Source: Lachnospiraceae bacterium (GTDB taxonomy: Bacteria > Bacillota > Clostridia > Lachnospirales > Lachnospiraceae). From it: DNA of 64,000 bases. The translations under genes were made by a program, and so were the position numbers. Location: assembly GCA_017618195.1 (NCBI GenBank), contig JAFZUW010000065.1, positions 1-64,000 on the forward strand. The letters are read 5' to 3'. The notes below the pieces were generated by a model. It made no database searches. It saw only the letters and a list, made by a program, of their open reading frames with translations, and had not been told where the DNA came from. Numbering within the stretch: position 1 is the stretch's first letter; each line of letters begins with the position of its first letter. Shown one piece after another: positions 1 to 64,000 of this stretch.

Positions 1-1473
1 ATAGTTCTCCTGCACCCACTCCGCTATTTCCCTGTATGTTGCTTTACTCTCCGCACAGGTCACATCCATCTCATCCATTTCGACTTTTACATTTACAAAA
101 TGTTTTGCTTCGGAGAGTTTGGACAAAAGCGCTACCGTCTCCACATGCGGCGTCTGCGGGAACATGTCGACCGGCTGTACCTGTTTCACCACATAGCCGG
201 CATCCTGCAGGGGGCCGAGATCGGTCGCCAGGGAAGTCGGCTTGCAGGAAATGTAAATGATCCGGTCAACTCCGTACGCGATAATCTTCGTAAGCGCCTT
301 CGGATTGATGCCTTCGCGCGGCGGATCGAGCACGATGATGTCCGGGCGGTCCGTCACTTCGTCGAGCATCTTAAGCACGTCGCCCGAAAGGAACTCGCAG
401 TTGGTAAGGCCGTTTCGTTTCGCATTGTCCCGCGCGGCGACAACGGCTTCGTCGATGATTTCGATCCCGACCACCTTCTTCGCAACCGGTGCAAGAATCT
501 GCCCGATGGTTCCGGTGCCGCTGTAAAGGTCAAAAAGCACTTTGTCGCGCGTCTCGCCGACCATATCCCTTACTGCCGAATACAATACTTCTGCTCCGCC
601 CGAGTTGGTCTGGAAAAATGAGAACGGGCTCACCTTGAACCGAAGGTCCAAAAGGTCTTCGTAAAACCAGTCGCGTCCGAAGAGTATTTCGGTTCCGTCA
701 TCGCGGATAACGTCCGCAACGGAGTCGTTCACAGTATGCAGTATTCCTACAATCCGCCCCTCCAAAGAGAGTGACAGCAGTTCGTCAAGAATTGAGGAAA
801 AATCGTATTCTACTTGTGTAGAAGTTATGATGTCCACAAGGATTTCACCGGTCTTTTCGGCCCTTCTCACGAGAAGATGACGGTAGTATCCTTTTCCGGT
901 CGAGCGGTGATAAAAATCGATGCAGGAACGGACGGCCGCATCGCGTACGGTCGCGATGATCTGCTGTACGTCCGGGTGCACGATCGCGCAATGAGACGCG
1001 GGCACGATGTCGAACATGCTGTGCTTCTTATGGAGTCCGAGCATCATCGGACCGTCCTTGTATTCGTCGCCGAAGGAAAATTCCATCTTGTTCCGGTACT
1101 CATACGGTTTCGGGCTTCCGAGGATCGGCAGAAACTCCGCATCGTCCGACCGGATGACCGGCGCAAGCAGCTTCCGGATGTGGCTTTCCTTCAGACTTAA
1201 CTGTTTCTCGTACGGGAGCGTCTGAAGAGCGCAGCCGCCGCACAATCCGAACTGCGGGCAGCGCGGTGTCTCGGTTTCGTCCGCGGAAGGCGTCAATACT
1301 TCCTTCAGTTCTCCTTCCGCCTTCTCCGCTCCGTTTTTCTTTAAACGGAATAAGACCTCCTGCCCCGGCAGAACGCCTTTGACACGGATTTTCTTTCCCT
1401 CCGCGACTACCGTTCCGCGGTCCGGAAAATGTGTCTCCGTTACTGTTCCTTTGATCAAATCGCCTTTTTTCAT
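1..1473 (-). CDS. rlmD: 23S rRNA (uracil-1939-C5)-methyltransferase RlmD family, 3' end outside window
   Basis: SAM-dependent RNA m5U methyltransferase of the TrmA/RumA family. The ATG at 1473 follows a GGGGAATTC stretch. An N-terminal TRAM-like segment is followed by iron-sulfur cysteines (CPQFGLCGGC, about residues 72-81), a SAM-binding motif (DLYSGTGTIG), the LDPPREG motif, and the catalytic cysteine in ISCKPTS. Reading is open through base 1, so the gene continues outside. After the usual RlmD ending (HVETVALLSK) it carries at least 38 more residues (around AESKATYREIAEWV), an extension I recall from clostridial homologues. The catalytic core is complete. It could be another TrmA-family m5U enzyme, since target uridine cannot be read from sequence. 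Confidence 0.9.
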   Translation of the reverse strand, partial: MKKGDLIKGTVTETHFPDRGTVVAEGKKIRVKGVLPGQEVLFRLKKNGAEKAEGELKEVLTPSADETETPRCPQFGLCGGCALQTLPYEKQLSLKESHIRKLLAPVIRSDDAEFLPILGSPKPYEYRNKMEFSFGDEYKDGPMMLGLHKKHSMFDIVPASHCAIVHPDVQQIIATVRDAAVRSCIDFYHRSTGKGYYRHLLVRRAEKTGEILVDIITSTQVEYDFSSILDELLSLSLEGRIVGILHTVNDSVADVIRDDGTEILFGRDWFYEDLLDLRFKVSPFSFFQTNSGGAEVLYSAVRDMVGETRDKVLFDLYSGTGTIGQILAPVAKKVVGIEIIDEAVVAARDNAKRNGLTNCEFLSGDVLKMLDEVTDRPDIIVLDPPREGINPKALTKIIAYGVDRIIYISCKPTSLATDLGPLQDAGYVVKQVQPVDMFPQTPHVETVALLSKLSEAKHFVNVKVEMDEMDVTCAESKATYREIAEWVQENY

Positions 1474-1562
1474 GAATTCCCCTTTATCAAACACCGTGCT
1501 TTGCGCCCCGGAATTCCTTCTCCGACGCGCGGATTGCATGGTTTTCGTTTCGAATATACCGC

Positions 1563-1591
1563 TTTACTTTCGCTCTGTGAAGTGTTACAAT
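1563..1591 (+). promoter_or_regulatory. Sigma-A promoter of the YerC-like gene
   Basis: TTTACT at 1563-1568, 17-bp spacer, TACAAT at 1586-1591. It lies 38 bases before the start codon. Confidence 0.6.
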
Positions 1592-1628
1592 GTGAATATG
1601 CCAAACAAATTTCGACAGGAGGCACATT

Positions 1629-1931
1629 ATGGGCAAAGATATTCATACCGCAGAAGTAAACCAGTTCTTCAAAGCCGTTCTCACCCTGAAGACCATTGAT
1701 GAATGCTACGCTTTCTTTGAAGACGTCTGCACCATCAACGAACTTCTTTCTATCTCCCAGCGCCTCGAGGTTGCTCACATGCTTACCGAAAACAGAACCT
1801 ATCTGGATATTGCCGAGAAGACCGGCGCATCCACTTCCACGATCAGCCGTGTAAACCGGTCGCTCGTTTACGGTAAGGACGGATATAAGATCGCATTTTC
1901 CCGTATGGATGGCGACGGCAGCAAGAACTAA
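1629..1931 (+). CDS. YerC/YecD family TrpR-related DNA-binding protein
   Basis: A 100-residue protein of the Trp-repressor-like YerC/YecD family. The middle (LLSISQRLEVAHMLTENRT) and the helix-turn-helix (YLDIAEKTGASTSTISRVNR) match the TrpR fold, in which the HTH follows a helical dimerisation core. Length is normal for the family. The start has AGGAGG seven bases upstream. In Bacillus-type genomes this gene is often next to pcrA/ligA, and pcrA is also nearby here. It is monocistronic, with its own promoter and terminator. Whether it senses tryptophan is not established; TrpR ligand residues cannot be judged without an alignment. Confidence 0.85.
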   Translation: MGKDIHTAEVNQFFKAVLTLKTIDECYAFFEDVCTINELLSISQRLEVAHMLTENRTYLDIAEKTGASTSTISRVNRSLVYGKDGYKIAFSRMDGDGSKN

Positions 1932-1945
1932 TCCTGCAGTGCAAA

Positions 1946-1976
1946 AAGCCCGTGAGTGGTTCACGGGCTTTTTTTG
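1946..1976 (+). terminator. Rho-independent terminator
   Basis: Perfect 10-bp stem (AAGCCCGTGA / TCACGGGCTT), 5-nt loop, then TTTTT. It lies between the convergent ends of the YerC-like and DUF1836 genes. Confidence 0.9.
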
Positions 1977-2639
1977 TTACTTCTTTTCGCTTTTATTCTC
2001 GTCGCGCGTATCGCCCTTCTTATCGTCTTTCTTCTTCTCTTTCTTATCGGTCACAAGAAGGTCGTCTATGATCTGCTCAATCATCTGCTTCTTCAGATAC
2101 ACGTCGAAACTCAGCATGGAAATGAAACTGAAGATTGCCAGGAATTCCTTCGCCTCGGGATCCTTCACATCCTTAAACACGCTCTTTGAGCGGTCGAATT
2201 TCTTCATGACGTCCTTTGCGAGATCGTTTCCGACAACCGACTCCATTTCGAAGATCGTCTTGTAAATCGTCGCAAGATCCATCTCGGCATCTTCGCCGAA
2301 GAACATGGTCTTCATCGGTCCGACGATGTGCTGCACGTCGTTGATGCTCAGAAAACTCTTCAGGTAATAGATAAATACGAGCAGGTACATATGGTCCTTG
2401 CTGTATTTCTTCTTTACCGGACTCGGAAGAAGGTTATTCTTCGTGTAGTTGTTGATCATCGTCTTCGTGAGCAGCTTGTCGTTGTCATAACGTTTGGACT
2501 GCTCCAGATGCTCATCCAAAAACTTTGTTACCTGATCCATATACAGATCGATATTCGGTATATCATTCGGGCCGATGTAATTCGTCTCCTGAATGTTCTC
2601 TTCAAGCTTTCTGAGATAGTACTTCCACTGTTTCTCCAC
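1977..2639 (-). CDS. DUF1836 domain-containing protein
   Basis: 220 residues, all helical in character. The core with FIYYLKSFLSINDVQHIV and the preceding TKTMINNYTKNNLLP resembles the DUF1836 family, whose N-terminal part looks like a MerR-type winged helix (INNYTKNNLL, HMYLLVFIYYLK). The last 20 residues are a Lys/Asp/Glu-rich tail. No enzyme motif is present. A DNA-binding role is plausible but unproven. It is transcribed from a consensus promoter at 2714-2742 and ends against the YerC terminator. Confidence 0.7.
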   Translation of the reverse strand: MEKQWKYYLRKLEENIQETNYIGPNDIPNIDLYMDQVTKFLDEHLEQSKRYDNDKLLTKTMINNYTKNNLLPSPVKKKYSKDHMYLLVFIYYLKSFLSINDVQHIVGPMKTMFFGEDAEMDLATIYKTIFEMESVVGNDLAKDVMKKFDRSKSVFKDVKDPEAKEFLAIFSFISMLSFDVYLKKQMIEQIIDDLLVTDKKEKKKDDKKGDTRDENKSEKK

Positions 2640-2693
2640 AGCCGTTCTCCTCGATTTTCGTTCCTGTTTATCACGCTCAAGCCTACGGTTTCA

Positions 2694-2742
2694 CGGTATT
2701 ACCGTTAAATGCTATTATATAGTATTGAAAACCATGTGTCAA
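2694..2742 (-). promoter_or_regulatory. Consensus sigma-A promoter of the DUF1836 gene with a start-site palindrome
   Basis: Reading the minus strand, TTGACA (2742-2737), 17-bp spacer, TATAAT (2719-2714): both boxes match consensus exactly. Just downstream, about where transcription should start, lies the palindrome ACGGT-ATT-ACCGT (2694-2706), a possible operator. Confidence 0.85.
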
Positions 2743-2766
2743 CAAAAACACCTTCCGATTCTGTTG

Positions 2767-2795
2767 TTGAGTTCTGCAATTTCTTGTGATAAAAT
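2767..2795 (+). promoter_or_regulatory. Promoter of pcrA
   Basis: TTGAGT at 2767-2772, 17-bp spacer, TAAAAT at 2790-2795. It is divergent from the DUF1836 promoter and 41 bases before the pcrA start. Confidence 0.6.
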
Positions 2796-2836
2796 GAACA
2801 TACATTCGATTTCCGAAAAGAAAGGTTTCCGATCAT

Positions 2837-5329
2837 ATGGATTATCTCTCAAACCTCAATCCGGAGCAGCGCAAGGCTGTCGAGCATCAATACGGTCCGC
2901 TGCTGATCCTGGCCGGAGCCGGCTCGGGTAAGACGCGCGTCATCACGCACCGGATTGCCTATTTGATCGATCAATATAACGTCAGCCCTTACCACATCCT
3001 CGCGATTACGTTCACCAACAAGGCGGCAAAGGAAATGCGCGACCGCGTCAACGATCTTGTCGATTACGGTGCGCAGGACATCTGGGTCAGCACGTTCCAC
3101 TCCGCCTGTGTAAGAATGCTCAGGCGTTTTTGCGATGCAATCGGCTACGAGAAGAATTTCTCGGTATATGATACCGACGATCAGAAAAGCCTCATGCGGA
3201 CCATTCTGAAATCATTGAACATCGATACCAAGAAGACGCGCGAGTCGTATTTTCTGAACCGTATCTCAACCGCCAAGAACGAACTGGTCGGACCCGATCA
3301 GTATCGTACGGAATTCGGCCGCGATCACGACGCCGATCTTGTCGTTTCAGTGTACCGCGAGTACCAGAAGCGGCTTCTTGACCAGAACGCGATGGACTTC
3401 GACGATCTGCTTTTTAACACGGTCGAAATGTTCCGTCAGAGCGAAAGCGCGCTTACGTATTACCGGAACCGTTTCCGCTACATCATGGTCGACGAGTACC
3501 AGGATACCAACACCGCGCAGTTCGAACTGATCCGTCTGCTTGCGCACTACACAAACGACGAGGGCGAGGTGGAGCACAACCTCTGCGTCGTGGGCGACGA
3601 CGACCAGTCCATTTACGGTTTCCGCGGCGCCAACATCCGGAACATTCTGAACTTCGAGAAATATTATCCCGACGCCGTTGTGATCAAACTGGAAGAGAAC
3701 TACCGCTCCACCGAGACGATTCTCGACGCGGCCAACGAAGTCATCAAAAACAATTTTCATACCAATACGAAGACGCTTTGGACCAAACTCGGCAAAGGAA
3801 CGCCGATCATCTATACGGTATATCCCGATGCCATGTCCGAAGCCGAAGGCGCAGCCGACGAGATCCGCCGCCAGGTGGATGCCGGCGAAGCGACCTATAA
3901 CAGTTTCGCCGTACTGTACCGCACGAACGCACAGTCACGCGCATTTGAAATCCAGCTGTCCAAAAACCGGATTCCGTGCAGGGTTGTCGGCGGCGTAAAC
4001 TTCTATCAGCGTAAGGAAATCAAGGACATTCTCGCTTATTTGAGAACGATCGACAACGGGCGCGATGCCGTTGCGGTGCGCCGCATCCTGAACGTTCCGA
4101 AGCGGGGCATCGGCGACACGACCGCCAACGCGATCCAGGATTTCACGGAGATCAACGACTACGGCTTCTACGACGCGCTGACCTATGCCGATCATATTCC
4201 GACGATCAAAGCCGCCGCTGCCAAGAAGATCAAGCCGTTCGTCGAACTGATCGAACGCTACCGCGAACGGGCCGCGCAGAAAGGCTGCTGTCTGAAAGAT
4301 CTCGTAACGGATCTGATCGCGGATCTCGATTACGAGGAAGAAATGAAGCGCGAGGATGAGGAATCGTACGAAGACCGCAAAGGAAACATTGACGAATTCA
4401 TCACCTCTGTCGCCCAATATGAAATCACTTCCGAAGAGCCCCCGACACTCAGCGGTTTTCTCTCGGAGGTATCGCTCGTTACGGATCTCGATTCCGTCGA
4501 GGAGAACCCGGACTATGTCGTTCTGATGACGATTCACAGTGCGAAGGGTCTCGAGTTCGACCAGGTATTTTTAGCGGGTATGGAGGACAATCTGTTCCCG
4601 AGCAGCATGAGTCTTGAGGACCCGAACGGAATCGAAGAAGAACGCCGTCTCTGCTATGTCGGCATCACACGTGCCAGGAAGCGTCTGTACCTGTCCCGCG
4701 CAAGGGAGCGTATGCTTCGCGGCGAGACATCCTACAATTCCGAGTCCCGCTTTGTACTCGAGCTCAAACGCCAGGCCCGGCATCTGATCACCGAGAAGAG
4801 TTCCGGTTCAAGCGGATTCTTCGGCCGTTCAAGCGGAAGCCTGTATGATCTGGCCAAAGGAAGCTCGAACAGCTACGGAGGTTCCGGAAGTTCATATCGG
4901 AATTCCGGAAGTTCCTACGGCGGCTCAGGCAGTTCCTACGGCAGTTCGGGAAACTCCTACGGCGGCTCCTACCGGAACTCCGGAAGTTCATACCGCGACG
5001 ATTACGGCGGGTCTTCCGACCGTCGCGGCAGCAGGAATTCCGACTGGGATGATTTCCCGTTCGGCACCGGTTCGAAGCCTTCGGTTTCCTCCTCGAAACC
5101 GTATGTGAATCCGTACGTTACGCCTTCCGCCCCCGCGCCGAAGAACTTCGGAAGCGGCGACGCGTCATCGCTCGGATTTGCCGTCGGCGACCGCGTCAAG
5201 CACGTCAAATTCGGCGTCGGAACCGTCAAGGCAATCGTCAAAGGCGGCAGGGATTTCGAGGTCACGGTGGATTTTCCTTCCGGAACGAAGAAGATGCTTG
5301 CCTCATTTGCCAAGCTCGAAAAAGTATAG
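2837..5329 (+). CDS. pcrA: ATP-dependent DNA helicase PcrA (UvrD/Rep superfamily 1)
   Basis: 3'-5' helicase for repair and replication restart. It has Walker A (GAGSGKTR), motif II (DEYQDTN), motif III (GDDDQSIYGFRGA), motif IV (ENYRST), motif V (TIHSAKGLEFD) and motif VI (VGITRARKRLY). At 830 residues it is about 80-100 longer than typical PcrA. The excess is a Gly/Ser/Tyr/Asn-rich stretch (about residues 655-735, bases 4798-5040) built of repeated SSYGG and NSGSSY units. The C-terminal Tudor-like domain (GDRVKHVKFGVGTV), which binds RNA polymerase in PcrA, follows it. It is monocistronic with its own promoter. GAAAGG lies 11 bases before the ATG. Confidence 0.95.
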   Translation: MDYLSNLNPEQRKAVEHQYGPLLILAGAGSGKTRVITHRIAYLIDQYNVSPYHILAITFTNKAAKEMRDRVNDLVDYGAQDIWVSTFHSACVRMLRRFCDAIGYEKNFSVYDTDDQKSLMRTILKSLNIDTKKTRESYFLNRISTAKNELVGPDQYRTEFGRDHDADLVVSVYREYQKRLLDQNAMDFDDLLFNTVEMFRQSESALTYYRNRFRYIMVDEYQDTNTAQFELIRLLAHYTNDEGEVEHNLCVVGDDDQSIYGFRGANIRNILNFEKYYPDAVVIKLEENYRSTETILDAANEVIKNNFHTNTKTLWTKLGKGTPIIYTVYPDAMSEAEGAADEIRRQVDAGEATYNSFAVLYRTNAQSRAFEIQLSKNRIPCRVVGGVNFYQRKEIKDILAYLRTIDNGRDAVAVRRILNVPKRGIGDTTANAIQDFTEINDYGFYDALTYADHIPTIKAAAAKKIKPFVELIERYRERAAQKGCCLKDLVTDLIADLDYEEEMKREDEESYEDRKGNIDEFITSVAQYEITSEEPPTLSGFLSEVSLVTDLDSVEENPDYVVLMTIHSAKGLEFDQVFLAGMEDNLFPSSMSLEDPNGIEEERRLCYVGITRARKRLYLSRARERMLRGETSYNSESRFVLELKRQARHLITEKSSGSSGFFGRSSGSLYDLAKGSSNSYGGSGSSYRNSGSSYGGSGSSYGSSGNSYGGSYRNSGSSYRDDYGGSSDRRGSRNSDWDDFPFGTGSKPSVSSSKPYVNPYVTPSAPAPKNFGSGDASSLGFAVGDRVKHVKFGVGTVKAIVKGGRDFEVTVDFPSGTKKMLASFAKLEKV

Positions 5330-5339
5330 ATAGAAATGG

Positions 5340-5376
5340 AGTGCGCCCCGGCTGTTACACCGGGGCGCTTTGTTGG
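5340..5376 (+). terminator. Terminator of pcrA
   Basis: GCGCCCCGG / CCGGGGCGC stem followed by TTTGTT. It lies between convergent pcrA and the CotH gene and may serve weakly in both directions. Confidence 0.75.
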
Positions 5377-5386
5377 GGGAAAATGA

Positions 5387-7585
5387 TTATATTCTTCGCT
5401 TCCGTCTCACGACGCGAAGCGTAACCAGCATCAGTAACATCAAAACGAAACATCCTCCGTAAATGATAATGTTGTTTGAAACCGTCTTATCGGCCTGCTG
5501 TCCGGACCTTCCTCCCGGGAAGGAGCCTCGTCCTTCGGAACCTCCTCCGAATCCGCCTAATTTACTGAAATCGAAATTGCTGAAGTCCAGGTTTTCGAAG
5601 ACGTTCCCGCCGTCCTCACCGTTCTGACTCACGGAGCGCGTCCGCCGGCCCTGCTTAACGGCATTGTCGCCGGAGAAGCCTCCCATGTTGAACGATCCCA
5701 TTGCCTTTGCGTCGATTCCCGAAGCATCCACGAACGTTGTTTTGTTCTTGTTCTGCTCGGTATCCGTCGAAGGAATCGTACCGTTCAGCTGACCGTCAAT
5801 GCTCTGTGCGCGAAGATTGATCACCTGATACAGAATCTCCGCTGCCTTCTCATAATCCTCGTAGGAATAGAACGCCGTCGGGTCGGTCTCCACGAGCGAA
5901 TCGATCTGGCTGCGGATCCGCTGATAAACTTCCTCAAACCGTCCGCCGTATACGTACTCTTCCACAAGCTGTCTTAAGTACTCGTGGTATTTGGCGAGAT
6001 ACTCTTCGTTCTCTAACAGCTTATCGAAGAACTTCGTACCCGAGAAAGGCGTATCGATCGCATCGTTGACCATATCGGTCGCATCACCCGAACTGCCCAT
6101 CGACATACCGCCGAGGGAAAGGTTGTAGTCCCACGGGAATATGTTCAGCTGTCCGTTGTATTCGTACAGGTAGTAGTTGTGCGCCATCGAGCCCGAAAGG
6201 CTGTCCATGTTAACGGAAAATGTGTGCACTGCCATGTACTTTAACACATTGTCAACATCGAGATACTTCTCGAGATCGGTGCCTTCGCTGATGTTTTTGA
6301 GCGCTTCCACAACACGCTTATGATCGGAATTTCCGGTTGCGGTAATCTCGCCTTCCCAAATGGTCGAGTAATTGTCGAGGTCATCGCCGGTATAATTCAG
6401 ATTGGCTCCGCCGCCTCCCATTGAGAAGCCGCCTTTGCCGCCGAAATCCGACATGTTGAAGCTGCCTGCGTCAGGTCTGCCGCTCTGTCCGTCCCCAGTT
6501 TTCTCACCGGACTGACTGCTGCCGGAAGGTCTGCCTTTACCGGAGAAACCGCTCTTGTCGGAGGAGCTTCCCCGACCGCCTGAGCTGCCCCTGCCGGACG
6601 TACTGCCTTTGCCGCTTGAACTGTCCTTATCCGAGGTGTCCCCGGAAGAACCGTCACCTCCCATGTTCGGCATGCTGCCCGGATCGAAACCGGAGCCGTC
6701 ACCCATACTCGGCATGCTGCCCGGATCAAAACCGGAACCGTCACCCATATTCGGAATACTGCCCGGGTCGAAATTGAAACCGCCGTCACCGCCCATATTG
6801 GGCATATTATTCGGATCAAAGTTGAAACCGCTTCCGTCTCCGCCCATGTTCGGCATATTATTCGGATCAAAGTCGAAGCCACCGTCACCGCCCGGGAAAT
6901 TCATTCCGCCGGGCGTTTTGCCGCTTCCGGAATCGGATGATTTGTTTCCGCCCATCTCCATGCTGTCCGGCTTGTAAAGCTCGCCGTCCTGCGTCCCGAA
7001 GTTGCGGAGCATGAAGCTTTCCTCAACCGCTTCGAGCGCCAGGTATACACCCCAATACTCGCCGTTCAGGGAAACCTTCGCGTAATTGTATAATGATGCT
7101 TCCGCTCCGATATACTGAAACATATCGTAAATGATTGCTTCCTTCATATTGGTCGCGTCAGCGTAGTTGTTATTCAGAATCAGTTTGTCGAGGCCGAAAC
7201 AGGTCTGACCTTCCACAAAATGTCCGAATTCCAGTTTCAGGCTGTACCGGTCGCTGTCCGGATCACTCGCAATGGCGGAAAGGCTCGTATTTCCCTTCGG
7301 ACGGATCGCGACGTTTTTGATCGTCTGTCCGTTGATCACCACATCACAGACGTAATACTCTTCCGTCATCGCATTTTGAAGCATCTTGTTCCATTCGTCT
7401 TCGTCCATCAGAATGTCAACGGTGATGATCTCGTCCGTGTTGAACAGTTTCGTTTCATACTCCATCTGAACGCCCGTTCCGCCGAGCCGTTCCTTCAAAG
7501 TGTCCGAGAACGCAATCGCCGTAACGCACAACGCGACCGCAGCAGCCATAACCGCAATGATTATTTTGGTTACATGCTTTTTCAT
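5387..7585 (-). CDS. CotH-kinase family membrane-anchored protein with Asn/Met/Gly repeats
   Basis: A 732-residue CotH-type atypical protein kinase-like protein. Residues about 5-30 form an N-terminal signal/anchor. The CotH domain is split: the first part (IRPKGNTSL, FGLDKLILNN, GEYWGVYLALE) and the second (YNGQLNIFPWDYNLSLGG, carrying the D-Y-N metal-binding motif) are separated by about 200 low-complexity residues with 6-7 copies of FDP(N/G)(N/S)MPNMGGDG followed by Ser/Gly runs. A C-terminal membrane helix (FVLMLLMLVTLRVV) ends in RRKRRI. It is the last gene of an operon with DUF4956 (16-base gap) and VTC genes. CotH family members phosphorylate surface proteins in spore coats; substrate here is unknown. 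Confidence 0.9.
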   Translation of the reverse strand: MKKHVTKIIIAVMAAAVALCVTAIAFSDTLKERLGGTGVQMEYETKLFNTDEIITVDILMDEDEWNKMLQNAMTEEYYVCDVVINGQTIKNVAIRPKGNTSLSAIASDPDSDRYSLKLEFGHFVEGQTCFGLDKLILNNNYADATNMKEAIIYDMFQYIGAEASLYNYAKVSLNGEYWGVYLALEAVEESFMLRNFGTQDGELYKPDSMEMGGNKSSDSGSGKTPGGMNFPGGDGGFDFDPNNMPNMGGDGSGFNFDPNNMPNMGGDGGFNFDPGSIPNMGDGSGFDPGSMPSMGDGSGFDPGSMPNMGGDGSSGDTSDKDSSSGKGSTSGRGSSGGRGSSSDKSGFSGKGRPSGSSQSGEKTGDGQSGRPDAGSFNMSDFGGKGGFSMGGGGANLNYTGDDLDNYSTIWEGEITATGNSDHKRVVEALKNISEGTDLEKYLDVDNVLKYMAVHTFSVNMDSLSGSMAHNYYLYEYNGQLNIFPWDYNLSLGGMSMGSSGDATDMVNDAIDTPFSGTKFFDKLLENEEYLAKYHEYLRQLVEEYVYGGRFEEVYQRIRSQIDSLVETDPTAFYSYEDYEKAAEILYQVINLRAQSIDGQLNGTIPSTDTEQNKNKTTFVDASGIDAKAMGSFNMGGFSGDNAVKQGRRTRSVSQNGEDGGNVFENLDFSNFDFSKLGGFGGGSEGRGSFPGGRSGQQADKTVSNNIIIYGGCFVLMLLMLVTLRVVRRKRRI
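6630..6900 (-). repeat. Tandem repeat coding for FDPxxMPNMGGDG units
   Basis: Six to seven imperfect units of about 39-54 bases inside the CotH gene. All stay in frame, so the array is a protein repeat that could vary in copy number by slippage. Confidence 0.8.
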
Positions 7586-7601
7586 TCGTCACACCTTCTT
7601 T

Positions 7602-8291
7602 TTAGGACATGTATTCGCCGTTATAGGTTACCAGCGTCGCACCGGATACGCCGTTCACTTCGTTGATACGGTTTACAAAACTCGTCGAAGCGTCCTTCAT
7701 CCGGATCTCGGCCGTAAGCTCGATACCTGCGTCGTTGATGGTCTTGGACTTAACAAGATATTTGCTGACAGACTGTTTTACAAGCTCCATTGCGCCCTCT
7801 TCCGCCTTCTCGTCCTTGCAGTCAATGATCAGGATGTAAGGGGTGTCATGCGTCTTCCAGTTTGCGAAGATCACAAGGATAATACCGGTCACTGCGGAAC
7901 CGATTACCGCGAGCGGGATCATTCCCGCGCCGATTACGATGCCGGCTGCGATGGACCAGAACAGGAACACGATCTCCATCGGTTCTTTGATGGCCGCACG
8001 GAAACGAACGATCGAAAGTGCGCCGACCATACCGAGCGACAGTACGACGTTCGACGTAACCGCCATGATAACGAGCGTCGTAACAAGGGAAAGTCCTACG
8101 AGCGTCATAGCGAAGCCTGTGGAATACATGATCTCGTTGAACGTTTTCTTATAGATCAAAAACACGAAGAGCCCTACGACAAGGGAAAATGCCATACCGA
8201 TCACGGTATCAAGGATTGAGAACTCCGTAATATTCTGTAAAAAGCTGGATTTGAAAATGTCGCTGAACGTAACAGCATTGAATGTAATCAT
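7602..8291 (-). CDS. DUF4956 domain membrane protein
   Basis: 229 residues. Four hydrophobic helices fill the first half (AFSLVVGLFVFLIYK; GFAMTLVGLSLVTTLVIMAV; IVFLFWSIAAGIVIGAGMI; LAVIGSAVTGIILVIFANW), with the conserved loop SLGMVGALSIVRFRAAIKEP typical of DUF4956. A soluble ferredoxin-like C-terminal half follows. GGAGG lies nine bases before the ATG. It sits between the VTC and CotH genes, an arrangement recurring in Gram-positive bacteria, so the three products probably work together at the membrane. The biochemical role is unknown. Confidence 0.85.
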   Translation of the reverse strand: MITFNAVTFSDIFKSSFLQNITEFSILDTVIGMAFSLVVGLFVFLIYKKTFNEIMYSTGFAMTLVGLSLVTTLVIMAVTSNVVLSLGMVGALSIVRFRAAIKEPMEIVFLFWSIAAGIVIGAGMIPLAVIGSAVTGIILVIFANWKTHDTPYILIIDCKDEKAEEGAMELVKQSVSKYLVKSKTINDAGIELTAEIRMKDASTSFVNRINEVNGVSGATLVTYNGEYMS

Positions 8292-8367
8292 CGGTGTTTC
8301 CTCCTAAATTATGTTTTAACGTATCCGCCCGCCGCAGCCTTTCCGGCCCGGCGTGACGCCTGTATTT

Positions 8368-9060
8368 TTATCCGAATCTGCGGCATGCGCCGTATTTGGA
8401 AAATGCCTGCTGCCGTATGCCGGGTACCTGAATGATATCCTGAATGATCTCCGGCAGAAAGCGGTCGTATTTGACTTCGAGGATCCTGTCCTGCGGCGTG
8501 TCGGTCGCGCTGACGTCATCCACATGCTCCGTTAAGAATTCCTGCTGATATAAGGTCGTGCGGACTTCCGAGTCAAATGTGACTCTCACGTTCCCCGCGC
8601 GGTAGATGTAAGGCTCCCGCACGTACGACACAAGCACCCTCGGCTTGATCCTCTGGTAATTCATCTTCGCGTACAGCTCTCGGACCAGTTCCGAAGGATG
8701 CTCCTTCATCCACGACCGGTCGCCTGCAAGAAGCTTTCTGCATTCCTCTTCGGTAATGCGGGCATCGTATTTGAGGCACAGGTTGTCGATCTTCATCTTC
8801 TTCTCGAGTGTGATAAACGTGAAGTCGTCATTATAATACCGGATGCGGAATTTCTCGCGTTTCGGCGCACCGTTGTTCTTCTCGCGAAGCGCCTTGTCAT
8901 CGATGTTGTCGAAATAGATGCTTCTTATCCGGTACAATCCGTCGGCGGAAGTATGCGGATCAGCGGTCATAATCGTCCTGAGTCTTGCCCGCATGGCCAG
9001 GTAATCGCCGTAGGCAATCTGAAACTTCATCTCGTGACGGTAATGCTTCTCCTGCTCCAT
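8368..9060 (-). CDS. VTC-domain polyphosphate-polymerase-like protein
   Basis: 230 residues matching the VTC domain, a tunnel-shaped triphosphate-tunnel fold that makes polyphosphate in yeast vacuoles. Visible features are the start RHEMKFQI, the basic strand set KREKFRIRYY and TLEKKMKIDNLCLKY, Arg in PRVLVSYVREPYI, and the end EVKYDRFLPEII. AAAGGAGG precedes the ATG, and this is the first gene of the operon. It is cytoplasmic, with no membrane helix. The product of bacterial VTC/DUF4956/CotH operons has not been settled to my knowledge, so the activity is inferred from the fold. Confidence 0.85.
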   Translation of the reverse strand: MEQEKHYRHEMKFQIAYGDYLAMRARLRTIMTADPHTSADGLYRIRSIYFDNIDDKALREKNNGAPKREKFRIRYYNDDFTFITLEKKMKIDNLCLKYDARITEEECRKLLAGDRSWMKEHPSELVRELYAKMNYQRIKPRVLVSYVREPYIYRAGNVRVTFDSEVRTTLYQQEFLTEHVDDVSATDTPQDRILEVKYDRFLPEIIQDIIQVPGIRQQAFSKYGACRRFG

Positions 9061-9207
9061 CGTATTTCCTCCTTTCCCTGCCCCCTGAAACGGGGTTTGT
9101 CCTGTTGACTGGACACATCCTAACTCCGTAACTTAAAATGAAGTTTAAGAAATGCGTGTTCAAATTGTGACTTTGAAAAAAATTGCCTTTCCTCCCGGAA
9201 AATGCGC

Positions 9208-9265
9208 AAAAAAAGACCGGTCCCCGGGATGTCGAAAGCTTTCCGACGTCCCCGTTTCCGGTCTT
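9208..9265 (-). terminator. Terminator of the YxjG/MetE-like gene
   Basis: On the minus strand a long stem starts AAGACCGG and ends CCGGTCTT followed by TTTTT. It lies 28 bases after the stop codon. Confidence 0.85.
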
Positions 9266-9292
9266 ATGATTTATTTCCGATTTCGGCAGATG

Positions 9293-10411
9293 CTATTTCC
9301 AAACCTCTTCGGCAATCTCTTTCACGAGCTTCAGCTTCGCCCACTGCTCTTCTTCGGTCAGTTTGTTGCCGATCTCACAGGAGGCAAATCCGCACTGCGG
9401 GCTTAAGCAGAGCCGCTCAAGCGGAACGTATTTCGCAGCCTCTTTGATCCTTGCGATCACCGAAGCCTTGTCTTCGAGTTTCGGAGACTTCGTCGTGATC
9501 AGGCCGAGCACGACCTGCTTTCCTTCCGGAACCTTCGCAAGCGGATCGAAGCCTCCCGAACGCTCGTCGTCGAACTCAAGGAAGAAAGCGTTCACATTTT
9601 CCCTCGCGAACAGGAACTCCGCTACGCCGTTGTATGCGCCCGTGCTTGCATAAGTGGAATGGAAGTTGCCGCGGCACACGTGCGTGTTGATGACAAGGTC
9701 GGCAGGCGCTCCCTCGATCACGCGGTTATTGATATTCAGATAAGCTTCCTTGATGCGGTCAACGCCGCCTCCCTCCGCTCCGTAGAACAGGTTCACGCGC
9801 GGGTCCACAAGCATTCCCCAGGTGCAGTCGTCAAGCTGCAGGTTGCGGCAGCCGGCCGCATACAGCTGGCGGATCACTTCCCGGTATCCGTTCACGAGAT
9901 CGTTCACAAGTTCTTCGTCATCCGTGTAATACTTATGCGTATTCTCGGCGGCGAAAGGCATAACGAGCTGCGCTAAGAACTGTGCGGGCGCAGGAATCGT
10001 CTGCTTGGCTACCGTGTTCTCATCCTCAAGCGCCTTAACGAACCGGAAATGCTCCACGAACGGATGCTCCTTCGTAAGCGAAAGTTTCCCGACAAGGAAC
10101 GTATCGTCGATCATTGCCTGCTCTCCGTGGAACGGCAGACCGGTCTTCGTATGCTGATGGGCAACGCCGTCAAATCCCCACATGAAATCCAGATGCCAGG
10201 TCGCGCGGCGGAATTCGCCGTCCGTGATCACATGGTAACCGAGTTCCTTCTGCTTCGCGACAAGCTTAAGGATGCACGCGTCCTCGACTTTCTTCAGTTC
10301 CTCTTTCGTGATCGAGCCGTTCTCATAATCCGCTCTTGCTTTCTTCAGTTCGGCAGGTCTTAAGAAGCTGCCGACATAATCGTAACGAAAAGGTGTTTTT
10401 AATTCCCCCAT
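9293..10411 (-). CDS. Cobalamin-independent methionine synthase-like methyltransferase (YxjG/YxjH family)
   Basis: 372 residues, matching only the catalytic C-terminal half of MetE, like the Bacillus YxjG/YxjH proteins. It begins with the family signature FRYDYVGSFLRP and has the zinc ligands His-x-Cys (INTHVCRGN) and Cys (LSPQCGF). Zinc would activate a thiol such as homocysteine as methyl acceptor; the methyl donor is unknown. An upstream in-frame extension to 10858 exists, but AAGGAGG eight bases before the ATG at 10411 fixes the start. It is divergent from a LysR-type gene, which probably regulates it. Confidence 0.85.
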   Translation of the reverse strand: MGELKTPFRYDYVGSFLRPAELKKARADYENGSITKEELKKVEDACILKLVAKQKELGYHVITDGEFRRATWHLDFMWGFDGVAHQHTKTGLPFHGEQAMIDDTFLVGKLSLTKEHPFVEHFRFVKALEDENTVAKQTIPAPAQFLAQLVMPFAAENTHKYYTDDEELVNDLVNGYREVIRQLYAAGCRNLQLDDCTWGMLVDPRVNLFYGAEGGGVDRIKEAYLNINNRVIEGAPADLVINTHVCRGNFHSTYASTGAYNGVAEFLFARENVNAFFLEFDDERSGGFDPLAKVPEGKQVVLGLITTKSPKLEDKASVIARIKEAAKYVPLERLCLSPQCGFASCEIGNKLTEEEQWAKLKLVKEIAEEVWK

Positions 10412-10445
10412 TTGTATGGTCCTCCTTGCAGATATTATGATGCCA

Positions 10446-10527
10446 AGTATAAACCTACTTCTCTGATAGGTAAAATACGAAAACATCGTATTTGTCCATA
10501 GACTTTTTCTATGGTAAGAGGTATAAT
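10446..10527. promoter_or_regulatory. Divergent promoters and paired operators between the methyltransferase and LysR genes
   Basis: Leftward promoter: TTTACC (10474-10469), 17 bp, TATACT (10451-10446). Rightward promoter: TAGACT (10499-10504), 17 bp, TATAAT (10522-10527). Two dyads with identical geometry, 6-bp arms around 7 bp: AATACG/CGTATT (10474-10492) and CCATAG/CTATGG (10496-10514). The first abuts the leftward -35 box and the second covers the rightward -35 region, fitting activation of the target and autorepression by the LysR protein. Confidence 0.65.
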
Positions 10528-10564
10528 CAAGAAAATCATCTATCATACATAAGGGGGATGCAAT

Positions 10565-11503
10565 ATGACGCTCAAACAGCTGAATTATATTGTGACGATT
10601 GCGGACACCGGCAGCATTACGGAGGCTTCGAAGAAGCTGTTTCTTGCACAGCCGAGCCTTACGGCATCGGTGCACGAGCTCGAGAAGGAATTCGGAATTA
10701 CGATCTTCTCGCGTTCCAACAAAGGTATTGAAGTTACGCCCGAAGGGGAGGAGTTTCTCGGATACGCAAGGCAGATCATCGAACAGACCGGTCTGATTGA
10801 GGAACGCTACACCGGACAGTCTATGGGGAAGCAGAAGTTCTTCGTTTCCTCGCAGCACTACTCCTTTGCCGTCGAGGCGTTCGTGAGACTTTTAAAAGAA
10901 TGCGGCGGCGACCGCTATGAATTCCATATGCGTGAAACGCAGACGTATGAGATCATCGAAGATGTGGCGAGGCTTCGAAGCGAGATCGGCGTGCTTTACC
11001 GGAACCGGTTCAACGAAACCGTCATCAATAAGACGCTCCGTGACAACAATCTGATCTTCGAGCCGCTCTTTACCGCAAAACCGCACGTCTTTATAGGCAG
11101 AACAAGTCCTCTCGCGAAGAAACGTAAGATCTCGCTTGAGGACTTGAAACCGTATCCGCGGCTCTCCTATGAACAGGGAAGCCACAATTCCTTTTATTTC
11201 TCCGAAGAGATTTTAAGCACCATGGACTGCGACCGCGAGCTTGTCGTCTGCGACCGCGCCACGCTTTTCAACCTGCTGATCGGACTGAACGGATATACCG
11301 TCTGCAGCGGCGTCATCAACGAAGAGCTGAACGGTCCGGGAATCATCGCGAAACCGCTTCAGGTCGATGACTGCATGGAAATCGGCTATATCCTTCCCGC
11401 CGGAATCCGTCCGTCCGCGCTGACTGCCAATTATATCCGGTATCTGAAAGAGTCCGTGAGTCTTCCCGCCGCTAAACGATCCCGTTCCGGATCGCGCGGG
11501 TAA
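10565..11503 (+). CDS. LysR family transcriptional regulator
   Basis: 312 residues. The N-terminal winged HTH (LKQLNYIVTIADTGSITEASKKLFLAQPSLTASVHELEKE) is the standard LysR domain, and the rest is a periplasmic-binding-protein-like effector domain. AAGGGGG precedes the ATG. It is divergent from the YxjG/MetE-like gene, with two dyads in the shared region, so it likely controls sulfur-amino-acid related expression; the ligand is unknown. Its last 32 bases overlap the 3' end of the convergent HTH-phosphoribosyltransferase gene. Confidence 0.9.
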   Translation: MTLKQLNYIVTIADTGSITEASKKLFLAQPSLTASVHELEKEFGITIFSRSNKGIEVTPEGEEFLGYARQIIEQTGLIEERYTGQSMGKQKFFVSSQHYSFAVEAFVRLLKECGGDRYEFHMRETQTYEIIEDVARLRSEIGVLYRNRFNETVINKTLRDNNLIFEPLFTAKPHVFIGRTSPLAKKRKISLEDLKPYPRLSYEQGSHNSFYFSEEILSTMDCDRELVVCDRATLFNLLIGLNGYTVCSGVINEELNGPGIIAKPLQVDDCMEIGYILPAGIRPSALTANYIRYLKESVSLPAAKRSRSGSRG

Positions 11504-12269
11504 TGTCGTCGCCGTTTACGACCGTAAGAACCTTTGCTCCGTACAGCTCCGCGATCTTCTTCGCTCCGCTTTCGTGAACCTCTTCCATTCCCTTCTCGTA
11601 GCGGTCAACGATTGCCACAACCGCCGCAACCTTGACGTCCGCGACTTCACGAAGCTTTTCGATGCGTTCGATGATTGTTCGTCCGCTGTTGATCAGATCA
11701 TCTACGATCACAACCCGTTCTCCGTCCTCGGGCGTGTGTCCGCATATGTTCCGTCCGCGGCTGTCCGGCACTTTCCTGTCGCAGCAGAAGTTCGTCATGA
11801 CGCCGTATTTGTTCGCAAGCGACATTGCCGTTGCGGCGGCAAATGAGATGCCGTGATACGCCATTCCGACGATGCAGTCGAACTCAACCGATTCTTCGCG
11901 GATCAGGTCCGCCATGCACTCGCCGAGCTTCGCTAAGTGGATGTTCGTGGTGAAGTGTTCCGAATCGATGTAGTAGTCCGCGTCAAAGCCTTTCAGGTTG
12001 AACTGTCCGCGCTTCAAAACGCCCGCGTCCGCCATCAGCTTGATAAACCGCTCCTTGTTTGTGTAGGCGTTCAGCTTAAAGCCCATGAGTTCGTCAATCG
12101 TTACGCCGAAGACGTTCGCGATCGCGGGCAGCATCTCAAGGTCCGGCGACCCGCCGTTCTCCCATTTGCTGACCGCCTGAAAAGTCACGTTAAGCGTCTC
12201 CGCCAGTTCTTCCTGCGTCAGCCCTTTCGCTTTGCGCAGCTTTTTAATGTTTTCGCCGATTACGTTCAT
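11472..12269 (-). CDS. HTH (XRE) - orotate phosphoribosyltransferase fusion
   Basis: 265 residues from the ATG at 12269, which has GGAGG six bases upstream; the reading frame is open further 5' but without a ribosome site. Residues 1-65 are a Cro/CI-type HTH (IKKLRKAKGLTQEELAETLNVTFQAVSKWENG). From about residue 75 the protein follows orotate phosphoribosyltransferase, including FDCIVGMAYHGI and the PRPP-binding motif (ERVVIVDDLINSGRT). Standard PyrE has no DNA-binding domain. It may be an enzyme that also senses PRPP, orotate or UMP and regulates genes, like PurR or PyrR, or a regulator that lost catalysis. No other pyrimidine gene is nearby. Confidence 0.8.
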   Translation of the reverse strand: MNVIGENIKKLRKAKGLTQEELAETLNVTFQAVSKWENGGSPDLEMLPAIANVFGVTIDELMGFKLNAYTNKERFIKLMADAGVLKRGQFNLKGFDADYYIDSEHFTTNIHLAKLGECMADLIREESVEFDCIVGMAYHGISFAAATAMSLANKYGVMTNFCCDRKVPDSRGRNICGHTPEDGERVVIVDDLINSGRTIIERIEKLREVADVKVAAVVAIVDRYEKGMEEVHESGAKKIAELYGAKVLTVVNGDDITRAIRNGIV

Positions 12270-12513
12270 ATTTTCCTCCGTTTCGCTTATCGTTGCAACC
12301 GGATTTCCTGCAGGTTTTCGGTACGCCATCAGCATACCTCGGAAAAACCTCTTAGGCAATCGACACGGTTTTTAGTTGTACTCAACCGGCGGTAGAGTCC
12401 GCCCCTCCGGCACTGCAATGTCCCGCCGCGCTCTTCATCCAATATAACAAAATGACGGGCGTCCGGTCAATGCCGGGCTCCGCCCCAATCACAGATTGTT
12501 CATGAAAACAACC

Positions 12514-12542
12514 TTTTCATTTGCCGCGGGCTATGCTATAAT
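12514..12542 (+). promoter_or_regulatory. Promoter of the small membrane protein gene
   Basis: TTTTCA (12514-12519), 17-bp spacer, TATAAT (12537-12542). AGGAGGGG follows at about 12560. Confidence 0.65.
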
Positions 12543-12573
12543 AATTGCAGAAAATATAAAGGAGGGGTTTATC

Positions 12574-12813
12574 ATGAAAACTTGTTGTTGTGATTGTGAA
12601 GAGAAGAACTGCAGCAGCTGCAAAGTGATTTGCTGGATTCTCGCCGTGATCGGTATCATTGCCGTAATTGCCGGCATCGCATATGCGATTTACCGTTTCT
12701 GCGCTCCGGATTATCTTGAGGATTTCGACGATGAAGATTTTGAAGACGAGGATGAAGGCGAGGCTACCGAGATTAAGGTAGAGACCGCTGACGAAGCTCC
12801 TGTTGAGGAATAA
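12574..12813 (+). CDS. Small membrane protein with Cys-rich N-terminus and acidic tail
   Basis: 79 residues from the ATG at 12574, chosen because GGAGGGG lies eight bases upstream. The first 17 residues hold six cysteines in pairs (MKTCCCDCEEKNCSSCK), followed by one more in the hydrophobic helix (ICWILAVIGIIAVIAGIAYAIYR). The last 30 residues are almost all Asp, Glu and Ala. Metal binding by the Cys cluster or palmitoylation-like modification is conceivable but unsupported. I do not recognise a family. It has its own promoter and terminator, so it is a real, separately controlled gene. Confidence 0.75.
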   Translation: MKTCCCDCEEKNCSSCKVICWILAVIGIIAVIAGIAYAIYRFCAPDYLEDFDDEDFEDEDEGEATEIKVETADEAPVEE

Positions 12814-12828
12814 ACCTTCTCGAAGATG

Positions 12829-12859
12829 AACAGCCGCTTAGAAAAGCGGCTGTTTTTTT
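12829..12859 (+). terminator. Terminator of the small membrane protein gene
   Basis: AACAGCCGCT / AGCGGCTGTT stem with a TAGAAA loop, then a run of T. Confidence 0.9.
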
Positions 12860-13003
12860 GTGCTCTGAAAGCGGTCTGTGCCCGGAACAAGCGTCCTCCC
12901 TGCAGCCGGCACCCGTCTGCAAAATATTCCTGCAAGGAACATGCCCCGGAGCAAAGCCCCGGGGCACATGGATAAAGAGAAGTGCTTTATTTTAAAGGAG
13001 TGA

Positions 13004-14446
13004 TCATGACTTAGTCTTGGTCGGCCGTTTGTCGAGGGTCGCCTTCAAAGTCTTCTCCTCGTATACGCCTTTGTTGTTGCGGTAGATAACGATCGTAACT
13101 TCCGTTCCCGCCTTTGTGTAGCTTAAAAATTCCTGCAGATCGGTCATTCCGTAGATGATGACCTTGTCCATGCGGACAATGATGTCACCGGGAAGGATGC
13201 CTGCCTTTTCGGCCGCAGAGCCCTTCTTTACGGAATTCACGTACAGTCCCTTCGGGATGTTGAACCGCTCTGCGGACAGGTCGTCAATATCCGATCCGCG
13301 GTCGATTCCGAGATATCCCATTTCTTCGGTAGTCAGCTCTTCCCGATTGCTGAGTTCACTGATCAGACTCAGAATATTGCTGATCGGGATGGCAAATCCC
13401 ATGCCTTCCACGTCCTTGTCGGCGTATTTGGCAGAATTGATTCCGATGACTTCACCGTTCTTATTGAGAAGCGCACCACCACTGTTGCCGGGGTTGATCG
13501 CAGCATCGGTCTGGATCAGCGTATATGTGGCTTTATCGATGGTGACGTTACGTTCTTTCGCGCTGATGTAGCCGACGGTTACGGACTGGCCGTAGCCGAG
13601 GGCGTTTCCGACAGCGATTGCAATCTCTCCGACTTTAAGGTTGTCGGAATTACCGAGTCTCGCAACACGGATTGCTTCTACCGTGCTGTCGGAAAGGTCT
13701 TCGAACTTGACGGAGATAACGGCCAGATCGGAGGACGCTGCCGAACCCTTAACGGTTGCATCGGCAGACGTACCGTCCACGAACTGTACCGAAAGCCGTT
13801 CCGCTCCGTCTACAACATGGAGGTTGGTTACCAATAATACTTCCTTTTCATTCTGTCCGATAATGATTCCGGAACCGGAGCCGGCGAGGACTTCCTGGTC
13901 ACCCGAACCGTAGAAGAAATAGGCGTATGATTGCTTCATATAATTGTTGATCGCCACGATCGCCGGCATTGCGCTCTCCGCTACCGCCGATACGTCAACC
14001 GCACTGACCGCGGTCTCACCGATCTCATTCGAAGTCTGAAGGACGATTCCCTTCTTGGGCTGTTTTACTTCCAGTTCGGAAGTTCCGTCTCCGGGATCGA
14101 CTTCTTCTTCGGTATTCTTCTTTTCAAAATGCTTTTCGACAAGCTTCACGCCCCACAGCGTGCCCCCCGCTACCAAACCGAACAGAACCGCGGCGCCGAT
14201 CATCATCATGAATCTGCCGAACGGCGATCTCTTCTTGGGCTCCTTCTCGGGAGCCTGCGACTGCTTCAGGCGCTGGATATATGCGTCATATTCCGGAAGC
14301 CCGCTCTGCTGTTCCATATATACCGGCTGCTGATACACGGGCTGCTTAACTTCCATGCGCACCGGTATCTGCTGCTGATATTCGGGCTGCTCCTTCGTCA
14401 CATTCTGCGTTTCCGTATTTTGTTCCATCCCTTTATACTCTTCCAT
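13004..14446 (-). CDS. HtrA/DegP-like serine protease with PDZ domain
   Basis: 480 residues. Membrane-anchored protease/chaperone for misfolded surface proteins. A proline/glutamine-rich cytoplasmic segment of about 80 residues precedes one membrane helix (MIGAAVLFGLVAGGTLWGV). The trypsin-like domain has His in TNLHVVDGAE, Asp in SSDLAVISV and Ser in NPGNSGGALL, a complete triad. One C-terminal PDZ domain follows (GLYVNSVKKGSAAEKAGI, PGDIIVRMD). The start at 14446 is supported by GAGGAAAG seven bases upstream; an upstream in-frame GTG has no ribosome site. It is monocistronic. Confidence 0.9.
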   Translation of the reverse strand: MEEYKGMEQNTETQNVTKEQPEYQQQIPVRMEVKQPVYQQPVYMEQQSGLPEYDAYIQRLKQSQAPEKEPKKRSPFGRFMMMIGAAVLFGLVAGGTLWGVKLVEKHFEKKNTEEEVDPGDGTSELEVKQPKKGIVLQTSNEIGETAVSAVDVSAVAESAMPAIVAINNYMKQSYAYFFYGSGDQEVLAGSGSGIIIGQNEKEVLLVTNLHVVDGAERLSVQFVDGTSADATVKGSAASSDLAVISVKFEDLSDSTVEAIRVARLGNSDNLKVGEIAIAVGNALGYGQSVTVGYISAKERNVTIDKATYTLIQTDAAINPGNSGGALLNKNGEVIGINSAKYADKDVEGMGFAIPISNILSLISELSNREELTTEEMGYLGIDRGSDIDDLSAERFNIPKGLYVNSVKKGSAAEKAGILPGDIIVRMDKVIIYGMTDLQEFLSYTKAGTEVTIVIYRNNKGVYEEKTLKATLDKRPTKTKS

Positions 14447-14573
14447 AACGACTTTCCTCACAACAGGTACGGATTAACGATTGGGTCTTCCTGTCTTACA
14501 CGGGATACTTTAGCCTACAATTATGTACTTTTTGTGATGAAAAAAGGGTACTTTCTTGAAAAAAGAACACAAA

Positions 14574-14602
14574 TTGACAAAGCCTTTCCGACTCGGTAAA
14601 AT
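14574..14602 (+). promoter_or_regulatory. Strong promoter of the HprK-like kinase gene
   Basis: TTGACA (14574-14579, exact consensus), 17-bp spacer, TAAAAT (14597-14602). Confidence 0.8.
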
Positions 14603-14626
14603 ATTCGGTGTGTCTGATTCTTTACG

Positions 14627-15448
14627 GTGCCTTCGCGGACGCCGTTTTACCGAAATGAACAAGGAGAAATCCGGGTAACCGCTGCACGGACGGTAACCCG
14701 TACATCACATACTATGCCGGTATTCACTGTCGAACTTGCTGGAATCCCCGTAAAAATCCAATGCCGATATCCGGACAATGAAAGTTTCTTCCGCGACTAT
14801 CTCACGGACCGGGAACCGCTTCTTACCATTTCCCCTTCCGAAGCGGATCTGATCCGTACGCAGGCCTGTTTTGACCGCGTGGATGACGCGAAAAACATTC
14901 CCAGAAGGCGGATCGATCCCGCTTTTTTGGAGAACAACGCCATTCATTCCGCTTTGGCGGAAGCCCTGACGGAATACGGTGTTATCCTGCTTCACGGATC
15001 GGCTCTTTCCATAGACGGACAGGGCGTCGTATTTGTCGCGTCAAGCGGCACCGGCAAGAGCACGCACGCGAGGCTGTGGCGGCAAATGTACGGCAACCGC
15101 GTTTTTATGATCAATGACGACAAGCCGCTGATCCGCATCACGGACGGACAGGCCTTTATATACGGAACGCCTTGGAACGGAAAGCACGGATTAAGCCGGA
15201 ACGCCTCCGCACCGTTAAAAGCAGTCGTTTCTCTGGAACGGGACAGCAGTAATCATATCGGTCCGATGTCCCGTCAGGATGCATATCCCCTTTTGATCAA
15301 ACACGCCTATCGGACCGGTAATCCGCTACTGATGTCCCGCATTCTCGATCTGGAGGATCGGCTTCTCGGCGCTGCTTCCTTCCTGCGGCTCGGCTGCAAT
15401 ACGGATCCGGAAGCCGCCCTGGTCGCCTATAACGGAATATTTGCATAA
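14627..15448 (+). CDS. HPr-kinase-like P-loop kinase of the peptide-modification type
   Basis: 273 residues if read from GTG 14627. Neither this GTG nor ATG 14714 has a convincing ribosome site; the downstream paralog fragment aligns from about ATG 14714, so the true start may be there. The C-terminal 170 residues resemble the HPr kinase core: HGSALSIDG, Walker A (ASSGTGKSTHARLW), and the acidic motif FMINDDKP followed by YGTPWNGKHG. Kinases of this shape occur in lasso-peptide loci (ThcoK, PadeK), where they phosphorylate the precursor. There is no HPr-type regulatory domain. It is followed by its own terminator and then a frameshifted paralog/PqqD gene. Function as a precursor kinase is inferred from family and context. 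Confidence 0.75.
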   Translation: MPSRTPFYRNEQGEIRVTAARTVTRTSHTMPVFTVELAGIPVKIQCRYPDNESFFRDYLTDREPLLTISPSEADLIRTQACFDRVDDAKNIPRRRIDPAFLENNAIHSALAEALTEYGVILLHGSALSIDGQGVVFVASSGTGKSTHARLWRQMYGNRVFMINDDKPLIRITDGQAFIYGTPWNGKHGLSRNASAPLKAVVSLERDSSNHIGPMSRQDAYPLLIKHAYRTGNPLLMSRILDLEDRLLGAASFLRLGCNTDPEAALVAYNGIFA

Positions 15449-15452
15449 AAGA

Positions 15453-15489
15453 GGGGCTGTCGCACTAAAGTGTGACAGTCTCTTTTTTT
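15453..15489 (+). terminator. Terminator after the kinase gene
   Basis: GGCTGTCGCAC / GTGTGACAGTC stem with one G-U pair, TAAA loop, then TTTTTTT. Confidence 0.85.
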
Positions 15490-15519
15490 ACCAGAAACAC
15501 AAAAACCGGGTATACTGCA

Positions 15520-15548
15520 TTGATGGATATAAAAATATTGATTATACT
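15520..15548 (+). promoter_or_regulatory. Promoter of the frameshifted kinase-fragment/PqqD gene
   Basis: TTGATG (15520-15525), 17-bp spacer, TATACT (15543-15548), 33 bases before the ATG. Confidence 0.55.
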
Positions 15549-15580
15549 GAAACCGTGGGTTTATTGGATTATATGGAGAA

Positions 15581-15903
15581 ATGAATGTGACTGCCTTTGT
15601 GATAGAGATAGCGGGGGTTCCTGCCGGGATAAAATGCCGTTTTCCCGAAAATCAACTTTTTTCCGGGGATATATTACAGACAGGCCGCCAGTCATTACTG
15701 TTGAACCATCCGATGAGGATATAGGTATGATACGAAGCAACAGCACCGCTTCATACATTGTGGAGCTCCTTAAGGAAGAAATATCTCCGGAGGGAGTCGT
15801 TGACAAAATGTGCACCAAATACGATGCCCCAAGGGAAACGATTGCCCGGGATGTCGGGAAAATCCTGGACAATCTGAAAAGGATAAATGCTTTGGATGAA
15901 TGA
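15581..15903 (+). pseudogene. Frameshifted remnant: kinase N-domain joined to a PqqD-like C-terminus
   Basis: ATG 15581 has GGAG six bases upstream. The first frame gives MNVTAFVIEIAGVPAGIKCR, then FPENQLF. At a run of six T (about 15655-15662) the frame must shift by -1 to continue FFRGYITDRPPVITVEPSDE. Joined this way, about 48 residues align with residues 30-77 of the upstream kinase (VFTVELAGIPVKIQCR..., FFRDYLTDREPLLTISPSE), near 50% identical. The kinase core is then absent and the sequence runs into the helical end of a PqqD-like domain (VVDKMCTKYDAPRETIARDV), lacking the PqqD strands. PqqD-type proteins bind RiPP precursor leaders. It looks like a deletion product plus a frameshift. 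A slippage-expressed functional protein or a sequencing error in the T run are the alternatives. Confidence 0.7.
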
Positions 15904-15980
15904 TCCCTACTCGCTTTAAAACGGAGTGGGATGATACTTGACTATTCCTGTCCGTGCGTTACATAGATCATTAATCAGTC

Positions 15981-16088
15981 TCAATCCAAAGGTTCCGCCC
16001 AATAATCGCTTAAGGCGGTTATGACATCTGCATCAAATGTAACAATCTCAACTTCCAAAACTTCAAACGTTTCTTTCCTTTCGTCCAT
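15981..16088 (-). CDS. 35-residue acidic peptide, candidate modified-peptide precursor
   Basis: Start ATG at 16088 with AAAGGGGG eight bases upstream; stop at 15981. The peptide begins MDERKETFEVLEVEIVTF and ends ADVITALSDYWAEPLD. It is strongly acidic. A charged first half with alternating hydrophobic residues is followed by a short tail carrying Ser, Tyr and Trp, a layout seen in short RiPP precursors. A good promoter drives it (16138-16166). It converges on the kinase/PqqD remnant. No cysteine is present and no glycine is available as a lasso core start, so a lasso peptide is unlikely. Function is inferred from size, promoter and neighbours only. Confidence 0.5.
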   Translation of the reverse strand: MDERKETFEVLEVEIVTFDADVITALSDYWAEPLD

Positions 16089-16137
16089 AAAGCAATCCCC
16101 CTTTCCCAGCCCCATGCCGTCTTTCTTTACTGTCTTT

Positions 16138-16166
16138 ATTATATCTTTTCTCCTCGCGGTTCACAA
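16138..16166 (-). promoter_or_regulatory. Promoter of the 35-residue peptide gene
   Basis: Minus strand: TTGTGA (16166-16161), 17-bp spacer, TATAAT (16143-16138, exact consensus), 49 bases before the ATG. Confidence 0.75.
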
Positions 16167-16222
16167 TAGAAATCTTTCCGAAATTACCTGTTTTCCGGTC
16201 CGTTCCCCGGAGAAATCACAAT

Positions 16223-16260
16223 AAGGCATCCCTTCGACATCAGAGGGGATGTCTTTTTTA
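16223..16260 (+). terminator. Terminator or attenuator upstream of the ABC exporter genes
   Basis: AAGGCATCCC pairs with GGGATGTCTT (one G-U), followed by TTTTT. An alternative shorter stem GACAT/ATGTC uses the same right arm, so two exclusive folds are possible. It could end transcription from the PqqD remnant. A further hairpin GGGGAGA-TCG-TCTCCCC lies at 16381-16397 in the leader of the ABC gene; nothing else is recognised in 16167-16418. Confidence 0.65.
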
Positions 16261-16418
16261 TTCTCGGGAGGGACGCTTTGGTTACGAGTACAATTTGTGA
16301 CATTTTCCCTACAACAATGGACATTGTGATTCTTTGTTTCTTTTGCTACGCTGATGGCGAAAAGAAAAGGATAAGGTTTCGGGGAGATCGTCTCCCCACA
16401 CGCATTTCGGAGGAACAT

Positions 16419-18203
16419 ATGGAAAAGAAGAATCAATTCCCGAAGTCGCGCCTCGGCTGGCTCTGGGAGAACATGGAGGGCAAGCGGGCGCTGTTTATCA
16501 TAGCGCTGTTCGGCACCGCTCTCTATAACGTACTGCAGCTTGTCGTTCCGCACTATTCCGGCAAGCTCGTTAACCTGTTCCAAAAGGTCGAGGACGAAGG
16601 TCTGAGCCTTGCGGACAATGCGGACACGTTCTACCGGCTGATCTTTCTGATGGTCGGGCTTACTCTGTTCCGCGTCATCGTCGTATATCTCGACTGTATG
16701 GCATATGAGCGCGTTTCGCAGGGAACGCTGTTCCGAATCCGTAATTTCCTGTACGACAAGATCCAGCGTCAGGATATGAAGTTTTACAGCACGTATCGTA
16801 CCGGCGATCTGATGACCCGCGTAACGGGTGACCTGGATGCCGTACGTCACAATATCGCGTGGGTTATCCGCTGCATCGTGGAATCCCTCACCCTGTTTCT
16901 TTCGGCAGCGGTTTATTTCTTTTTGATCGATGTGAAGCTTGCGCTCTGCGTTCTTTCGATCTCGCCGCTCATCTTCGTCATCGTGCTCCGCTTCCGTAAT
17001 AAGGTTGCGCCGATACACAAGGCTCTTCGTGAGAAGCTTGCCGGCATGAATACCGACGCGCAGGAGAACATCTCCGGCAACCGCGTCGTTAAGGCATTTG
17101 CCCGCGAGGATTATGAGATTGAGCATTTCGATAAGACCAACCGGGATTACCGCGACACCAACGTCACTACGCAGAAGGTATGGCTTAAGTTCTTCCCGTT
17201 CGTCGAGCTGATTGCAAATGCGTTGCCCGTAATCCTTCTTCTGGTCGGAGGTATGTTCATCATCCACGGACAGATATCGATGGGCGACTATGTCGCATTT
17301 TCCCTCCTGATCTGGGCGATCGCGAACCCGATGCGCATGATGGGCAACATCATGAACGAGTTCCAGCGTTTCAGCGCGGCTTCCGATAAGATCATGGAAA
17401 TCTACTACTCCGAGCCCGAGATCGTGGACCGTCCCGATGCACTTGCGCATCCCGACCGTTTCGACGGACGCGTCGAGTTCGAGCACGTAAGCTTTCAATA
17501 TGAAGACGGCAAATTGCCCGTTCTTAAGGACATTACCTTTACCGCCGAGCCCGGCGAGACGGTTGCCATCATCGGCGAGACCGGCTGCGGCAAGACGTCC
17601 TTGATACAGATGATTCCGCGGTTCTATGAGCCCAACTCCGGCACGGTCCGCGTGGACGGCGTTCCGGTCGAGCGGTATAAGCTTCAGGACCTTCGTAAAA
17701 ACATCGGTCTTGCGACGCAGGACGTTCTTCTCTACTCCGATACGATCGAAGGAAACATTTCCTACGGTGCCATGGCGCTGACGGCCGAAGAAGTGGAAAA
17801 ATACGCCCGCTACTCTGCCGCTTCCGACTTTATCCACCGTATGCCGGAAGGCTACGATACGATCGTCGGCGAGCGCGGCGTCGGTCTTTCGGGCGGTCAG
17901 AAGCAGCGTATCTCGCTTGCGAGAGCGCTTGCGATCAAGCCTTCGATCCTGATTCTCGACGACACCACGTCGGCAGTCGACATGGAAACCGAGAAGCAGA
18001 TTCAGCATAGCCTTCGTAACCTTGATTTCTCCTGCACGAAGATCATCATCGCGCAGCGAATCTCTACGACCAAATTTGCCGACAAAATCCTCGTTCTGAA
18101 GGACGGACGGATCATCGAATCCGGCAATCACAAAGACCTTGTAGCCGCCGGCGGATACTACGCGGACCTCGTGAAGCTCCAGCTCGGCGAGAGCATCGCC
18201 TGA
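16419..18203 (+). CDS. ABC exporter half-transporter, subunit with degenerate ATP site
   Basis: 594 residues from ATG 16419 (CGGAGG upstream; the longer open frame has no ribosome site). Six membrane helices (about residues 20-320) are followed by a nucleotide-binding domain with Walker A (GETGCGKTS), signature LSGGQKQR and Walker B (ILILDDTTSAVD). The residue after Walker B is Asp instead of the catalytic Glu, and the switch His is Gln (IIIAQRIST). Its own ATP site is therefore degenerate, typical of one half of a heterodimeric exporter such as BmrC/D. It is followed by its partner after 17 bases. Substrate is unknown; peptide or drug export both fit. Confidence 0.9.
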   Translation: MEKKNQFPKSRLGWLWENMEGKRALFIIALFGTALYNVLQLVVPHYSGKLVNLFQKVEDEGLSLADNADTFYRLIFLMVGLTLFRVIVVYLDCMAYERVSQGTLFRIRNFLYDKIQRQDMKFYSTYRTGDLMTRVTGDLDAVRHNIAWVIRCIVESLTLFLSAAVYFFLIDVKLALCVLSISPLIFVIVLRFRNKVAPIHKALREKLAGMNTDAQENISGNRVVKAFAREDYEIEHFDKTNRDYRDTNVTTQKVWLKFFPFVELIANALPVILLLVGGMFIIHGQISMGDYVAFSLLIWAIANPMRMMGNIMNEFQRFSAASDKIMEIYYSEPEIVDRPDALAHPDRFDGRVEFEHVSFQYEDGKLPVLKDITFTAEPGETVAIIGETGCGKTSLIQMIPRFYEPNSGTVRVDGVPVERYKLQDLRKNIGLATQDVLLYSDTIEGNISYGAMALTAEEVEKYARYSAASDFIHRMPEGYDTIVGERGVGLSGGQKQRISLARALAIKPSILILDDTTSAVDMETEKQIQHSLRNLDFSCTKIIIAQRISTTKFADKILVLKDGRIIESGNHKDLVAAGGYYADLVKLQLGESIA

Positions 18204-18220
18204 GGAAGGGGGGAATCGAA

Positions 18221-20002
18221 ATGGCTGAAAAGAATACCTACAAACAGGACGAACGTCTTGACGAGCCCTTTAACATAAGACACCTCCTTCTTGCTTCGTC
18301 ATATATTAAGAAATACCTTCCGAAGATGGTCCTCGCGCTTCTGATCAGCGCCTGCGCCGGAGCGGTTGTACTGCTTGCCCCGATCCTCACGCAGAAGGCG
18401 ATCGATGACGCAATCCCGAACAAGGACGAGAAGTATCTCTTCCTGCTCGGCGGAATGCTCGTCGGCGTATTTGCCGTAAGCGTAATCCTGACGCTTCTTC
18501 GGTCTCATATGATGATCCGTGTTTCGCAGAACATCATTTACGATATCCGTAAGGACCTGTTCGCGCATCTGCAGAAGCTGCCGTTCCAGTACTATGACGA
18601 CCGGCCGCACGGCAAAATCCTGATCCGTGTCGTAAACTACGTGAACTCCGTTTCGGATATGCTTTCGAACGGTCTCATCAACGTCATCCTTGAGATGATC
18701 AACCTGATCCTGATTGTCATCTTCATGATGATCGTCGACGTTCAGATGTCGCTCGTCGTTATGTGCGGCGTTCCCGTGCTTGCCGCGTTCCTCTTCTGGA
18801 TCAAAAACCGGCAGAGGCGTGCATGGCAGCGCGTTTCCAATAAGAACTCGAACCTGAACGCTTACCTGCAGGAGAACATCGTCGGAGCAAGGATCACGCA
18901 GATCTTCGCCCGTGAGGACGAAAATGCGAAGATTTTCTCCGGTCTTGCCGATGACTGCCGCCACACCTGGATGCACGCCGTTCGCTGCAACAACCTCGTA
19001 TGGCCCGGTATCGACGCGATTTCCGTATGCATCCGTGCCGCGATCTTCATCTTCGGTATGGTTCTGTTCGGGCAGGGCAGCAAAACGATCGGTACCATCA
19101 TCGCGATCTCGAGCTACTCGTCGCGTTTCTGGCAGCCGATCATGAACATGGGAAACATCTTCAACAACTTCCTCAACAACATGGCTTATCTGGAGCGTAT
19201 CTTCGAAACGCTCAATGAGCCCGTTACGGTTGATGACAAGCCCGATGCGTGCGAGATGCCGCCGATCAAAGGCGCCGTTTCGTTCCGAGACGTATGCTTC
19301 TCTTACGAGCCCGGCAAGGAGATTCTGCATAAAGTTTCCTTTGACGTAAAGCCCGGTATGAGCGTCGCGCTGGTCGGCCCGACCGGTGCCGGCAAGAGCA
19401 CGATCGTCAACCTGATCTCAAGATTTTACAACGTCGATTCCGGACAGGTGCTGATTGACGGACAGGACGTTTCCGATGTAACGCTTAAGTCGCTTCGAAG
19501 CCAGATGGGTATTATGATGCAGGACAGCTTCATCTTCTCCGGAACGATCCGCGACAACATCCTGTACGGCAAATTAGACGCCACCAACGAAGAAATCTTC
19601 AAAGCCTCCCGTCTTGTCTGCGCGGACTCGTTCATTAACGGCATGTCCGACGGATACGACACCGAGGTAAAAGAGCGCGGTTCCCTTTTGAGCCAGGGCC
19701 AGAAGCAGCTGATCTCATTTGCCCGCACCGTACTCTCCGACCCCGCCATCCTCATTCTGGATGAAGCAACATCCAGTATTGACGTTCAAACCGAAAAGGC
19801 ACTCCAGCAGGGACTGAATTCCATGCTGAAGGGCCGGACCTCCTTTATTATTGCTCACCGGCTCTCCACAATCCGCGGATGCGACCTCATCATGTATATT
19901 GATGACGGTGGCATCACGGAAGCCGGGACGCATGATGAACTGATGGCTAAGAAGGGCGATTACTATCACCTCTACACATCACAGCTTGAGGACATCGCCT
20001 GA
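18221..20002 (+). CDS. ABC exporter half-transporter, subunit with catalytic ATP site
   Basis: 593 residues, same fold as the upstream partner: six membrane helices, then Walker A (GPTGAGKST), Walker B (ILILDEATSSID) with the catalytic Glu, and switch His (FIIAHRLST). Its signature is LSQGQKQL rather than LSGGQ. In the heterodimer the complete ATP site pairs this Walker A/B with the partner's canonical signature, while the degenerate site pairs the partner's Asp/Gln with this altered LSQGQ. AAGGGGGG precedes the ATG. A bidirectional terminator follows. Confidence 0.9.
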   Translation: MAEKNTYKQDERLDEPFNIRHLLLASSYIKKYLPKMVLALLISACAGAVVLLAPILTQKAIDDAIPNKDEKYLFLLGGMLVGVFAVSVILTLLRSHMMIRVSQNIIYDIRKDLFAHLQKLPFQYYDDRPHGKILIRVVNYVNSVSDMLSNGLINVILEMINLILIVIFMMIVDVQMSLVVMCGVPVLAAFLFWIKNRQRRAWQRVSNKNSNLNAYLQENIVGARITQIFAREDENAKIFSGLADDCRHTWMHAVRCNNLVWPGIDAISVCIRAAIFIFGMVLFGQGSKTIGTIIAISSYSSRFWQPIMNMGNIFNNFLNNMAYLERIFETLNEPVTVDDKPDACEMPPIKGAVSFRDVCFSYEPGKEILHKVSFDVKPGMSVALVGPTGAGKSTIVNLISRFYNVDSGQVLIDGQDVSDVTLKSLRSQMGIMMQDSFIFSGTIRDNILYGKLDATNEEIFKASRLVCADSFINGMSDGYDTEVKERGSLLSQGQKQLISFARTVLSDPAILILDEATSSIDVQTEKALQQGLNSMLKGRTSFIIAHRLSTIRGCDLIMYIDDGGITEAGTHDELMAKKGDYYHLYTSQLEDIA

Positions 20003-20110
20003 TTGTAAAGCCGGCCCGCGGCGTTGCGGCACTTTCATCCCCCTTTACTTTACGTAACGCCTCTTTTCCCCCAACCAAGCCGGAGTCCGCAGGGACTTCG
20101 TTACCGCATA

Positions 20111-20145
20111 AAAAACCCGCCGGAGATAATCCGGCGGGATTTTTT
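20111..20145. terminator. Bidirectional terminator
   Basis: CCCGCCGG / CCGGCGGG stem flanked by AAAAAA on the left and TTTTTT on the right, between the convergent ABC and 20.2-kb genes. Between it and the latter lies a short direct repeat, CGGGACTGCCG, at about 20169 and 20209. Confidence 0.9.
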
Positions 20146-20240
20146 ATGATTTCTGATTGTTACGGCTTTCGGGACTGCCGTCCGGTCGCCCTAGATTGTT
20201 CCTGCTTCCGGGACTGCCGCCCTCTTTCAAGCGGGAATCT

Positions 20241-22010
20241 TTATCTTACGATCTTGAATCCCATGAAGCGGCCGACCATCGCGCGAAGCTTGAATACCGA
20301 AACGCCGTCCTGCTCGTACAGCGGCTTGATCGCGAAATTCTTCGCGCCGCGGAATATCGGCAGAAGCATCTGCAGTTCCTTTGCGCCGCGGATGCGTACG
20401 GTGATCTCGGCGTCATGGTTCATACTCGTTACATACGAATAGAGGACAAATGTGTCGTTGTCGTACGGGAACAGGCTGATGCCCTGCGGTCCCTCGAACG
20501 AGATGCCGTTCACTTCGAATTCCGCGCGCAGACGGTTGATCACCGCCTCCGGAAGTTTCATAAGATCGGGGAACGAATCCGGCACGACGAGCGTCATCAT
20601 CTGTCCGTCGCCGTACGTGTCTCTTGCAAGAAGCGTATAGGTTTCCTCGTTCTTTCTGCCCTTCACTGCCGCGCCCCAGGTCGCATTGTTCCGGAACTCG
20701 AGAACCGGGAAGGAAATGCCGGAAGCACTTACCGCTTCCTGCCATCCGTGACGTACTCCGATCTGCTCACAGACGAACTCGTTCACGGTTACCATGCGTC
20801 CGCGGAAACGGATGGATGTGATCCGCTCGATGCCTTCGCCGAGCATCTCGGTTACAAAGCCGGACGTAACGATCGCTTTGCCGCCTTTCGCCGTGTAGGC
20901 GTCCAATTTGTCGAGAATCTCTTCATCATAAGCCGATGCGGCCGTAAGAAGGATCGTCGGCGCATCCGCCTCGAAATACGGCGTCGTACGGATCGGGAAA
21001 CCGCACATGCCGAGGAAATCCTGCACATTGTCTTCGCCCTGCGAAGCGTTCGGAATGTAGCACTGGATTCCGACCGGATTTCCGAGATGGTCCATCAGGT
21101 CATCAAGCTTCTCAAGCTGGCATCCGAGTGCCGGGATAAGCGGGCTTCCGACGAGTGCCTGGAAACAGAACATCATGAGTTCTCTCGGCTTCGCGAAGCA
21201 GGTCAGGTAAGCCTGCTCGAGATAATAATCCATCACCTGGCAGTCGAACGGATCGAACCATCCGCCGCCGTTTCCGCCCGGCAGGACCTTGTCCATATAC
21301 GTCATCAGCGAGTAGGAAAGATATCTCGGCAGATGCTGGTCCGTATGGAACGGATCACGCGTCTCGGTACCGGTGTAAATGCCGTCGAACATGTCCTTCT
21401 GGGACATCGGATCGTATCCGGTCTCCTGATAGGACTCCATCCAGTTCGGATATTTGATGATCACCTGACAGTTCGGATTTACCGCCTTGGCGGCATCGAT
21501 CATGTATTCCTTCGAAATCTTCTGAAGAAGCGCAACGCGGTATTCCTGCCTGCTGCCGTCTTCAATCCCGTTCTCCTCATTGAACTTGTCGCGCCCCTTG
21601 CGGCACGCGTCGCACGTGCAGTTCGTAAAGAAGAAGTCGTCGATCATAAACTTGTCAAACACCTTTGCGGTCAGCTGAACCGCTTTTTTGAGTGTCGCAA
21701 GCATCTTCTTATCGTTGTAGCAGAACGTGTCGAACAGTCTCTGCTTCGGCTTCGCGCCCTTCGGCGTGGCGATCGCCGTCGTGATTCCGCCTTCCACGCG
21801 GATACCGGCATTTTCAAACGTCTCCTTCACCATGCGTACCTGGTCTTCCGACGCAAAATCCCCACCGCGGAATGCTTCCACATACACCTTGTCGATCTTC
21901 ATGTACCGCCCGAACCAGGCGATATCCTTTTCGAGCTGCTCTTTCTTCACCTTGGCCGTTCCGCCGGCAACGAAGTAGGTCGTCAGTTCGAAGTTCCTGT
22001 AGTTACCCAT
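20241..22010 (-). CDS. Large unclassified protein, glycosidase-like in layout
   Basis: 589 residues, no signal peptide. I do not recognise the family with certainty. The first 330 residues have the alternating pattern of a TIM barrel (KVYVEAFRGGDF, FDKFMIDDFFFTNCTCDACRKG, CQVIIKYPNWMES), and the next part (APTILLTAASAYDEEILDKL, GGKAIVTSGFV) resembles the Rossmann-like trimerisation domain of family 42 beta-galactosidases. The end is beta-rich. The motif IDDFFFTNCTCDAC, with three clustered cysteines and Asp pair, recurs in proteins with barrel sugar-enzyme folds. It is monocistronic, between an ABC exporter and the fatty-acid operon. An intracellular glycoside hydrolase is the best guess. Confidence 0.55.
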   Translation of the reverse strand: MGNYRNFELTTYFVAGGTAKVKKEQLEKDIAWFGRYMKIDKVYVEAFRGGDFASEDQVRMVKETFENAGIRVEGGITTAIATPKGAKPKQRLFDTFCYNDKKMLATLKKAVQLTAKVFDKFMIDDFFFTNCTCDACRKGRDKFNEENGIEDGSRQEYRVALLQKISKEYMIDAAKAVNPNCQVIIKYPNWMESYQETGYDPMSQKDMFDGIYTGTETRDPFHTDQHLPRYLSYSLMTYMDKVLPGGNGGGWFDPFDCQVMDYYLEQAYLTCFAKPRELMMFCFQALVGSPLIPALGCQLEKLDDLMDHLGNPVGIQCYIPNASQGEDNVQDFLGMCGFPIRTTPYFEADAPTILLTAASAYDEEILDKLDAYTAKGGKAIVTSGFVTEMLGEGIERITSIRFRGRMVTVNEFVCEQIGVRHGWQEAVSASGISFPVLEFRNNATWGAAVKGRKNEETYTLLARDTYGDGQMMTLVVPDSFPDLMKLPEAVINRLRAEFEVNGISFEGPQGISLFPYDNDTFVLYSYVTSMNHDAEITVRIRGAKELQMLLPIFRGAKNFAIKPLYEQDGVSVFKLRAMVGRFMGFKIVR

Positions 22011-22070
22011 ACCAATACACTCCTTATAAAAAATTAATGTCGGGCTCCCGGGTCCGGAATGCCCGGAAAC

Positions 22071-22098
22071 GAAAACGGAGCCGCAAAGGCTCCGCTCT
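22071..22098 (-). terminator. Terminator of the fatty-acid operon
   Basis: Minus strand: CGGAGCC-TTTGC-GGCTCCG followed by TTTTCGTTT, about 100 bases after the last stop codon. Confidence 0.8.
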
Positions 22099-22194
22099 TT
22101 TCTATTACGCCTTCAAACCTCATTGTATAAGAAGGAACCTTCCGATGCAATGTGCTTTTCCGTCGGGAAAATACGATTTTCAGACTATCTTTTC

Positions 22195-23853
22195 CTATTC
22201 CGCCGCTGCTTTCACCGCATCGCGCTCGCGGATCTTCGCCCGGGAGATCTTTCCGGACGCCGAGCGCGGCAGATCATCGACAAATTCAATGATCCTCGGA
22301 TATTTGTAAATCGCGCCGTACTTCTTCACGATTTCCTGCAGCTCTTTCTTAAGCTTAGCGTCACCCTCGTATCCGTCCTTCAATACGACGCTTGCCTTGA
22401 CAACGGTTCCGCGCGTTTTCGAAGGGTATCCGGTAACGGCGCATTCCTTAACCGTGGGGCTCCTCATCAGAAGGTCCTCCACTTCGGAAGGTCCGATCCG
22501 GTAGCCGCTTGATTTGATCACGTCGTCGGTCCGTCCGATGTAATAAAAAAACCCGTCCGCATCGCATCTCGCGCGGTCGCCGGTATGATACACGCCTCCG
22601 CGCCATACTTCTTTGTAAAGCGCCGGATCGCCGAGATATCCGCTTAAGATTCCGGCCGGTCTCTTACCGTCCGAGGGAACAACCGTAATCTCGCCTTCCT
22701 CGCCGTCCGCGACCGGATTGCCGTCCTCATCGCGCAGTTCAAGCCGGAACTGCGGTGAAGCCTTTCCCAACGATCCAGCCGGTGCGGTCTTTCCGACCGG
22801 GGTACAGATCAAGAGCACGGTCTCGCTCTGGCCGAAGCCGTCACGAACCGTTACACCGGTTGCTTCTTTAAATTTTTTCGCAACTTCGTACGGCATCGGC
22901 TCACCCGCCGTCGCCGCGAAACGGAGGTGCGAAAGGTCATACTTTGTCAGGTCCTCTAAAACGAAATACTTATAGATCGTAGGCGGAGCGCAAAACGTAT
23001 TGACCTTCTGCTCCTCTAAAAGTTTCAGCATCTCGCCCGCATAGAACCGGTCGTAGTCAAATACCATGATCGCGCCGCCCATGAACCACTGGCCGTATAA
23101 TTTGCCCCAGGCGGTCTTCGCCCAGCCGGTATCGGCAACCGCGAGATGCAGGTCGCCCTCGCTGACGCCGTGCCAGTTCTTGGCCGTATAGATGTGTGCG
23201 ATCGGATACGTATGATCGTGAATTACGGCTTTGGGCGCACCGTTCGTGCCGGATGTGAAATAATACAGCATCGGGTCCGAAACATGCGTCTTTGTGCGTT
23301 TCCATGCGTCAGAGGCCGCTTCCGTAAGCTCCCCAAAGCGTAAAAACGTTCCGTAAGGCTCTCCCGCAACGATCGGAAGGATATCGGTTCCTCTGAGCGC
23401 CTCTTCGACCTTTTCGCAGATGCCTTCCGAGTTGACGCAGATCACCGCCTTCGCTCCCGCCGCCCGGGTCCGCTCGGCGATGTCCTCCGCGCTTACCATA
23501 TGCGAAGTCGGCACGGCAACCGCACCGAGCTTGTGAATCGCAAGGATCGCGATCCAGAACTCGTAACGTCTCTTTAACAGCAGAAACACCGGCATTCCCG
23601 GCCCGATTCCGAGTTCCTTAAGCGCATTGGCCGCTTTGTCGGATAGCCTCTTCATGTCGGCAAATGTGAACCGCGTGACCGTCCCCATCGTGCTCCTGTG
23701 AACGAGCGCAATCCCGTCCGGACGCTCCGACGCGTAACGGTCCAGCACGTCATATGCGAAATTGAAATTGTCCGGGCAGCGGGTTTCGATTCCCGTCACG
23801 TTTCCTTCGGAATCCGTGATTTCCCGGTAATAATCTTCATAAATATGGGCCAT
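22195..23853 (-). CDS. AMP-forming acyl-CoA synthetase
   Basis: 552 residues from ATG 23853, which has GGAAAGG upstream; the open frame runs further into accA but without a ribosome site. ANL superfamily: P-loop YYFTSGTNGAPKAV, adenine motif DGFGQSET, hinge YHTGDRA and GRTDDVIKSSGYRIGPSEVE, and the catalytic lysine near the C-terminus (PRSASGKISR). Closest in feel to medium-chain acyl-CoA synthetases. It is the last gene of the fatty-acid operon, 14 bases after accA. It may activate exogenous or short acids to feed the operon, which lacks fabH. Acyl-ACP synthetase activity cannot be excluded. Confidence 0.85.
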   Translation of the reverse strand: MAHIYEDYYREITDSEGNVTGIETRCPDNFNFAYDVLDRYASERPDGIALVHRSTMGTVTRFTFADMKRLSDKAANALKELGIGPGMPVFLLLKRRYEFWIAILAIHKLGAVAVPTSHMVSAEDIAERTRAAGAKAVICVNSEGICEKVEEALRGTDILPIVAGEPYGTFLRFGELTEAASDAWKRTKTHVSDPMLYYFTSGTNGAPKAVIHDHTYPIAHIYTAKNWHGVSEGDLHLAVADTGWAKTAWGKLYGQWFMGGAIMVFDYDRFYAGEMLKLLEEQKVNTFCAPPTIYKYFVLEDLTKYDLSHLRFAATAGEPMPYEVAKKFKEATGVTVRDGFGQSETVLLICTPVGKTAPAGSLGKASPQFRLELRDEDGNPVADGEEGEITVVPSDGKRPAGILSGYLGDPALYKEVWRGGVYHTGDRARCDADGFFYYIGRTDDVIKSSGYRIGPSEVEDLLMRSPTVKECAVTGYPSKTRGTVVKASVVLKDGYEGDAKLKKELQEIVKKYGAIYKYPRIIEFVDDLPRSASGKISRAKIRERDAVKAAAE

Positions 23854-23867
23854 AGTTTCCTTTCCGC

Positions 23868-24623
23868 CTAGTATCCGATCCGCCGGAACCGGCGGTAGCG
23901 TGCTTCGATCAATGCTTCGTTGCTCATCCCAGAAAGAATCGCGAGTTCCTCCGCAATCTCTTCGCTGAGTCTTGCGAGGTCTCCCTTCGGACACACGCGG
24001 TCGATCAGCCCGAGTTTCTGCAGCTTCGGCGCGGTCAGGCAGAGCATTTCGGCCGCCTCCGCCGCCCTCGCGGTATCCTTCCACAAAATGTTCGCGCAGC
24101 TCTCTGGCGATACGACGCTGAAATACGCGTCCTCCATCATCCAGATCCGGTCGGAATGACTGAGTGCAAGCGCACCGCCGCTTCCTCCCTCGCCGATCAC
24201 AAGACTGAGTATCGGCGTCTTAAGATCGGACATTTCCGCAAGGCTGTCCGCAATCGCGCGGCCCTGTCCGTGCTCCTCGGCGTCGATTCCGCAGAACGCT
24301 CCTGCCGTGTCCACAAAACAGAGGACAGGCCTGCGGAATTTCTCCGCCTGCTTCATAAGTCTGAGCGCCTTCCGGTAACCTTCCGGATGCGCGCTTCCGA
24401 AGTTGTGCCTGATCCGCTCCTCGGTCGTCTTTCCCTTTTCGATTCCGATCACCGTAACGGGCATGCCGTGAAGCGTTCCGATCCCGGCAACAACCGCCTG
24501 ATCGTCGCCGTACAGCCGGTCGCCGTGCAGTTCGAAAAAGTCAGGCACCGCTGCCCGGATGTAATCGGTTGCAGTAAGCCTTCCGTCGCCGCGTGCGCTG
24601 CGCACAATATCATAATCTTCCAT
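23868..24623 (-). CDS. accA: Acetyl-CoA carboxylase, carboxyltransferase alpha subunit
   Basis: 251 residues, shorter than E. coli AccA (319), as is usual in Gram-positive FabK-type operons. Contains GDDQAVVAGIGTL, the CoA-site region FVDTAGAFCGIDAEEHGQGRA and the oxyanion-hole glycines VIGEGGSGGALAL. Forms the heterotetramer with AccD that moves CO2 from biotin to acetyl-CoA. Two bases separate it from accD, so translation is probably coupled. Confidence 0.95.
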   Translation of the reverse strand: MEDYDIVRSARGDGRLTATDYIRAAVPDFFELHGDRLYGDDQAVVAGIGTLHGMPVTVIGIEKGKTTEERIRHNFGSAHPEGYRKALRLMKQAEKFRRPVLCFVDTAGAFCGIDAEEHGQGRAIADSLAEMSDLKTPILSLVIGEGGSGGALALSHSDRIWMMEDAYFSVVSPESCANILWKDTARAAEAAEMLCLTAPKLQKLGLIDRVCPKGDLARLSEEIAEELAILSGMSNEALIEARYRRFRRIGY

Positions 24624-24625
24624 TG

Positions 24626-25477
24626 CTACCTTCCTTCCGCGCCGCGCGGTTCATGCAGCGCAAGCAGGTTTCCGAGCACAAGCCGCTGCTCGTTTCTCGG
24701 TACGATCGCGTCGATAAACCCGCACGTAAGCACCCGCTCCGCCCTCTGAAAGTCCTTCGGCAGGGCCTGGTTCAGGCTCTTCTCGATAACTCTCGGGCCG
24801 GCAAATCCGACGCGCGCCCCGGGTTCCGCAAGCGTAATGTCACCCTGCATCGCAAAGCTCGCATCCACGCCTCCCGTTGTCGGGTCCGTCAGAAGCACGA
24901 TGTACAGATTGCCGCCGTTTCCGTGCCGCTTTACGGCAGCCGAAACCTTAGACATCTGCATCAGCGAAATCATTCCTTCCTGCATGCGTGCTCCGCCCGA
25001 AACCGTCACGCCGACAACCGGCAGGTGATGCTCTGCGGCATACTCGAAAAGCCTTGTAATCTTCTCTCCGACAACCGCTCCCATCGACCCCATCATGAAG
25101 TAGGAATCCATCGCAAAGATGCACGTCTTATGTCCTTCGATCGATGCGGTGCCGCAGATCACGGCTTCGCTTTCGCGGCTTTTCTCGCGTGCGGCTTGTA
25201 ATTTGTCGTCATATTCGGGGAATCCGAGAACGTTCCTTGACGCGAGGTCGCGGTCCAGCTCGGTAAAGCTGCGCTTGTCGGTAAGCATCAGAATGCGTCT
25301 TCTCGCGCGCATCGTATAATACCGGCCGCACGCGGGACACACGAAGAACTCCCGGCGCACGCGGGACACGGGCGTTCTGCGCCCGCACCCCTTGCAGACG
25401 ATGTGTCTGCTCCGCGGCAGGAGTCCGTTCGTTTCGGGTTCATTATTAGCCTTCAGAAACAGTTTCCGTAAATCCAT
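24626..25477 (-). CDS. accD: Acetyl-CoA carboxylase, carboxyltransferase beta subunit
   Basis: 283 residues from ATG 25477. An in-frame TTG at 25498 would add seven residues but lies inside accC. The N-terminal zinc ribbon is intact (VCKGCG ... VCPACG). The crotonase-fold core includes GARMQEGMISLMQMSK and VLLTDPTTGGVDASFAM. Starts five bases after the accC stop. Confidence 0.95.
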   Translation of the reverse strand: MDLRKLFLKANNEPETNGLLPRSRHIVCKGCGRRTPVSRVRREFFVCPACGRYYTMRARRRILMLTDKRSFTELDRDLASRNVLGFPEYDDKLQAAREKSRESEAVICGTASIEGHKTCIFAMDSYFMMGSMGAVVGEKITRLFEYAAEHHLPVVGVTVSGGARMQEGMISLMQMSKVSAAVKRHGNGGNLYIVLLTDPTTGGVDASFAMQGDITLAEPGARVGFAGPRVIEKSLNQALPKDFQRAERVLTCGFIDAIVPRNEQRLVLGNLLALHEPRGAEGR

Positions 25478-25481
25478 TCTT

Positions 25482-26810
25482 CTAAAGAACCTTTGCAACG
25501 ATTCCGGTATCGTACCGGCCGTTCAGAAAGTTCTCGTCCTCCATGAATTTCATATGCATCTCGCGGTTGTTCTCAACACCGACGAGGACAAATTCGGACA
25601 GCGCGCATTTCATCTTGCGGATTGCCGCGTCGCGCGTGTCGGCGCTCACCACGAGCTTCCCGAGAAGCGAATCGTAGTAAGGCGTAATCTCGCAGTCATG
25701 ATAAAGCGCGGTGTCGAACCGTACGTTGACGCCGCCCGGGATGTGAAGCATCTTCACGCGTCCCGTTGCGGGCAGACAGTCCTTTCCGTGCTCCGCACAG
25801 ATCCGGCACTCAATCGCGTGTCCGCCGAGCGAAACGTCGCTTTCGGTGAACGGAAGCGGTACGCCGGCAGCCGTGCGGATCTGCCATTCGACCAGATCGA
25901 TCCCGCTCACCATTTCGGTCACGGAATGCTCGACCTGAAGTCTCGTATTCATCTCAAGAAAATAAAATGAATCGCCGTGCACGAGGAACTCGACCGTTCC
26001 GACCGTCACATAACGAACCGCTTCGGCAAGCTCCTTCGCGGCCGTATGAAGGCGGCTTCGAAGCGAGTCGGTAAGCACCGGCGCGGGACACTCCTCAATG
26101 AGCTTCTGGTTCTTGCGCTGAACCGAACAGTCACGGTCGCCGACCGCAAGAACGTGTCCTTCCTTATCGGCAAGGATCTGCACTTCGACGTGCTTCACAT
26201 TTTCCAGATACTTCTCAAGGAATATGCCGTCGTCGCCGAACGCGCTCTGCGCTTCTCTCTGAACCTGGGAGTATGCCCCGGGTATTTCACTCTTCTCGCG
26301 GATAATCCGGATTCCGCGTCCGCCTCCGCCCGAACGGGCCTTTAAGATAACCGGATATCCGATCCGGTCCGCTTCGCGTTCCGCCTCGGCAGCATCCGAA
26401 AGAATCCCGCTTCCTTCGGCAACCGGCAGACCCGCACGGATTGCGATATCGCGTGCGATCTCCTTCTGCCCCATTGCCTCCATTACCTCGGCTCCCGGGC
26501 CGATCAAAACTATGCCGCACTCTTCACACATGCGGGCAAATGTTGGATTTTCCGCCAGCATCCCGTATCCGGGATGGATCGCGTCCGCTCCGGTCTTCTT
26601 CGCAAGCGTCAGAAGCGCATTCATATTCAGATAACTGTCCGCGGCCGAAGGTCCTCCGATGCAATAGCTCTCGTCGGCCATGACCACGTGAAGGGCATCG
26701 GCGTCCGCGGCGGAGTAGACCGCCACGGTGTCGATTCCCATTTCTTTGCAGGCGCGAATCACGCGAACCGCTACTTCGCCCCGATTCGCTATCAGGATTT
26801 TAGAAAACAT
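25482..26810 (-). CDS. accC: Acetyl-CoA carboxylase, biotin carboxylase subunit
   Basis: 442 residues, ATP-grasp enzyme that carboxylates biotin on AccB. Start MFSKILIANRGEVAVRVIRAC, ATP-site loop KARSGGGGRGI, metal-binding EMNTRLQVEHSVTE, and C-terminal GKLVVSADTR. Length is normal. Confidence 0.97.
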   Translation of the reverse strand: MFSKILIANRGEVAVRVIRACKEMGIDTVAVYSAADADALHVVMADESYCIGGPSAADSYLNMNALLTLAKKTGADAIHPGYGMLAENPTFARMCEECGIVLIGPGAEVMEAMGQKEIARDIAIRAGLPVAEGSGILSDAAEAEREADRIGYPVILKARSGGGGRGIRIIREKSEIPGAYSQVQREAQSAFGDDGIFLEKYLENVKHVEVQILADKEGHVLAVGDRDCSVQRKNQKLIEECPAPVLTDSLRSRLHTAAKELAEAVRYVTVGTVEFLVHGDSFYFLEMNTRLQVEHSVTEMVSGIDLVEWQIRTAAGVPLPFTESDVSLGGHAIECRICAEHGKDCLPATGRVKMLHIPGGVNVRFDTALYHDCEITPYYDSLLGKLVVSADTRDAAIRKMKCALSEFVLVGVENNREMHMKFMEDENFLNGRYDTGIVAKVL

Positions 26811-26828
26811 CCGAACCTCCTACGAAGC

Positions 26829-27254
26829 CTACTGCTTCTTCACGATCACACAGGAGAAATCCCCGTTCATGCATACCTTTCCGTCCACGCTCAGCTCACC
26901 GTGGAGCATGTACATCGGCGGAAGCGAACGGACCATCTTCGTATCGATCCGGATCCGGTCGCCCGGTTTGATCATGTTTCGGAATTTCACCTTGTCGAGT
27001 CCGGCGTATACCGGCAATGCATCCTGTTCCCGCATCTGATCCGCGAACAGAATGCATGCCGATTGCGCCATCATCTCACACTGTATCACGCCCGGCACGA
27101 TCGGGTTACCCGGAAAATGGCCCTGTAAAAAGAACTCATCTCCGCGAACCTGATACCAGCCTGTTGCCGTCCCGTCATCATTCAATACCGCTTCGTCCAC
27201 CAGAAGCATCGGCTCCCGGTGCGGCAGTATCGTCTTTATTTCTTCACGATTCAT
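26829..27254 (-). CDS. fabZ: 3-hydroxyacyl-ACP dehydratase FabZ
   Basis: 141 residues. Hot-dog fold with the start ILPHREPMLLVDEA and the catalytic helix region LQGHFPGNPIVPGVIQCEMMAQ, carrying the His and Glu of FabZ. Position between accB and accC matches streptococcal and clostridial fab operons. Confidence 0.95.
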   Translation of the reverse strand: MNREEIKTILPHREPMLLVDEAVLNDDGTATGWYQVRGDEFFLQGHFPGNPIVPGVIQCEMMAQSACILFADQMREQDALPVYAGLDKVKFRNMIKPGDRIRIDTKMVRSLPPMYMLHGELSVDGKVCMNGDFSCVIVKKQ

Positions 27255-27368
27255 AATCGTCTCCTGTCAGTTTCATACGGCCCGTCCCCGGCGGGCAAAG
27301 CCGTTCTTGATCGGCCCGGACACCGGCTGTTTTTCAGCCGTCCCGAGCCTTCTTACTTTATGCTCCGT

Positions 27369-27845
27369 CTACCCAAGTACGAACAGGTCCTGGTCAAATT
27401 CGACGAGCACTCCATCCTTCGCTAAAATCTCCCGGATCACGCCGTCTCTCGGGGAAACGACTTCGTTCATCATCTTCATTGCCTCAATCGTGCAGAGCGC
27501 TTCGCCCTTCTTTACCCGATCACCGACCGAGCGGACTTTGCCGCCCGCGTTAAGATGGAATATCCCGAGTAACGGTGCCTTAACCGTATCTCCGGCAGGC
27601 GCCGCCTTCACGTTTTCCGCTTCCGGCGCGTGGGATTTGCCCTCAGCCGGAGCAGGTTCGGCAATTCCCGCGGGCACGGGTCCGGCATATGCCTTTCCGA
27701 TTCCCGCGGGGTCCAGAGGAGAAATTGGATGAGAAGATAGAATAATGTCCTTTTTAAAACGAAGCTTGCTTCCGTTTTCCTCTACGTAAAGCTCGGTCAG
27801 TCCCAAGCGTTCAAACAATTCCGCGTATTCTTCCGGTGTTTTCAT
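27369..27845 (-). CDS. accB: Biotin carboxyl carrier protein
   Basis: 158 residues from ATG 27845 (GAAAGGAAA upstream). The N-terminal segment MKTPEEYAELFERLGLTEL is followed by a Pro/Ala-rich hinge (about residues 55-85) and the biotinyl domain, with the biotin-accepting lysine in TIEAMKMMNEV. The 114-base gap to fabZ contains GC-rich inverted repeats but no clear terminator. Confidence 0.93.
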   Translation of the reverse strand: MKTPEEYAELFERLGLTELYVEENGSKLRFKKDIILSSHPISPLDPAGIGKAYAGPVPAGIAEPAPAEGKSHAPEAENVKAAPAGDTVKAPLLGIFHLNAGGKVRSVGDRVKKGEALCTIEAMKMMNEVVSPRDGVIREILAKDGVLVEFDQDLFVLG

Positions 27846-27956
27846 AGTGGTTTCCTTTCGTTCGCAGCCGTCCTTTTTCCGCACCGTGCCGGTCTCCCGC
27901 ACGGTATCCGTTATCGGAACAGCCGTCCTCTTTTCGATTGCGCAGCAGCCTTCGTA

Positions 27957-29189
27957 TCAGACCTTCTTAAACGCAACACACGCGTTGTGTCCGCCGAATC
28001 CGAGCGAGGTGCTGATCGCGGCCGTCGGGTCCGCCTTCACCGCCTCGTTGGGCGTATAGTTAAGGTCGCATTCCTCGTCGGCTTCACGGTAGTTGATCGT
28101 CGGCGGGATGATTCCCGTGTCGAGCGCAAGGATCGAAGCAATCGCCTCAACAGCGCCCGTTGCACCGAGCATGTGACCGGTCATCGACTTGGTCGAGCTG
28201 ATGTGTAAAAGGGCCGCGTCATCGCCGAACACCTTCTTCAAAGCCTTCGTTTCCATCGCGTCGTTCAGGTGTGTTCCGGTGCCGTGCGCATTCACGTAAA
28301 GGCTTGCCGGATCGTCGATTCCGGCTTCCGAAACCGCATCTCTGATTGCACGGACCGCTCCGTCCCCTTCGGGATCGGGAGCCGTAATGTGATAAGCATC
28401 GCAGGTGTTGCCGTAGCCCACGACTTCCGCGTAAATCTTTGCTCCGCGCCGAACCGCACGGTCGTAATCCTCAAGAACAAGTATGCCTGCGCCCTCGCCC
28501 ATGACGAAACCGCCGCGGCGCTTGTCAAACGGCAGGCTTCCTTCCGACGGATCCTCCGCAAGGCTCAATGCCTGGCAGTTTACAAAGCCCGCCATCGAAA
28601 GTTCATTGATCGAAGCTTCGCTTCCTCCCGCGATGATCGCATCCGCATAGCCGTGTTTGATTGCGCGGTAAGCTTCGCCGATCGTATGCGAAGAAGTCGC
28701 GCATGCCGTGATCACGGGAAGCGTCGGCCCTTTCGCGCCGAACCGGATTGCCACCGATCCTGCTGCCATGTTGCCGATCATCATCGGAACGAAGAACGGC
28801 GAAACCATATCGGGTCCTTTGTCCGTCAGTCTTCCGAGCTCGCGGATCGTCGTGTTGATGCCGCCGATTCCGGAGCCGATATAAACTCCGAGACGGGCCG
28901 GATCAATACCGCTTTCGAGAATCCCGCTCGCTTCCGCCGCCTGCTTCGAAGCCGCCATCGCATACTGGATGAACAGGTCCGAACGGCGAATCTCCTGCAT
29001 CGTGTCATAATAATCTTTCGGATTGAAGTCCTTTACCTCGGCATCCAGCGAAACCTTCAGCCGCGACGCGTCGAAACGGGTGATCTTCCCGACTCCGCAC
29101 ACGCCCTTTTTCAAATTGTCCCAAAACGTTTCCACCGTATTTCCGACGGGAGTGATAACTCCCATCCCGGTTACCGCAACTCTCTTCAT
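27957..29189 (-). CDS. fabF: Beta-ketoacyl-ACP synthase II
   Basis: 410 residues from ATG 29189, with GGAGGAC upstream; the open frame extends further 5' but unsupported. Thiolase fold with catalytic Cys in VITACATSSHTIGEA, and both His in NAHGTGTHLNDAMET and SSTKSMTGHMLGATG. Elongating condensing enzyme. As fabH is absent, this is the only ketosynthase in the operon. Confidence 0.96.
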   Translation of the reverse strand: MKRVAVTGMGVITPVGNTVETFWDNLKKGVCGVGKITRFDASRLKVSLDAEVKDFNPKDYYDTMQEIRRSDLFIQYAMAASKQAAEASGILESGIDPARLGVYIGSGIGGINTTIRELGRLTDKGPDMVSPFFVPMMIGNMAAGSVAIRFGAKGPTLPVITACATSSHTIGEAYRAIKHGYADAIIAGGSEASINELSMAGFVNCQALSLAEDPSEGSLPFDKRRGGFVMGEGAGILVLEDYDRAVRRGAKIYAEVVGYGNTCDAYHITAPDPEGDGAVRAIRDAVSEAGIDDPASLYVNAHGTGTHLNDAMETKALKKVFGDDAALLHISSTKSMTGHMLGATGAVEAIASILALDTGIIPPTINYREADEECDLNYTPNEAVKADPTAAISTSLGFGGHNACVAFKKV

Positions 29190-29325
29190 ATCTGTCCTCC
29201 GTCCGCGCCGGCCTCGTGCCGCGCTCTCATTTTCCGCGCTGCTCATGCAGCGTCCTTTCTCCGCACCGATGCGCATTTCCCACACATACTGCTTACGTAC
29301 CGCAGGCATCCCGCCTGCTCACTCT

Positions 29326-30069
29326 TTATATATACATTCCGCCGTCGACCTTGATCACTTCTCCGGTGATGTAGCTCGATGCGTCGCTCGCAAGAAACAG
29401 CGCAAGGTTCGCTACATCTTCCGCCTGCCCGAGTCTGGCGATCGGCAGCTGCTTCGTCAGTTCCGCCGTCATCTCTTCGCTGAGTGCAGCCGTCATATCG
29501 GTCGCGATATAGCCGGGTGCGATCGCGTTGCAGCGGATGTTCCTTCGCCCGTACTCCTTTGCAACCGACTTCGTAAAGCCGATCACGCCTGCCTTCGACG
29601 CCGCGTAATTGGTCTGCCCTTTGTTGCCCATCATGCCGACAACCGAGCTAAGGTTGATGATCACGCCGCTCCGCTTCTTCACAAACGGACGGATCAGCGC
29701 CTGCGTCATATGAATCGTGCCCTTTAAGTTGATATCGATCACATCGTCAATGTCCGCCTCCGAAAGTGCGGGAAGCAGATTATCCCTCGTAATCCCCGCG
29801 TTATTGACGAGAATGTCAACGCTTCCGAAATCCGCGAGTACCTTTGAAACGGTTTCATTGACCGCCGCCGCATCACTTACGTCACAGACGTAAAATGCGA
29901 CTTCCGCGCCTTTCTCTTTAAGCGCCTGCACGGCTGCTTCGGCGCGTTCTCCGCCGTGAGCGGCAACAAGAGCGAGCCTCGCGCCGTTTGCGGCAAACTT
30001 CTCGGCGACCGCATATCCGATTCCGCGCGTTCCGCCGGTAATCAGCGCCGTCTTTCCCTGTAAAGTCAT
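29326..30069 (-). CDS. fabG: 3-oxoacyl-ACP reductase FabG
   Basis: 247 residues from ATG 30069, preceded by GGAGGCTGAT; four extra residues are possible from an upstream ATG. Short-chain dehydrogenase with NADP site TGGTRGIGYA, the NNAG motif, catalytic Ser (NLSSVVG) and YAASK. Standard length. Confidence 0.96.
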   Translation of the reverse strand: MTLQGKTALITGGTRGIGYAVAEKFAANGARLALVAAHGGERAEAAVQALKEKGAEVAFYVCDVSDAAAVNETVSKVLADFGSVDILVNNAGITRDNLLPALSEADIDDVIDINLKGTIHMTQALIRPFVKKRSGVIINLSSVVGMMGNKGQTNYAASKAGVIGFTKSVAKEYGRRNIRCNAIAPGYIATDMTAALSEEMTAELTKQLPIARLGQAEDVANLALFLASDASSYITGEVIKVDGGMYI

Positions 30070-30086
30070 ATCAGCCTCCATTTGTA

Positions 30087-31010
30087 CTACTCTTGTAGAA
30101 TTATGGAAACACTTGCTTCCAGACTGTCTTTATCAAACACCTGCAGAATCTTCGCTCCGGGAACGGTCCGCTTCACGAACCCCGAAAGCGTCTTTCCGGG
30201 ACCGCACTCAACGAACGTATCAATGCCCTCTTCGGCAAGTTTTTTAAGCGTATCTTCGAACAAAACGCTGTTGCAGATCTGCTCCGATATAAGCGTGAGG
30301 ATTTCGTCCTTTCCGTCCGGATACGGCTGCGCGGTCCGGTTCGCGTAAAGCGGGATCCGGGGTGCCGATATCGGGAGTTGTTCCGCGTCCCCGCGAAGTC
30401 CTTCCGCCGCCTCTTTCATATAAGGCGTATGGAACGGTCCGCCGACCGCCAGCTCCACGAAACGGATGTTTCGCTCCGTAAGAACTTCCTTCATCTTTGC
30501 AATCTTGTCAGCCTCACCCGAAACGACAACCTGTCCGGGGCAGTTGTAGTTGACCGGATACACGCCGAGTTCCGCACAAAGCGCGCGGAGTTCGGTCACA
30601 TCCATCCGAAGCACCGCGATCATGCTTCCTTCCTGCGCCTCAGCTGCCTTCTGCATTCTTGCCCCGCGGCTTACGACAAGCCGGAACGCATCCTCGTTTG
30701 TAAGAATCCCCGCGTATGCAAGTCCGGCGATCTCTCCCAAGGAGAAACCGGTTGCCGCATCCGCTTCGATTCCGCGCTCCTTAAGAGCCGCTGCCGTCGC
30801 CAGGTCCGCAAGGAACAGGCACGGCTGCGTATTGTCCGTACGCTTCAGTTCCTCTGCCGTTCCTTCAAACATCTGCTTTAACGTGCCGGTGCGGATTGCC
30901 TCCGCCTTGTCAAAAAGTCCCCTGACGCTCTCAGAAGCCTCGTAGAGGTCTTTTGCCATGCCGGGGTACTGACTTCCCTGTCCGGCAAATAAAAACGCGA
31001 TTTTCGCCAT
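30087..31010 (-). CDS. fabD: Malonyl-CoA:ACP transacylase
   Basis: 307 residues from ATG 31010 (AAGGAAGG upstream). Start IAFLFAGQGSQYPGMAKDLY, nucleophile elbow GFSLGEIAGL, and His in GGPFHTPYM. Standard length, 17 bases before fabG. Confidence 0.96.
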   Translation of the reverse strand: MAKIAFLFAGQGSQYPGMAKDLYEASESVRGLFDKAEAIRTGTLKQMFEGTAEELKRTDNTQPCLFLADLATAAALKERGIEADAATGFSLGEIAGLAYAGILTNEDAFRLVVSRGARMQKAAEAQEGSMIAVLRMDVTELRALCAELGVYPVNYNCPGQVVVSGEADKIAKMKEVLTERNIRFVELAVGGPFHTPYMKEAAEGLRGDAEQLPISAPRIPLYANRTAQPYPDGKDEILTLISEQICNSVLFEDTLKKLAEEGIDTFVECGPGKTLSGFVKRTVPGAKILQVFDKDSLEASVSIILQE

Positions 31011-31026
31011 TATCCGTAATCCTTCC

Positions 31027-31971
31027 TTATGCGTTCGCGAAGCGTGCAATCAGCGCGTCCGCTTCTTCGCAGATTCCGTGCACGATCTCCGCACACGTAT
31101 TCTCACTCTTTACAAGCCCCGCGATCTGTCCGCACATGCACGAACCGTTCTGCACATCGCCTTCGCGGGCTGCTCTCCGAAGCGCTCCCGCGCCCATTGC
31201 CTCAAGCTCCTGCGGCGTCGTATTGGGGTCCGATTCCTTCTTCTGGAACTCTCTCGTCATACGGTTCTTAAGCGCTCGCACCGGATGACCGAGCGTCTTG
31301 CCGGTAACGATCGTGTCGTGATCATTGGCCGCAATGACTTTGTCCTTATAATTCTGATGGATGGTGCATTCCTTCGCGGTCAGAAAACGGGTTCCCATCT
31401 GAACGCCCTGCGCGCCGAGCATATATGCCGCCGCCATGCCGCGTCCGTCCGCGATACCGCCTGCCGCGATGACCGGGATACCGACCGCGTCAACGACCTG
31501 CGGAACAAGCGCCATCGTCGTCGTTTCGCCGACATGTCCGCCGGACTCGCAGCCTTCCGCAACTACCGCGCACGCACCCATCCGCTCCGCCATGACCGCA
31601 AGCGCCACGCCTGCTACCACGCAGATTACTTTTACGCCGGCTTCCTTAAGCCGTTCCATATACTTAGCAGGGTTGCCCGCACCGGTCGTAACGATCGCGA
31701 CATGCTCCTCACATACGACCTGCACCGCTTCCTCGATAAACGGGCTCATTAACATCAGATTTACGCCGAACGGCTTATCGGTCAGTTCCTTTGCCTTTTT
31801 GATCTGCTCACGGAGCTGCTCGCCGTTTGAGTTCATTGCGGCGATCAGTCCGAGTCCGCCCGCATTGGAGACCGCAGCAGCAAGTTCCGCGTCGGCAACC
31901 CATGCCATTCCGCCCTGTATAACCGGATACTCGATTCCGAGCATACGGCAAATGATATTGTCTTTTTTCAT
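31027..31971 (-). CDS. fabK: FMN-dependent enoyl-ACP reductase II
   Basis: 314 residues from ATG 31971 (AAAGGATGAG upstream). Nitronate-monooxygenase-like barrel: EYPVIQGGMAWVADAELAAA, the nucleotide-binding glycines AAGGIADGRGMAAA and LGAQGVQMGTRFL. It replaces FabI and would make the organism insensitive to triclosan-type FabI inhibitors, as known for FabK. Confidence 0.95.
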   Translation of the reverse strand: MKKDNIICRMLGIEYPVIQGGMAWVADAELAAAVSNAGGLGLIAAMNSNGEQLREQIKKAKELTDKPFGVNLMLMSPFIEEAVQVVCEEHVAIVTTGAGNPAKYMERLKEAGVKVICVVAGVALAVMAERMGACAVVAEGCESGGHVGETTTMALVPQVVDAVGIPVIAAGGIADGRGMAAAYMLGAQGVQMGTRFLTAKECTIHQNYKDKVIAANDHDTIVTGKTLGHPVRALKNRMTREFQKKESDPNTTPQELEAMGAGALRRAAREGDVQNGSCMCGQIAGLVKSENTCAEIVHGICEEADALIARFANA

Positions 31972-32031
31972 ATTTTTCTCATCCTTTCGGAAACGCTTCC
32001 GGGATATACGCGCCTTACCCGTCACATGGAA

Positions 32032-32053
32032 GCAGGGCGCCTGAGCGCCCTGC
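32032..32053 (-). other. Perfect hairpin between acpP and fabK
   Basis: 9-bp perfect stem GCAGGGCGC / GCGCCCTGC around a CTGA tetraloop, with no T run. It may shield the acpP 3' end or act as a processing site so that acpP is made in excess over the enzymes. Confidence 0.6.
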
Positions 32054-32064
32054 CGCATAGTCCG

Positions 32065-32292
32065 TTACTGCTGCTGTGTAGCGATCAGTTCCGCAAGCTT
32101 TTCGATAGTTGTGATTTCCTGGGTCAGTTCAATCTTGCAGTCGAATTCTTCCTGCACCTGCATCACAAGCTCCATGATGTCAAGGGAATCAAGGCCGATG
32201 TCGGTGAATTTGTCCGAAGCGGAAAGCTCCGACTCTTCCTTGTCCAAGTACTCGGCAATGATATGAATGATCGTAGCGGTGATATCCTTCAT
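32065..32292 (-). CDS. acpP: Acyl carrier protein
   Basis: 75 residues from ATG 32292, with AAAGGAGGA upstream. The phosphopantetheine serine is in DIGLDSLDIMELVM. Acidic four-helix protein of standard length. First gene of the fatty-acid operon, facing away from the MerR gene. Confidence 0.96.
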   Translation of the reverse strand: MKDITATIIHIIAEYLDKEESELSASDKFTDIGLDSLDIMELVMQVQEEFDCKIELTQEITTIEKLAELIATQQQ

Positions 32293-32353
32293 CTGATAAG
32301 TCCTCCTTTGGTTTCCTGCAAAAAAGCGGGTTGCTTTTTCCGATTTCGCTGCT

Positions 32354-32384
32354 ATAATAATGTTGGGGGTTACCCCCAGGTCAA
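32354..32384 (-). promoter_or_regulatory. MerR-type promoter of the fatty-acid operon
   Basis: Minus strand: TTGACC (32384-32379), a 19-bp spacer, TATTAT (32359-32354). The spacer contains the dyad TGGGGGTAACCCCCA (32364-32378). A 19-bp spacer with a central dyad is the hallmark of promoters that a MerR protein untwists to activate. The divergent MerR gene begins 40 bases away. Confidence 0.8.
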
Positions 32385-32423
32385 TATGCAAATTTATCAA
32401 ATTTCGTTGAAGGGGGAAATGTC

Positions 32424-33275
32424 ATGTCAGAGAATAAAACCGAAGGCTCCGCATACTCTGCCGAGTACACGCTTACCGTCGGGCAGTTCGCAAAGCTGTG
32501 CCGCACCTCAAGGGATACGCTCCGTTACTATTACGAGCAGAAGATCTTAATGCCGCGCGTCGATCCGAACAACGGCTACCACTACTATTCCGCCGCGCAG
32601 ATCAGTTCCTTCTTCTTCATTTCGACAATGCGGCAGGCGGGCTGTTCCATCCGCGAGATCACGGACATCATCTACAATCTTTCGCAGACGGACATCGTCG
32701 ATCTCTTAAACGTGAAGATCCACGACCTGCAGCGCGAGATGATCAACCTGAACAAAAAAGTCAACGCCCTGCACCTCGGCACCTGGATGATCGAGCAGTA
32801 CGGCAACCACCGCTCGGGTGTTCCGTTCGTTGCCCCGATCCCGCCGATCAGCGTCACCTCGACGCCGGTACGCCGTCAGGACGGTTCTTATCATGCCGCG
32901 GACATCGCCGGCGACATTTCGGTACATCTGGCCAAATCCTACGAGGACGACAGTCTGATGACCTTTCCTTCGGGTGCCACGATTGCCTACGATGATTTCG
33001 TCAAAGGCAATTATGCATACAATAACGTTATTACGCTTTCGCTGATGCCGGCCGACTACCGGAGCTCCTTCCCGCTTCCGTCAAGGCGCGCCGTACTGTG
33101 TGCGCACAGCCATAACGAGCAGGACATCAGCCGCAGTTATAAGAAAATCCTCTCCTACCTGAAACGGAACAAACTGACAGCCTGCTCCGACCTCTATTCG
33201 GTGAGCCTCATCAACCTTTACGATAACGAGACCAACCACCGCTATTTCAAGTATCTGCTGATCTGCGTGGAATAG
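32424..33275 (+). CDS. MerR family regulator, probable controller of fatty-acid synthesis
   Basis: 283 residues. Winged HTH (TVGQFAKLCRTSRDTLRYYYEQKILMP with NNGYHYYSAAQ), a coiled-coil dimer helix (DIVDLLNVKIHDLQREMINLNKKVNAL) and a GyrI/BmrR-like ligand-binding domain of about 150 residues (PFVAPIPPISVTSTPVRR; NLYDNETNHRYFKYLLICVE). AAGGGGG precedes the ATG. It is divergent from acpP across a promoter of MerR architecture and occupies the position that FabT has in streptococci. An acyl or lipid-like ligand is a reasonable inference. Confidence 0.88.
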   Translation: MSENKTEGSAYSAEYTLTVGQFAKLCRTSRDTLRYYYEQKILMPRVDPNNGYHYYSAAQISSFFFISTMRQAGCSIREITDIIYNLSQTDIVDLLNVKIHDLQREMINLNKKVNALHLGTWMIEQYGNHRSGVPFVAPIPPISVTSTPVRRQDGSYHAADIAGDISVHLAKSYEDDSLMTFPSGATIAYDDFVKGNYAYNNVITLSLMPADYRSSFPLPSRRAVLCAHSHNEQDISRSYKKILSYLKRNKLTACSDLYSVSLINLYDNETNHRYFKYLLICVE

Positions 33276-33296
33276 AGCCTCATTTGCCGTAAGGAC

Positions 33297-33345
33297 ATAA
33301 AAAACCCTCCGTACCGGGAACTCCGGAACGGAGGGTTTTATTCTT
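33297..33345. terminator. Bidirectional terminator
   Basis: AAAACCCTCCGT / ACGGAGGGTTTT, 12-bp stem, between the convergent MerR gene and the small 33.4-kb gene. Confidence 0.9.
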
Positions 33346-33353
33346 TGCTTGGT

Positions 33354-33608
33354 TTATTTCTTCGCTTTCTTCGGTTCTGCTAACGCGTACAGGAGCGTCA
33401 CAAGCGCGTATCCGAAGTAATTGCCGAGAGTATAGACATCTCTGTCTACCAAATATGTGGCTCTTCTTGTTACATAAAGCATGCTGATCGTAAGGCCGGC
33501 GTTTATGATCACCGCTCCGGAAACCGGTTGGGAAAATGCCCCGCAAATCCATCGAAAAACCTCTCTACAAATATACCAAAATACCCCCTGCAATGCAAGG
33601 CAAAGCAA
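33354..33608 (-). CDS. Small hydrophobic protein, start uncertain
   Basis: Up to 84 residues; two hydrophobic stretches (SGAVIINAGLTISMLYVT and YFGYALVTLLYALAEP) and a basic end KKAKK. I do not recognise a family. The open frame starts inside a hairpin (33582-33619), so the upstream part is probably not translated. A good GAGAGG site leads to an ATG at 33552 that is in a different frame, giving an unlikely 90-residue basic product. Either a single-base change has separated the start from the membrane-protein frame, or translation begins at a non-ATG codon. Confidence 0.45.
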   Translation of the reverse strand: MLCLALQGVFWYICREVFRWICGAFSQPVSGAVIINAGLTISMLYVTRRATYLVDRDVYTLGNYFGYALVTLLYALAEPKKAKK

Positions 33609-33619
33609 AGCAGGGGGTA
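33582..33619 (-). terminator. Weak terminator after the adhesin gene
   Basis: 10-bp stem TACCCCCTGC / GCAGGGGGTA with an 18-nt A/C-rich loop, followed on the minus strand by TTTTGG. It lies 45 bases after the adhesin stop. Confidence 0.55.
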
Positions 33620-33663
33620 AATTCTTTCCTTAAGCAGGAGAAAAGGTTGTTCACCTCATCCCC

Positions 33664-36600
33664 TTACTCTTCCGCCTTTCTCCGTCTTCCGAAGAGGATA
33701 AGCCCCATCAGAAGTGCTCCGAGAAGAAGCATCCAGAGGTACGGTTTGAGGTCGGTCTTGACGCCGGTCGGCGCCACAAGATGCTGTTTGTTGGTGAATA
33801 CGATCAAACCGCTGTCGAGGTTCACTTCTTCGATCGTGAAGGATCCGTCCTCCGCGTCCGCATCCTCGTAATCATCGGATGCCGCTTCCGAAGTAAATCC
33901 TTCCGGAACGGTTTCCGTAACGACAAGCGATGCGCCGATCGGAATCTGCAGTTCGATTGTTTCGTTGTGTGCAAGCGTGAACGTTCTCACGCCATCCGTG
34001 AATCCGTTTTCATCGTATCCGGTAACGATACGGCCGTCATACATTACCGTCGCCGTGAAGGAAAATGCATTGGTGATGTCATCTCCCTCGACAACTTTCA
34101 TTACCGTAACGGGTCTCGTGATCCGCGTGTTCACAAAGGTTGCTTCCGCAGTCTGTATCGGGAAGTTTGCCGCCGTGTCATTGTTGTAACCGGTACGCCA
34201 TGCGTTCTGGCCTACACGGTAGTAGTAACTGGTCGATCCGTCCGTATATTGGAAGGATCTTCTGGTAGTACCCCAGCTACTCTGATATCTGTACTGCGTA
34301 ATCTTTCCGGTAAAGACGTCAACGGTTACGCTTCGGTTCTCTGCATTGCCTGCGGCATTTGCCAGCCCGTCAAATGTGAGAACGTAAGTGTCCGTGTAAT
34401 CGCCTTCCGTAACTTCCAGCGTCTGATAGTAGAAGTAATAGTAATTACTCCTCGTTTCCGTCCAATAATAGAGCGGAATGATCTCGGAACTGCCGTCCGT
34501 CAGGGTGAACGTCTCCGTTACCGTCTGATCCGTATCTTCGGTCGGATTGCTAAGCTGAACCGTGCTATTTCCGTTCGCCCGATACCAATACGTCCGGATC
34601 GTGTACGTATACGTGTAGCTCTCCGATTCGTCAAGAACCGGCGAAACACGCTTGGTGATCGTTACCGGGATTTTGCTCTTCGAGGTCCACGAAGTCGTGA
34701 GGATCGTATTCTCATATACCGGCTGCGAGAAGTCGAATACGTATTGCTCATCGATATCATCCGGATCAACAACCGTGTTGCTGTACGAGTAGCTGGCCGT
34801 TCCCGGATTGGTCGGATTAACAATCCAGTATACGAACGAGGTCGCATTTGTCACCGAAGATGCCGGCGTCGGCTCGCTCGGTGCGGGAACCTGATCGCCC
34901 TTACCGATTACAATCGTCCACTCGTAATTGTTCTTCTGCGTATAATCGCCCGAATTGTCCGTCCAGGTATGTACCGCGGAATTGTTCGCGTTGGTCGCTC
35001 TGAGATGGAACGTAACCGTTACGGTTTCACTCCATACCGCGTACAGGGTCTGTCCGAGAGGAGCAGGCTGCGTGAAATCCCACAGATAATCGCTCTTAAT
35101 CTTCGCGTACAGATTGGAGCCTTCATCCGGAGTGATCGTAACCGCATCGCTTCCGGTGCCCCAGGTTACTTCTTCGGTACCGCTCAGTACGGTATGTTCC
35201 GCAATTGCGGGATACGTCGTCCAGCCGACAAATACGTGATTGGCTCTTGTAGGATCCTGAGGCTCATAGCCGCCGAGTTCCTCAATCGCGATCGGGTTGA
35301 TCGTGTAGATCGCGGTATTGTCGGTGCTGTGCACGTACTGCGTATCCGAATCATCTCCGGTATTGGGTTCCGTCCATGTTCCGCCGTTTACGTCAAAGGA
35401 AACTTCCGGAAGCATTTCTTCGGTATAGGTTACGATGATGCCGACCGTATCGAACCGGAGCTTGTCCGAAATCTTTGCGGTTGCTCCGTAGAATACGTTC
35501 TGATCGCCGATCACCTGTGCCGCGGACTCATTGGCATTGCCGGCAAATGTGCTGCTCACGCTCAGCTGATAACCGTTATGATTGTTCACTGCCGATGCGG
35601 TGATCCGCTCGTTCTCTCCGTAAGGAAGAACCAGTTTGATCTGACCGCCTGCGGGAACCGTAACGCTGCCCGTAACGGGTTCACGTTCGTACACGCCGTT
35701 CACTTCGTTTACAACGGACAGAACGTTCGGTCCGGTTGCACTCAGTGTCAGAACGATATCCGCTCCCGTTTCGTTTACAAATGTTGCGTAAACCATCGGC
35801 TCCCAAACTGCGTACAGAAGGTTCGGATAAGGATCACGAAGATCGATACCGATGATCGAATCGGTTGCATACGATGCTACGAAAGGCGATCCGGAACGAA
35901 GTCCGTCCGGTGCCGAACCTGCGTTGTATGCCGACTCGATGTCGCTTCCTTCATCAAAGCCGAGCAGGAAGTAACGGTTGGTGTTAATAAAGGAATCCTT
36001 GTAATCGTTCAAATGAACGCTTACGTTGGTCTGCGTATCTCCGAAGAGAATCCGGTTCGCGTCGGGATCCGGAACTGCAGCACCGGGCTTAACCCATGCC
36101 CAGTTGCTGTTCGCGGACTGCTCCATCACACCGTAAAACTCTGCGTTTGCATCTAAGATAAGGTTGACCGTCTTAGGTCTTCTCGACGAGTCCGCAACAT
36201 TCTTGTAATAAGCCTCGAAAAAGATAATGTTGTTGCTGCCCGCCGCTGTCATTGTATTCAGAACCGTGAACGTATCACCGGGCTGATACAGCGTGCCCGT
36301 TCCAGACGTTAACACGTTTCCGCGCTCATCCAAAGGTTCTCCGTTTTGATTGACGATGCGCCAACCTTCGAAGATGTAAACGTTTTCATCGCCGCTTCCG
36401 CCGCGAATGTTTTCGGGTGCGGTACCGACAACCGCTTCCGCGCCGTCGGCATAGCCTTCGTCATTTTCCGTAGGATCATAAACCGTATTGGTCAGGTCGC
36501 CGAATACGAGCGTTCCGTTGACCGGCTCGGTCATATTCGCGCTGTAGCGAATACGGTATTTGCCGCTCTGGCGCCATACTGCCGTAAGCGTTACCGGCTG

Positions 36601-39600
36601 TGTAACCGCAGCGGAGAAGTCGTACGGATGACCGTTGCTGTACCAGCCTACAAGCGTGTAGGTCGGATCGCCTGCGCCGATCTTACGGTAGATGTGCCCC
36701 GTATTCACGTAGCAGTTGTCCCAGTACTCGGCCAACTGTGCGGAGGTGTATTCCGCTGTGGGAACCATGTGGCTGCTCAGATACTGATAGAACGTATCCG
36801 ATGCCGTCCGGAAATCCGCCATGCTTACATACTCGGCAAGACGGTCGAAGGAAGGCTTGATACCTTCGTTATCCTTTTCCGCGTCGATCGCTGCCGCATC
36901 GGAAGGATCCACGTAGTAAAGGTCTGCCTCATTGTAACCGCTCCAGCTTGCATGCTCGAACTGATTGAAGTTCACGTAACGGTAATAGTAGTAGTCCTGC
37001 GGGTTCGCAGCCATATCCGCCGCAACCTCGGGATCGCTAACGTCCACTTCGATATAATCGCGAACCGTGTCGTAACGGCCGATTGCGGTTCCGTACTGCA
37101 GCCAGAAGTAAGTCGACTGGTTGGTAACGTCCGGACCTGCCATCGTGCCGCCTGCCGGATCCACCTGAATCAGGTAGTAAACCGGGTACCATTTGGCGTA
37201 AACGATCTTGTCGCCCTGGATACCGTTCGGATCATCAAAGTTGAACGGGGTCGTTCCGCTCCGGTCCTCGTACCAGCCGTCAAATACGTAGTGGTCGGGT
37301 ACATTCGGACTCGGCATCGAAGCGTATTCCGAAAGAAGCGTTTCAAACGGAATGTCCTCAATAATCGTCGAAGCTGTTGTAGCCGAACCGCTTTCCGCAA
37401 ACGTCGCGCCGCCCGGATAGTTCGTATTGAACTCCAGATTGTACTGCTCACGGAGGTAGTAGAAGTTAACCGGAGTACCGCTAATTCTTCCGTTACTTTC
37501 GGGCTCCGGATCCGAACCGTTCTTCACAAATCCGTATATGCTGATGAAGTCCTCCGTTACGGTAACATATCCGTAGTTCGGAGATACGGAATTGTACAGC
37601 TTGTAACGGACGCCGTTTCGGGTGGTATCGGTCGGGCTCGCCGGATCCGTACTTAACGCCTCCACATAATAGTTCATCGTCTTAACGGAGTTCGTGGAAG
37701 AGTCTATCCGGAAAGTCACATCGTTATCGGGCATCTGGTCAACCAGTACGAGTACTTCCGAATAAACCGCCGTCGTTGTGGCTTTCCAACGTTCACTTAC
37801 GTAACGGACTCCGCTGTCCGTAAGAATCGGAAAATACGAAGAAATACTCTGGCCGTACAGGGCGGTGATCGTCTTGCAGACAGCCCAGGAGTTATTTCCT
37901 AAATTCGTATATCTTTGTCCCGTATAGAGACTGCCGGAAGCATAATAATTGTTGCCGTTTCTCGTGAGCTGCACATATCTTTCGTTCACGACACCGTACT
38001 GCGTTCCGTTCGTGGCATTTGTTGCCTGATAATGATCCTGGAACGTAAACGTATGCTTATTACGGTCATAATATACGTTAAATACGGTGGTTCCCTGCGG
38101 ATCTATGACCGCATCGGGATCGTACGAAAGGTAACCGTTAATCGCATCGGCAAGGTGGAAACCGGTGAGTGCCGAACTTCTGTCCGATGCGCTCGATCCG
38201 GCCGGCTGAGAAGTATTATTGCAGGTACGTACATAAGACGTCCTGTAATCGTAAGACTTCAGCTGGTGTCCGGATACTGCCCAAGCCTGCGAGATGTCCT
38301 CGTCGGTAGCTCCGGGATTTGCGTTCCGGAAAGCCGCTTTCCATGCTTCATACTGTGCGGGCGTGTAATCCGCGTCCACGCTGTCCGTAACCTTCTGGTC
38401 CCAGATAACAACCGTATAAGGTGCAGAGTTATTGGGTGTCCATTTTGCGAACAGATACGAATGATCGGTCATCGTCAGCGAGCCGTTCGAAACGGTTCCG
38501 GTCGATCTCGCGTTGATCGATGCCTGCGCGCCTGTTGCGGAGGTACCGTTCACGCTTACCGAACCCTCGGCATCGTTGTTGATCAGCGTTTCGTTCGCAC
38601 TGCCGAGAACGTTGCCGTTTCCGTCCGTAACCTGATGTACGTAATAGATTGTTCCCGTCGTCTTGTCCTGCCAGCCGGTCCACCATCCGGAGAAGGTGTA
38701 ACCGTTGCGGGCCGTCGTCGGAAGCGCCGTTGCGGGAGTCGTGCCGACAAGGTAATCCGCGGGCACATAGAGCGCACCCCAACCGGTCTCACCGGCTACG
38801 AAACGGAGCCAGTGCGCCAATTCGAACTCGGCGTGAAGGATCACGTCGCCGTTCGTATTCGGCGATGCGTACGAAGCAATCTTCGGAGTACCCTCCGCCT
38901 CGGTTCCGGAGTAGATGGCAAATGTGCCGTCTCCGTTCTCCTGAAGCGTGATATAGGTATCCACGATATATCCGTCTTCGTAGATCAGGAATGTATTGGC
39001 GGGAGCCTGCTCACCGCTCTGCGAGCGTACGGTCGACCAACCCATGAAATAGTGGTCACTGTCGGGATTGACCGTCGTCACGTCGCTGATGCTGATCGTG
39101 GACAGTCCGTTCGAGTCAAGAACAAGCAGCTTGCGTGCCGCGAGGTTGCCGTCGTAATCGTTGAAATCAATGAAACGGTAGTTCGTGTAAAGCGGAGCCA
39201 GATATACGTGCAGGCAGCCTTCCGAATCGGCGGTACCGGAGTATGTCTCACCGTTCAGCGTGTAGCTAACGGTATTTCCGGACATCGATACGGATACGGT
39301 TTCGTTAAACGTCTGTCTTCTCGGATTTCTGGGCCAGCGGTACGTGTACGTTCCGCTCTTTCCGAGCGCCGTAACCGTTTCCGAAGTACAATTCACAACA
39401 TACCAGCCTTCGAAATGGCTGCTGTTCTGATCGGCCGGAGTCGGTACGAACGTAAGCGTCTCGCCGTCTTTTACGATCTGTGTCCAGAACACGTTCTCTT
39501 CGTTCTGTCCCGCGCCGAAGCTCTGGTTCGGGAAGCAGTAAGCACCGGCAGTATAAACGCCGCCGTTCCCGCTGTATATCGGGGAAATGTAATGGAATTC

Positions 39601-40203
39601 CACTCTCGGAGTTACCGGCTCTTCGTCTTCATGCGCCACGATTACGTATACCGAGAAGCTTTCGGTCGTGAATGCCACGGTCTCGCCGCTTACTTCGGTA
39701 TTCATGTTCTGCACCGTGTCGGCCTTCATGCTTTGGTCTTCCGTAAAATGCAGCACGTCGATCTTATCGTATTCCGCAAGCGCGCTTCCGTTCATCGTGA
39801 TCCGGACGTTCACACCGCCCTCGGGTTCATATTTTACACCGTGGTCCTCAGCGGACACGATCTGAATATCGAACACTCGGGTAAATGCGATGTTTTCGGA
39901 ATCCACACCGACCTTCGCGGCCGAAGCGTCAAGATATGCTTCGTATCCTGCGTCGCCGGGATGGATTTCCTTCACGAGAAGTTCGGTTCCGGTCATCGGA
40001 ATGCCGGACGTGTTCTTATAAGTGACCTGAATGGAATACGACTTATTATCGGAGCAGGTAACGGTCTTTTCAAGCATCTGGTGTTCGCCGTCTTCGGACA
40101 CGCCGAAGCCCTGTGTTCCGAAACCTTCCGCAGAAGCGGAGGCACGGCCCACAGTTCCGAGTGCCAGACAAATCACCATAAAGAATGCAAGAAATCGTTT
40201 CAC
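33664..40203 (-). CDS. Giant sortase-anchored adhesin with InlB B-type repeats
   Basis: 2179 residues. Signal peptide (FLAFFMVICLALGTVGRASA), many repeats of the InlB/Flg_new type recognisable by F-x-G-W cores (HFEGWYVV, YFMGWSTV, FSGWWTGW, VFDGWYED, TLVGWYSN, IFEGWRIV, VFVGWTTY), then isopeptide-type pilin domains (VTITKRVSPVLDE...; VTVMKVVEGDDITNAFSF ending VFTNKQ). The C-terminus has a VAPTG sorting signal, membrane helix (LWMLLLGALLMGLILF) and RRRKAEE. Its GTG start overlaps the sortase stop by four bases (GTGA), so translation is coupled. It probably is the tip adhesin of the pilus made by this operon. Composition is Thr/Ser/Tyr/Asn-rich, usual for such proteins. Confidence 0.9.
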   Translation of the reverse strand: MKRFLAFFMVICLALGTVGRASASAEGFGTQGFGVSEDGEHQMLEKTVTCSDNKSYSIQVTYKNTSGIPMTGTELLVKEIHPGDAGYEAYLDASAAKVGVDSENIAFTRVFDIQIVSAEDHGVKYEPEGGVNVRITMNGSALAEYDKIDVLHFTEDQSMKADTVQNMNTEVSGETVAFTTESFSVYVIVAHEDEEPVTPRVEFHYISPIYSGNGGVYTAGAYCFPNQSFGAGQNEENVFWTQIVKDGETLTFVPTPADQNSSHFEGWYVVNCTSETVTALGKSGTYTYRWPRNPRRQTFNETVSVSMSGNTVSYTLNGETYSGTADSEGCLHVYLAPLYTNYRFIDFNDYDGNLAARKLLVLDSNGLSTISISDVTTVNPDSDHYFMGWSTVRSQSGEQAPANTFLIYEDGYIVDTYITLQENGDGTFAIYSGTEAEGTPKIASYASPNTNGDVILHAEFELAHWLRFVAGETGWGALYVPADYLVGTTPATALPTTARNGYTFSGWWTGWQDKTTGTIYYVHQVTDGNGNVLGSANETLINNDAEGSVSVNGTSATGAQASINARSTGTVSNGSLTMTDHSYLFAKWTPNNSAPYTVVIWDQKVTDSVDADYTPAQYEAWKAAFRNANPGATDEDISQAWAVSGHQLKSYDYRTSYVRTCNNTSQPAGSSASDRSSALTGFHLADAINGYLSYDPDAVIDPQGTTVFNVYYDRNKHTFTFQDHYQATNATNGTQYGVVNERYVQLTRNGNNYYASGSLYTGQRYTNLGNNSWAVCKTITALYGQSISSYFPILTDSGVRYVSERWKATTTAVYSEVLVLVDQMPDNDVTFRIDSSTNSVKTMNYYVEALSTDPASPTDTTRNGVRYKLYNSVSPNYGYVTVTEDFISIYGFVKNGSDPEPESNGRISGTPVNFYYLREQYNLEFNTNYPGGATFAESGSATTASTIIEDIPFETLLSEYASMPSPNVPDHYVFDGWYEDRSGTTPFNFDDPNGIQGDKIVYAKWYPVYYLIQVDPAGGTMAGPDVTNQSTYFWLQYGTAIGRYDTVRDYIEVDVSDPEVAADMAANPQDYYYYRYVNFNQFEHASWSGYNEADLYYVDPSDAAAIDAEKDNEGIKPSFDRLAEYVSMADFRTASDTFYQYLSSHMVPTAEYTSAQLAEYWDNCYVNTGHIYRKIGAGDPTYTLVGWYSNGHPYDFSAAVTQPVTLTAVWRQSGKYRIRYSANMTEPVNGTLVFGDLTNTVYDPTENDEGYADGAEAVVGTAPENIRGGSGDENVYIFEGWRIVNQNGEPLDERGNVLTSGTGTLYQPGDTFTVLNTMTAAGSNNIIFFEAYYKNVADSSRRPKTVNLILDANAEFYGVMEQSANSNWAWVKPGAAVPDPDANRILFGDTQTNVSVHLNDYKDSFINTNRYFLLGFDEGSDIESAYNAGSAPDGLRSGSPFVASYATDSIIGIDLRDPYPNLLYAVWEPMVYATFVNETGADIVLTLSATGPNVLSVVNEVNGVYEREPVTGSVTVPAGGQIKLVLPYGENERITASAVNNHNGYQLSVSSTFAGNANESAAQVIGDQNVFYGATAKISDKLRFDTVGIIVTYTEEMLPEVSFDVNGGTWTEPNTGDDSDTQYVHSTDNTAIYTINPIAIEELGGYEPQDPTRANHVFVGWTTYPAIAEHTVLSGTEEVTWGTGSDAVTITPDEGSNLYAKIKSDYLWDFTQPAPLGQTLYAVWSETVTVTFHLRATNANNSAVHTWTDNSGDYTQKNNYEWTIVIGKGDQVPAPSEPTPASSVTNATSFVYWIVNPTNPGTASYSYSNTVVDPDDIDEQYVFDFSQPVYENTILTTSWTSKSKIPVTITKRVSPVLDESESYTYTYTIRTYWYRANGNSTVQLSNPTEDTDQTVTETFTLTDGSSEIIPLYYWTETRSNYYYFYYQTLEVTEGDYTDTYVLTFDGLANAAGNAENRSVTVDVFTGKITQYRYQSSWGTTRRSFQYTDGSTSYYYRVGQNAWRTGYNNDTAANFPIQTAEATFVNTRITRPVTVMKVVEGDDITNAFSFTATVMYDGRIVTGYDENGFTDGVRTFTLAHNETIELQIPIGASLVVTETVPEGFTSEAASDDYEDADAEDGSFTIEEVNLDSGLIVFTNKQHLVAPTGVKTDLKPYLWMLLLGALLMGLILFGRRRKAEE

Positions 40204-41615
40204 TGTTCGTTATCCTCTTCTTTATATCTTGTCAACGTAATGTCTGCGACGAGACATCCGATCAAAAGGATCAGCATAAGCGGGGTCCATTTGTCGATGA
40301 TAACCATCGGCTTGCGGAGATTCTGTGTTAAGACAAATGTGATAACCGAGAGGACCGCAAGCACTCCTTCGATAACCACTCCGACGGTAAACCTTGTTGT
40401 AAACCGGTTCATCTCGTCCTTCGTGTACGCTACGGGCTTTCCTTCTTCCATCAGATCCCGGTTCAGCTCGCGCATCCTTGAGATGCGTTCGTATTTTTCG
40501 CGGAACCTGAGGATCGGGATCAGGATGTAAATCGTTACGATCAGGCAGATCAGATTGATGATTGCCCAGACTTCCTCGCCGTAAGAACTGCCTCCCGGCA
40601 GGAACCGGTCGAAGAATCTGCTGATCGCAGATTTCTTATCGTCATCCGAATCCGGATTGTCCGTCTGCTTCGTGCCTGTCGGCGTCGGCGTGACGGTCGG
40701 TTCGGGTGCCGGCGTAGGCGTTACGTCAGGTGTGACGGTGCCGGTCGGCTGAGGGGTTACGGTCGGTTCGGGAGAAACGGTCGGTTCCGGCTCTTCGGTA
40801 GGTTCCGGAGATACCGTCGGTGTGATTCCTCCCTGTTCGGTCGGGTTCGGATCGGGGGTAGGCGTTGTCTGCTTTTCCGCCGGCTTCATTACTCCGAAGA
40901 GCACCAGCCGTCCGTTCGTCTGCACCGAGATACAGGTGGACAGTGCCACGATCTTCTCGGCCGATGAAACATCGGCTCCGGTACTGACGCTCGCGTTTCT
41001 TTGAACATAGGCAAGCAGTTCGCTTAAATCCCGGTTTCCTGCGGTGTATACGGTTTCGTTATATGCGTCGGTCTTCAGCAGAGCGAAGAACTGAACTTCA
41101 TAAGTAATATCGCCGCATACGATAATGCCTTCCTGATGCGAATTGAGGAATTCGCCGTTTCGGAATCGGTCTATGTCTCCGAACATGGCTCCGTTGTCCA
41201 TGTGGTGACCGTAAATGATGTTAAAGTTGTCGCTGAAATCGCCTGAATTGTCAGCTGACAGGTAGATTGCTCCGGTAAAGGAACTCTTTCCGTTGATGTC
41301 GCGGCCGGCGTAATAGAGGTCGTCTTTTCCCTGCATGACCGGGTAGTCGATGTGGGTTCCCTCGACACGGATCCATGCCCGGTAATCCGGCATCGATTCC
41401 GCAAGGGATTCCTGCGCTTCCTCGATCTGCTCGGTACTCTCAAACCGTGCGACGCCCGAGTCGAAAGCCCTGTTCGTCGTATAGATCTGTTCATACAGGG
41501 AATATCCGCTGTATGTGACAAGCACCGATCCAAGCAAAGCCGACGAGAACACAAGAACACGGATGCCGCCCAGGCTCAGCGTATCAAGTAAACTTTTCCA
41601 TTTCAGAAATCGCAT
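40200..41615 (-). CDS. Class B sortase with Pro/Thr linker and three extra membrane helices
   Basis: 471 residues, about twice the usual sortase length. N-terminal membrane helix (about 17-40); class B catalytic domain with His137 (IYGHHMDNGAMFG), Cys228 (ALSTCIS) and Arg236 (NGRLVLFG). Then a 70-residue Pro/Thr/Glu linker (PEPTVTPQPTGTVTPD), and a C-terminal part with three membrane helices (about 349-370, 407-430, 443-463) and a basic cytoplasmic loop. Class B sortases polymerise FctA-type pili in S. pyogenes FCT-2/3 loci; the adjacent FctA-like, SipA-like and adhesin genes support that role here. Confidence 0.9.
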   Translation of the reverse strand: MRFLKWKSLLDTLSLGGIRVLVFSSALLGSVLVTYSGYSLYEQIYTTNRAFDSGVARFESTEQIEEAQESLAESMPDYRAWIRVEGTHIDYPVMQGKDDLYYAGRDINGKSSFTGAIYLSADNSGDFSDNFNIIYGHHMDNGAMFGDIDRFRNGEFLNSHQEGIIVCGDITYEVQFFALLKTDAYNETVYTAGNRDLSELLAYVQRNASVSTGADVSSAEKIVALSTCISVQTNGRLVLFGVMKPAEKQTTPTPDPNPTEQGGITPTVSPEPTEEPEPTVSPEPTVTPQPTGTVTPDVTPTPAPEPTVTPTPTGTKQTDNPDSDDDKKSAISRFFDRFLPGGSSYGEEVWAIINLICLIVTIYILIPILRFREKYERISRMRELNRDLMEEGKPVAYTKDEMNRFTTRFTVGVVIEGVLAVLSVITFVLTQNLRKPMVIIDKWTPLMLILLIGCLVADITLTRYKEEDNEQ

Positions 41616-41636
41616 CCGCGTCTCCTTTCCCGTTAA

Positions 41637-42452
41637 TCACAGTTTGTTCCTACGGAACAGTGTAATGATCGTTCCGAGTATTTCTTTGCGGGACACAGGT
41701 CCGAAGTACCTGCTGTCCATACCCTGGCTCCGGTTGTCGGCGAGTACGAAATACTCGTCTTCCCCGAGCGTTACCGGATAAGTTACCCGGTCTCCGCGTT
41801 TCTGAAGCGCGGTGTAGAATTTGGCGGTTTCAATAATGACGTTTCCGTTCACAACCAGCCGATTGTCATCCGTGATCTCAACCTTATCGCCCGGTGCCGC
41901 CATGACGCGCCCGACGCACAGCGTCTTCTTGCCGTCTATGACTTTTTCGAATACGATAAGATCCTGGAACGCGGCTTTCTTATCAAGCCGGTAGAACACC
42001 AGCAGATCGCCGGCGTCCACACGGGGCTCCATGTCGTCCGACGGCATGTGCGTAATCCCGATGATCTTAAAGAACAGAATCCAAACCACTGCGAGAAATG
42101 CGATGAGGTAGATCAGAAACCGCTGCGCATTCTTGAGACCCTTTTCGTCCTTCGCCAGTTTCTTCTTTCCTTCGGTTATTTCCGTCTCAACTTTGTCCTC
42201 TTCCGCTGCTTCCGGCTCGGGCTCTTCCGGCTGTTCCGCTTCCGTTTCGGGCTGCTCCGTCTCCGGTGTGTCCGGTTCGGGTTCCTCCGTCACGTCTGCT
42301 TCCTGTTCGGTTGTGTCCTGCCCTTCGGCTTCCGGTTCGGTCATTTCCGGCTCGGTCGTTTCCGGATCTGTTGTTTCCGCATCGGTTCCCTCCGGTTTCA
42401 GTTCATCCAGAACCTCGTTCAGCAGTTTTTCCAAAATGGTTTCATCCGTCAT
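41637..42452 (-). CDS. sipA: SipA-type, catalytically dead signal peptidase I homologue for pilus assembly
   Basis: 271 residues. The first 105 residues are a cytoplasmic Glu/Thr/Pro-rich tail (repeats such as ETTDPETTEPEMTEPEAE), followed by a membrane helix (RFLIYLIAFLAVVWILFF) and the type I signal peptidase fold (GDLLVFYR, PGDKVEI, YFVLADNRSQGMDSRYFG). The catalytic Ser of the S-M-x-P motif is Asp140 (SDDMEPRV), and the catalytic Lys is Gly181 (LCVGRVMAAPGD). The same Asp/Gly pair is known in S. pyogenes SipA, an inactive homologue essential for pilus polymerisation. It lies between the pilin and the class B sortase. The acidic tail is not part of known SipA, as far as I recall. Confidence 0.88.
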   Translation of the reverse strand: MTDETILEKLLNEVLDELKPEGTDAETTDPETTEPEMTEPEAEGQDTTEQEADVTEEPEPDTPETEQPETEAEQPEEPEPEAAEEDKVETEITEGKKKLAKDEKGLKNAQRFLIYLIAFLAVVWILFFKIIGITHMPSDDMEPRVDAGDLLVFYRLDKKAAFQDLIVFEKVIDGKKTLCVGRVMAAPGDKVEITDDNRLVVNGNVIIETAKFYTALQKRGDRVTYPVTLGEDEYFVLADNRSQGMDSRYFGPVSRKEILGTIITLFRRNKL

Positions 42453-42575
42453 ATTGTTCTCCTGTCCTGCATTAATCCTATACAGACCCGACAGCCCGGT
42501 TCCCTGAAGAATCAGCTGCCGGGTCTGACTGAGCCCCGACTTACTGAGAGGGCTTTCTATGTTTAAGCAGGATTG

Positions 42576-43928
42576 TTATGCTTTTTCTTCCTCGTTGCGG
42601 CGAAGGAATTTCCAACCGAGCAGCAGTAAGAAGATACCGCCGATCAGTACAAGTGCGTACGGAGCGTAACGAACGATAACTCCGGTCGGGGAAATGGTAA
42701 CGAACTCGTTTACTACGTCAACCGCGTAGTTCTCACCGGCCTTATCGGCTTCCGGCGTTACGGTAACCGCGGTAGACTGATATGCCTGTTTCTGTCCCTG
42801 CGTAACGGCCGATGTCGGTGCGCTGCCTGCAACTACCGCATCATCCGGTACCGGATCAGCAGTGGCGGGAGTAAGCGTCGAGGTAACCTTATACGTTACA
42901 CCGGTAACGGTATTGGTCTCATAAACTTCAAATGCGGTTCCGCACGGAATTCCGATAAACTTAATGCTCGATCCGCTCTTGATGTTCGTAATGCCGTTGG
43001 TGGTCCCTGCGGAGAGTGCCGCAGCTGCGGGATCCGTCCAGCCGGTAACCGTACCTTCTATAGCACAGTCAATGTCAACCGTCTTCGTGATCGCGGAATT
43101 CGTGAACAGAATCGTGAACGGGAAAGCGGTATTGGCCTCCGCATAAGCATCACCCGTAACCGTCTTGCTTACCGTGAGGTTATAAGTATAATAACTATCT
43201 GCGGAAAGTGCCGTGCTGCCGTCCGTAGTACCGGAAACGAACCCGTTCGTCTTAACCGGTGACGTATCCTTGTTGTCCTCGGTGATCTCGTCGGAATTCA
43301 CATAAAAACAGGTGTATCCGTAAATATCCCACTGAGCCGCCGTGGAACCGTCCGTATAACCGGTCGGGCTCTGACGTACATAAACATCGATGAAGCGGGT
43401 CAGGGAACCGTCTGTTGCGGTTACGCCTGCTGCCGCATACGTTCCGTCGGCAAGTGCTTCCGTTACGGAATAGCGGTAGATGCCGGGGCCGGTAAATATG
43501 ACGTTTTCGAAGCTGAGGGAGATTTCCTTCGGATTGGATGCCCCTCCGGGAGCAGCCGAGATTGTGTCATCCGCAGTCCATTCAGCCGTAGCAGAGATAC
43601 CGCCGTTAGGAAGGATACCGGATTTAACCGGAGCGGTTACGTTATTCTTGTCCGTAACGGTTGCTCCGTCAGCCGATATCGTAACCGCCGCAACCGTGTA
43701 GGTATAAGCGATTATCGGCGCTTTGATCGTCACCTCGTCCGGGTTATAGGCCTTCAGTTCCTTCGTCAGAACAAGCGTCTTGCTCTGCGATGTGGGGCCT
43801 TCGTCCGGCAAAGTGAACGTGCCCTGTTCACCGTCCGTCAATCCAGGAGTGCTGGCGAAAGCCGAAGCACTCATGGCAAATGCGAACACGAGAACAAGGA
43901 TGAAAGAGATAAGTCTTTTTCTACGCAT
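42576..43928 (-). CDS. FctA-like major pilin
   Basis: 450 residues. Signal peptide (LISFILVLVFAFAMSASAFA), an N-terminal domain beginning LVLTKELKAYNPDEVTIKAP with the lysine used for intramolecular isopeptide bonds in Spy0128-type pilins, FENVIFTGPGIYRYSVTE carrying the usual Glu, and a second domain (YYTYNLTVSKTVTGDAYAEA) ending VDVVNEF. The sorting signal is ISPTG, followed by a membrane helix and RRNEEEKA; S. pyogenes FctA uses EVPTG, also an xPTG class B signal. GGAGG lies upstream of the ATG. First gene of the pilus operon, so the most expressed. Confidence 0.88.
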   Translation of the reverse strand: MRRKRLISFILVLVFAFAMSASAFASTPGLTDGEQGTFTLPDEGPTSQSKTLVLTKELKAYNPDEVTIKAPIIAYTYTVAAVTISADGATVTDKNNVTAPVKSGILPNGGISATAEWTADDTISAAPGGASNPKEISLSFENVIFTGPGIYRYSVTEALADGTYAAAGVTATDGSLTRFIDVYVRQSPTGYTDGSTAAQWDIYGYTCFYVNSDEITEDNKDTSPVKTNGFVSGTTDGSTALSADSYYTYNLTVSKTVTGDAYAEANTAFPFTILFTNSAITKTVDIDCAIEGTVTGWTDPAAAALSAGTTNGITNIKSGSSIKFIGIPCGTAFEVYETNTVTGVTYKVTSTLTPATADPVPDDAVVAGSAPTSAVTQGQKQAYQSTAVTVTPEADKAGENYAVDVVNEFVTISPTGVIVRYAPYALVLIGGIFLLLLGWKFLRRNEEEKA

Positions 43929-44059
43929 CTTCTTTGTCCTCCAATTCTTTCCTGCTTAGGAATATTTGCGCTCTGAAAATCACAAATACTGACTCATATT
44001 TACTCCCCCAAACGACCGATTCTGAGGAATTAAACGCGGTCAGTACTTTTGATACCTTG

Positions 44060-44088
44060 ATTTTACTCCGATATACTTTTCATCTCAA
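44060..44088 (-). promoter_or_regulatory. Promoter of the pilus operon
   Basis: Minus strand: TTGAGA (44088-44083), 17-bp spacer, TAAAAT (44065-44060), giving a leader of about 125 bases before the pilin ATG. The rest of 43929-44392 is AT-rich and non-coding. Confidence 0.65.
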
Positions 44089-44222
44089 GATAAAATGCAA
44101 GAAAACTTCAATGAATTTTACCTTTTGCAAAATATCATTACAAAAATTAGCAAAAAAGTTAGATTTAATCTGCTCCTAACTAAAATTGTCAGACTATTTT
44201 ATACATTTTCCTGCGTAGAAAA

Positions 44223-44244
44223 GGGCACCGGAAACCCGGTGCCC
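44223..44244 (-). terminator. Terminator of the esterase-GH43 gene
   Basis: GGGCACCGG / CCGGTGCCC stem followed on the minus strand by TTTTC, 150 bases after the stop codon. Confidence 0.8.
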
Positions 44245-44295
44245 CGTCTCAGTATACATTTAAATGCAGCGAATATGCCGTAAGAAAGAACGTTT

Positions 44296-44365
44296 GTGCA
44301 TCAAAAGCCGCTGCTGATTGTGTGTCAAAGCCTTAAGGATTATGTGTCAAAACCGCAAAGGATTG
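44296..44365. repeat. Three imperfect direct repeats after the esterase-GH43 gene
   Basis: Units of about 22-26 bases with the core TGTGTCAAA-x-CC followed by AAGGATT: clearest at 44321-44342 and 44343-44364, with a diverged copy at 44296-44319. They lie in the 3' untranslated region before the terminator. Confidence 0.6.
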
Positions 44366-44392
44366 ACGTCGCAGGCATATACGTTACAAAAC

Positions 44393-47308
44393 TCAGTGGA
44401 TAAACTTCACGCTGAGCAGGTGTCCGTTTCCGCCGCCGACCTTCGTGAGATACAGTGCCGATACGCCGTCCGGGATCGGGCAGGCTGCGCGGTACTTCTC
44501 CCAAACATCAGAGGAGTCGACTTTGACGGTGCCGATGACCGGACCGCCGAGTTCGGTACGAACCTCGAAGCTGTCGTGGATGTATCCGCGAACGGTCAGC
44601 TCAATCTCCTTCACACCCTTGAAGCTGATGTACTTGAAGCCGATCGTCGTGCCGTCATGAATGTTGGCAACATACGAAGGATTCTTATCGCCGTCGCGGC
44701 CGTCCTGTGTAATGCGCGGCTGGTTGCCGATTCCGACAAGCCAGTGCATCGGCTGGGTGATCTCCTTGTCAAACAGGTTGCAGGCGATGTGTGCCGGAAT
44801 CTCGTCCGTATCGCGAAGCGGACCGCCGTTCAAGCCGCACGAGGTGATCTCCACCTGTTTGATGGAACCGTCCGCAGCGAACTTCACTTCCTCGGCACAG
44901 CCCTGACGGGAGTACCAGGTCGCGTTGGTCTGGCGGTGGTAGAAGATATACCGCTTGCCGGCAATCTCGATCAGGCTTCCGTGGTTGTTCGCGCCGTATG
45001 CCGCAGGCGTCTCCGCATCCTTATAGGTATCGATGTGGAAGTCGCTGTTAGAAACGATCACGCCGCCGTACGTAAACGGACCCTCGGGGCTGTCGGAGGT
45101 TGCGTAGCAGAGCTCATGCATAACCTCGGAAGAATAAATGAAATAGTATCGGCCGTCGAACTTGCGGATTGAGGAAGCCTCGAAGAACGCATGATTCTCA
45201 AAGCCGGTGCCTTCGCTGTAGCAGGAACCCGGAACAACGATTCTCGGCTCCTTCACGATTGTGAGCATATCCGGTCCGAGTACGGTCAGCTGGGAGCCGT
45301 GACGGCTCTTGTCTCCGCGTCCGCAGAAACCGGTAAAGAGATATGTCGTATCGCCTTCGGTCAAAACGCCCGGATCGAACTGCGGCTCGTCGCCTTCGCG
45401 CTCGCCGAGTCTTGTGCCGTCCGCGTAGTGAACGTAACCGTAGAATTCGTACCGGCCGGCAGGCGTATCGCAAACCGCTACCGAAACGATGCCGACCTTG
45501 TCAAGCACGTAGTAGAGGTAGTAGCGACCGTCGGGGCCGACCGTTACGTCGGGTGCGTACAGAACCATGTTGCCTCTCGAGTTAACAGGATCCTGCGTTT
45601 TCAGATAAGTAACGCCCTCATAGCGCCAATTGCCGAGATCGTTAACCGGTGCGGACCAGCATACATAATCGCCCTGGCAGAATACATAGCCGTTGAACTG
45701 GTCGTGCGAACCGTAAACATATACGCGGTCGCCGAACACGTACGGCTCACCGTCCGGGATGTACTCCCAGTTCGGCAGGTATGGGTTGTAAGCCTGCTTG
45801 CGCTCCGGAACGGTCTGGTCGGTGATCACGCCGATCATGAAATCGTTGAACGGCTTATTCTCGTAACTCGGTACGCAGCCTTCCGAAAGGAAGTTCATAC
45901 CGTAGTGGGAACCGGTTCCGTAAGGCTTCCAAACCGGCATGTCGGTGCCGTCGGCATCCTTGCCGTTCGGATCGCCGGTCTTGATGAAGTTCGTCAGGTA
46001 GTTGCACATCTGACGCGCAAGGTCGAAATGGTATCCCTTGAACGGTCTCCAGCATGCTGCGAGCGTCTCAAAGAAGAACCACAGATCAACCGAATGGAAC
46101 GTGCCGGGATTGTCCCAGCCCGGGATGTCCGGATTGAAGTTGTAGTAGTAGCTCGGTGCCTCATTGTGGGCAAATGCGGCCTTCACGGCACACTCGAGTC
46201 CGTCGGTCGGAACGAACATCTTGCCGTTACGAACCTTTGCTTCGGGGAATGTCATGAAATCGTCGTATTTGTCCCCGAGGGCTTCCTTGGCCTTCTTCTT
46301 GAAATCCTCCTCGTCATCCGCGAAGATGGCCGCTTTGAACTCGTCGCCGGTGTTGCCGGCGATCATCGGAACATTCGCGTGCTCACCCTTTAAGAAAAGG
46401 ATGTACGGATCTTCCACCATGAACTTGTGGTCGATCGTCGGAGCGAAACGCGGGTGCGACTGGGCGAACTCGCCGTACTTGTCGCGGATAAATGTCGCGT
46501 CAAGCGCTCTCGCCTCCTCAAGCGTCTTCACGCCGAGGAACTCGAAGAAAGCTTCGCCGTTCGGCTCGTTTTGTTCGATCGTGCGGGGCGTGATGAAGCC
46601 GTCAAGCATGTAAGGGCTCCGGATCATGCCGCTGTGAACGATTGCCTTCTGGAACAGGCCGATGCTCTGCGGGCTCGTCAGCTGGTTCATAACGCTGCCG
46701 CCGCCTGCGGACTGTCCGCCGATCGTAATATTGTTCGGGTCGCCGCCGAACGCCTTGATGTTGCGGATAACCCATTTGATGCCCGCCTGCTGGTCGAGGT
46801 TACCGAAGTTGGTCGGCGCCTCGGGCGACTCTTTCGTGATTTCGGGATGCGAGATGAAGCCGAACGCGCCGAGACGGTAGTTCACGCTGACAAATACAAC
46901 GCCGCGCTTTGCGATGTTTTCGCCGTTGAACTCCATTTCCGGCGGGTAGCCCCACTGGAAACCGCCGCCGAAGAACCATACGTAAACCGGCAGATTGTCG
47001 GTGTCGCTCTTCGCGTTGGTCCATACGTTCAGGTACAGGCAGTCCTCGTCCATCGGAATCTCCGGATCCACGTGCCACTCACGGCAGTAGATGTCGGTTC
47101 CGAGACCGGGAGTGTCCTGCATCGAGATCGGTCCGAACGTGTAGCAGTCACGCACGCCTTCCCAATCGGCTGCGGGCTGCGGTGCACGCCAGCGGTTCTT
47201 TCCTACCGGCGGTGCGGCAAAGGGAATCCCCTTGAATACGCTGATGCGGGTGTTGTTGCCCGGCAAGCCGCGTACCATACCATTTTCCGTTTTTACAACC
47301 TTAAGCAT
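44393..47308 (-). CDS. Carboxylesterase type B fused to a GH43 glycosidase
   Basis: 971 residues, no signal peptide. Residues 1 to about 490 are a type B carboxylesterase (FKGIPFAAPPVG, EDCLYLNVW, oxyanion hole FFGGGFQWG, nucleophile in IGGQSAGGGSV, active-site His likely in PGTFHSVDLWF). Residues about 500-850 resemble a five-bladed GH43 domain (DRVYVYGSHD, LYAPDVTVGPDGRYYLYY, FDPGVLTEGDTTYLF, FFEASSIRKFDGRYYFIYS, YGANNHGSLIEI, YRQTNATW-type end). The final 120 residues look like a beta-sandwich binding domain. Removing ester groups and arabinose/xylose from the same imported oligosaccharide would suit intracellular xylan use. It is monocistronic. Substrates are inferred. Confidence 0.85.
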   Translation of the reverse strand: MLKVVKTENGMVRGLPGNNTRISVFKGIPFAAPPVGKNRWRAPQPAADWEGVRDCYTFGPISMQDTPGLGTDIYCREWHVDPEIPMDEDCLYLNVWTNAKSDTDNLPVYVWFFGGGFQWGYPPEMEFNGENIAKRGVVFVSVNYRLGAFGFISHPEITKESPEAPTNFGNLDQQAGIKWVIRNIKAFGGDPNNITIGGQSAGGGSVMNQLTSPQSIGLFQKAIVHSGMIRSPYMLDGFITPRTIEQNEPNGEAFFEFLGVKTLEEARALDATFIRDKYGEFAQSHPRFAPTIDHKFMVEDPYILFLKGEHANVPMIAGNTGDEFKAAIFADDEEDFKKKAKEALGDKYDDFMTFPEAKVRNGKMFVPTDGLECAVKAAFAHNEAPSYYYNFNPDIPGWDNPGTFHSVDLWFFFETLAACWRPFKGYHFDLARQMCNYLTNFIKTGDPNGKDADGTDMPVWKPYGTGSHYGMNFLSEGCVPSYENKPFNDFMIGVITDQTVPERKQAYNPYLPNWEYIPDGEPYVFGDRVYVYGSHDQFNGYVFCQGDYVCWSAPVNDLGNWRYEGVTYLKTQDPVNSRGNMVLYAPDVTVGPDGRYYLYYVLDKVGIVSVAVCDTPAGRYEFYGYVHYADGTRLGEREGDEPQFDPGVLTEGDTTYLFTGFCGRGDKSRHGSQLTVLGPDMLTIVKEPRIVVPGSCYSEGTGFENHAFFEASSIRKFDGRYYFIYSSEVMHELCYATSDSPEGPFTYGGVIVSNSDFHIDTYKDAETPAAYGANNHGSLIEIAGKRYIFYHRQTNATWYSRQGCAEEVKFAADGSIKQVEITSCGLNGGPLRDTDEIPAHIACNLFDKEITQPMHWLVGIGNQPRITQDGRDGDKNPSYVANIHDGTTIGFKYISFKGVKEIELTVRGYIHDSFEVRTELGGPVIGTVKVDSSDVWEKYRAACPIPDGVSALYLTKVGGGNGHLLSVKFIH

Positions 47309-47607
47309 AAGTATCCTCCTTGTAACGGGCTGCTGCCCGCTCTGATATCAGTATAACAAATCGATTCCAATGCTTCAATGAATAAAAATTTTAAATCATG
47401 TAATATATTATAATTTTTCATATCGAAAAAGCCCTTTCCGGGCCGCGGAAAATGTCCCGCTTCCGCCGCAGCAAGCCCCTCCGCGCGTGCCCGGATAAGT
47501 CTTCCCGAGGTTTCCGCGCACACGAAAAGACGGGGCTCAAAAGCCCCGCCTTTCGGTGAAAACGTATCATGACACACCCCCCGTTCGGGCGATGTAATGA
47601 CAGCAAA
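47309..47607. other. Intergenic region of about 300 bases
   Basis: Contains an AT-rich stretch (47345-47420) likely holding the promoter of the esterase-GH43 gene, and the terminator of the histidine kinase gene. No coding potential was seen. Confidence 0.6.
47523..47552 (-). terminator. Terminator of the two-component system
   Basis: Minus strand: GGCGGGGCT-TTTG-AGCCCCGTC followed by TTTTCG. Confidence 0.8.
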
Positions 47608-49404
47608 CTACCCTTCCCTGTCGGGCAGCTCAAAGAAGAACGTCGTTCCTTCTTCGCCGCTCGTGCAGCCGTACTTAGCGTGATGAAGCTTCAGTATCCG
47701 CCTCGTGATCGCAAGCCCGAGACCGGTACCTTCTTTCGGAGCGGAACCTGGGCGGTCGAACATGGCGTCCTTGGAGCGCGCATCGTCCACGCGATAGAAT
47801 TCGTCCCAGATATACTTAATCTTCTCCTTCGGAATCGGCGTACCGTCGTTCGTGATCTCATAACGCACGCCTCTGCGCTTCTTGATGAAGGAAATATCAA
47901 TGCGGCTTCCGCCGTAGCGGATCGCGTTTGATACAAAGTTCGTGAGAACCGTACGCATCATACCGAGATCGGCATCGACCGTAAACGGATCGGGGTTCTC
48001 GGCGCCGTGTATCATAATCGTCTTATCGCCCGTAACCGGCTTCAGCTGACGCAGTACGACTTCGTTCAGCTCGACAAGATTGACCGGCTCCGGATTTGCC
48101 TTCTTCGCATTGGATTCCATCCTCGAAAGTTCAAGCAGGCTCCCGAGTATGCGGTCCATGTACTCAATCTGGTTCAGCATGTCCGCACGGCAGTTCTTCT
48201 GCTGCTCTTCGTCGAAATAATCCCAATTCTCCGCGTAATTCTTCGTTACGGCAAATGGCGTCTTCAGTTCGTGCGCAACCGCCTTCGTCATTGAGAAGCG
48301 GCTCATTTCGTAATTCTCCTGCCGTTTGTAAAGCAGGTTCACGAGCAGGCAGATCAGCCCGATCGAAACAAGCCAGACTGCCGCAACCGAATAAAGACCT
48401 CTTCTCAGATGCTCCCATGCTATCGCAAAAGGATGGTATACATAAACGGCCAGATACTCCGGCACGGCCTCCTCGAACTTTTGATCAACCGGTTTGCCTC
48501 TTCGGTACAGACGGCTTGTAAAGAAACCGATGTCCGCGGTGTCCGGATCGATAAACGGCTTATATCCGGCAATGTCATTATTGGCCGCAATATAATCAAG
48601 GAACGCGTCTCGTGCTTCGTCGTTTCTTCTTTCCTTCTCATGGTTGGACATGGTCCTGCTGTATGTGTTCGTATACGCTTCCGCTTCCGCATGAAACGAA
48701 TAATTGTATGGATATTGGTATTGGAACAGATAGGAGTGCGGGTATGTATCATCGATAACGATGAACGGCCAGCCGTCCGGAGCATTGGCGTCAAATCCCT
48801 TCACTTCATACACTTCCCCGTCGGCGTCCTTAATGCGTCCCACCTCCAGAATCTGCACATAACCGATGCCGTTCTGCAGGAGTCCGATTGCGGATACATG
48901 CGCTCCGTTCAGCATCATCTCGCGGCCGACCTCAATGGGAGTTCCCTGTATTTCGCTCTGATCCATTTCCGCCAGGAGTTCTTCCCCGACAACCAGGAAG
49001 AACGTCACATTTTCCTTTCTGGGAATGCCGTACTGAGACTCCGTACCGGTCATCTTCAGGAAATTCCGCGGCATGTCATAGACCTTCCCGTTACGGTCGA
49101 CAAGCGCGATGTAACAGCCGACACCGTCTACATCCTTCAGATCCGTCACGGCATTGTAACAGTACCCGAGTTGAGCGATCGCAAGCGCATCCTCCTCGGT
49201 CAGTCTGCCGTTCCGCAATTCCAGAAGTTCCGCCGCGGACGTGTCCGGCGAATATCCCGGAACACTGTCCCGTTTCAGTTCTTTCATGATCTCTTCATTG
49301 ACGTCATCCACCTCAAGTGTCACAATCATTATCATCATGACGATTGTGATCAGAGTCATCAATCCGCATAAAAGGATCATCAGTCTGCGGTAGTATTTCT
49401 TCAT
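47608..49404 (-). CDS. Membrane sensor histidine kinase
   Basis: 598 residues. Two membrane helices (MILLCGLMTLITIVMMIMIV at the start and AAVWLVSIGLICLLVNLLY around residue 345) enclose an extracytoplasmic sensor domain of about 310 residues. No HAMP is obvious. H-box VAHELKTPFAVTKNY, N-box NFVSNAIRYGG, and ATP lid GTGLGLAITRRI are intact. Starts 21 bases after its response regulator. The stimulus is unknown. Confidence 0.93.
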   Translation of the reverse strand: MKKYYRRLMILLCGLMTLITIVMMIMIVTLEVDDVNEEIMKELKRDSVPGYSPDTSAAELLELRNGRLTEEDALAIAQLGYCYNAVTDLKDVDGVGCYIALVDRNGKVYDMPRNFLKMTGTESQYGIPRKENVTFFLVVGEELLAEMDQSEIQGTPIEVGREMMLNGAHVSAIGLLQNGIGYVQILEVGRIKDADGEVYEVKGFDANAPDGWPFIVIDDTYPHSYLFQYQYPYNYSFHAEAEAYTNTYSRTMSNHEKERRNDEARDAFLDYIAANNDIAGYKPFIDPDTADIGFFTSRLYRRGKPVDQKFEEAVPEYLAVYVYHPFAIAWEHLRRGLYSVAAVWLVSIGLICLLVNLLYKRQENYEMSRFSMTKAVAHELKTPFAVTKNYAENWDYFDEEQQKNCRADMLNQIEYMDRILGSLLELSRMESNAKKANPEPVNLVELNEVVLRQLKPVTGDKTIMIHGAENPDPFTVDADLGMMRTVLTNFVSNAIRYGGSRIDISFIKKRRGVRYEITNDGTPIPKEKIKYIWDEFYRVDDARSKDAMFDRPGSAPKEGTGLGLAITRRILKLHHAKYGCTSGEEGTTFFFELPDREG

Positions 49405-49425
49405 GTCCCCTCCACTGCCGGACTA

Positions 49426-50097
49426 TCATTCCTTCCAATAGTATCCGGCCTTCATTGCCGTTGCAATATGCTCTCCGGCATCGCCGAGCGCAATCCGCAG
49501 CTTCTTGATGTGATTATCCACGGTGCGCTCATATCCTTCATAATCAGCCCCCCACACAAGGTCCAGGATCTGCGTCCGTGAAAGGATCCGGTTCCGGTTC
49601 TCCACCAATAAAAGAAGCAGTTCGTACTCCTTCGGAGCAAGCGGGATTACCGTCTGATTCACAAGGACGCGGCGGCGTGCGGGTTCAATGCTCACCTCTC
49701 CGAGCGTCGTGATGCCGTTCTTTACGACAAGTCCGCGATACCGGTTGATGAGCGCGTTGACCTTTGCAAGAAGGATTGCGTTTGAGAACGGTTTTGTGAT
49801 GTATTCGTCCGCTCCGATCTCGTATCCTTCCACGATCGTTTCCTCCCGATCGAGCGCCGTCAGGAAAATAACGGGTACATCATACCGTTCACGCAGAAAA
49901 CGACACACCGCAAGCCCGTCCTTCTTCGGCATCATAATGTCCAGAATGACCGCATCATACCGATTCTTCATGATCGCCCATTCCGCTTCCTCCCCATCAC
50001 AAACAGCGTCTACCGTATATCCCTGTTTCCGAAGAAACGCGGCCGTGACGTTGCGGATTCCCGGCTCATCTTCTGCGAACAATATATTGTAGCTCAT
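49426..50097 (-). CDS. OmpR family response regulator
   Basis: 223 residues. Receiver domain with acidic pocket (FAEDEP), phospho-acceptor Asp in VILDIMMP, Thr (FLTA) and Lys (YITKPF); C-terminal winged helix (LTPKEYELL-type APKEYELLLLLVENRNRILSR, YERTVDNHIKKLR). Partner of the downstream sensor kinase. Upstream lies a terminator of the membrane-protein pair, so the two-component pair has its own promoter, possibly in the AT-rich 50110-50180. Confidence 0.95.
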   Translation of the reverse strand: MSYNILFAEDEPGIRNVTAAFLRKQGYTVDAVCDGEEAEWAIMKNRYDAVILDIMMPKKDGLAVCRFLRERYDVPVIFLTALDREETIVEGYEIGADEYITKPFSNAILLAKVNALINRYRGLVVKNGITTLGEVSIEPARRRVLVNQTVIPLAPKEYELLLLLVENRNRILSRTQILDLVWGADYEGYERTVDNHIKKLRIALGDAGEHIATAMKAGYYWKE

Positions 50098-50207
50098 TAT
50101 TGCCCCTCCCGGAAGTTATCTTAACATTACGATGTATCGTTTTTGTATCCGATTTGTATTATTTTTGTATCCGAAGCGGAATCTTTCAAAACATGTTCCG
50201 CAGGTTC

Positions 50208-50240
50208 CAAAAAACGCCGGCACACAACCGGCGTTTTCCG
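50208..50240 (-). terminator. Terminator of the membrane-protein pair
   Basis: Minus strand: AAAACGCCGG-TTGTGTG-CCGGCGTTTTTT, a 10-bp stem with a T run. Confidence 0.9.
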
Positions 50241-50268
50241 TTTCGTTCCAAATCATTATGACGGCATC

Positions 50269-51051
50269 TTATTCGTTACCGTCCGGGCTCTCCGCCGCCT
50301 GTGCTTCCGTTACGGCTGCCTGCACAAGCTCCTCTGCCGCCTGCTCGTCCATCTGAGCCGGCATCTCCGCTGCCTGCGCTTCCGCCTGCAGCGGCTGCGC
50401 ACCTCTGTTTCTCATCCGCCGGTAACGTTTCTTCGGCAGAAACTCCGAAAAAACGGATGCAGCAATCGTATAGAAAGCCGCCTGGAAGATTAAAGCCAGC
50501 GTCGACAGTATTTCAAAATCATAGCTGCCCGCCATCCAGTCATTCGGAATCGGGAGCAGATAATACGCTGCACACAGGTGAAGCATTCCAAGCGCGACAA
50601 ATCCGGATTTCAGAAGCGGTTTCTCGGGAAATGCCTTCCTGCAGGCATACATCGTTCCGACCGTCATAATCATATAGCCGATATAAATCAGAACGTACAC
50701 AACAACGTTCATCTCGCGTCCCGCGATGAAGAACGCGGCAATCGCAGCTGCATAGGCGATGACCGATCCGATATAAAAGACAAATTCCCTGATTGCCATG
50801 ATCAGCCGGTATGACGTAAACACCGCCAGGGCTCCGATGAAAACATATAACATCCATAAGGCAAGGGTAATGCCGTCAATCGTTTTCGATCCCGAGCTCC
50901 CGCCTGTCCGGTCCAAAGCTCCGGCCAAGACAAAGATCACCGACACGATGGCGATCCATACCATGCACATCAGGGCCGCAAGGGACAGCCACATTGACCA
51001 ATGCGCGGCCTGAAGAAACCTTGCCGTTCTCAGATACTTCTTTCTCTCCAG
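50269..51051 (-). CDS. Multi-pass membrane protein with Ala/Gln/Glu-rich tail
   Basis: Up to 260 residues. The usual starts leave ATG 50994 as first, but the frame upstream is open back to 51057 and reads as a plausible amphipathic start (ERKKYLRTARFLQAAHWS). A CTG at 51051 sits eight bases after GGGGG, so initiation at CTG is likely. Five or six hydrophobic helices (MCMVWIAIVSVIFVLAGAL; ALWMLYVFIGALAVFTSY; FYIGSVIAYAAAIAAFFIAG) are followed by a cytoplasmic tail of about 40 residues rich in AEA/QAAE. No family recognised. Second gene of a pair with the 51.1-kb gene, which has a similar design. Confidence 0.7.
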   Translation of the reverse strand: MERKKYLRTARFLQAAHWSMWLSLAALMCMVWIAIVSVIFVLAGALDRTGGSSGSKTIDGITLALWMLYVFIGALAVFTSYRLIMAIREFVFYIGSVIAYAAAIAAFFIAGREMNVVVYVLIYIGYMIMTVGTMYACRKAFPEKPLLKSGFVALGMLHLCAAYYLLPIPNDWMAGSYDFEILSTLALIFQAAFYTIAASVFSEFLPKKRYRRMRNRGAQPLQAEAQAAEMPAQMDEQAAEELVQAAVTEAQAAESPDGNE

Positions 51052-51063
51052 TGCTCACACCCC

Positions 51064-51822
51064 CTACTCGTCAAAAACGTCGGCCGCCTGCTTGAAGAAG
51101 CGATACAGAAATACGTACTGTAAGATTGCCAATACAGCCGCAGCAATGGCGAGAGCAACTGCCGCCGTAAGGACCGCCGACGACCTCTTATAAACGGGTG
51201 TGTTTTCCAGAATATGCGATACCAACCCCAATACAAACGAAAGGGCATATGCAACTACCCACATGACCAGTGCCTTGTTTCCTATCTTCGCAACATCATC
51301 CCTTTTGACCAGCTGGCAGGCCTTGATTGACGTGGTAAGCATCAGCAGGCTCGCAGCAGCCGAAAGAAGGTCAAAGCAATCGCCCACAATATCATTTTTG
51401 ATCAGGTAACTGCCTACAAGCTTGCCGATAAAGGCGATGATAATCAGCCAAAACGCGAACTTGTACCCGTCAAGCTCTTCCTTGCCTCTGTTAAGTCCGA
51501 GCATTTCATTGACAAATGCGACAATCGACGCGATGACGATGGCAAATGAGCCGATCATGATCAAAGCGAGACCGCCCACATCATTGGCGACAGCTCCGAG
51601 AAAAACGATAATGAGTGTGCAGAGGGTAGCGATGAGCATAACCTTCATGGAAAAATAAATCTTATCAATGCAGTATGCGGTGTTCGGGTACATCTGTCCC
51701 GGCTTTTGAGGCTTCGGTGCGGCCGGCTGCACATAACCCGGTGCGCCCGAATAGTTCTGAAATTCATCCAACTGATTCCAATTATCCATCTTTTGTAACC
51801 CCTTCAATGTTAAATTTATCAT
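51064..51822 (-). CDS. Multi-pass membrane protein
   Basis: 252 residues. A soluble Pro/Gln-rich N-terminus (about 45 residues) is followed by six hydrophobic helices (MLIATLCTLIIVFLGAVANDV; ALIMIGSFAIVIASIVAFV; FAFWLIIIAFIGKLVGSYLI; ALVMWVVAYALSFVLGLVSHIL; AVALAIAAAVLAILQYVFLY). No catalytic motif. The start at 51822 could be shortened to the MDNWNQL methionine 33 bases in. Ends 12 bases before the probable start of the next gene, so the two form an operon. Confidence 0.75.
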   Translation of the reverse strand: MINLTLKGLQKMDNWNQLDEFQNYSGAPGYVQPAAPKPQKPGQMYPNTAYCIDKIYFSMKVMLIATLCTLIIVFLGAVANDVGGLALIMIGSFAIVIASIVAFVNEMLGLNRGKEELDGYKFAFWLIIIAFIGKLVGSYLIKNDIVGDCFDLLSAAASLLMLTTSIKACQLVKRDDVAKIGNKALVMWVVAYALSFVLGLVSHILENTPVYKRSSAVLTAAVALAIAAAVLAILQYVFLYRFFKQAADVFDE

Positions 51823-51836
51823 AACCCGCCCATAGG

Positions 51837-51905
51837 CGGAAATGACCGATTAAAAACCACTCTGCATAAGACGGAAATGACCGTTTAAAACCGCCACGCA
51901 TAAGA
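51837..51905. repeat. Two tandem direct repeats of about 35 bases
   Basis: Units 51837-51871 and 51872-51905 share CGGAAATGACCG, TTAAAA, CC and GCATAAGA at the same spacing. They lie directly upstream of the membrane-protein pair and downstream of the alpha-galactosidase gene. Confidence 0.7.
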
Positions 51906-51986
51906 GTTATGTGAGCTTTCGGAACCACCCTGCCTTCTAAGTAAAACACTTTCGGATATACCCGGCCGCGACCGGACGAAGGAACC

Positions 51987-53141
51987 TCAGCCCTTTACCA
52001 ACCTCACGCGGAACATCAAGCTGTCATGTGGTTCTACATTAGTAGAATATCTCTCCTTGAACGTTCCGATCACCTTATGCTGATAACAGTCGTAAAACTC
52101 AAGCGCCATTCCGCTCGCATACGGAAGACCGATATCGAAGAACTCAAGAGACATCTCTCCCGGATGCTCGCCGAAATTGAACATGCCGATTGCGTAGTCG
52201 CCGTTACTGAGCGCTCTTACAAGCGTGAAGACGTTCTTCGGATTGTTCCACTGGTTCACGCGGTAGAAGCTCCGGCACTCCGCATCCTGGTTGATTGCGA
52301 TCACATCGCGGTTTAGCAGAATGTCGGCGGTCGAGGGCGTCATGTCGCGGATGTCGCATCCGATCATCAGCGGACTTCCCATGATCGACCAAAGCGCAAA
52401 ATGCGTACGGTACTCCGCATCGCTGCATCCGCCGATCTTCTCGGCGATCCAGGAATTGCAGCTGCGGCCGTACATGCCGACTACAAGCATGTCCATGTCA
52501 TTGTGGCAGTATGCTCCGCCGTACGGCGCCTTGTCCATCTGCGACTCCGCAAGAGCCTTGATAGATTCCCATTTGTCCTGAATGTCGCCGGTCGAACGGA
52601 ACAGCTGCGCTCCCGAGGAACGGATCCAGCCGTGCACGTCGTCGGCACCCCAGTTGCAGGCGCTGAAGACGATGTCGCGTCCGCAGTTTCGAAGCGCCAT
52701 CGCCATACGGCGGTACAGGTTCGCTCCGTCCGCAGTCGCGGGCTTGTAGCAATAGTCGTATTTCAGATAATCAACGCCCCATTCGGCAAATGTGGCAGCG
52801 TCGATAAACTCGTGCTCAAAGCTTCCCGGATACCCCGCACAGGTGTGTGTTCCGGCGCACGAATACATGCCGAACTTGAGCCCCTTCGAGTGGATGTAAT
52901 CCGCAACGGCCTTCATTCCGTGCGGAAACTTCTCGGGATCCGGAACGAGCCGTCCGTCCGCATCACGGTCGCGAAGGCTCCAGCAGTCATCGATCACGAT
53001 GTATTCGTACCCTGCGTCGCGCAGACCGCACTCGACAAAACGGTCCGCAGTGGAGCAGATCAGCTCTTCATTGATGTTCCAGCTGAACGTATTCCACGAA
53101 TTCCAACCCATCGGAGGGGTTGCAGCCAACAGTTTCTCCAT
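51987..53141 (-). CDS. GH27 alpha-galactosidase
   Basis: 384 residues from ATG 53141 (GAGAGG upstream), no signal peptide. Family 27 signature at the start (TPPMGWNSWNTF), D-D-C-W (VIDDCWSLRDRD), nucleophile Asp in VDYLKYDYCY, and acid/base Asp in GSPLMIGCDIRDM. C-terminal beta domain complete. Cleaves alpha-galactosides from imported melibiose/raffinose-type sugars. An AraC regulator gene lies upstream on the same strand, separated by a terminator. Confidence 0.93.
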   Translation of the reverse strand: MEKLLAATPPMGWNSWNTFSWNINEELICSTADRFVECGLRDAGYEYIVIDDCWSLRDRDADGRLVPDPEKFPHGMKAVADYIHSKGLKFGMYSCAGTHTCAGYPGSFEHEFIDAATFAEWGVDYLKYDYCYKPATADGANLYRRMAMALRNCGRDIVFSACNWGADDVHGWIRSSGAQLFRSTGDIQDKWESIKALAESQMDKAPYGGAYCHNDMDMLVVGMYGRSCNSWIAEKIGGCSDAEYRTHFALWSIMGSPLMIGCDIRDMTPSTADILLNRDVIAINQDAECRSFYRVNQWNNPKNVFTLVRALSNGDYAIGMFNFGEHPGEMSLEFFDIGLPYASGMALEFYDCYQHKVIGTFKERYSTNVEPHDSLMFRVRLVKG

Positions 53142-53200
53142 AAAATTACCTCTCAATATACGCATATAAGGGCCTCGCCCATAGGAGTATCATAACACAA

Positions 53201-53234
53201 AAAACAATGCAGGGCAACTGCCCTGCATTGTTTT
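53201..53234 (-). terminator. Terminator of the AraC gene
   Basis: AACAATGCAGGGCA / TGCCCTGCATTGTT, 14-bp perfect stem (inner pairs must open), with TTTTTT on the minus strand. Confidence 0.9.
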
Positions 53235-53334
53235 CGGCGTACTATACTCTTTTTGATTGTCCCGGGCATCGGCCGCTGTCCGCTTTCATTTCTTATGGAC
53301 AACGCCGAGCGTCCGTTTCTTGTAACCCGCGCCC

Positions 53335-54168
53335 TTATACCTTGTACTTCTTACGGTAATTGTTGGGCGTCATGCGCTCGTATCTTCCGAATACGGTTGA
53401 GAAATACGAAGCGCTTCGGAATCCGCACTTTGCAGCGATATCCGCCATCGGGATGTCGGTGTTGAGGATCATATCCATCGCCATATTAAGGCGAATCCTC
53501 GTTACATATTCCGTGTAATGCACATTCAGGTGCTCACGGAATATTCGGCACATATGCTGTTGTGAGATACCGATGTGATCGGACAGTTCGCGAAGCGTAA
53601 CGTCACGGGTCACATTTTCCTTGATGTAATCCAGTGCCATGCCGAGAATCTGCTGGCTGTTCTTGCGGTAACGGTTCATCTCCATCAACAAGATGCTCTG
53701 TTTGAACCAGAGAATCAGGTCGTATACGTATCCCGAAGCGACTTCGTGACCGAATACGGTGCCCGAATTCACATTCACGTAGATACTTTTGAAGATGCCC
53801 TGCGGTATGGTATTGTCGGTGATCGTCACCACGGTCGGCTTGCTGAGACCGAGTTCCTTTAACAGGTTCGGACATGCTTCGCCGCCGAATACGACCCAGT
53901 TGGTCGCCCACGGTTCCACCGTCGGGTGGTACTCGTATGAACAACCGGCCGGGATGAGAACGAAATCGTTCTCACGGAGAACTGTGGGAGAACCGTCGAC
54001 TACGATTACTCCTTCTCCCTGACCGCAACGGATGATCTGGTGCCAGTTGAGTCCGTCTTCACGTGCAACCTTAGCCTGAGCTTCCGTCCCTCCAACGCCT
54101 ACAAGAAAGATAGGCAGATACTGGATTCCCGAGATATCGGGGTATAGATTTCTTCCGGGTTTCGCCAT
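53335..54168 (-). CDS. AraC family transcriptional regulator
   Basis: 277 residues from ATG 54168 (AAAGGAG upstream). N-terminal cupin sugar-sensing domain (WHQIIRCGQGEGVIVVDGSP, FVLIPAGCSYEYHP) and C-terminal double HTH (VTLRELSDHIGISQQHMCRIF; IPMADIAAKCGFRSASYFSTVFGRYERMTPNNYRK). Likely regulates the neighbouring GH27 gene in response to galactosides. Confidence 0.93.
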   Translation of the reverse strand: MAKPGRNLYPDISGIQYLPIFLVGVGGTEAQAKVAREDGLNWHQIIRCGQGEGVIVVDGSPTVLRENDFVLIPAGCSYEYHPTVEPWATNWVVFGGEACPNLLKELGLSKPTVVTITDNTIPQGIFKSIYVNVNSGTVFGHEVASGYVYDLILWFKQSILLMEMNRYRKNSQQILGMALDYIKENVTRDVTLRELSDHIGISQQHMCRIFREHLNVHYTEYVTRIRLNMAMDMILNTDIPMADIAAKCGFRSASYFSTVFGRYERMTPNNYRKKYKV

Positions 54169-54280
54169 ATGAAAAACTCCTTTCGCGCGCTCAATCAACA
54201 AATGGTTATCCCGATGATAATATTATCCTCTCAGAAAAAATAAAAGTCAAGGCACTGTTTCGGATTATGAAAGAATAATT

Positions 54281-54316
54281 AAAAAAAATGCCGTATATCA
54301 TTGCGGTATACGGCAA
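54281..54316 (-). terminator. Terminator of the LTA-synthase-like gene
   Basis: Minus strand: TGCCGTATA-CCGCAATGA-TATACGGCA followed by eight T. Confidence 0.9.
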
Positions 54317-54429
54317 AATTTTAAAGATATTAAATTGTAAATCGGATTTTCCGACAAATCCGGCATAAAGTCCGCGGTCCGATTGCGCCAGTATATTGAC
54401 GCGGTTTTGCAAAAAAGGAAACTTTTCAG

Positions 54430-56754
54430 TTATTGCTGCATCCAAGGCAGCCGGTCAACAATCGTTTTATAATAGTTATTATTCAAAATCGCACGGGAGA
54501 TGTTGAATTTGTTCCGGACGATTGTTTTGTATGAATCCAGATACATTTTCTTGTAACCTTCATCCCAGGTATCGGCGCCGAGGAGCCACTCCGCTTTGCC
54601 GGTGTTCGCGTTGTAACGGACATAGTCGGTAATGAAGCTGTAATCCTTGAACTGTACGAGCCCGAGCGAATCGGAGAAGATGTCGGTACCCATGTACAGT
54701 CTCGAATCGTATTCGATTCCCATGAGGTTCAGGATGGTCGGCAGAATGTCAAGACTGCATGCCGCCTTCGAGATCGTCTGCGGGCGGATATTCGGATTCC
54801 AGATGACAAGGTATTCCTTATAACGCTCGAATACCGGATCGATCTTGTGACCGGCGATTTCGTTTCTCGATGCTTCCGGAAGGCCGTACGGATAATGGTC
54901 GCCGGACATGACGATCAGCGTGTTATCGAGAACGCCGGCCTCGTCAAGCTTGGTGATCAGGTAGTTCATCGCAAGCTCCAGCTCGATGTTGCAGGCGATG
55001 TAGCATTTGGCCTGCTCGCCGTACGGAAGATGCTGCACTTCCTTGCGGTGCTTGCGTCCCATCGCGTTGTCGTTCCACTCGTAAACCATATGGCCGCTCA
55101 TCGTCATAAAGTAAACGTGGAAATGCTCTTCGTTGATGAACATCGGAATCGCCTGTTCCATCATCTCGAGGTCGGACTCGGGGAACTGCTCCGTGATGTT
55201 CAGTCCGCGGCCGCGCGCGATGAAGGTGTACCCCATGTTCGGGTGGGATTTGTCGCGGTCATAATAGGTCGCGGCGTGGTTATGGAACGCGTACGTCGTG
55301 TATCCCATCGAGTTATAGATATGGCCGAGACATAACGGCATCACGTTCTTCGAGGAACGGCTGAAACTGCTCGACGTCTGAATGTCGGGAAGAATACCCG
55401 TGCAGACGGTGTATTCGCCGTCACTCGTACTCGTGATCCAGTAAGGCGTATAGAAATTGTCAAAATAGAAACCGCTGTGAATCATCTGATAGAGCGTCGG
55501 CATCAGCTCTTCGTTCACGGCAAGCGGATGGAACGTCTCACAGGTCAGAACGATCAGGTTGTAGCCCTCGAACATGCCGGTGTACTCGTTCTTGTTGGTC
55601 GGAGTCACGCTGTTGAAATATTCGTGGATTGTCTTGATCGATTTATTCGACGTATTGGCCGCAAGCTCCTCGAAATCAATCGGAAGCACATGCGGCGAAC
55701 GGTCAACCGGAGTCGGTGTCGGTCCGGGTGTAGCATTCGGGTTGTCGGGGTCGGTCGTCGGCTGCACGGTCGGAACCGGAGTGGTTGTCGTAATCGGAGG
55801 AATGACCGGAAGCGGATCGACATCGATCACGACTTCGCCGACTGCTTTCTCATCGTATGCGATCGTGCGGCACACATCCTGAATCAGCCCGACCATAATA
55901 CCGTTCTGGCGAACGCCGCGGTCTGCCTGCCATTCCTTATAGAATGACTTGAAGCGTCCCTCCCGGCGCGAGTCCTTGCTGTCGATCATGGAAAATACGA
56001 CTCCCGCGCACAGTGCCGCGATCCCGACGCCGCGAAGCATGTTCACATGGTTCAGCTTCTTATGACGGTAGCCGAACCGTCGAAGCACGAAATAGCCCGC
56101 AACCGGAACCAAAAGCAGCAGAACAAGCGGTGTCCGCGCCAGCAGAGCGCGAAGAGCCGCCTTCCAGAATTCCTTCGCATCGTCCGCATTGCCCATCACG
56201 GAAAATGTCAGGTAGTTGTTGAAGATATAAAAATATGTGGCTTGTACGGTGAATAACAGCGTAATCAGACCGAACATGATCCATGCCGTAATCTTGGCCG
56301 CCGTATCCTTAAGAAAACCGGTTGCCGCCGCATACAGGAAACCGAACGCTGCGGCGAAGAACAGAATATAGAGTATGGAACTGTCATGAATTCCCTTATT
56401 GATATACAGATGGAACACCGACTCGTCCCAGATCATTGCGATTGCGGGCAGCAGAAGCTGCAGGAGCACGGAACGGAACGGAATCTTTACGCGTTTGGGT
56501 ACGGAGGGACCGTCCGGCACCTCTTCCATTGCCTCGTTGAGCACTTCCGGCAGGTCGTCCGCGAACAGAATGTGCCTCAGATCGGATGTGATATCGTCCC
56601 ATGTATCACGCTCGGACATATTGCCGTCGAAAGTTTCTTCCTTCGTGGACATATCGCCGTCCGGGAACTCTTCCGCTTCGGGCAGCCGGCTGTCAAACAC
56701 GGTCTGTTCTGAGAGGATCTCTTCAAGCGTTCTGTTGTTCTCTTTCTTCGACAT
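54430..56754 (-). CDS. LTA synthase family phosphoglycerol/phosphoethanolamine transferase
   Basis: 774 residues from ATG 56754 (AAGGAAAGG upstream). A cytoplasmic acidic segment of about 90 residues precedes five membrane helices (VLLQLLLPAIAMIWDESVFHL to GVGIAALCAGVVFSMI), then a Pro/Thr linker (TTPVPTVQPTTDPDNPNATP) and the extracellular alkaline-phosphatase-like domain: metal site LIVLTCETFHP, nucleophile Thr in ITSTSDGEYTVCTG, SGHMVYEWND and SGDHYPYG. Five helices plus this domain match LtaS. It probably transfers phosphoglycerol to a lipid or cell-wall polymer. No glycolipid-anchor gene is close. Confidence 0.9.
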   Translation of the reverse strand: MSKKENNRTLEEILSEQTVFDSRLPEAEEFPDGDMSTKEETFDGNMSERDTWDDITSDLRHILFADDLPEVLNEAMEEVPDGPSVPKRVKIPFRSVLLQLLLPAIAMIWDESVFHLYINKGIHDSSILYILFFAAAFGFLYAAATGFLKDTAAKITAWIMFGLITLLFTVQATYFYIFNNYLTFSVMGNADDAKEFWKAALRALLARTPLVLLLLVPVAGYFVLRRFGYRHKKLNHVNMLRGVGIAALCAGVVFSMIDSKDSRREGRFKSFYKEWQADRGVRQNGIMVGLIQDVCRTIAYDEKAVGEVVIDVDPLPVIPPITTTTPVPTVQPTTDPDNPNATPGPTPTPVDRSPHVLPIDFEELAANTSNKSIKTIHEYFNSVTPTNKNEYTGMFEGYNLIVLTCETFHPLAVNEELMPTLYQMIHSGFYFDNFYTPYWITSTSDGEYTVCTGILPDIQTSSSFSRSSKNVMPLCLGHIYNSMGYTTYAFHNHAATYYDRDKSHPNMGYTFIARGRGLNITEQFPESDLEMMEQAIPMFINEEHFHVYFMTMSGHMVYEWNDNAMGRKHRKEVQHLPYGEQAKCYIACNIELELAMNYLITKLDEAGVLDNTLIVMSGDHYPYGLPEASRNEIAGHKIDPVFERYKEYLVIWNPNIRPQTISKAACSLDILPTILNLMGIEYDSRLYMGTDIFSDSLGLVQFKDYSFITDYVRYNANTGKAEWLLGADTWDEGYKKMYLDSYKTIVRNKFNISRAILNNNYYKTIVDRLPWMQQ

Positions 56755-57008
56755 AAAGCCTTTCCTTAATGAACCGGGTCCGCACCGATACGGACCGTCA
56801 ACCTCTTTATCATTACGGCATCCGGTCGCCCCGGAGCCCATACTTCTCATTTTACGGAAACGCATGTATTATAGCGTATTCTTTCATTCAAGTCACTAAT
56901 TTAACAAAAATATCATATTTTTTTCAAGAAAACAAGACAGAAAAGCACGGAATTACGCGGTTTCTTTCCGTATTTTTGATACTTTTACGGGACCGGGACA
57001 CACAAAAA

Positions 57009-57030
57009 GGGAGCCGGACGGCCGGCTCCC
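57009..57030 (-). terminator. Terminator of ald
   Basis: GGGAGCCGG / CCGGCTCCC stem followed on the minus strand by TTTTTG. Confidence 0.9.
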
Positions 57031-57064
57031 TTCGATTCTTCTTTGATTGTACCGGATCTTGCAA

Positions 57065-58180
57065 TTAACCGATCAGGCTCTTCAGATCGGTGTATTCGTA
57101 TCCGTGTGCGTCCGCAACGTTCTTGTTGGTCAGCTTGCCGTTATAGCAGTTAACGCCCGTGCAGATTACGGCACTCTTCTTACAAGCTTCCTCAAGACCG
57201 GCCTCGGCGATCTGCAGACCGTAGCGAAGCGTAGCGTTGGTCAGTGCGATCGTACTCGTTCTCGGAACCGCACCGGGCATGTTGCCGACACAGTAATGAA
57301 CAACGCCTTCCTCGATGTAAACCGGATCGTCATGCGTCGTTACACGGCTGCTCTCTCCGCATCCGCCCTGGTCGATTGCAACGTCGACAAATACGGCGCC
57401 GTCCTTCATCTCCGGCAGATACTTCTTCTTGAAGAGCTTCGGAGTCGATGCTCCGGGGATCAATACGGAACCGATTACGAGGTCCGCATCCTTAACCACG
57501 CGCTCAATATTGCTGTCGGTCGAAACAAGCGTCTGGATATGAGCGCCGAACATGTTGTCAAGCTGCTCGAGGCGCTTCAGATTAACGTCGAGAATGGTTA
57601 CATTTGCCCCCATACCAACTGCGATCTTGCATGCGTTCATACCAACCGTACCGCCGCCGAGGATAACTACGTTAGCCTTCGGTGTACCGGGTACGCCGGC
57701 AAGAAGGATGCCTTCGCCGCCGAACCGCTTCTCGAGGTATTTGGCGCCTTCCTGAATGGAAAGACGGCCTGCGATCTGCGACATCGGAGCAAGAAGCGGA
57801 AGGGACCGGTCGGTCTCCTGCAGCGTCTCATAAGCGACTGCCTTAACTTTGCCGTCAAGAAGCGCATCCATCTGCTGCTTGTCCGCAGCAAGGTGCAGGT
57901 ACGTATAAAGGATCAGCCCGTCATGGAACAGAGGATACTCTTCCTCGAGCGGCTCCTTAACCTTAACCATCATGTCAACGAGATTCCAAACGTCCTTCGC
58001 GTTGTCGATCAGCGACGCGCCTGCGTCCACGTATTCATTATCGGAGAAACCCGAGCCGACTCCTGCTCCCTTCTCCATGTACACGTGATGTCCTGCTGCC
58101 ACATACGCCTTGACGTTGTCCGGCGTAAGTCCGACACGGAACTCGTTGTTCTTGATTTCTTTCACACATCCGATTTTCAT
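57065..58180 (-). CDS. ald: Alanine dehydrogenase
   Basis: 371 residues from ATG 58180, chosen because AAAGGGTGG is eight bases upstream and the family starts M-I-G-V-KEI. Contains KEIKNNEFRVGLTP, YTYLHLAAD with catalytic His, NAD-site VVILGGGTVGMNACKIA, and DVAIDQGGCGESSR. Interconverts L-alanine and pyruvate with NAD. Monocistronic. Confidence 0.95.
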   Translation of the reverse strand: MKIGCVKEIKNNEFRVGLTPDNVKAYVAAGHHVYMEKGAGVGSGFSDNEYVDAGASLIDNAKDVWNLVDMMVKVKEPLEEEYPLFHDGLILYTYLHLAADKQQMDALLDGKVKAVAYETLQETDRSLPLLAPMSQIAGRLSIQEGAKYLEKRFGGEGILLAGVPGTPKANVVILGGGTVGMNACKIAVGMGANVTILDVNLKRLEQLDNMFGAHIQTLVSTDSNIERVVKDADLVIGSVLIPGASTPKLFKKKYLPEMKDGAVFVDVAIDQGGCGESSRVTTHDDPVYIEEGVVHYCVGNMPGAVPRTSTIALTNATLRYGLQIAEAGLEEACKKSAVICTGVNCYNGKLTNKNVADAHGYEYTDLKSLIG

Positions 58181-58316
58181 TTTGCCATCCACCCTTTAAA
58201 GTTATTTTGTAAGGTCCCGCCGCTCCGCGCCCCAACGCAAACTTGTGCGGACCGCGAGGCCTTCAATGTTAAACATTATAACAAAAGGAACGGATAAAGG
58301 CAAATGATTGTCTGTT

Positions 58317-58379
58317 TTATTCTAAAATTCTTCCGTCTGCAATACGGATAATCCGATCGGCACGCTCCACAATGTTCAT
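58317..58379 (-). pseudogene. Possible 3' relic of an ABC-transporter ATPase gene
   Basis: The minus strand reads MNIVERADRIIRIADGRILE then a stop. This matches the conserved end of ABC ATPases (A-D-R-I-I-x-x-x-D-G-R-I). Nothing upstream of about 58418 continues the gene, and no ribosome site precedes it. A chance match of 20 residues cannot be excluded. Confidence 0.4.
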
Positions 58380-58429
58380 AATCTTAAATCTATTCGTCTG
58401 TAGCGAAAAAGTTTCATCCTAATATAATC

Positions 58430-58915
58430 CTATTTGAGAAATTTGTCATATCCTTTACAACGAGAGGTAATCTCCCATGAACCGGAGCCTTTATAGTCCA
58501 AAGATATCTTGTCTGTACTGGAGTACCCATAACCGAGGCATCCCAGCGGAAATTGAACGTTTTTGTACTTTCCTTTAGGGAAAGACTTATTAAACACTTC
58601 CGTTCCGGACTCATCAAAAATACGCAAACAGTATTCACCCGTGATGATCTCAAAATCAACTGTAAGCGTCGCTTCACGCATATAATCCGTCGAAGAGGCT
58701 TCGCCGCGGAAAGACGGTTCATTCCAGTCGTTACCAAACCGATACCCATCTTTCTCAATATAATAACTGCTTTCCCAAAGATCTTCTGTAATGGTAATGG
58801 ACTCCCCCGAGGAGCTGCCATTATCATGCCACGAAAACATATAAAAGCATATTCCCCCGGCTAACATAAGCCCCGCCATTATTGCAATGCCCACTATACC
58901 AAGCTTCTTTTTCAT
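58430..58915 (-). CDS. Secreted or membrane-anchored protein of unknown function
   Basis: 161 residues from ATG 58915 (GAGGGAGGAG upstream). N-terminal membrane helix or uncleaved signal (IVGIAIMAGLMLAGGICFYMF), followed by a beta-rich domain of about 110 residues (ATLTVDFEIITGEYCLRIFDESG, GSGSWEITSRCKG). No lipobox. No family recognised. The pattern suggests an extracytoplasmic beta-sandwich. An ABC-ATPase relic directly follows it. Confidence 0.75.
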   Translation of the reverse strand: MKKKLGIVGIAIMAGLMLAGGICFYMFSWHDNGSSSGESITITEDLWESSYYIEKDGYRFGNDWNEPSFRGEASSTDYMREATLTVDFEIITGEYCLRIFDESGTEVFNKSFPKGKYKNVQFPLGCLGYGYSSTDKISLDYKGSGSWEITSRCKGYDKFLK

Positions 58916-59024
58916 TCTCCTCCCTCTTTCATGCCTATCTTTCATACAGGACCACATATTATACTTTTTCGCTCTGACCGTTTTCGAAACACATCTTCCG
59001 ACAGGGAAATCATATTAAAAAAGT

Positions 59025-59050
59025 GAAAGAATGTCAAGTGACATTCTTTC
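59025..59050. repeat. Perfect 11-bp inverted repeat sharing AAGTGACATTC with the ugd operator
   Basis: GAAAGAATGTC-AAGT-GACATTCTTTC. The 11-mer AAGTGACATTC (59036-59046) recurs exactly at 60591-60601 in front of the HTH-dehydrogenase gene. No T run follows, so it is a better operator candidate than a terminator. Confidence 0.65.
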
Positions 59051-59129
59051 TCAGGCATGATTCTTTCCCATATCTCTGAAGGATATTATAATATTCCGCA
59101 GTACCTATCCGGTACACATGGCAATGTGT

Positions 59130-59240
59130 CTATTGCACATTCTCCTCCTCATGCGGAATCCCCAACCGCTTAAACAGTTCCTTCTGCTTGCGGTGTTCCT
59201 TATAATTGGCCACCAGTCCCGCGGAATTCCTGTCACGCTT
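59130..59240 (-). pseudogene. 3' relic of a second nucleotidyltransferase gene
   Basis: In a frame different from the upstream gene, the minus strand encodes KRDRNSAGLVANYKEHRKQK, then ELFKRLGIPHEEENVQ and a stop. The last residues of the intact gene are KRDKSSAGFVANYKEHRKQK, then QLFEKLGIPNEGENAAK. The relic begins at the very end of the intact gene. This is what remains when two tandem paralogs recombine or when one is deleted. Confidence 0.8.
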
Positions 59241-60414
59241 ATTTCGCAGCATTCTCTCCCTCATTCGGAATCCCGAGTTTCTCAAACAGCTGCTTCTGCT
59301 TGCGGTGCTCCTTATAATTTGCGACAAAACCGGCCGAACTCTTGTCGCGCTTGAGCCCCTTTCTGATATATCGGCATATCTGATAGATCCAGGCAAACGG
59401 ACGGAGGATCTTGTGCTTTTTAGCGGCAGGCCAGTTCTTGAGACCACGTTGTTGAAGTTTTTTAAAGGAGATACCTTCGTGTAATACTGTCATCGTAGAC
59501 TTATCTTTAAAATCGAGGTTTTTCCCGAAGTTCCCAGCCTCATTAACCATCTGAAATAATTGTTCACATATCGATTCATCAACCTCTAAGCACCACGTGT
59601 GGCTTGGCGCACCAAGATAAAGTTCCCCCATGCGTGTTACAGTTTTTGCCAAAATCTCAAACCCTGTCTTTTCAGCTAGAGGCTGCAATTTTCCGGCCCA
59701 AAACTCTTCGCTTACCACCGAATCCACATACAAGAGCCAATCGATTATCTGTCGGAATCCTAAGCCGGAGTGCAAATGATGTGAAATATGATCAAGAAAT
59801 ATTAATCCGTTTACTTCATCAGAGAACGAGAAAAAATGATAATGTCCAAAACTGTTAAACGATCTTTCTACCTGTGTAGAATTATCTACTATAGAGTCCA
59901 ACAGCAGTTCGTTCTGATTCCTCCGATGAGAGAAATACCGGTGCATCTCAAGTTCCAGCTTCCCTTTGCGGAATTCGAGATGACGCACTGTTCGATCGTC
60001 TTCTTTATATCCCAGTCCTCGCAGAACCTCTCTGGCCTTTTCAAAAGTTTCCTCAGTTCTCGGGAATACCATAAAATCGATATCTCCCATCCTGCGAAGC
60101 CCCGGTTCCGGATAATACATGGCAGCAGAGGCACCTTTGAGAACAGCTGCCGTACAGCCTGCCTGAGAGAGCGCGTCCATAATCTTATTCTGTTCACTCA
60201 TATAAGCGGCGAACGATGTCATCTGATGCGCCAGAGCCTGCTCCACCTCTTCCTGAACACCGGACTCGGCTTCATACTTTGAAATTGCATCTGCTGTCAA
60301 TGCGAGAATTGCATGATCGTTCAATTGCCGGATAGTTTCTTTCGTAACCTCACCGGCAACCGGCACCCGATGATACAATGTAGTTTTTAAAACGTCTATT
60401 GCCAATTGATCCAT
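59239..60414 (-). CDS. Nucleotidyltransferase family protein (NTP_transf_5-like)
   Basis: 391 residues. The motif CTAAVLKGASAAMYYPEPGL followed by RRMGDIDFMV carries the G-S/A and D-x-D of the polymerase-beta-like nucleotidyltransferase fold, as in the uncharacterised PF14907 type. The remainder is helical (NGLIFLDHISHHLHSG). Such proteins occur in polysaccharide loci and also in lasso-peptide loci beside HprK-like kinases, so its partner here could be either the flanking sugar genes or the kinase at 14.6 kb. AAGGA lies nine bases before ATG 60414. It ends in a partial duplicate of its own 3' end. Confidence 0.8.
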   Translation of the reverse strand: MDQLAIDVLKTTLYHRVPVAGEVTKETIRQLNDHAILALTADAISKYEAESGVQEEVEQALAHQMTSFAAYMSEQNKIMDALSQAGCTAAVLKGASAAMYYPEPGLRRMGDIDFMVFPRTEETFEKAREVLRGLGYKEDDRTVRHLEFRKGKLELEMHRYFSHRRNQNELLLDSIVDNSTQVERSFNSFGHYHFFSFSDEVNGLIFLDHISHHLHSGLGFRQIIDWLLYVDSVVSEEFWAGKLQPLAEKTGFEILAKTVTRMGELYLGAPSHTWCLEVDESICEQLFQMVNEAGNFGKNLDFKDKSTMTVLHEGISFKKLQQRGLKNWPAAKKHKILRPFAWIYQICRYIRKGLKRDKSSAGFVANYKEHRKQKQLFEKLGIPNEGENAAK

Positions 60415-60580
60415 TAAGATTAATCCTTATATAGGTTTATTGTGTGATGCTCTTCTTGTCCTAATAATATTACCAAAAGAACGCACCTGTTGGCAATCGT
60501 TTTTTATAGATTAACAGTTGCCATTTCTGTCAATATTTGTTATCATATGCTTGTGTGTATTATCGAAACAGACGAATCTA

Positions 60581-60608
60581 TTGTCACTTAAAGTGACATT
60601 CATATAAT
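60581..60608 (+). promoter_or_regulatory. Palindromic operator candidate before the HTH-dehydrogenase gene
   Basis: TGTCACTTAAAGTGACA (60582-60598) is a 17-bp palindrome. It lies between TTGTCA (60581) and TATAAT (60603). However GGAGG at 60610-60614 would fall outside a transcript starting from this -10 box, so the working promoter may be further upstream and the palindrome a downstream operator. The protein's own HTH domain is the obvious candidate to bind it. Confidence 0.6.
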
Positions 60609-60619
60609 CGGAGGTTCTT

Positions 60620-62128
60620 GTGAAAAAACTATCTCTTCCGCTTCTATCCGAAACGGTTATCTCCCGAAGAAAGGCACTAAAGATTACGCAGGCCCAGCTG
60701 GCACAGATGACCGGCATCCACAGAGGCCTTCTTTCCAAACTGGAATCGAAGAATTTTATACCGTCCATCGAGCAGCTACAGGCGCTTGGAGAAGCCCTTC
60801 AGTTTGAACCGACCGACATGTTTGTAAATCCCGAAACCGCTTCCGTGAATGCGTCTTCCCTTCCGTCCATGCGGGTTGCTGTCGCGGGTACAGGTTATGT
60901 AGGTCTGTCACTCGCCGTACTGCTTGCTCAGCACAATCAGGTTACCGCAGTCGATATTATTCCGGAAAAAGTGGACATGCTGAATCAGTTCCACTCCCCC
61001 ATTCAGGATGAGTATATTGAAAAGTATCTCGCGGAAGCCGCTCGCGGTGAGCGCGGACTTTCTCTCACTGCGACGCTTGACGGCGAGTCCGCATATTCCG
61101 CTGCCGATTTCATTATCGTCGCGGCACCGACCAACTATGACCCTAAGCAGAACTTCTTCGACTGTTCCGCGGTTGAAAGCGTTCTTATGTTGGTTAAGAA
61201 AGCCACTGCCGACAGGAGAAATAAACCTTACATCATAATTAAATCCACCGTTCCGGTAGGTTTCACGGCACACATTCGCAAGAAACTCGATATGGACAAC
61301 ATCCTGTTCAGTCCGGAGTTTCTGCGCGAATCGAAAGCCCTGTATGACAATCTCTATCCGAGCCGTATCATCGTGGGATGCGATGCGCAGACCGAGGAGG
61401 CGGCGCACACATTTGCCGCGCTTTTAAAGCAGGGCGCTCTCAAGAAGAATATCGAGACGCTCTTCATGGGTTATACTGAAGCGGAAGCGACCAAGCTTTT
61501 CGTCAACACTTATCTCGCGCTTCGTGTCAGCTACTTTAATGAGCTCGACACCTATGCCGAAGTAAAAGGCCTTCAGACCGCTCCGATCATCAAGGGCGTG
61601 TGTCTTGATCCGCGCGTCGGCGACTACTACAACAATCCGTCCTTCGGATATGGCGGATACTGCCTCCCGAAGGATACCAAGCAGCTTCTCGCAAACTATC
61701 AGGATGTACCGGAAAATCTCATACAGGCCATCGTAGAAAGCAATCGCACGAGAAAGGATTTCATTGCCGACCGTGTGCTCGAAATCGCGGGCACTTACGG
61801 AAACAGCGAATCTTATTCCGCAGCAAAGGAACATCGCCAGAAAGAGATTGTTGTCGGCGTATACCGGCTCACCATGAAAGCCAATTCCGACAACTTCCGC
61901 CAGTCTTCCATCCAAGGCGTCATGAAACGGATTAAAGCGAAAGGCGCATCGGTCGTCATTTATGAGCCCACACTTGAAAACGGTTCTACCTTCTTCGGAA
62001 GTCTTGTCGTAAACGATATAAAGAAGTTTAAGAAGATGTGCGGATGCATTATCGCAAACCGTTATGACACGGTTCTGGATGATGTTAAGGAAAAGGTGTA
62101 CACAAGAGACTTGTTCCGCAGGGACTAG
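60620..62128 (+). CDS. HTH - UDP-glucose 6-dehydrogenase fusion
   Basis: 502 residues from GTG 60620 (GGAGG five bases upstream). Residues 1-75 are a Cro/CI-type HTH ([39 protein letters not shown]). From residue 84 follows a nucleotide-sugar dehydrogenase: NAD site [42 protein letters not shown], catalytic Cys in [14 protein letters not shown], and the C-terminal domain ([12 protein letters not shown]). It oxidises UDP-glucose to UDP-glucuronate. An HTH on this enzyme is unusual and suggests autoregulation through the palindrome just upstream. The next gene is a paralog without the HTH. Confidence 0.88.
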
Positions 62129-62168
62129 TCCATCGATAATGAAATAACGATTAAGGAGATTAACAACC

Positions 62169-63392
62169 ATGAAAATCACAGTCGCAGGCGTAGGATATGT
62201 AGGTCTGTCACTCGCAGTCCTTCTCGCACAGAAACACGAAGTAACAGCCATCACCACCACGGAGAAGAAAGCCGAGAAACTGAACAAGTTCCTGAGTCCC
62301 ATCCAGGACGATGAGATTGAGCGTTTCTTCAAAGAAGCACGCGAAGGTGAGAGAACCCTTAACCTTCACACAACGACCGATAAGGCTGCTGCTTACGGCA
62401 ATGCGGATCTTGTAATCATTGCTACTCCCACCAACTACGACGACGAGCATCACTTCTTTGATACCAGTGCCGTTGAGGATGCCATCGAGTGGACGCTCAA
62501 GGTTAACCCCAACGTTATGATGGTAATCAAATCCACCATTCCGGTAGGATATACCGAAAGCGTTCGTAAAAAGTACGGTATCCGAAATATCCTCTTCAGT
62601 CCGGAATTCCTTCGCGAGTCCAAAGCACTGTATGATAACCTCCATCCGAGCCGTATCGTTGTCGGATGTGACGATGACCAGAAGGAAGCCGCACAGCAGT
62701 TTGCGGATCTTCTTTTAGAGGGTGCACGTACCGAAGAACAAAGAGCCGGTCAGGCTCAGCAGAACATCCCCGTTCTTCTGACACACCTCACGGAAGCGGA
62801 AGCAATCAAGCTGTTCGCAAACACCTATCTTGCAGTACGTGTCAGCTACTTTAACGAACTCGATACCTATGCACAGATCAAAGGTCTCGACACCCAGATG
62901 ATCATCGACGGTGTCTGCCTGGATCCGAGAATCGGCGGTCACTATAACAACCCCTCGTTCGGCTACGGCGGCTACTGTCTCCCGAAAGACACGAAGCAGC
63001 TCCTTGCGAACTATCAGGGTGTTCCTCAGACGATGATCAAAGCGGTTGTAGAGTCCAACATTGTTCGTAAGGCCTTCATCGCGGACCAGATTCTTTCTAA
63101 GAATCCAGACACCGTCGGTGTATACCGCCTTACGATGAAGAGCAACAGCGACAACTTCCGTGCGTCTGCTATCCAGGACATTATGAAGCAGATCAAAGCC
63201 AAGGATGTTTCAATCATCATTTACGAGCCCACTCTTGAAGACGGCAGCGAGTTCTTCGGATGTAAAGTCGTAAACGATCTCGCAAAGTTCAAGAGTGAAA
63301 GTGATGCAATTCTTGCCAATCGTTTTGATCAGGATATTTTGGGAGATGTTGAAGAAAAGGTTTACACAAGAGACCTGTTCAGAAGGGATTAA
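62169..63392 (+). CDS. UDP-glucose 6-dehydrogenase
   Basis: 407 residues (TAAGGAG upstream). Same motifs as the preceding protein: [28 protein letters not shown], catalytic Cys in [14 protein letters not shown], final [13 protein letters not shown] tandem paralog lacking the HTH domain, sharing long identical stretches. Possible redundancy, heteromer formation or different nucleotide sugars. A putative epimerase gene follows after 37 bases, consistent with a UDP-glucuronate pathway. Confidence 0.93.
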
Positions 63393-63429
63393 AACCGTCA
63401 TTTCAGTCCATTAAAGGAAGGATGATCGT

Positions 63430-64000
63430 ATGAGTAAAGTACATGTTGAACTCAACAATAAGACAATCCTTGTAACCGGTTCTCCCGGTTTTATCGGTGC
63501 CAACCTTGTCATTCGCTTGTTAACCGAAATGACGGGTGGAACAATCATCAGTTTCGACAACATGAACGATTACTATGATCCGGCTTTGAAAGAATACCGG
63601 CTTGGTTTAATTGAACAGGCTGCTGAGAAATCCAATGTAAAGCACATCTTTATCCGCGGTTCCATTGCTGATAAGGAACTGGTGGACAAGACCTTTGCCG
63701 AATATCGTCCTTCCGTTGTTGTGAACCTTGCCGCACAGGCAGGCGTACGTTACAGCATCGACCATCCTGACGTTTACATTGCAAGCAATCTGATAGGCTT
63801 CTACAACATTCTGGAGGCATGCAGAAACTCCTATTCATTAACTTCCGATGAAGAATACCGCGGAGTGGAACATCTCGTATATGCAAGCTCCAGCAGCGTA
63901 TACGGCGGCAACAAGAAGGTTCCCTTCAGCACCGATGACAAGGTAGACAATCCGGTAAGTTTATATGCCGCTACCAAGAAGAGCAACGAGCTCCTTGCTC
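63430..64000 (+). CDS. NAD-dependent sugar epimerase, probable UDP-glucuronate 4-epimerase, cut by window end
   Basis: First 190 residues from ATG 63430 (AAGGAAGG upstream). Extended short-chain dehydrogenase: NAD site LVTGSPGFIGANLV, DNMNDYYDP, VVNLAAQAGVRYSI, catalytic Ser (YASSSSVYGG) and YAATK. The phrase NMNDYYDPALKEYRL is typical of UDP-glucuronate 4-epimerases, and the two preceding dehydrogenases make its substrate. UDP-galacturonate for a capsule is the expected product. Confidence 0.88.
   Translation, partial: MSKVHVELNNKTILVTGSPGFIGANLVIRLLTEMTGGTIISFDNMNDYYDPALKEYRLGLIEQAAEKSNVKHIFIRGSIADKELVDKTFAEYRPSVVVNLAAQAGVRYSIDHPDVYIASNLIGFYNILEACRNSYSLTSDEEYRGVEHLVYASSSSVYGGNKKVPFSTDDKVDNPVSLYAATKKSNELLA

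Follow-up and report, generated by a model that had tools for sequence, protein, structure and literature searches.

A compact locus in the window, by which we mean the whole 64,000-nucleotide stretch of Lachnospiraceae DNA analyzed here, is probably the remnant of a RiPP system like those of the linear polyphosphorylated peptides (LPPs). Its HprK-like kinase gene and its precursor-like peptide gene look intact and stand in convergent orientation on either side of a PqqD/RRE gene that recombination seems to have wrecked. The features discussed below are as follows.

14574-14602, + strand: promoter-like site (TTGACA-17-TAAAAT) upstream of the kinase; 11 of 12 consensus bases, a consensus match only
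14714-15448, + strand: HprK-like kinase, intact-looking, 244 amino acids; 28 homologous loci, invariant columns kept
15581-15723, + strand: piece of a second kinase gene, from its N-terminal end; the frame breaks near 15655, 45% identity
15724-15903, + strand: 3' part of a PqqD/RRE gene (PF05402), in frame with the kinase fragment at 15724
15724-16049, no strand assigned: block near-identical to G021:C5; 317 of 326 bases, and 258 of 260 in 15724-15983
15981-16088, - strand: 35-residue precursor-like peptide; leader ends VIT, then ALSDYWAEPLD
16138-16166, - strand: promoter-like site (TTGTGA-17-TATAAT) upstream of the peptide; 10 of 12 consensus bases
14590-16284 (approximate), no strand assigned: variable-site cargo between an HtrA gene and an exporter, from the flanks in G005 and G012

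The kinase gene and its genomic company

The kinase lies in a complete open frame (14627-15448) whose most likely start is the ATG at 14714. A sequence-only reading of this DNA had proposed a P-loop kinase of HPr-kinase shape, and the comparisons bear that out. Specifically, homologs with 37-60% identity occur at 28 loci from named genomes, and, set against 31 other aligned rows, the window kinase departs from none of the 29 columns that never vary there and from none of the 49 in which at least 90% of those rows agree. Its AlphaFold2 model has a pLDDT of 93.8. Matches to Pfam and NCBIfam models are weak and all under the cut-offs: the HPr kinase model PF07475 gives 14.5 bits against a cut-off of 33.3, and the likeness to NCBIfam HprK-related kinases A and B (TIGR04352, TIGR04355) and ScmC (TIGR04249), with E values of 4e-4 to 5e-3, amounts to 16-20 bits against cut-offs of 125-200 and does not make the protein a member. 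Among sequences with solved structures, its relatives are two PEPCK sequences at E about 0.01. The nearest kinases in the genus, those of genomes G010, G021, and G016, are 55-60% identical to the window kinase and form a single clade with it (98/85). No clear Shine-Dalgarno sequence precedes the gene. The search for RNA structure on its 5' side returned two Rfam matches in the window, far under gathering scores, and in four relatives Rfam yielded nothing but tRNAs.

RiPP enzymes and precursor peptides keep recurring near the kinase homologs. At a distance of at most 5 kb, a PqqD gene is present at 22 of the 28 homologous loci, an S26 peptidase gene at 17, a radical SAM gene (either of two kinds) at 16, an NTP_transf_5-like gene at 10, a related ABC exporter at 7, and a lasso-cyclase-like gene at 2; four loci have none of the RiPP genes sought. 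These counts include contigs that end near the kinase, loci that are near-copies, and one locus, L045, that is apparently the G010 contig. This company, and a local PqqD segment that passes the Pfam cut-off, go against both of the outcomes that the sequence-only reading had named as refuting it, and a degenerate or minimal RiPP system, as that reading had it, is the best account of the locus. The kinase does not fix the class of product, since its neighbors include radical SAM genes at the 16 loci and a lasso-cyclase-like gene at the two.

The association extends to whole genomes. In the genus, the 12 of 22 genomes that have the kinase are exactly those that have PqqD (Fisher 1.5e-6), a pattern that shared ancestry may explain in part. 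A profile of the peptide finds matches in 8 of the 22, all kinase-positive; once the three genomes that contributed rows to the profile are set aside, the peptide is present in 5 of 9 kinase-positive genomes versus 0 of 10 others (p 0.011). An enlarged profile matches 16 of 299 family genomes (298 genera), all within the 78 that have a kinase hit. With the window's own genome excluded, all 15 peptide-positive family genomes are kinase-positive (hypergeometric 5e-10), and their kinases score at least 189 bits in 14 cases and 77 in one. Coordinates place a family peptide no more than 3 kb from a kinase match in 6 of these 15 (G028, G141, G151, G218, G258, and G304). In G021, three such peptides (C34) are convergent to that genome's kinase, which is the window layout. 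Counting against a uniform LPP reading of the homologous loci, a strict motif search found no convincing precursor at any of the seven radical-SAM-free loci that have PqqD and S26 (L020, L023, L024, L026, L037, L040, and L044). At two further loci, L075 (G010) and L079 (G016), a radical SAM-PqqD-peptide-S26-NTP transferase set lacks the kinase, and each genome carries its kinase on a different contig; in G016 that contig stops 55 bases past the kinase.

A broken PqqD/RRE gene in a recombined block

The frame-broken gene at 15581-15903 is a chimera of a second kinase's N-domain and the 3' part of a PqqD gene, the combination that had been proposed from the letters alone. Positions 15593-15715 resemble the kinase N-domain (45% identity, E 1.4e-4). 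The frame break falls in a T-rich stretch near 15655, within the kinase piece, and leaves two halves in different frames. The PqqD piece scores 42.9 bits against a PF05402 cut-off of 23.4 (E 6e-11, profile positions 11-64 of 67), well above the threshold, and so is not an unrelated HTH. It corresponds to the last 59 of the 86 residues of a full-length relative in another genome of the genus (L077). Because the first 27 residues are missing in comparison with that relative and the remaining parts lie in two frames, the local RRE, judged by its sequence, is most likely dead. Kinase and PqqD also exist in one open frame, at L080:3956-5044 (G016) and L085:4699-5559 (G006), where the kinase part is P-loop kinase-like.

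From 15724 onward the DNA is near-identical to that of G021:C5, a locus with a full-length PqqD gene and a peptide of sequence MKEKEIYETPSMEIIEFDADVITAASDYWSEPLD. In ungapped comparison, 2 of 260 bases differ in 15724-15983 and 7 of 66 in 15984-16049; beyond that point the likeness drops away, with 22 of 39 bases differing in 16050-16088, 57 of 82 farther out, and 113 of 150 to the left of 15724. DNA identity between the two genomes is 66% for the citrate synthase genes, 69% for the kinases, and 73% over 233 bases of the exporter, whose protein is 88% identical. Near-identity in the block against 66-73% elsewhere implies a recent move, or a recent common source of both copies. The G021 copy appears to be nearer the donor than the window copy, and the window kinase, which lies outside the block, was not part of what moved. 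Since the likeness to G021 stops inside PqqD and inside the peptide leader, the locus is a recombined remnant. The DNA of the window leader is no more like that of the resident leaders than chance would give (best E 0.1). An origin by mobile repeats was rejected: the window lacks the exact ATAAAATCGGGG repeats that surround the G021 locus. At L077:6097-7574 these repeats flank the G021 PqqD-peptide locus on both sides, and that locus also carries an ATPase-like gene and a truncated NTP_transf_5 gene.

A 326-base stretch 97% identical to another genome, set between unlike flanks, is also what an assembly artefact fusing pieces of two organisms would produce. Such an error would, however, require a join at either end of the 326 bases, one of which falls within a peptide gene without breaking its frame, and the outer flanks match the genus. 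We regard it as very improbable.

The surroundings suggest a site whose contents change. The exporter flank was retrieved from 11 other genomes; in two of them, G005 and G012, an HtrA gene stands opposite the exporter with unrelated genes between the two. The content of the HtrA-exporter gap (14461-16419 in the window) differs among G000, G005, and G012. Such a site with changing cargo, a wrecked RRE gene, and an arrangement confined to 1 of 22 genus genomes, with the near-identical block in 2, would suit a pure relic, that is, a locus that makes nothing and whose kinase and peptide have simply yet to decay. We give this possibility real weight but judge it the lesser one: the kinase has kept all of its conserved residues, promoter-like sites precede both intact genes, and elsewhere the genome has intact genes for a PqqD, a kinase, a radical SAM protein, and an S26 enzyme.

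The exporter pair that had been noted downstream (16419-20002) is real, but it is not specific to the locus, because its first gene belongs to the genus at large: 21 of 22 genomes have it, at 56-92% protein identity besides the window's own copy, and so do 9 of the 10 kinase-free ones. We therefore rejected the exporter as a part of the locus. Its identity to the exporter of a homologous locus is 23-24%. The far-off NTP_transf_5-like gene is likewise real (59239-60414, about 43 kb from the locus; 113 bits against a Pfam cut-off of 31.2), and nothing speaks for or against its membership. Pfam detected this gene, which tblastn with a related gene had missed. As had been stated, neither a radical SAM gene (four tblastn queries, E 1e-4) nor a lasso-cyclase-like, asparagine-synthase-like gene (one L031 query, tblastn, E 1e-4) was found in the window, nor was an S26 gene in its 64 kb (two tblastn queries, E 1e-4); these absences rest on few-query searches of the kind that missed the distant NTP_transf_5 gene. 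Across the genome, one radical SAM query matched one gene, at C46. Within the locus itself, the analysis turned up neither an intact RRE nor an S26 gene nor a dedicated exporter.

The peptide, its leader, and a possible supply in trans

Of the promoter-driven 35-residue peptide that had been proposed, the gene stands, on the minus strand and preceded by a GGGGGA stretch that is a possible Shine-Dalgarno sequence. The promoter is less secure. A scan found 5 sites versus 3.0 expected in shuffles, so promoter-like sites alone prove little. A profile of peptide relatives matches the window peptide at E 2e-12 and 2e-11, values that are not independent, as the peptide is itself a row of the profile. 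With the cut site placed by analogy with PMC13381572, the peptide has Thr at -1 and Ser three residues after that last Thr of the leader (VIT/ALS). The same spacing recurs in the G021:C5 peptide and in two of the three G021:C34 peptides; in the remaining one, the Ser comes one place later. The genome encodes five further peptides (two at C28 and one each at C46, C61, and C35), with Ser at +2, not +3.

The closest known kind of locus, in the sense of the nearest described family, is that of the LPPs of Bacillota. Popov et al. 2026 (PMC13381572) describe an HprK-like kinase, a discrete RRE, an SpI-like S26 peptidase, an NTP transferase, and an MsbA-like exporter; the kinase puts phosphates on core Ser3, cleavage follows Thr-1, leaders carry [Y/W]xxP, and, as presented there, neither a cyclase nor a radical SAM enzyme is needed. 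The lack of these two enzymes is thus no defect in itself. The window shares with that description an HprK-like kinase, a discrete RRE, short precursors, no macrolactam cyclase, a Thr before the cut, and a Ser at core position 3, and the homologous loci add the S26, NTP_transf_5-like, and related ABC exporter genes at the frequencies given above. The likeness of the kinase itself rests on RRE, S26, and NTP transferase genes beside its homologs, not on a sequence comparison with LppK. Several features differ from the LPP description: the local RRE is broken, truncated, and in two frames, the intact PqqD being at C6; no S26 gene was found in the window, one being at C46; the leader has F-x-x-L, not YxxP; and the genes are scattered in the window's genome, with radical SAM genes beside many of the kinase homologs.

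Lasso-peptide kinases and NTP transferases are the subject of a review (PMC8498205) and are reported from rumen bacteria (PMC7533575). Phosphorylated lasso peptides of the paeninodin and Bsf type, as portrayed in PMC8498205 and PMC10368454, similarly combine an HprK-like kinase acting on a precursor Ser with a PqqD-type B1 and an NTP transferase, and their leader motif YxxPxL at -17 to -12 has the spacing of the G021:C5 peptide. The window differs in having no lasso-cyclase-like gene by the one query used. In one open-licence library, no paper joined four of PqqD, HPr kinase, radical SAM, signal peptidase, and RiPP, and the term HprK was absent from the radical SAM papers among the matches listed.

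If the LPP analogy holds, an RRE would bind the peptide leader, the kinase would add one or more phosphates to the Ser three residues past the leader's last Thr, and a signal-peptidase-like S26 enzyme would cut after that Thr. The RRE and the peptidase could be supplied from elsewhere, for example by the PqqD at C6:93593-93802 and the S26 at C46:2177-2620. That PqqD is intact, and the C46 locus encodes a radical SAM protein, a kinase, TraX, the S26 enzyme (with weak likeness to archaeal-type signal peptidase I, under the cut-off), and a peptide of its own. We infer that the C6 RRE and the C46 kinase, radical SAM, and peptidase genes may still serve the window locus in trans.

Leader sequences are compatible with such service. 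The window leader motif is F-E-V-L, and the related G021:C5 peptide has Y-E-T-P. Peptides from genomes with a C6-type PqqD begin the motif with F in 7 of 7 cases, and those from genomes with the other PqqD type begin it with Y in 11 of 12 (Fisher 1.6e-4), in counts made by hand that exclude the window peptide and two G006 peptides and include paralogs that are not independent. The C35 peptide, outside this count, also has F. An F in the window leader, where the G021 locus has YxxP, fits a leader that may be suited to the resident RRE.

The direction of service could also be the reverse, with the window kinase acting on the genome's other peptides (C28, C46, C61, and C35) and the window peptide incidental. 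Five candidate substrates encoded elsewhere in the genome would favor this, as would G010, where the kinase is on a contig apart from the radical SAM-PqqD-peptide-S26-NTP transferase set and must act in trans if that system works. Yet the C46 locus has a kinase of its own, 47% identical to that of the window, and we consider this reversal unlikely.

Dispersed precursors and large secreted proteins

Family peptides lie about 15-86 bases 3' of large-protein genes at 8 of 14 places examined (L110, L111, L112, L051, L113, L115, L118, and L057). These proteins have 438 to 2258 amino acids, two of them cut by the fetched stretch; several start like secreted proteins, and several share a C-terminal domain unrecognised by Pfam. 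A profile of this domain (A4) matches 9 of the 12 genus genomes with the kinase and none of the 10 that lack it, its six rows coming from five of the nine positive genomes and kinship being uncorrected. Homologs of the domain gave 47 matches and 40 downstream stretches, with a family peptide listed after 4, by a script whose Shine-Dalgarno filter missed at least two known peptides (G006:C39 and G000:C35). The link between peptide and preceding secreted protein holds for a minority of proteins with this domain.

We speculate, tentatively and at odds we put somewhat below those of a pure relic, that the genome runs a scattered, trans-acting network in which a shared pool of RRE, kinases, and peptidase acts on many dispersed precursors, several of them directly after giant secreted-protein genes, and in which new cores recombine onto a resident-type leader. 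In such a network, the window would hold a G021-like core and RRE fragment behind a resident F-type leader, with the incoming RRE left to decay.

Returning to the reading that we favor, a remnant of an LPP-like system, the locus links a kinase and peptide family found in Clostridia of rumen and gut type to a class of phosphopeptides first reported in 2026. Kinase, RRE, and peptides co-occur across genomes although they are physically split, and the window is apparently a natural example of precursors exchanging leader and core. The encoding of several precursors right after large, apparently secreted proteins provides a lead to function.
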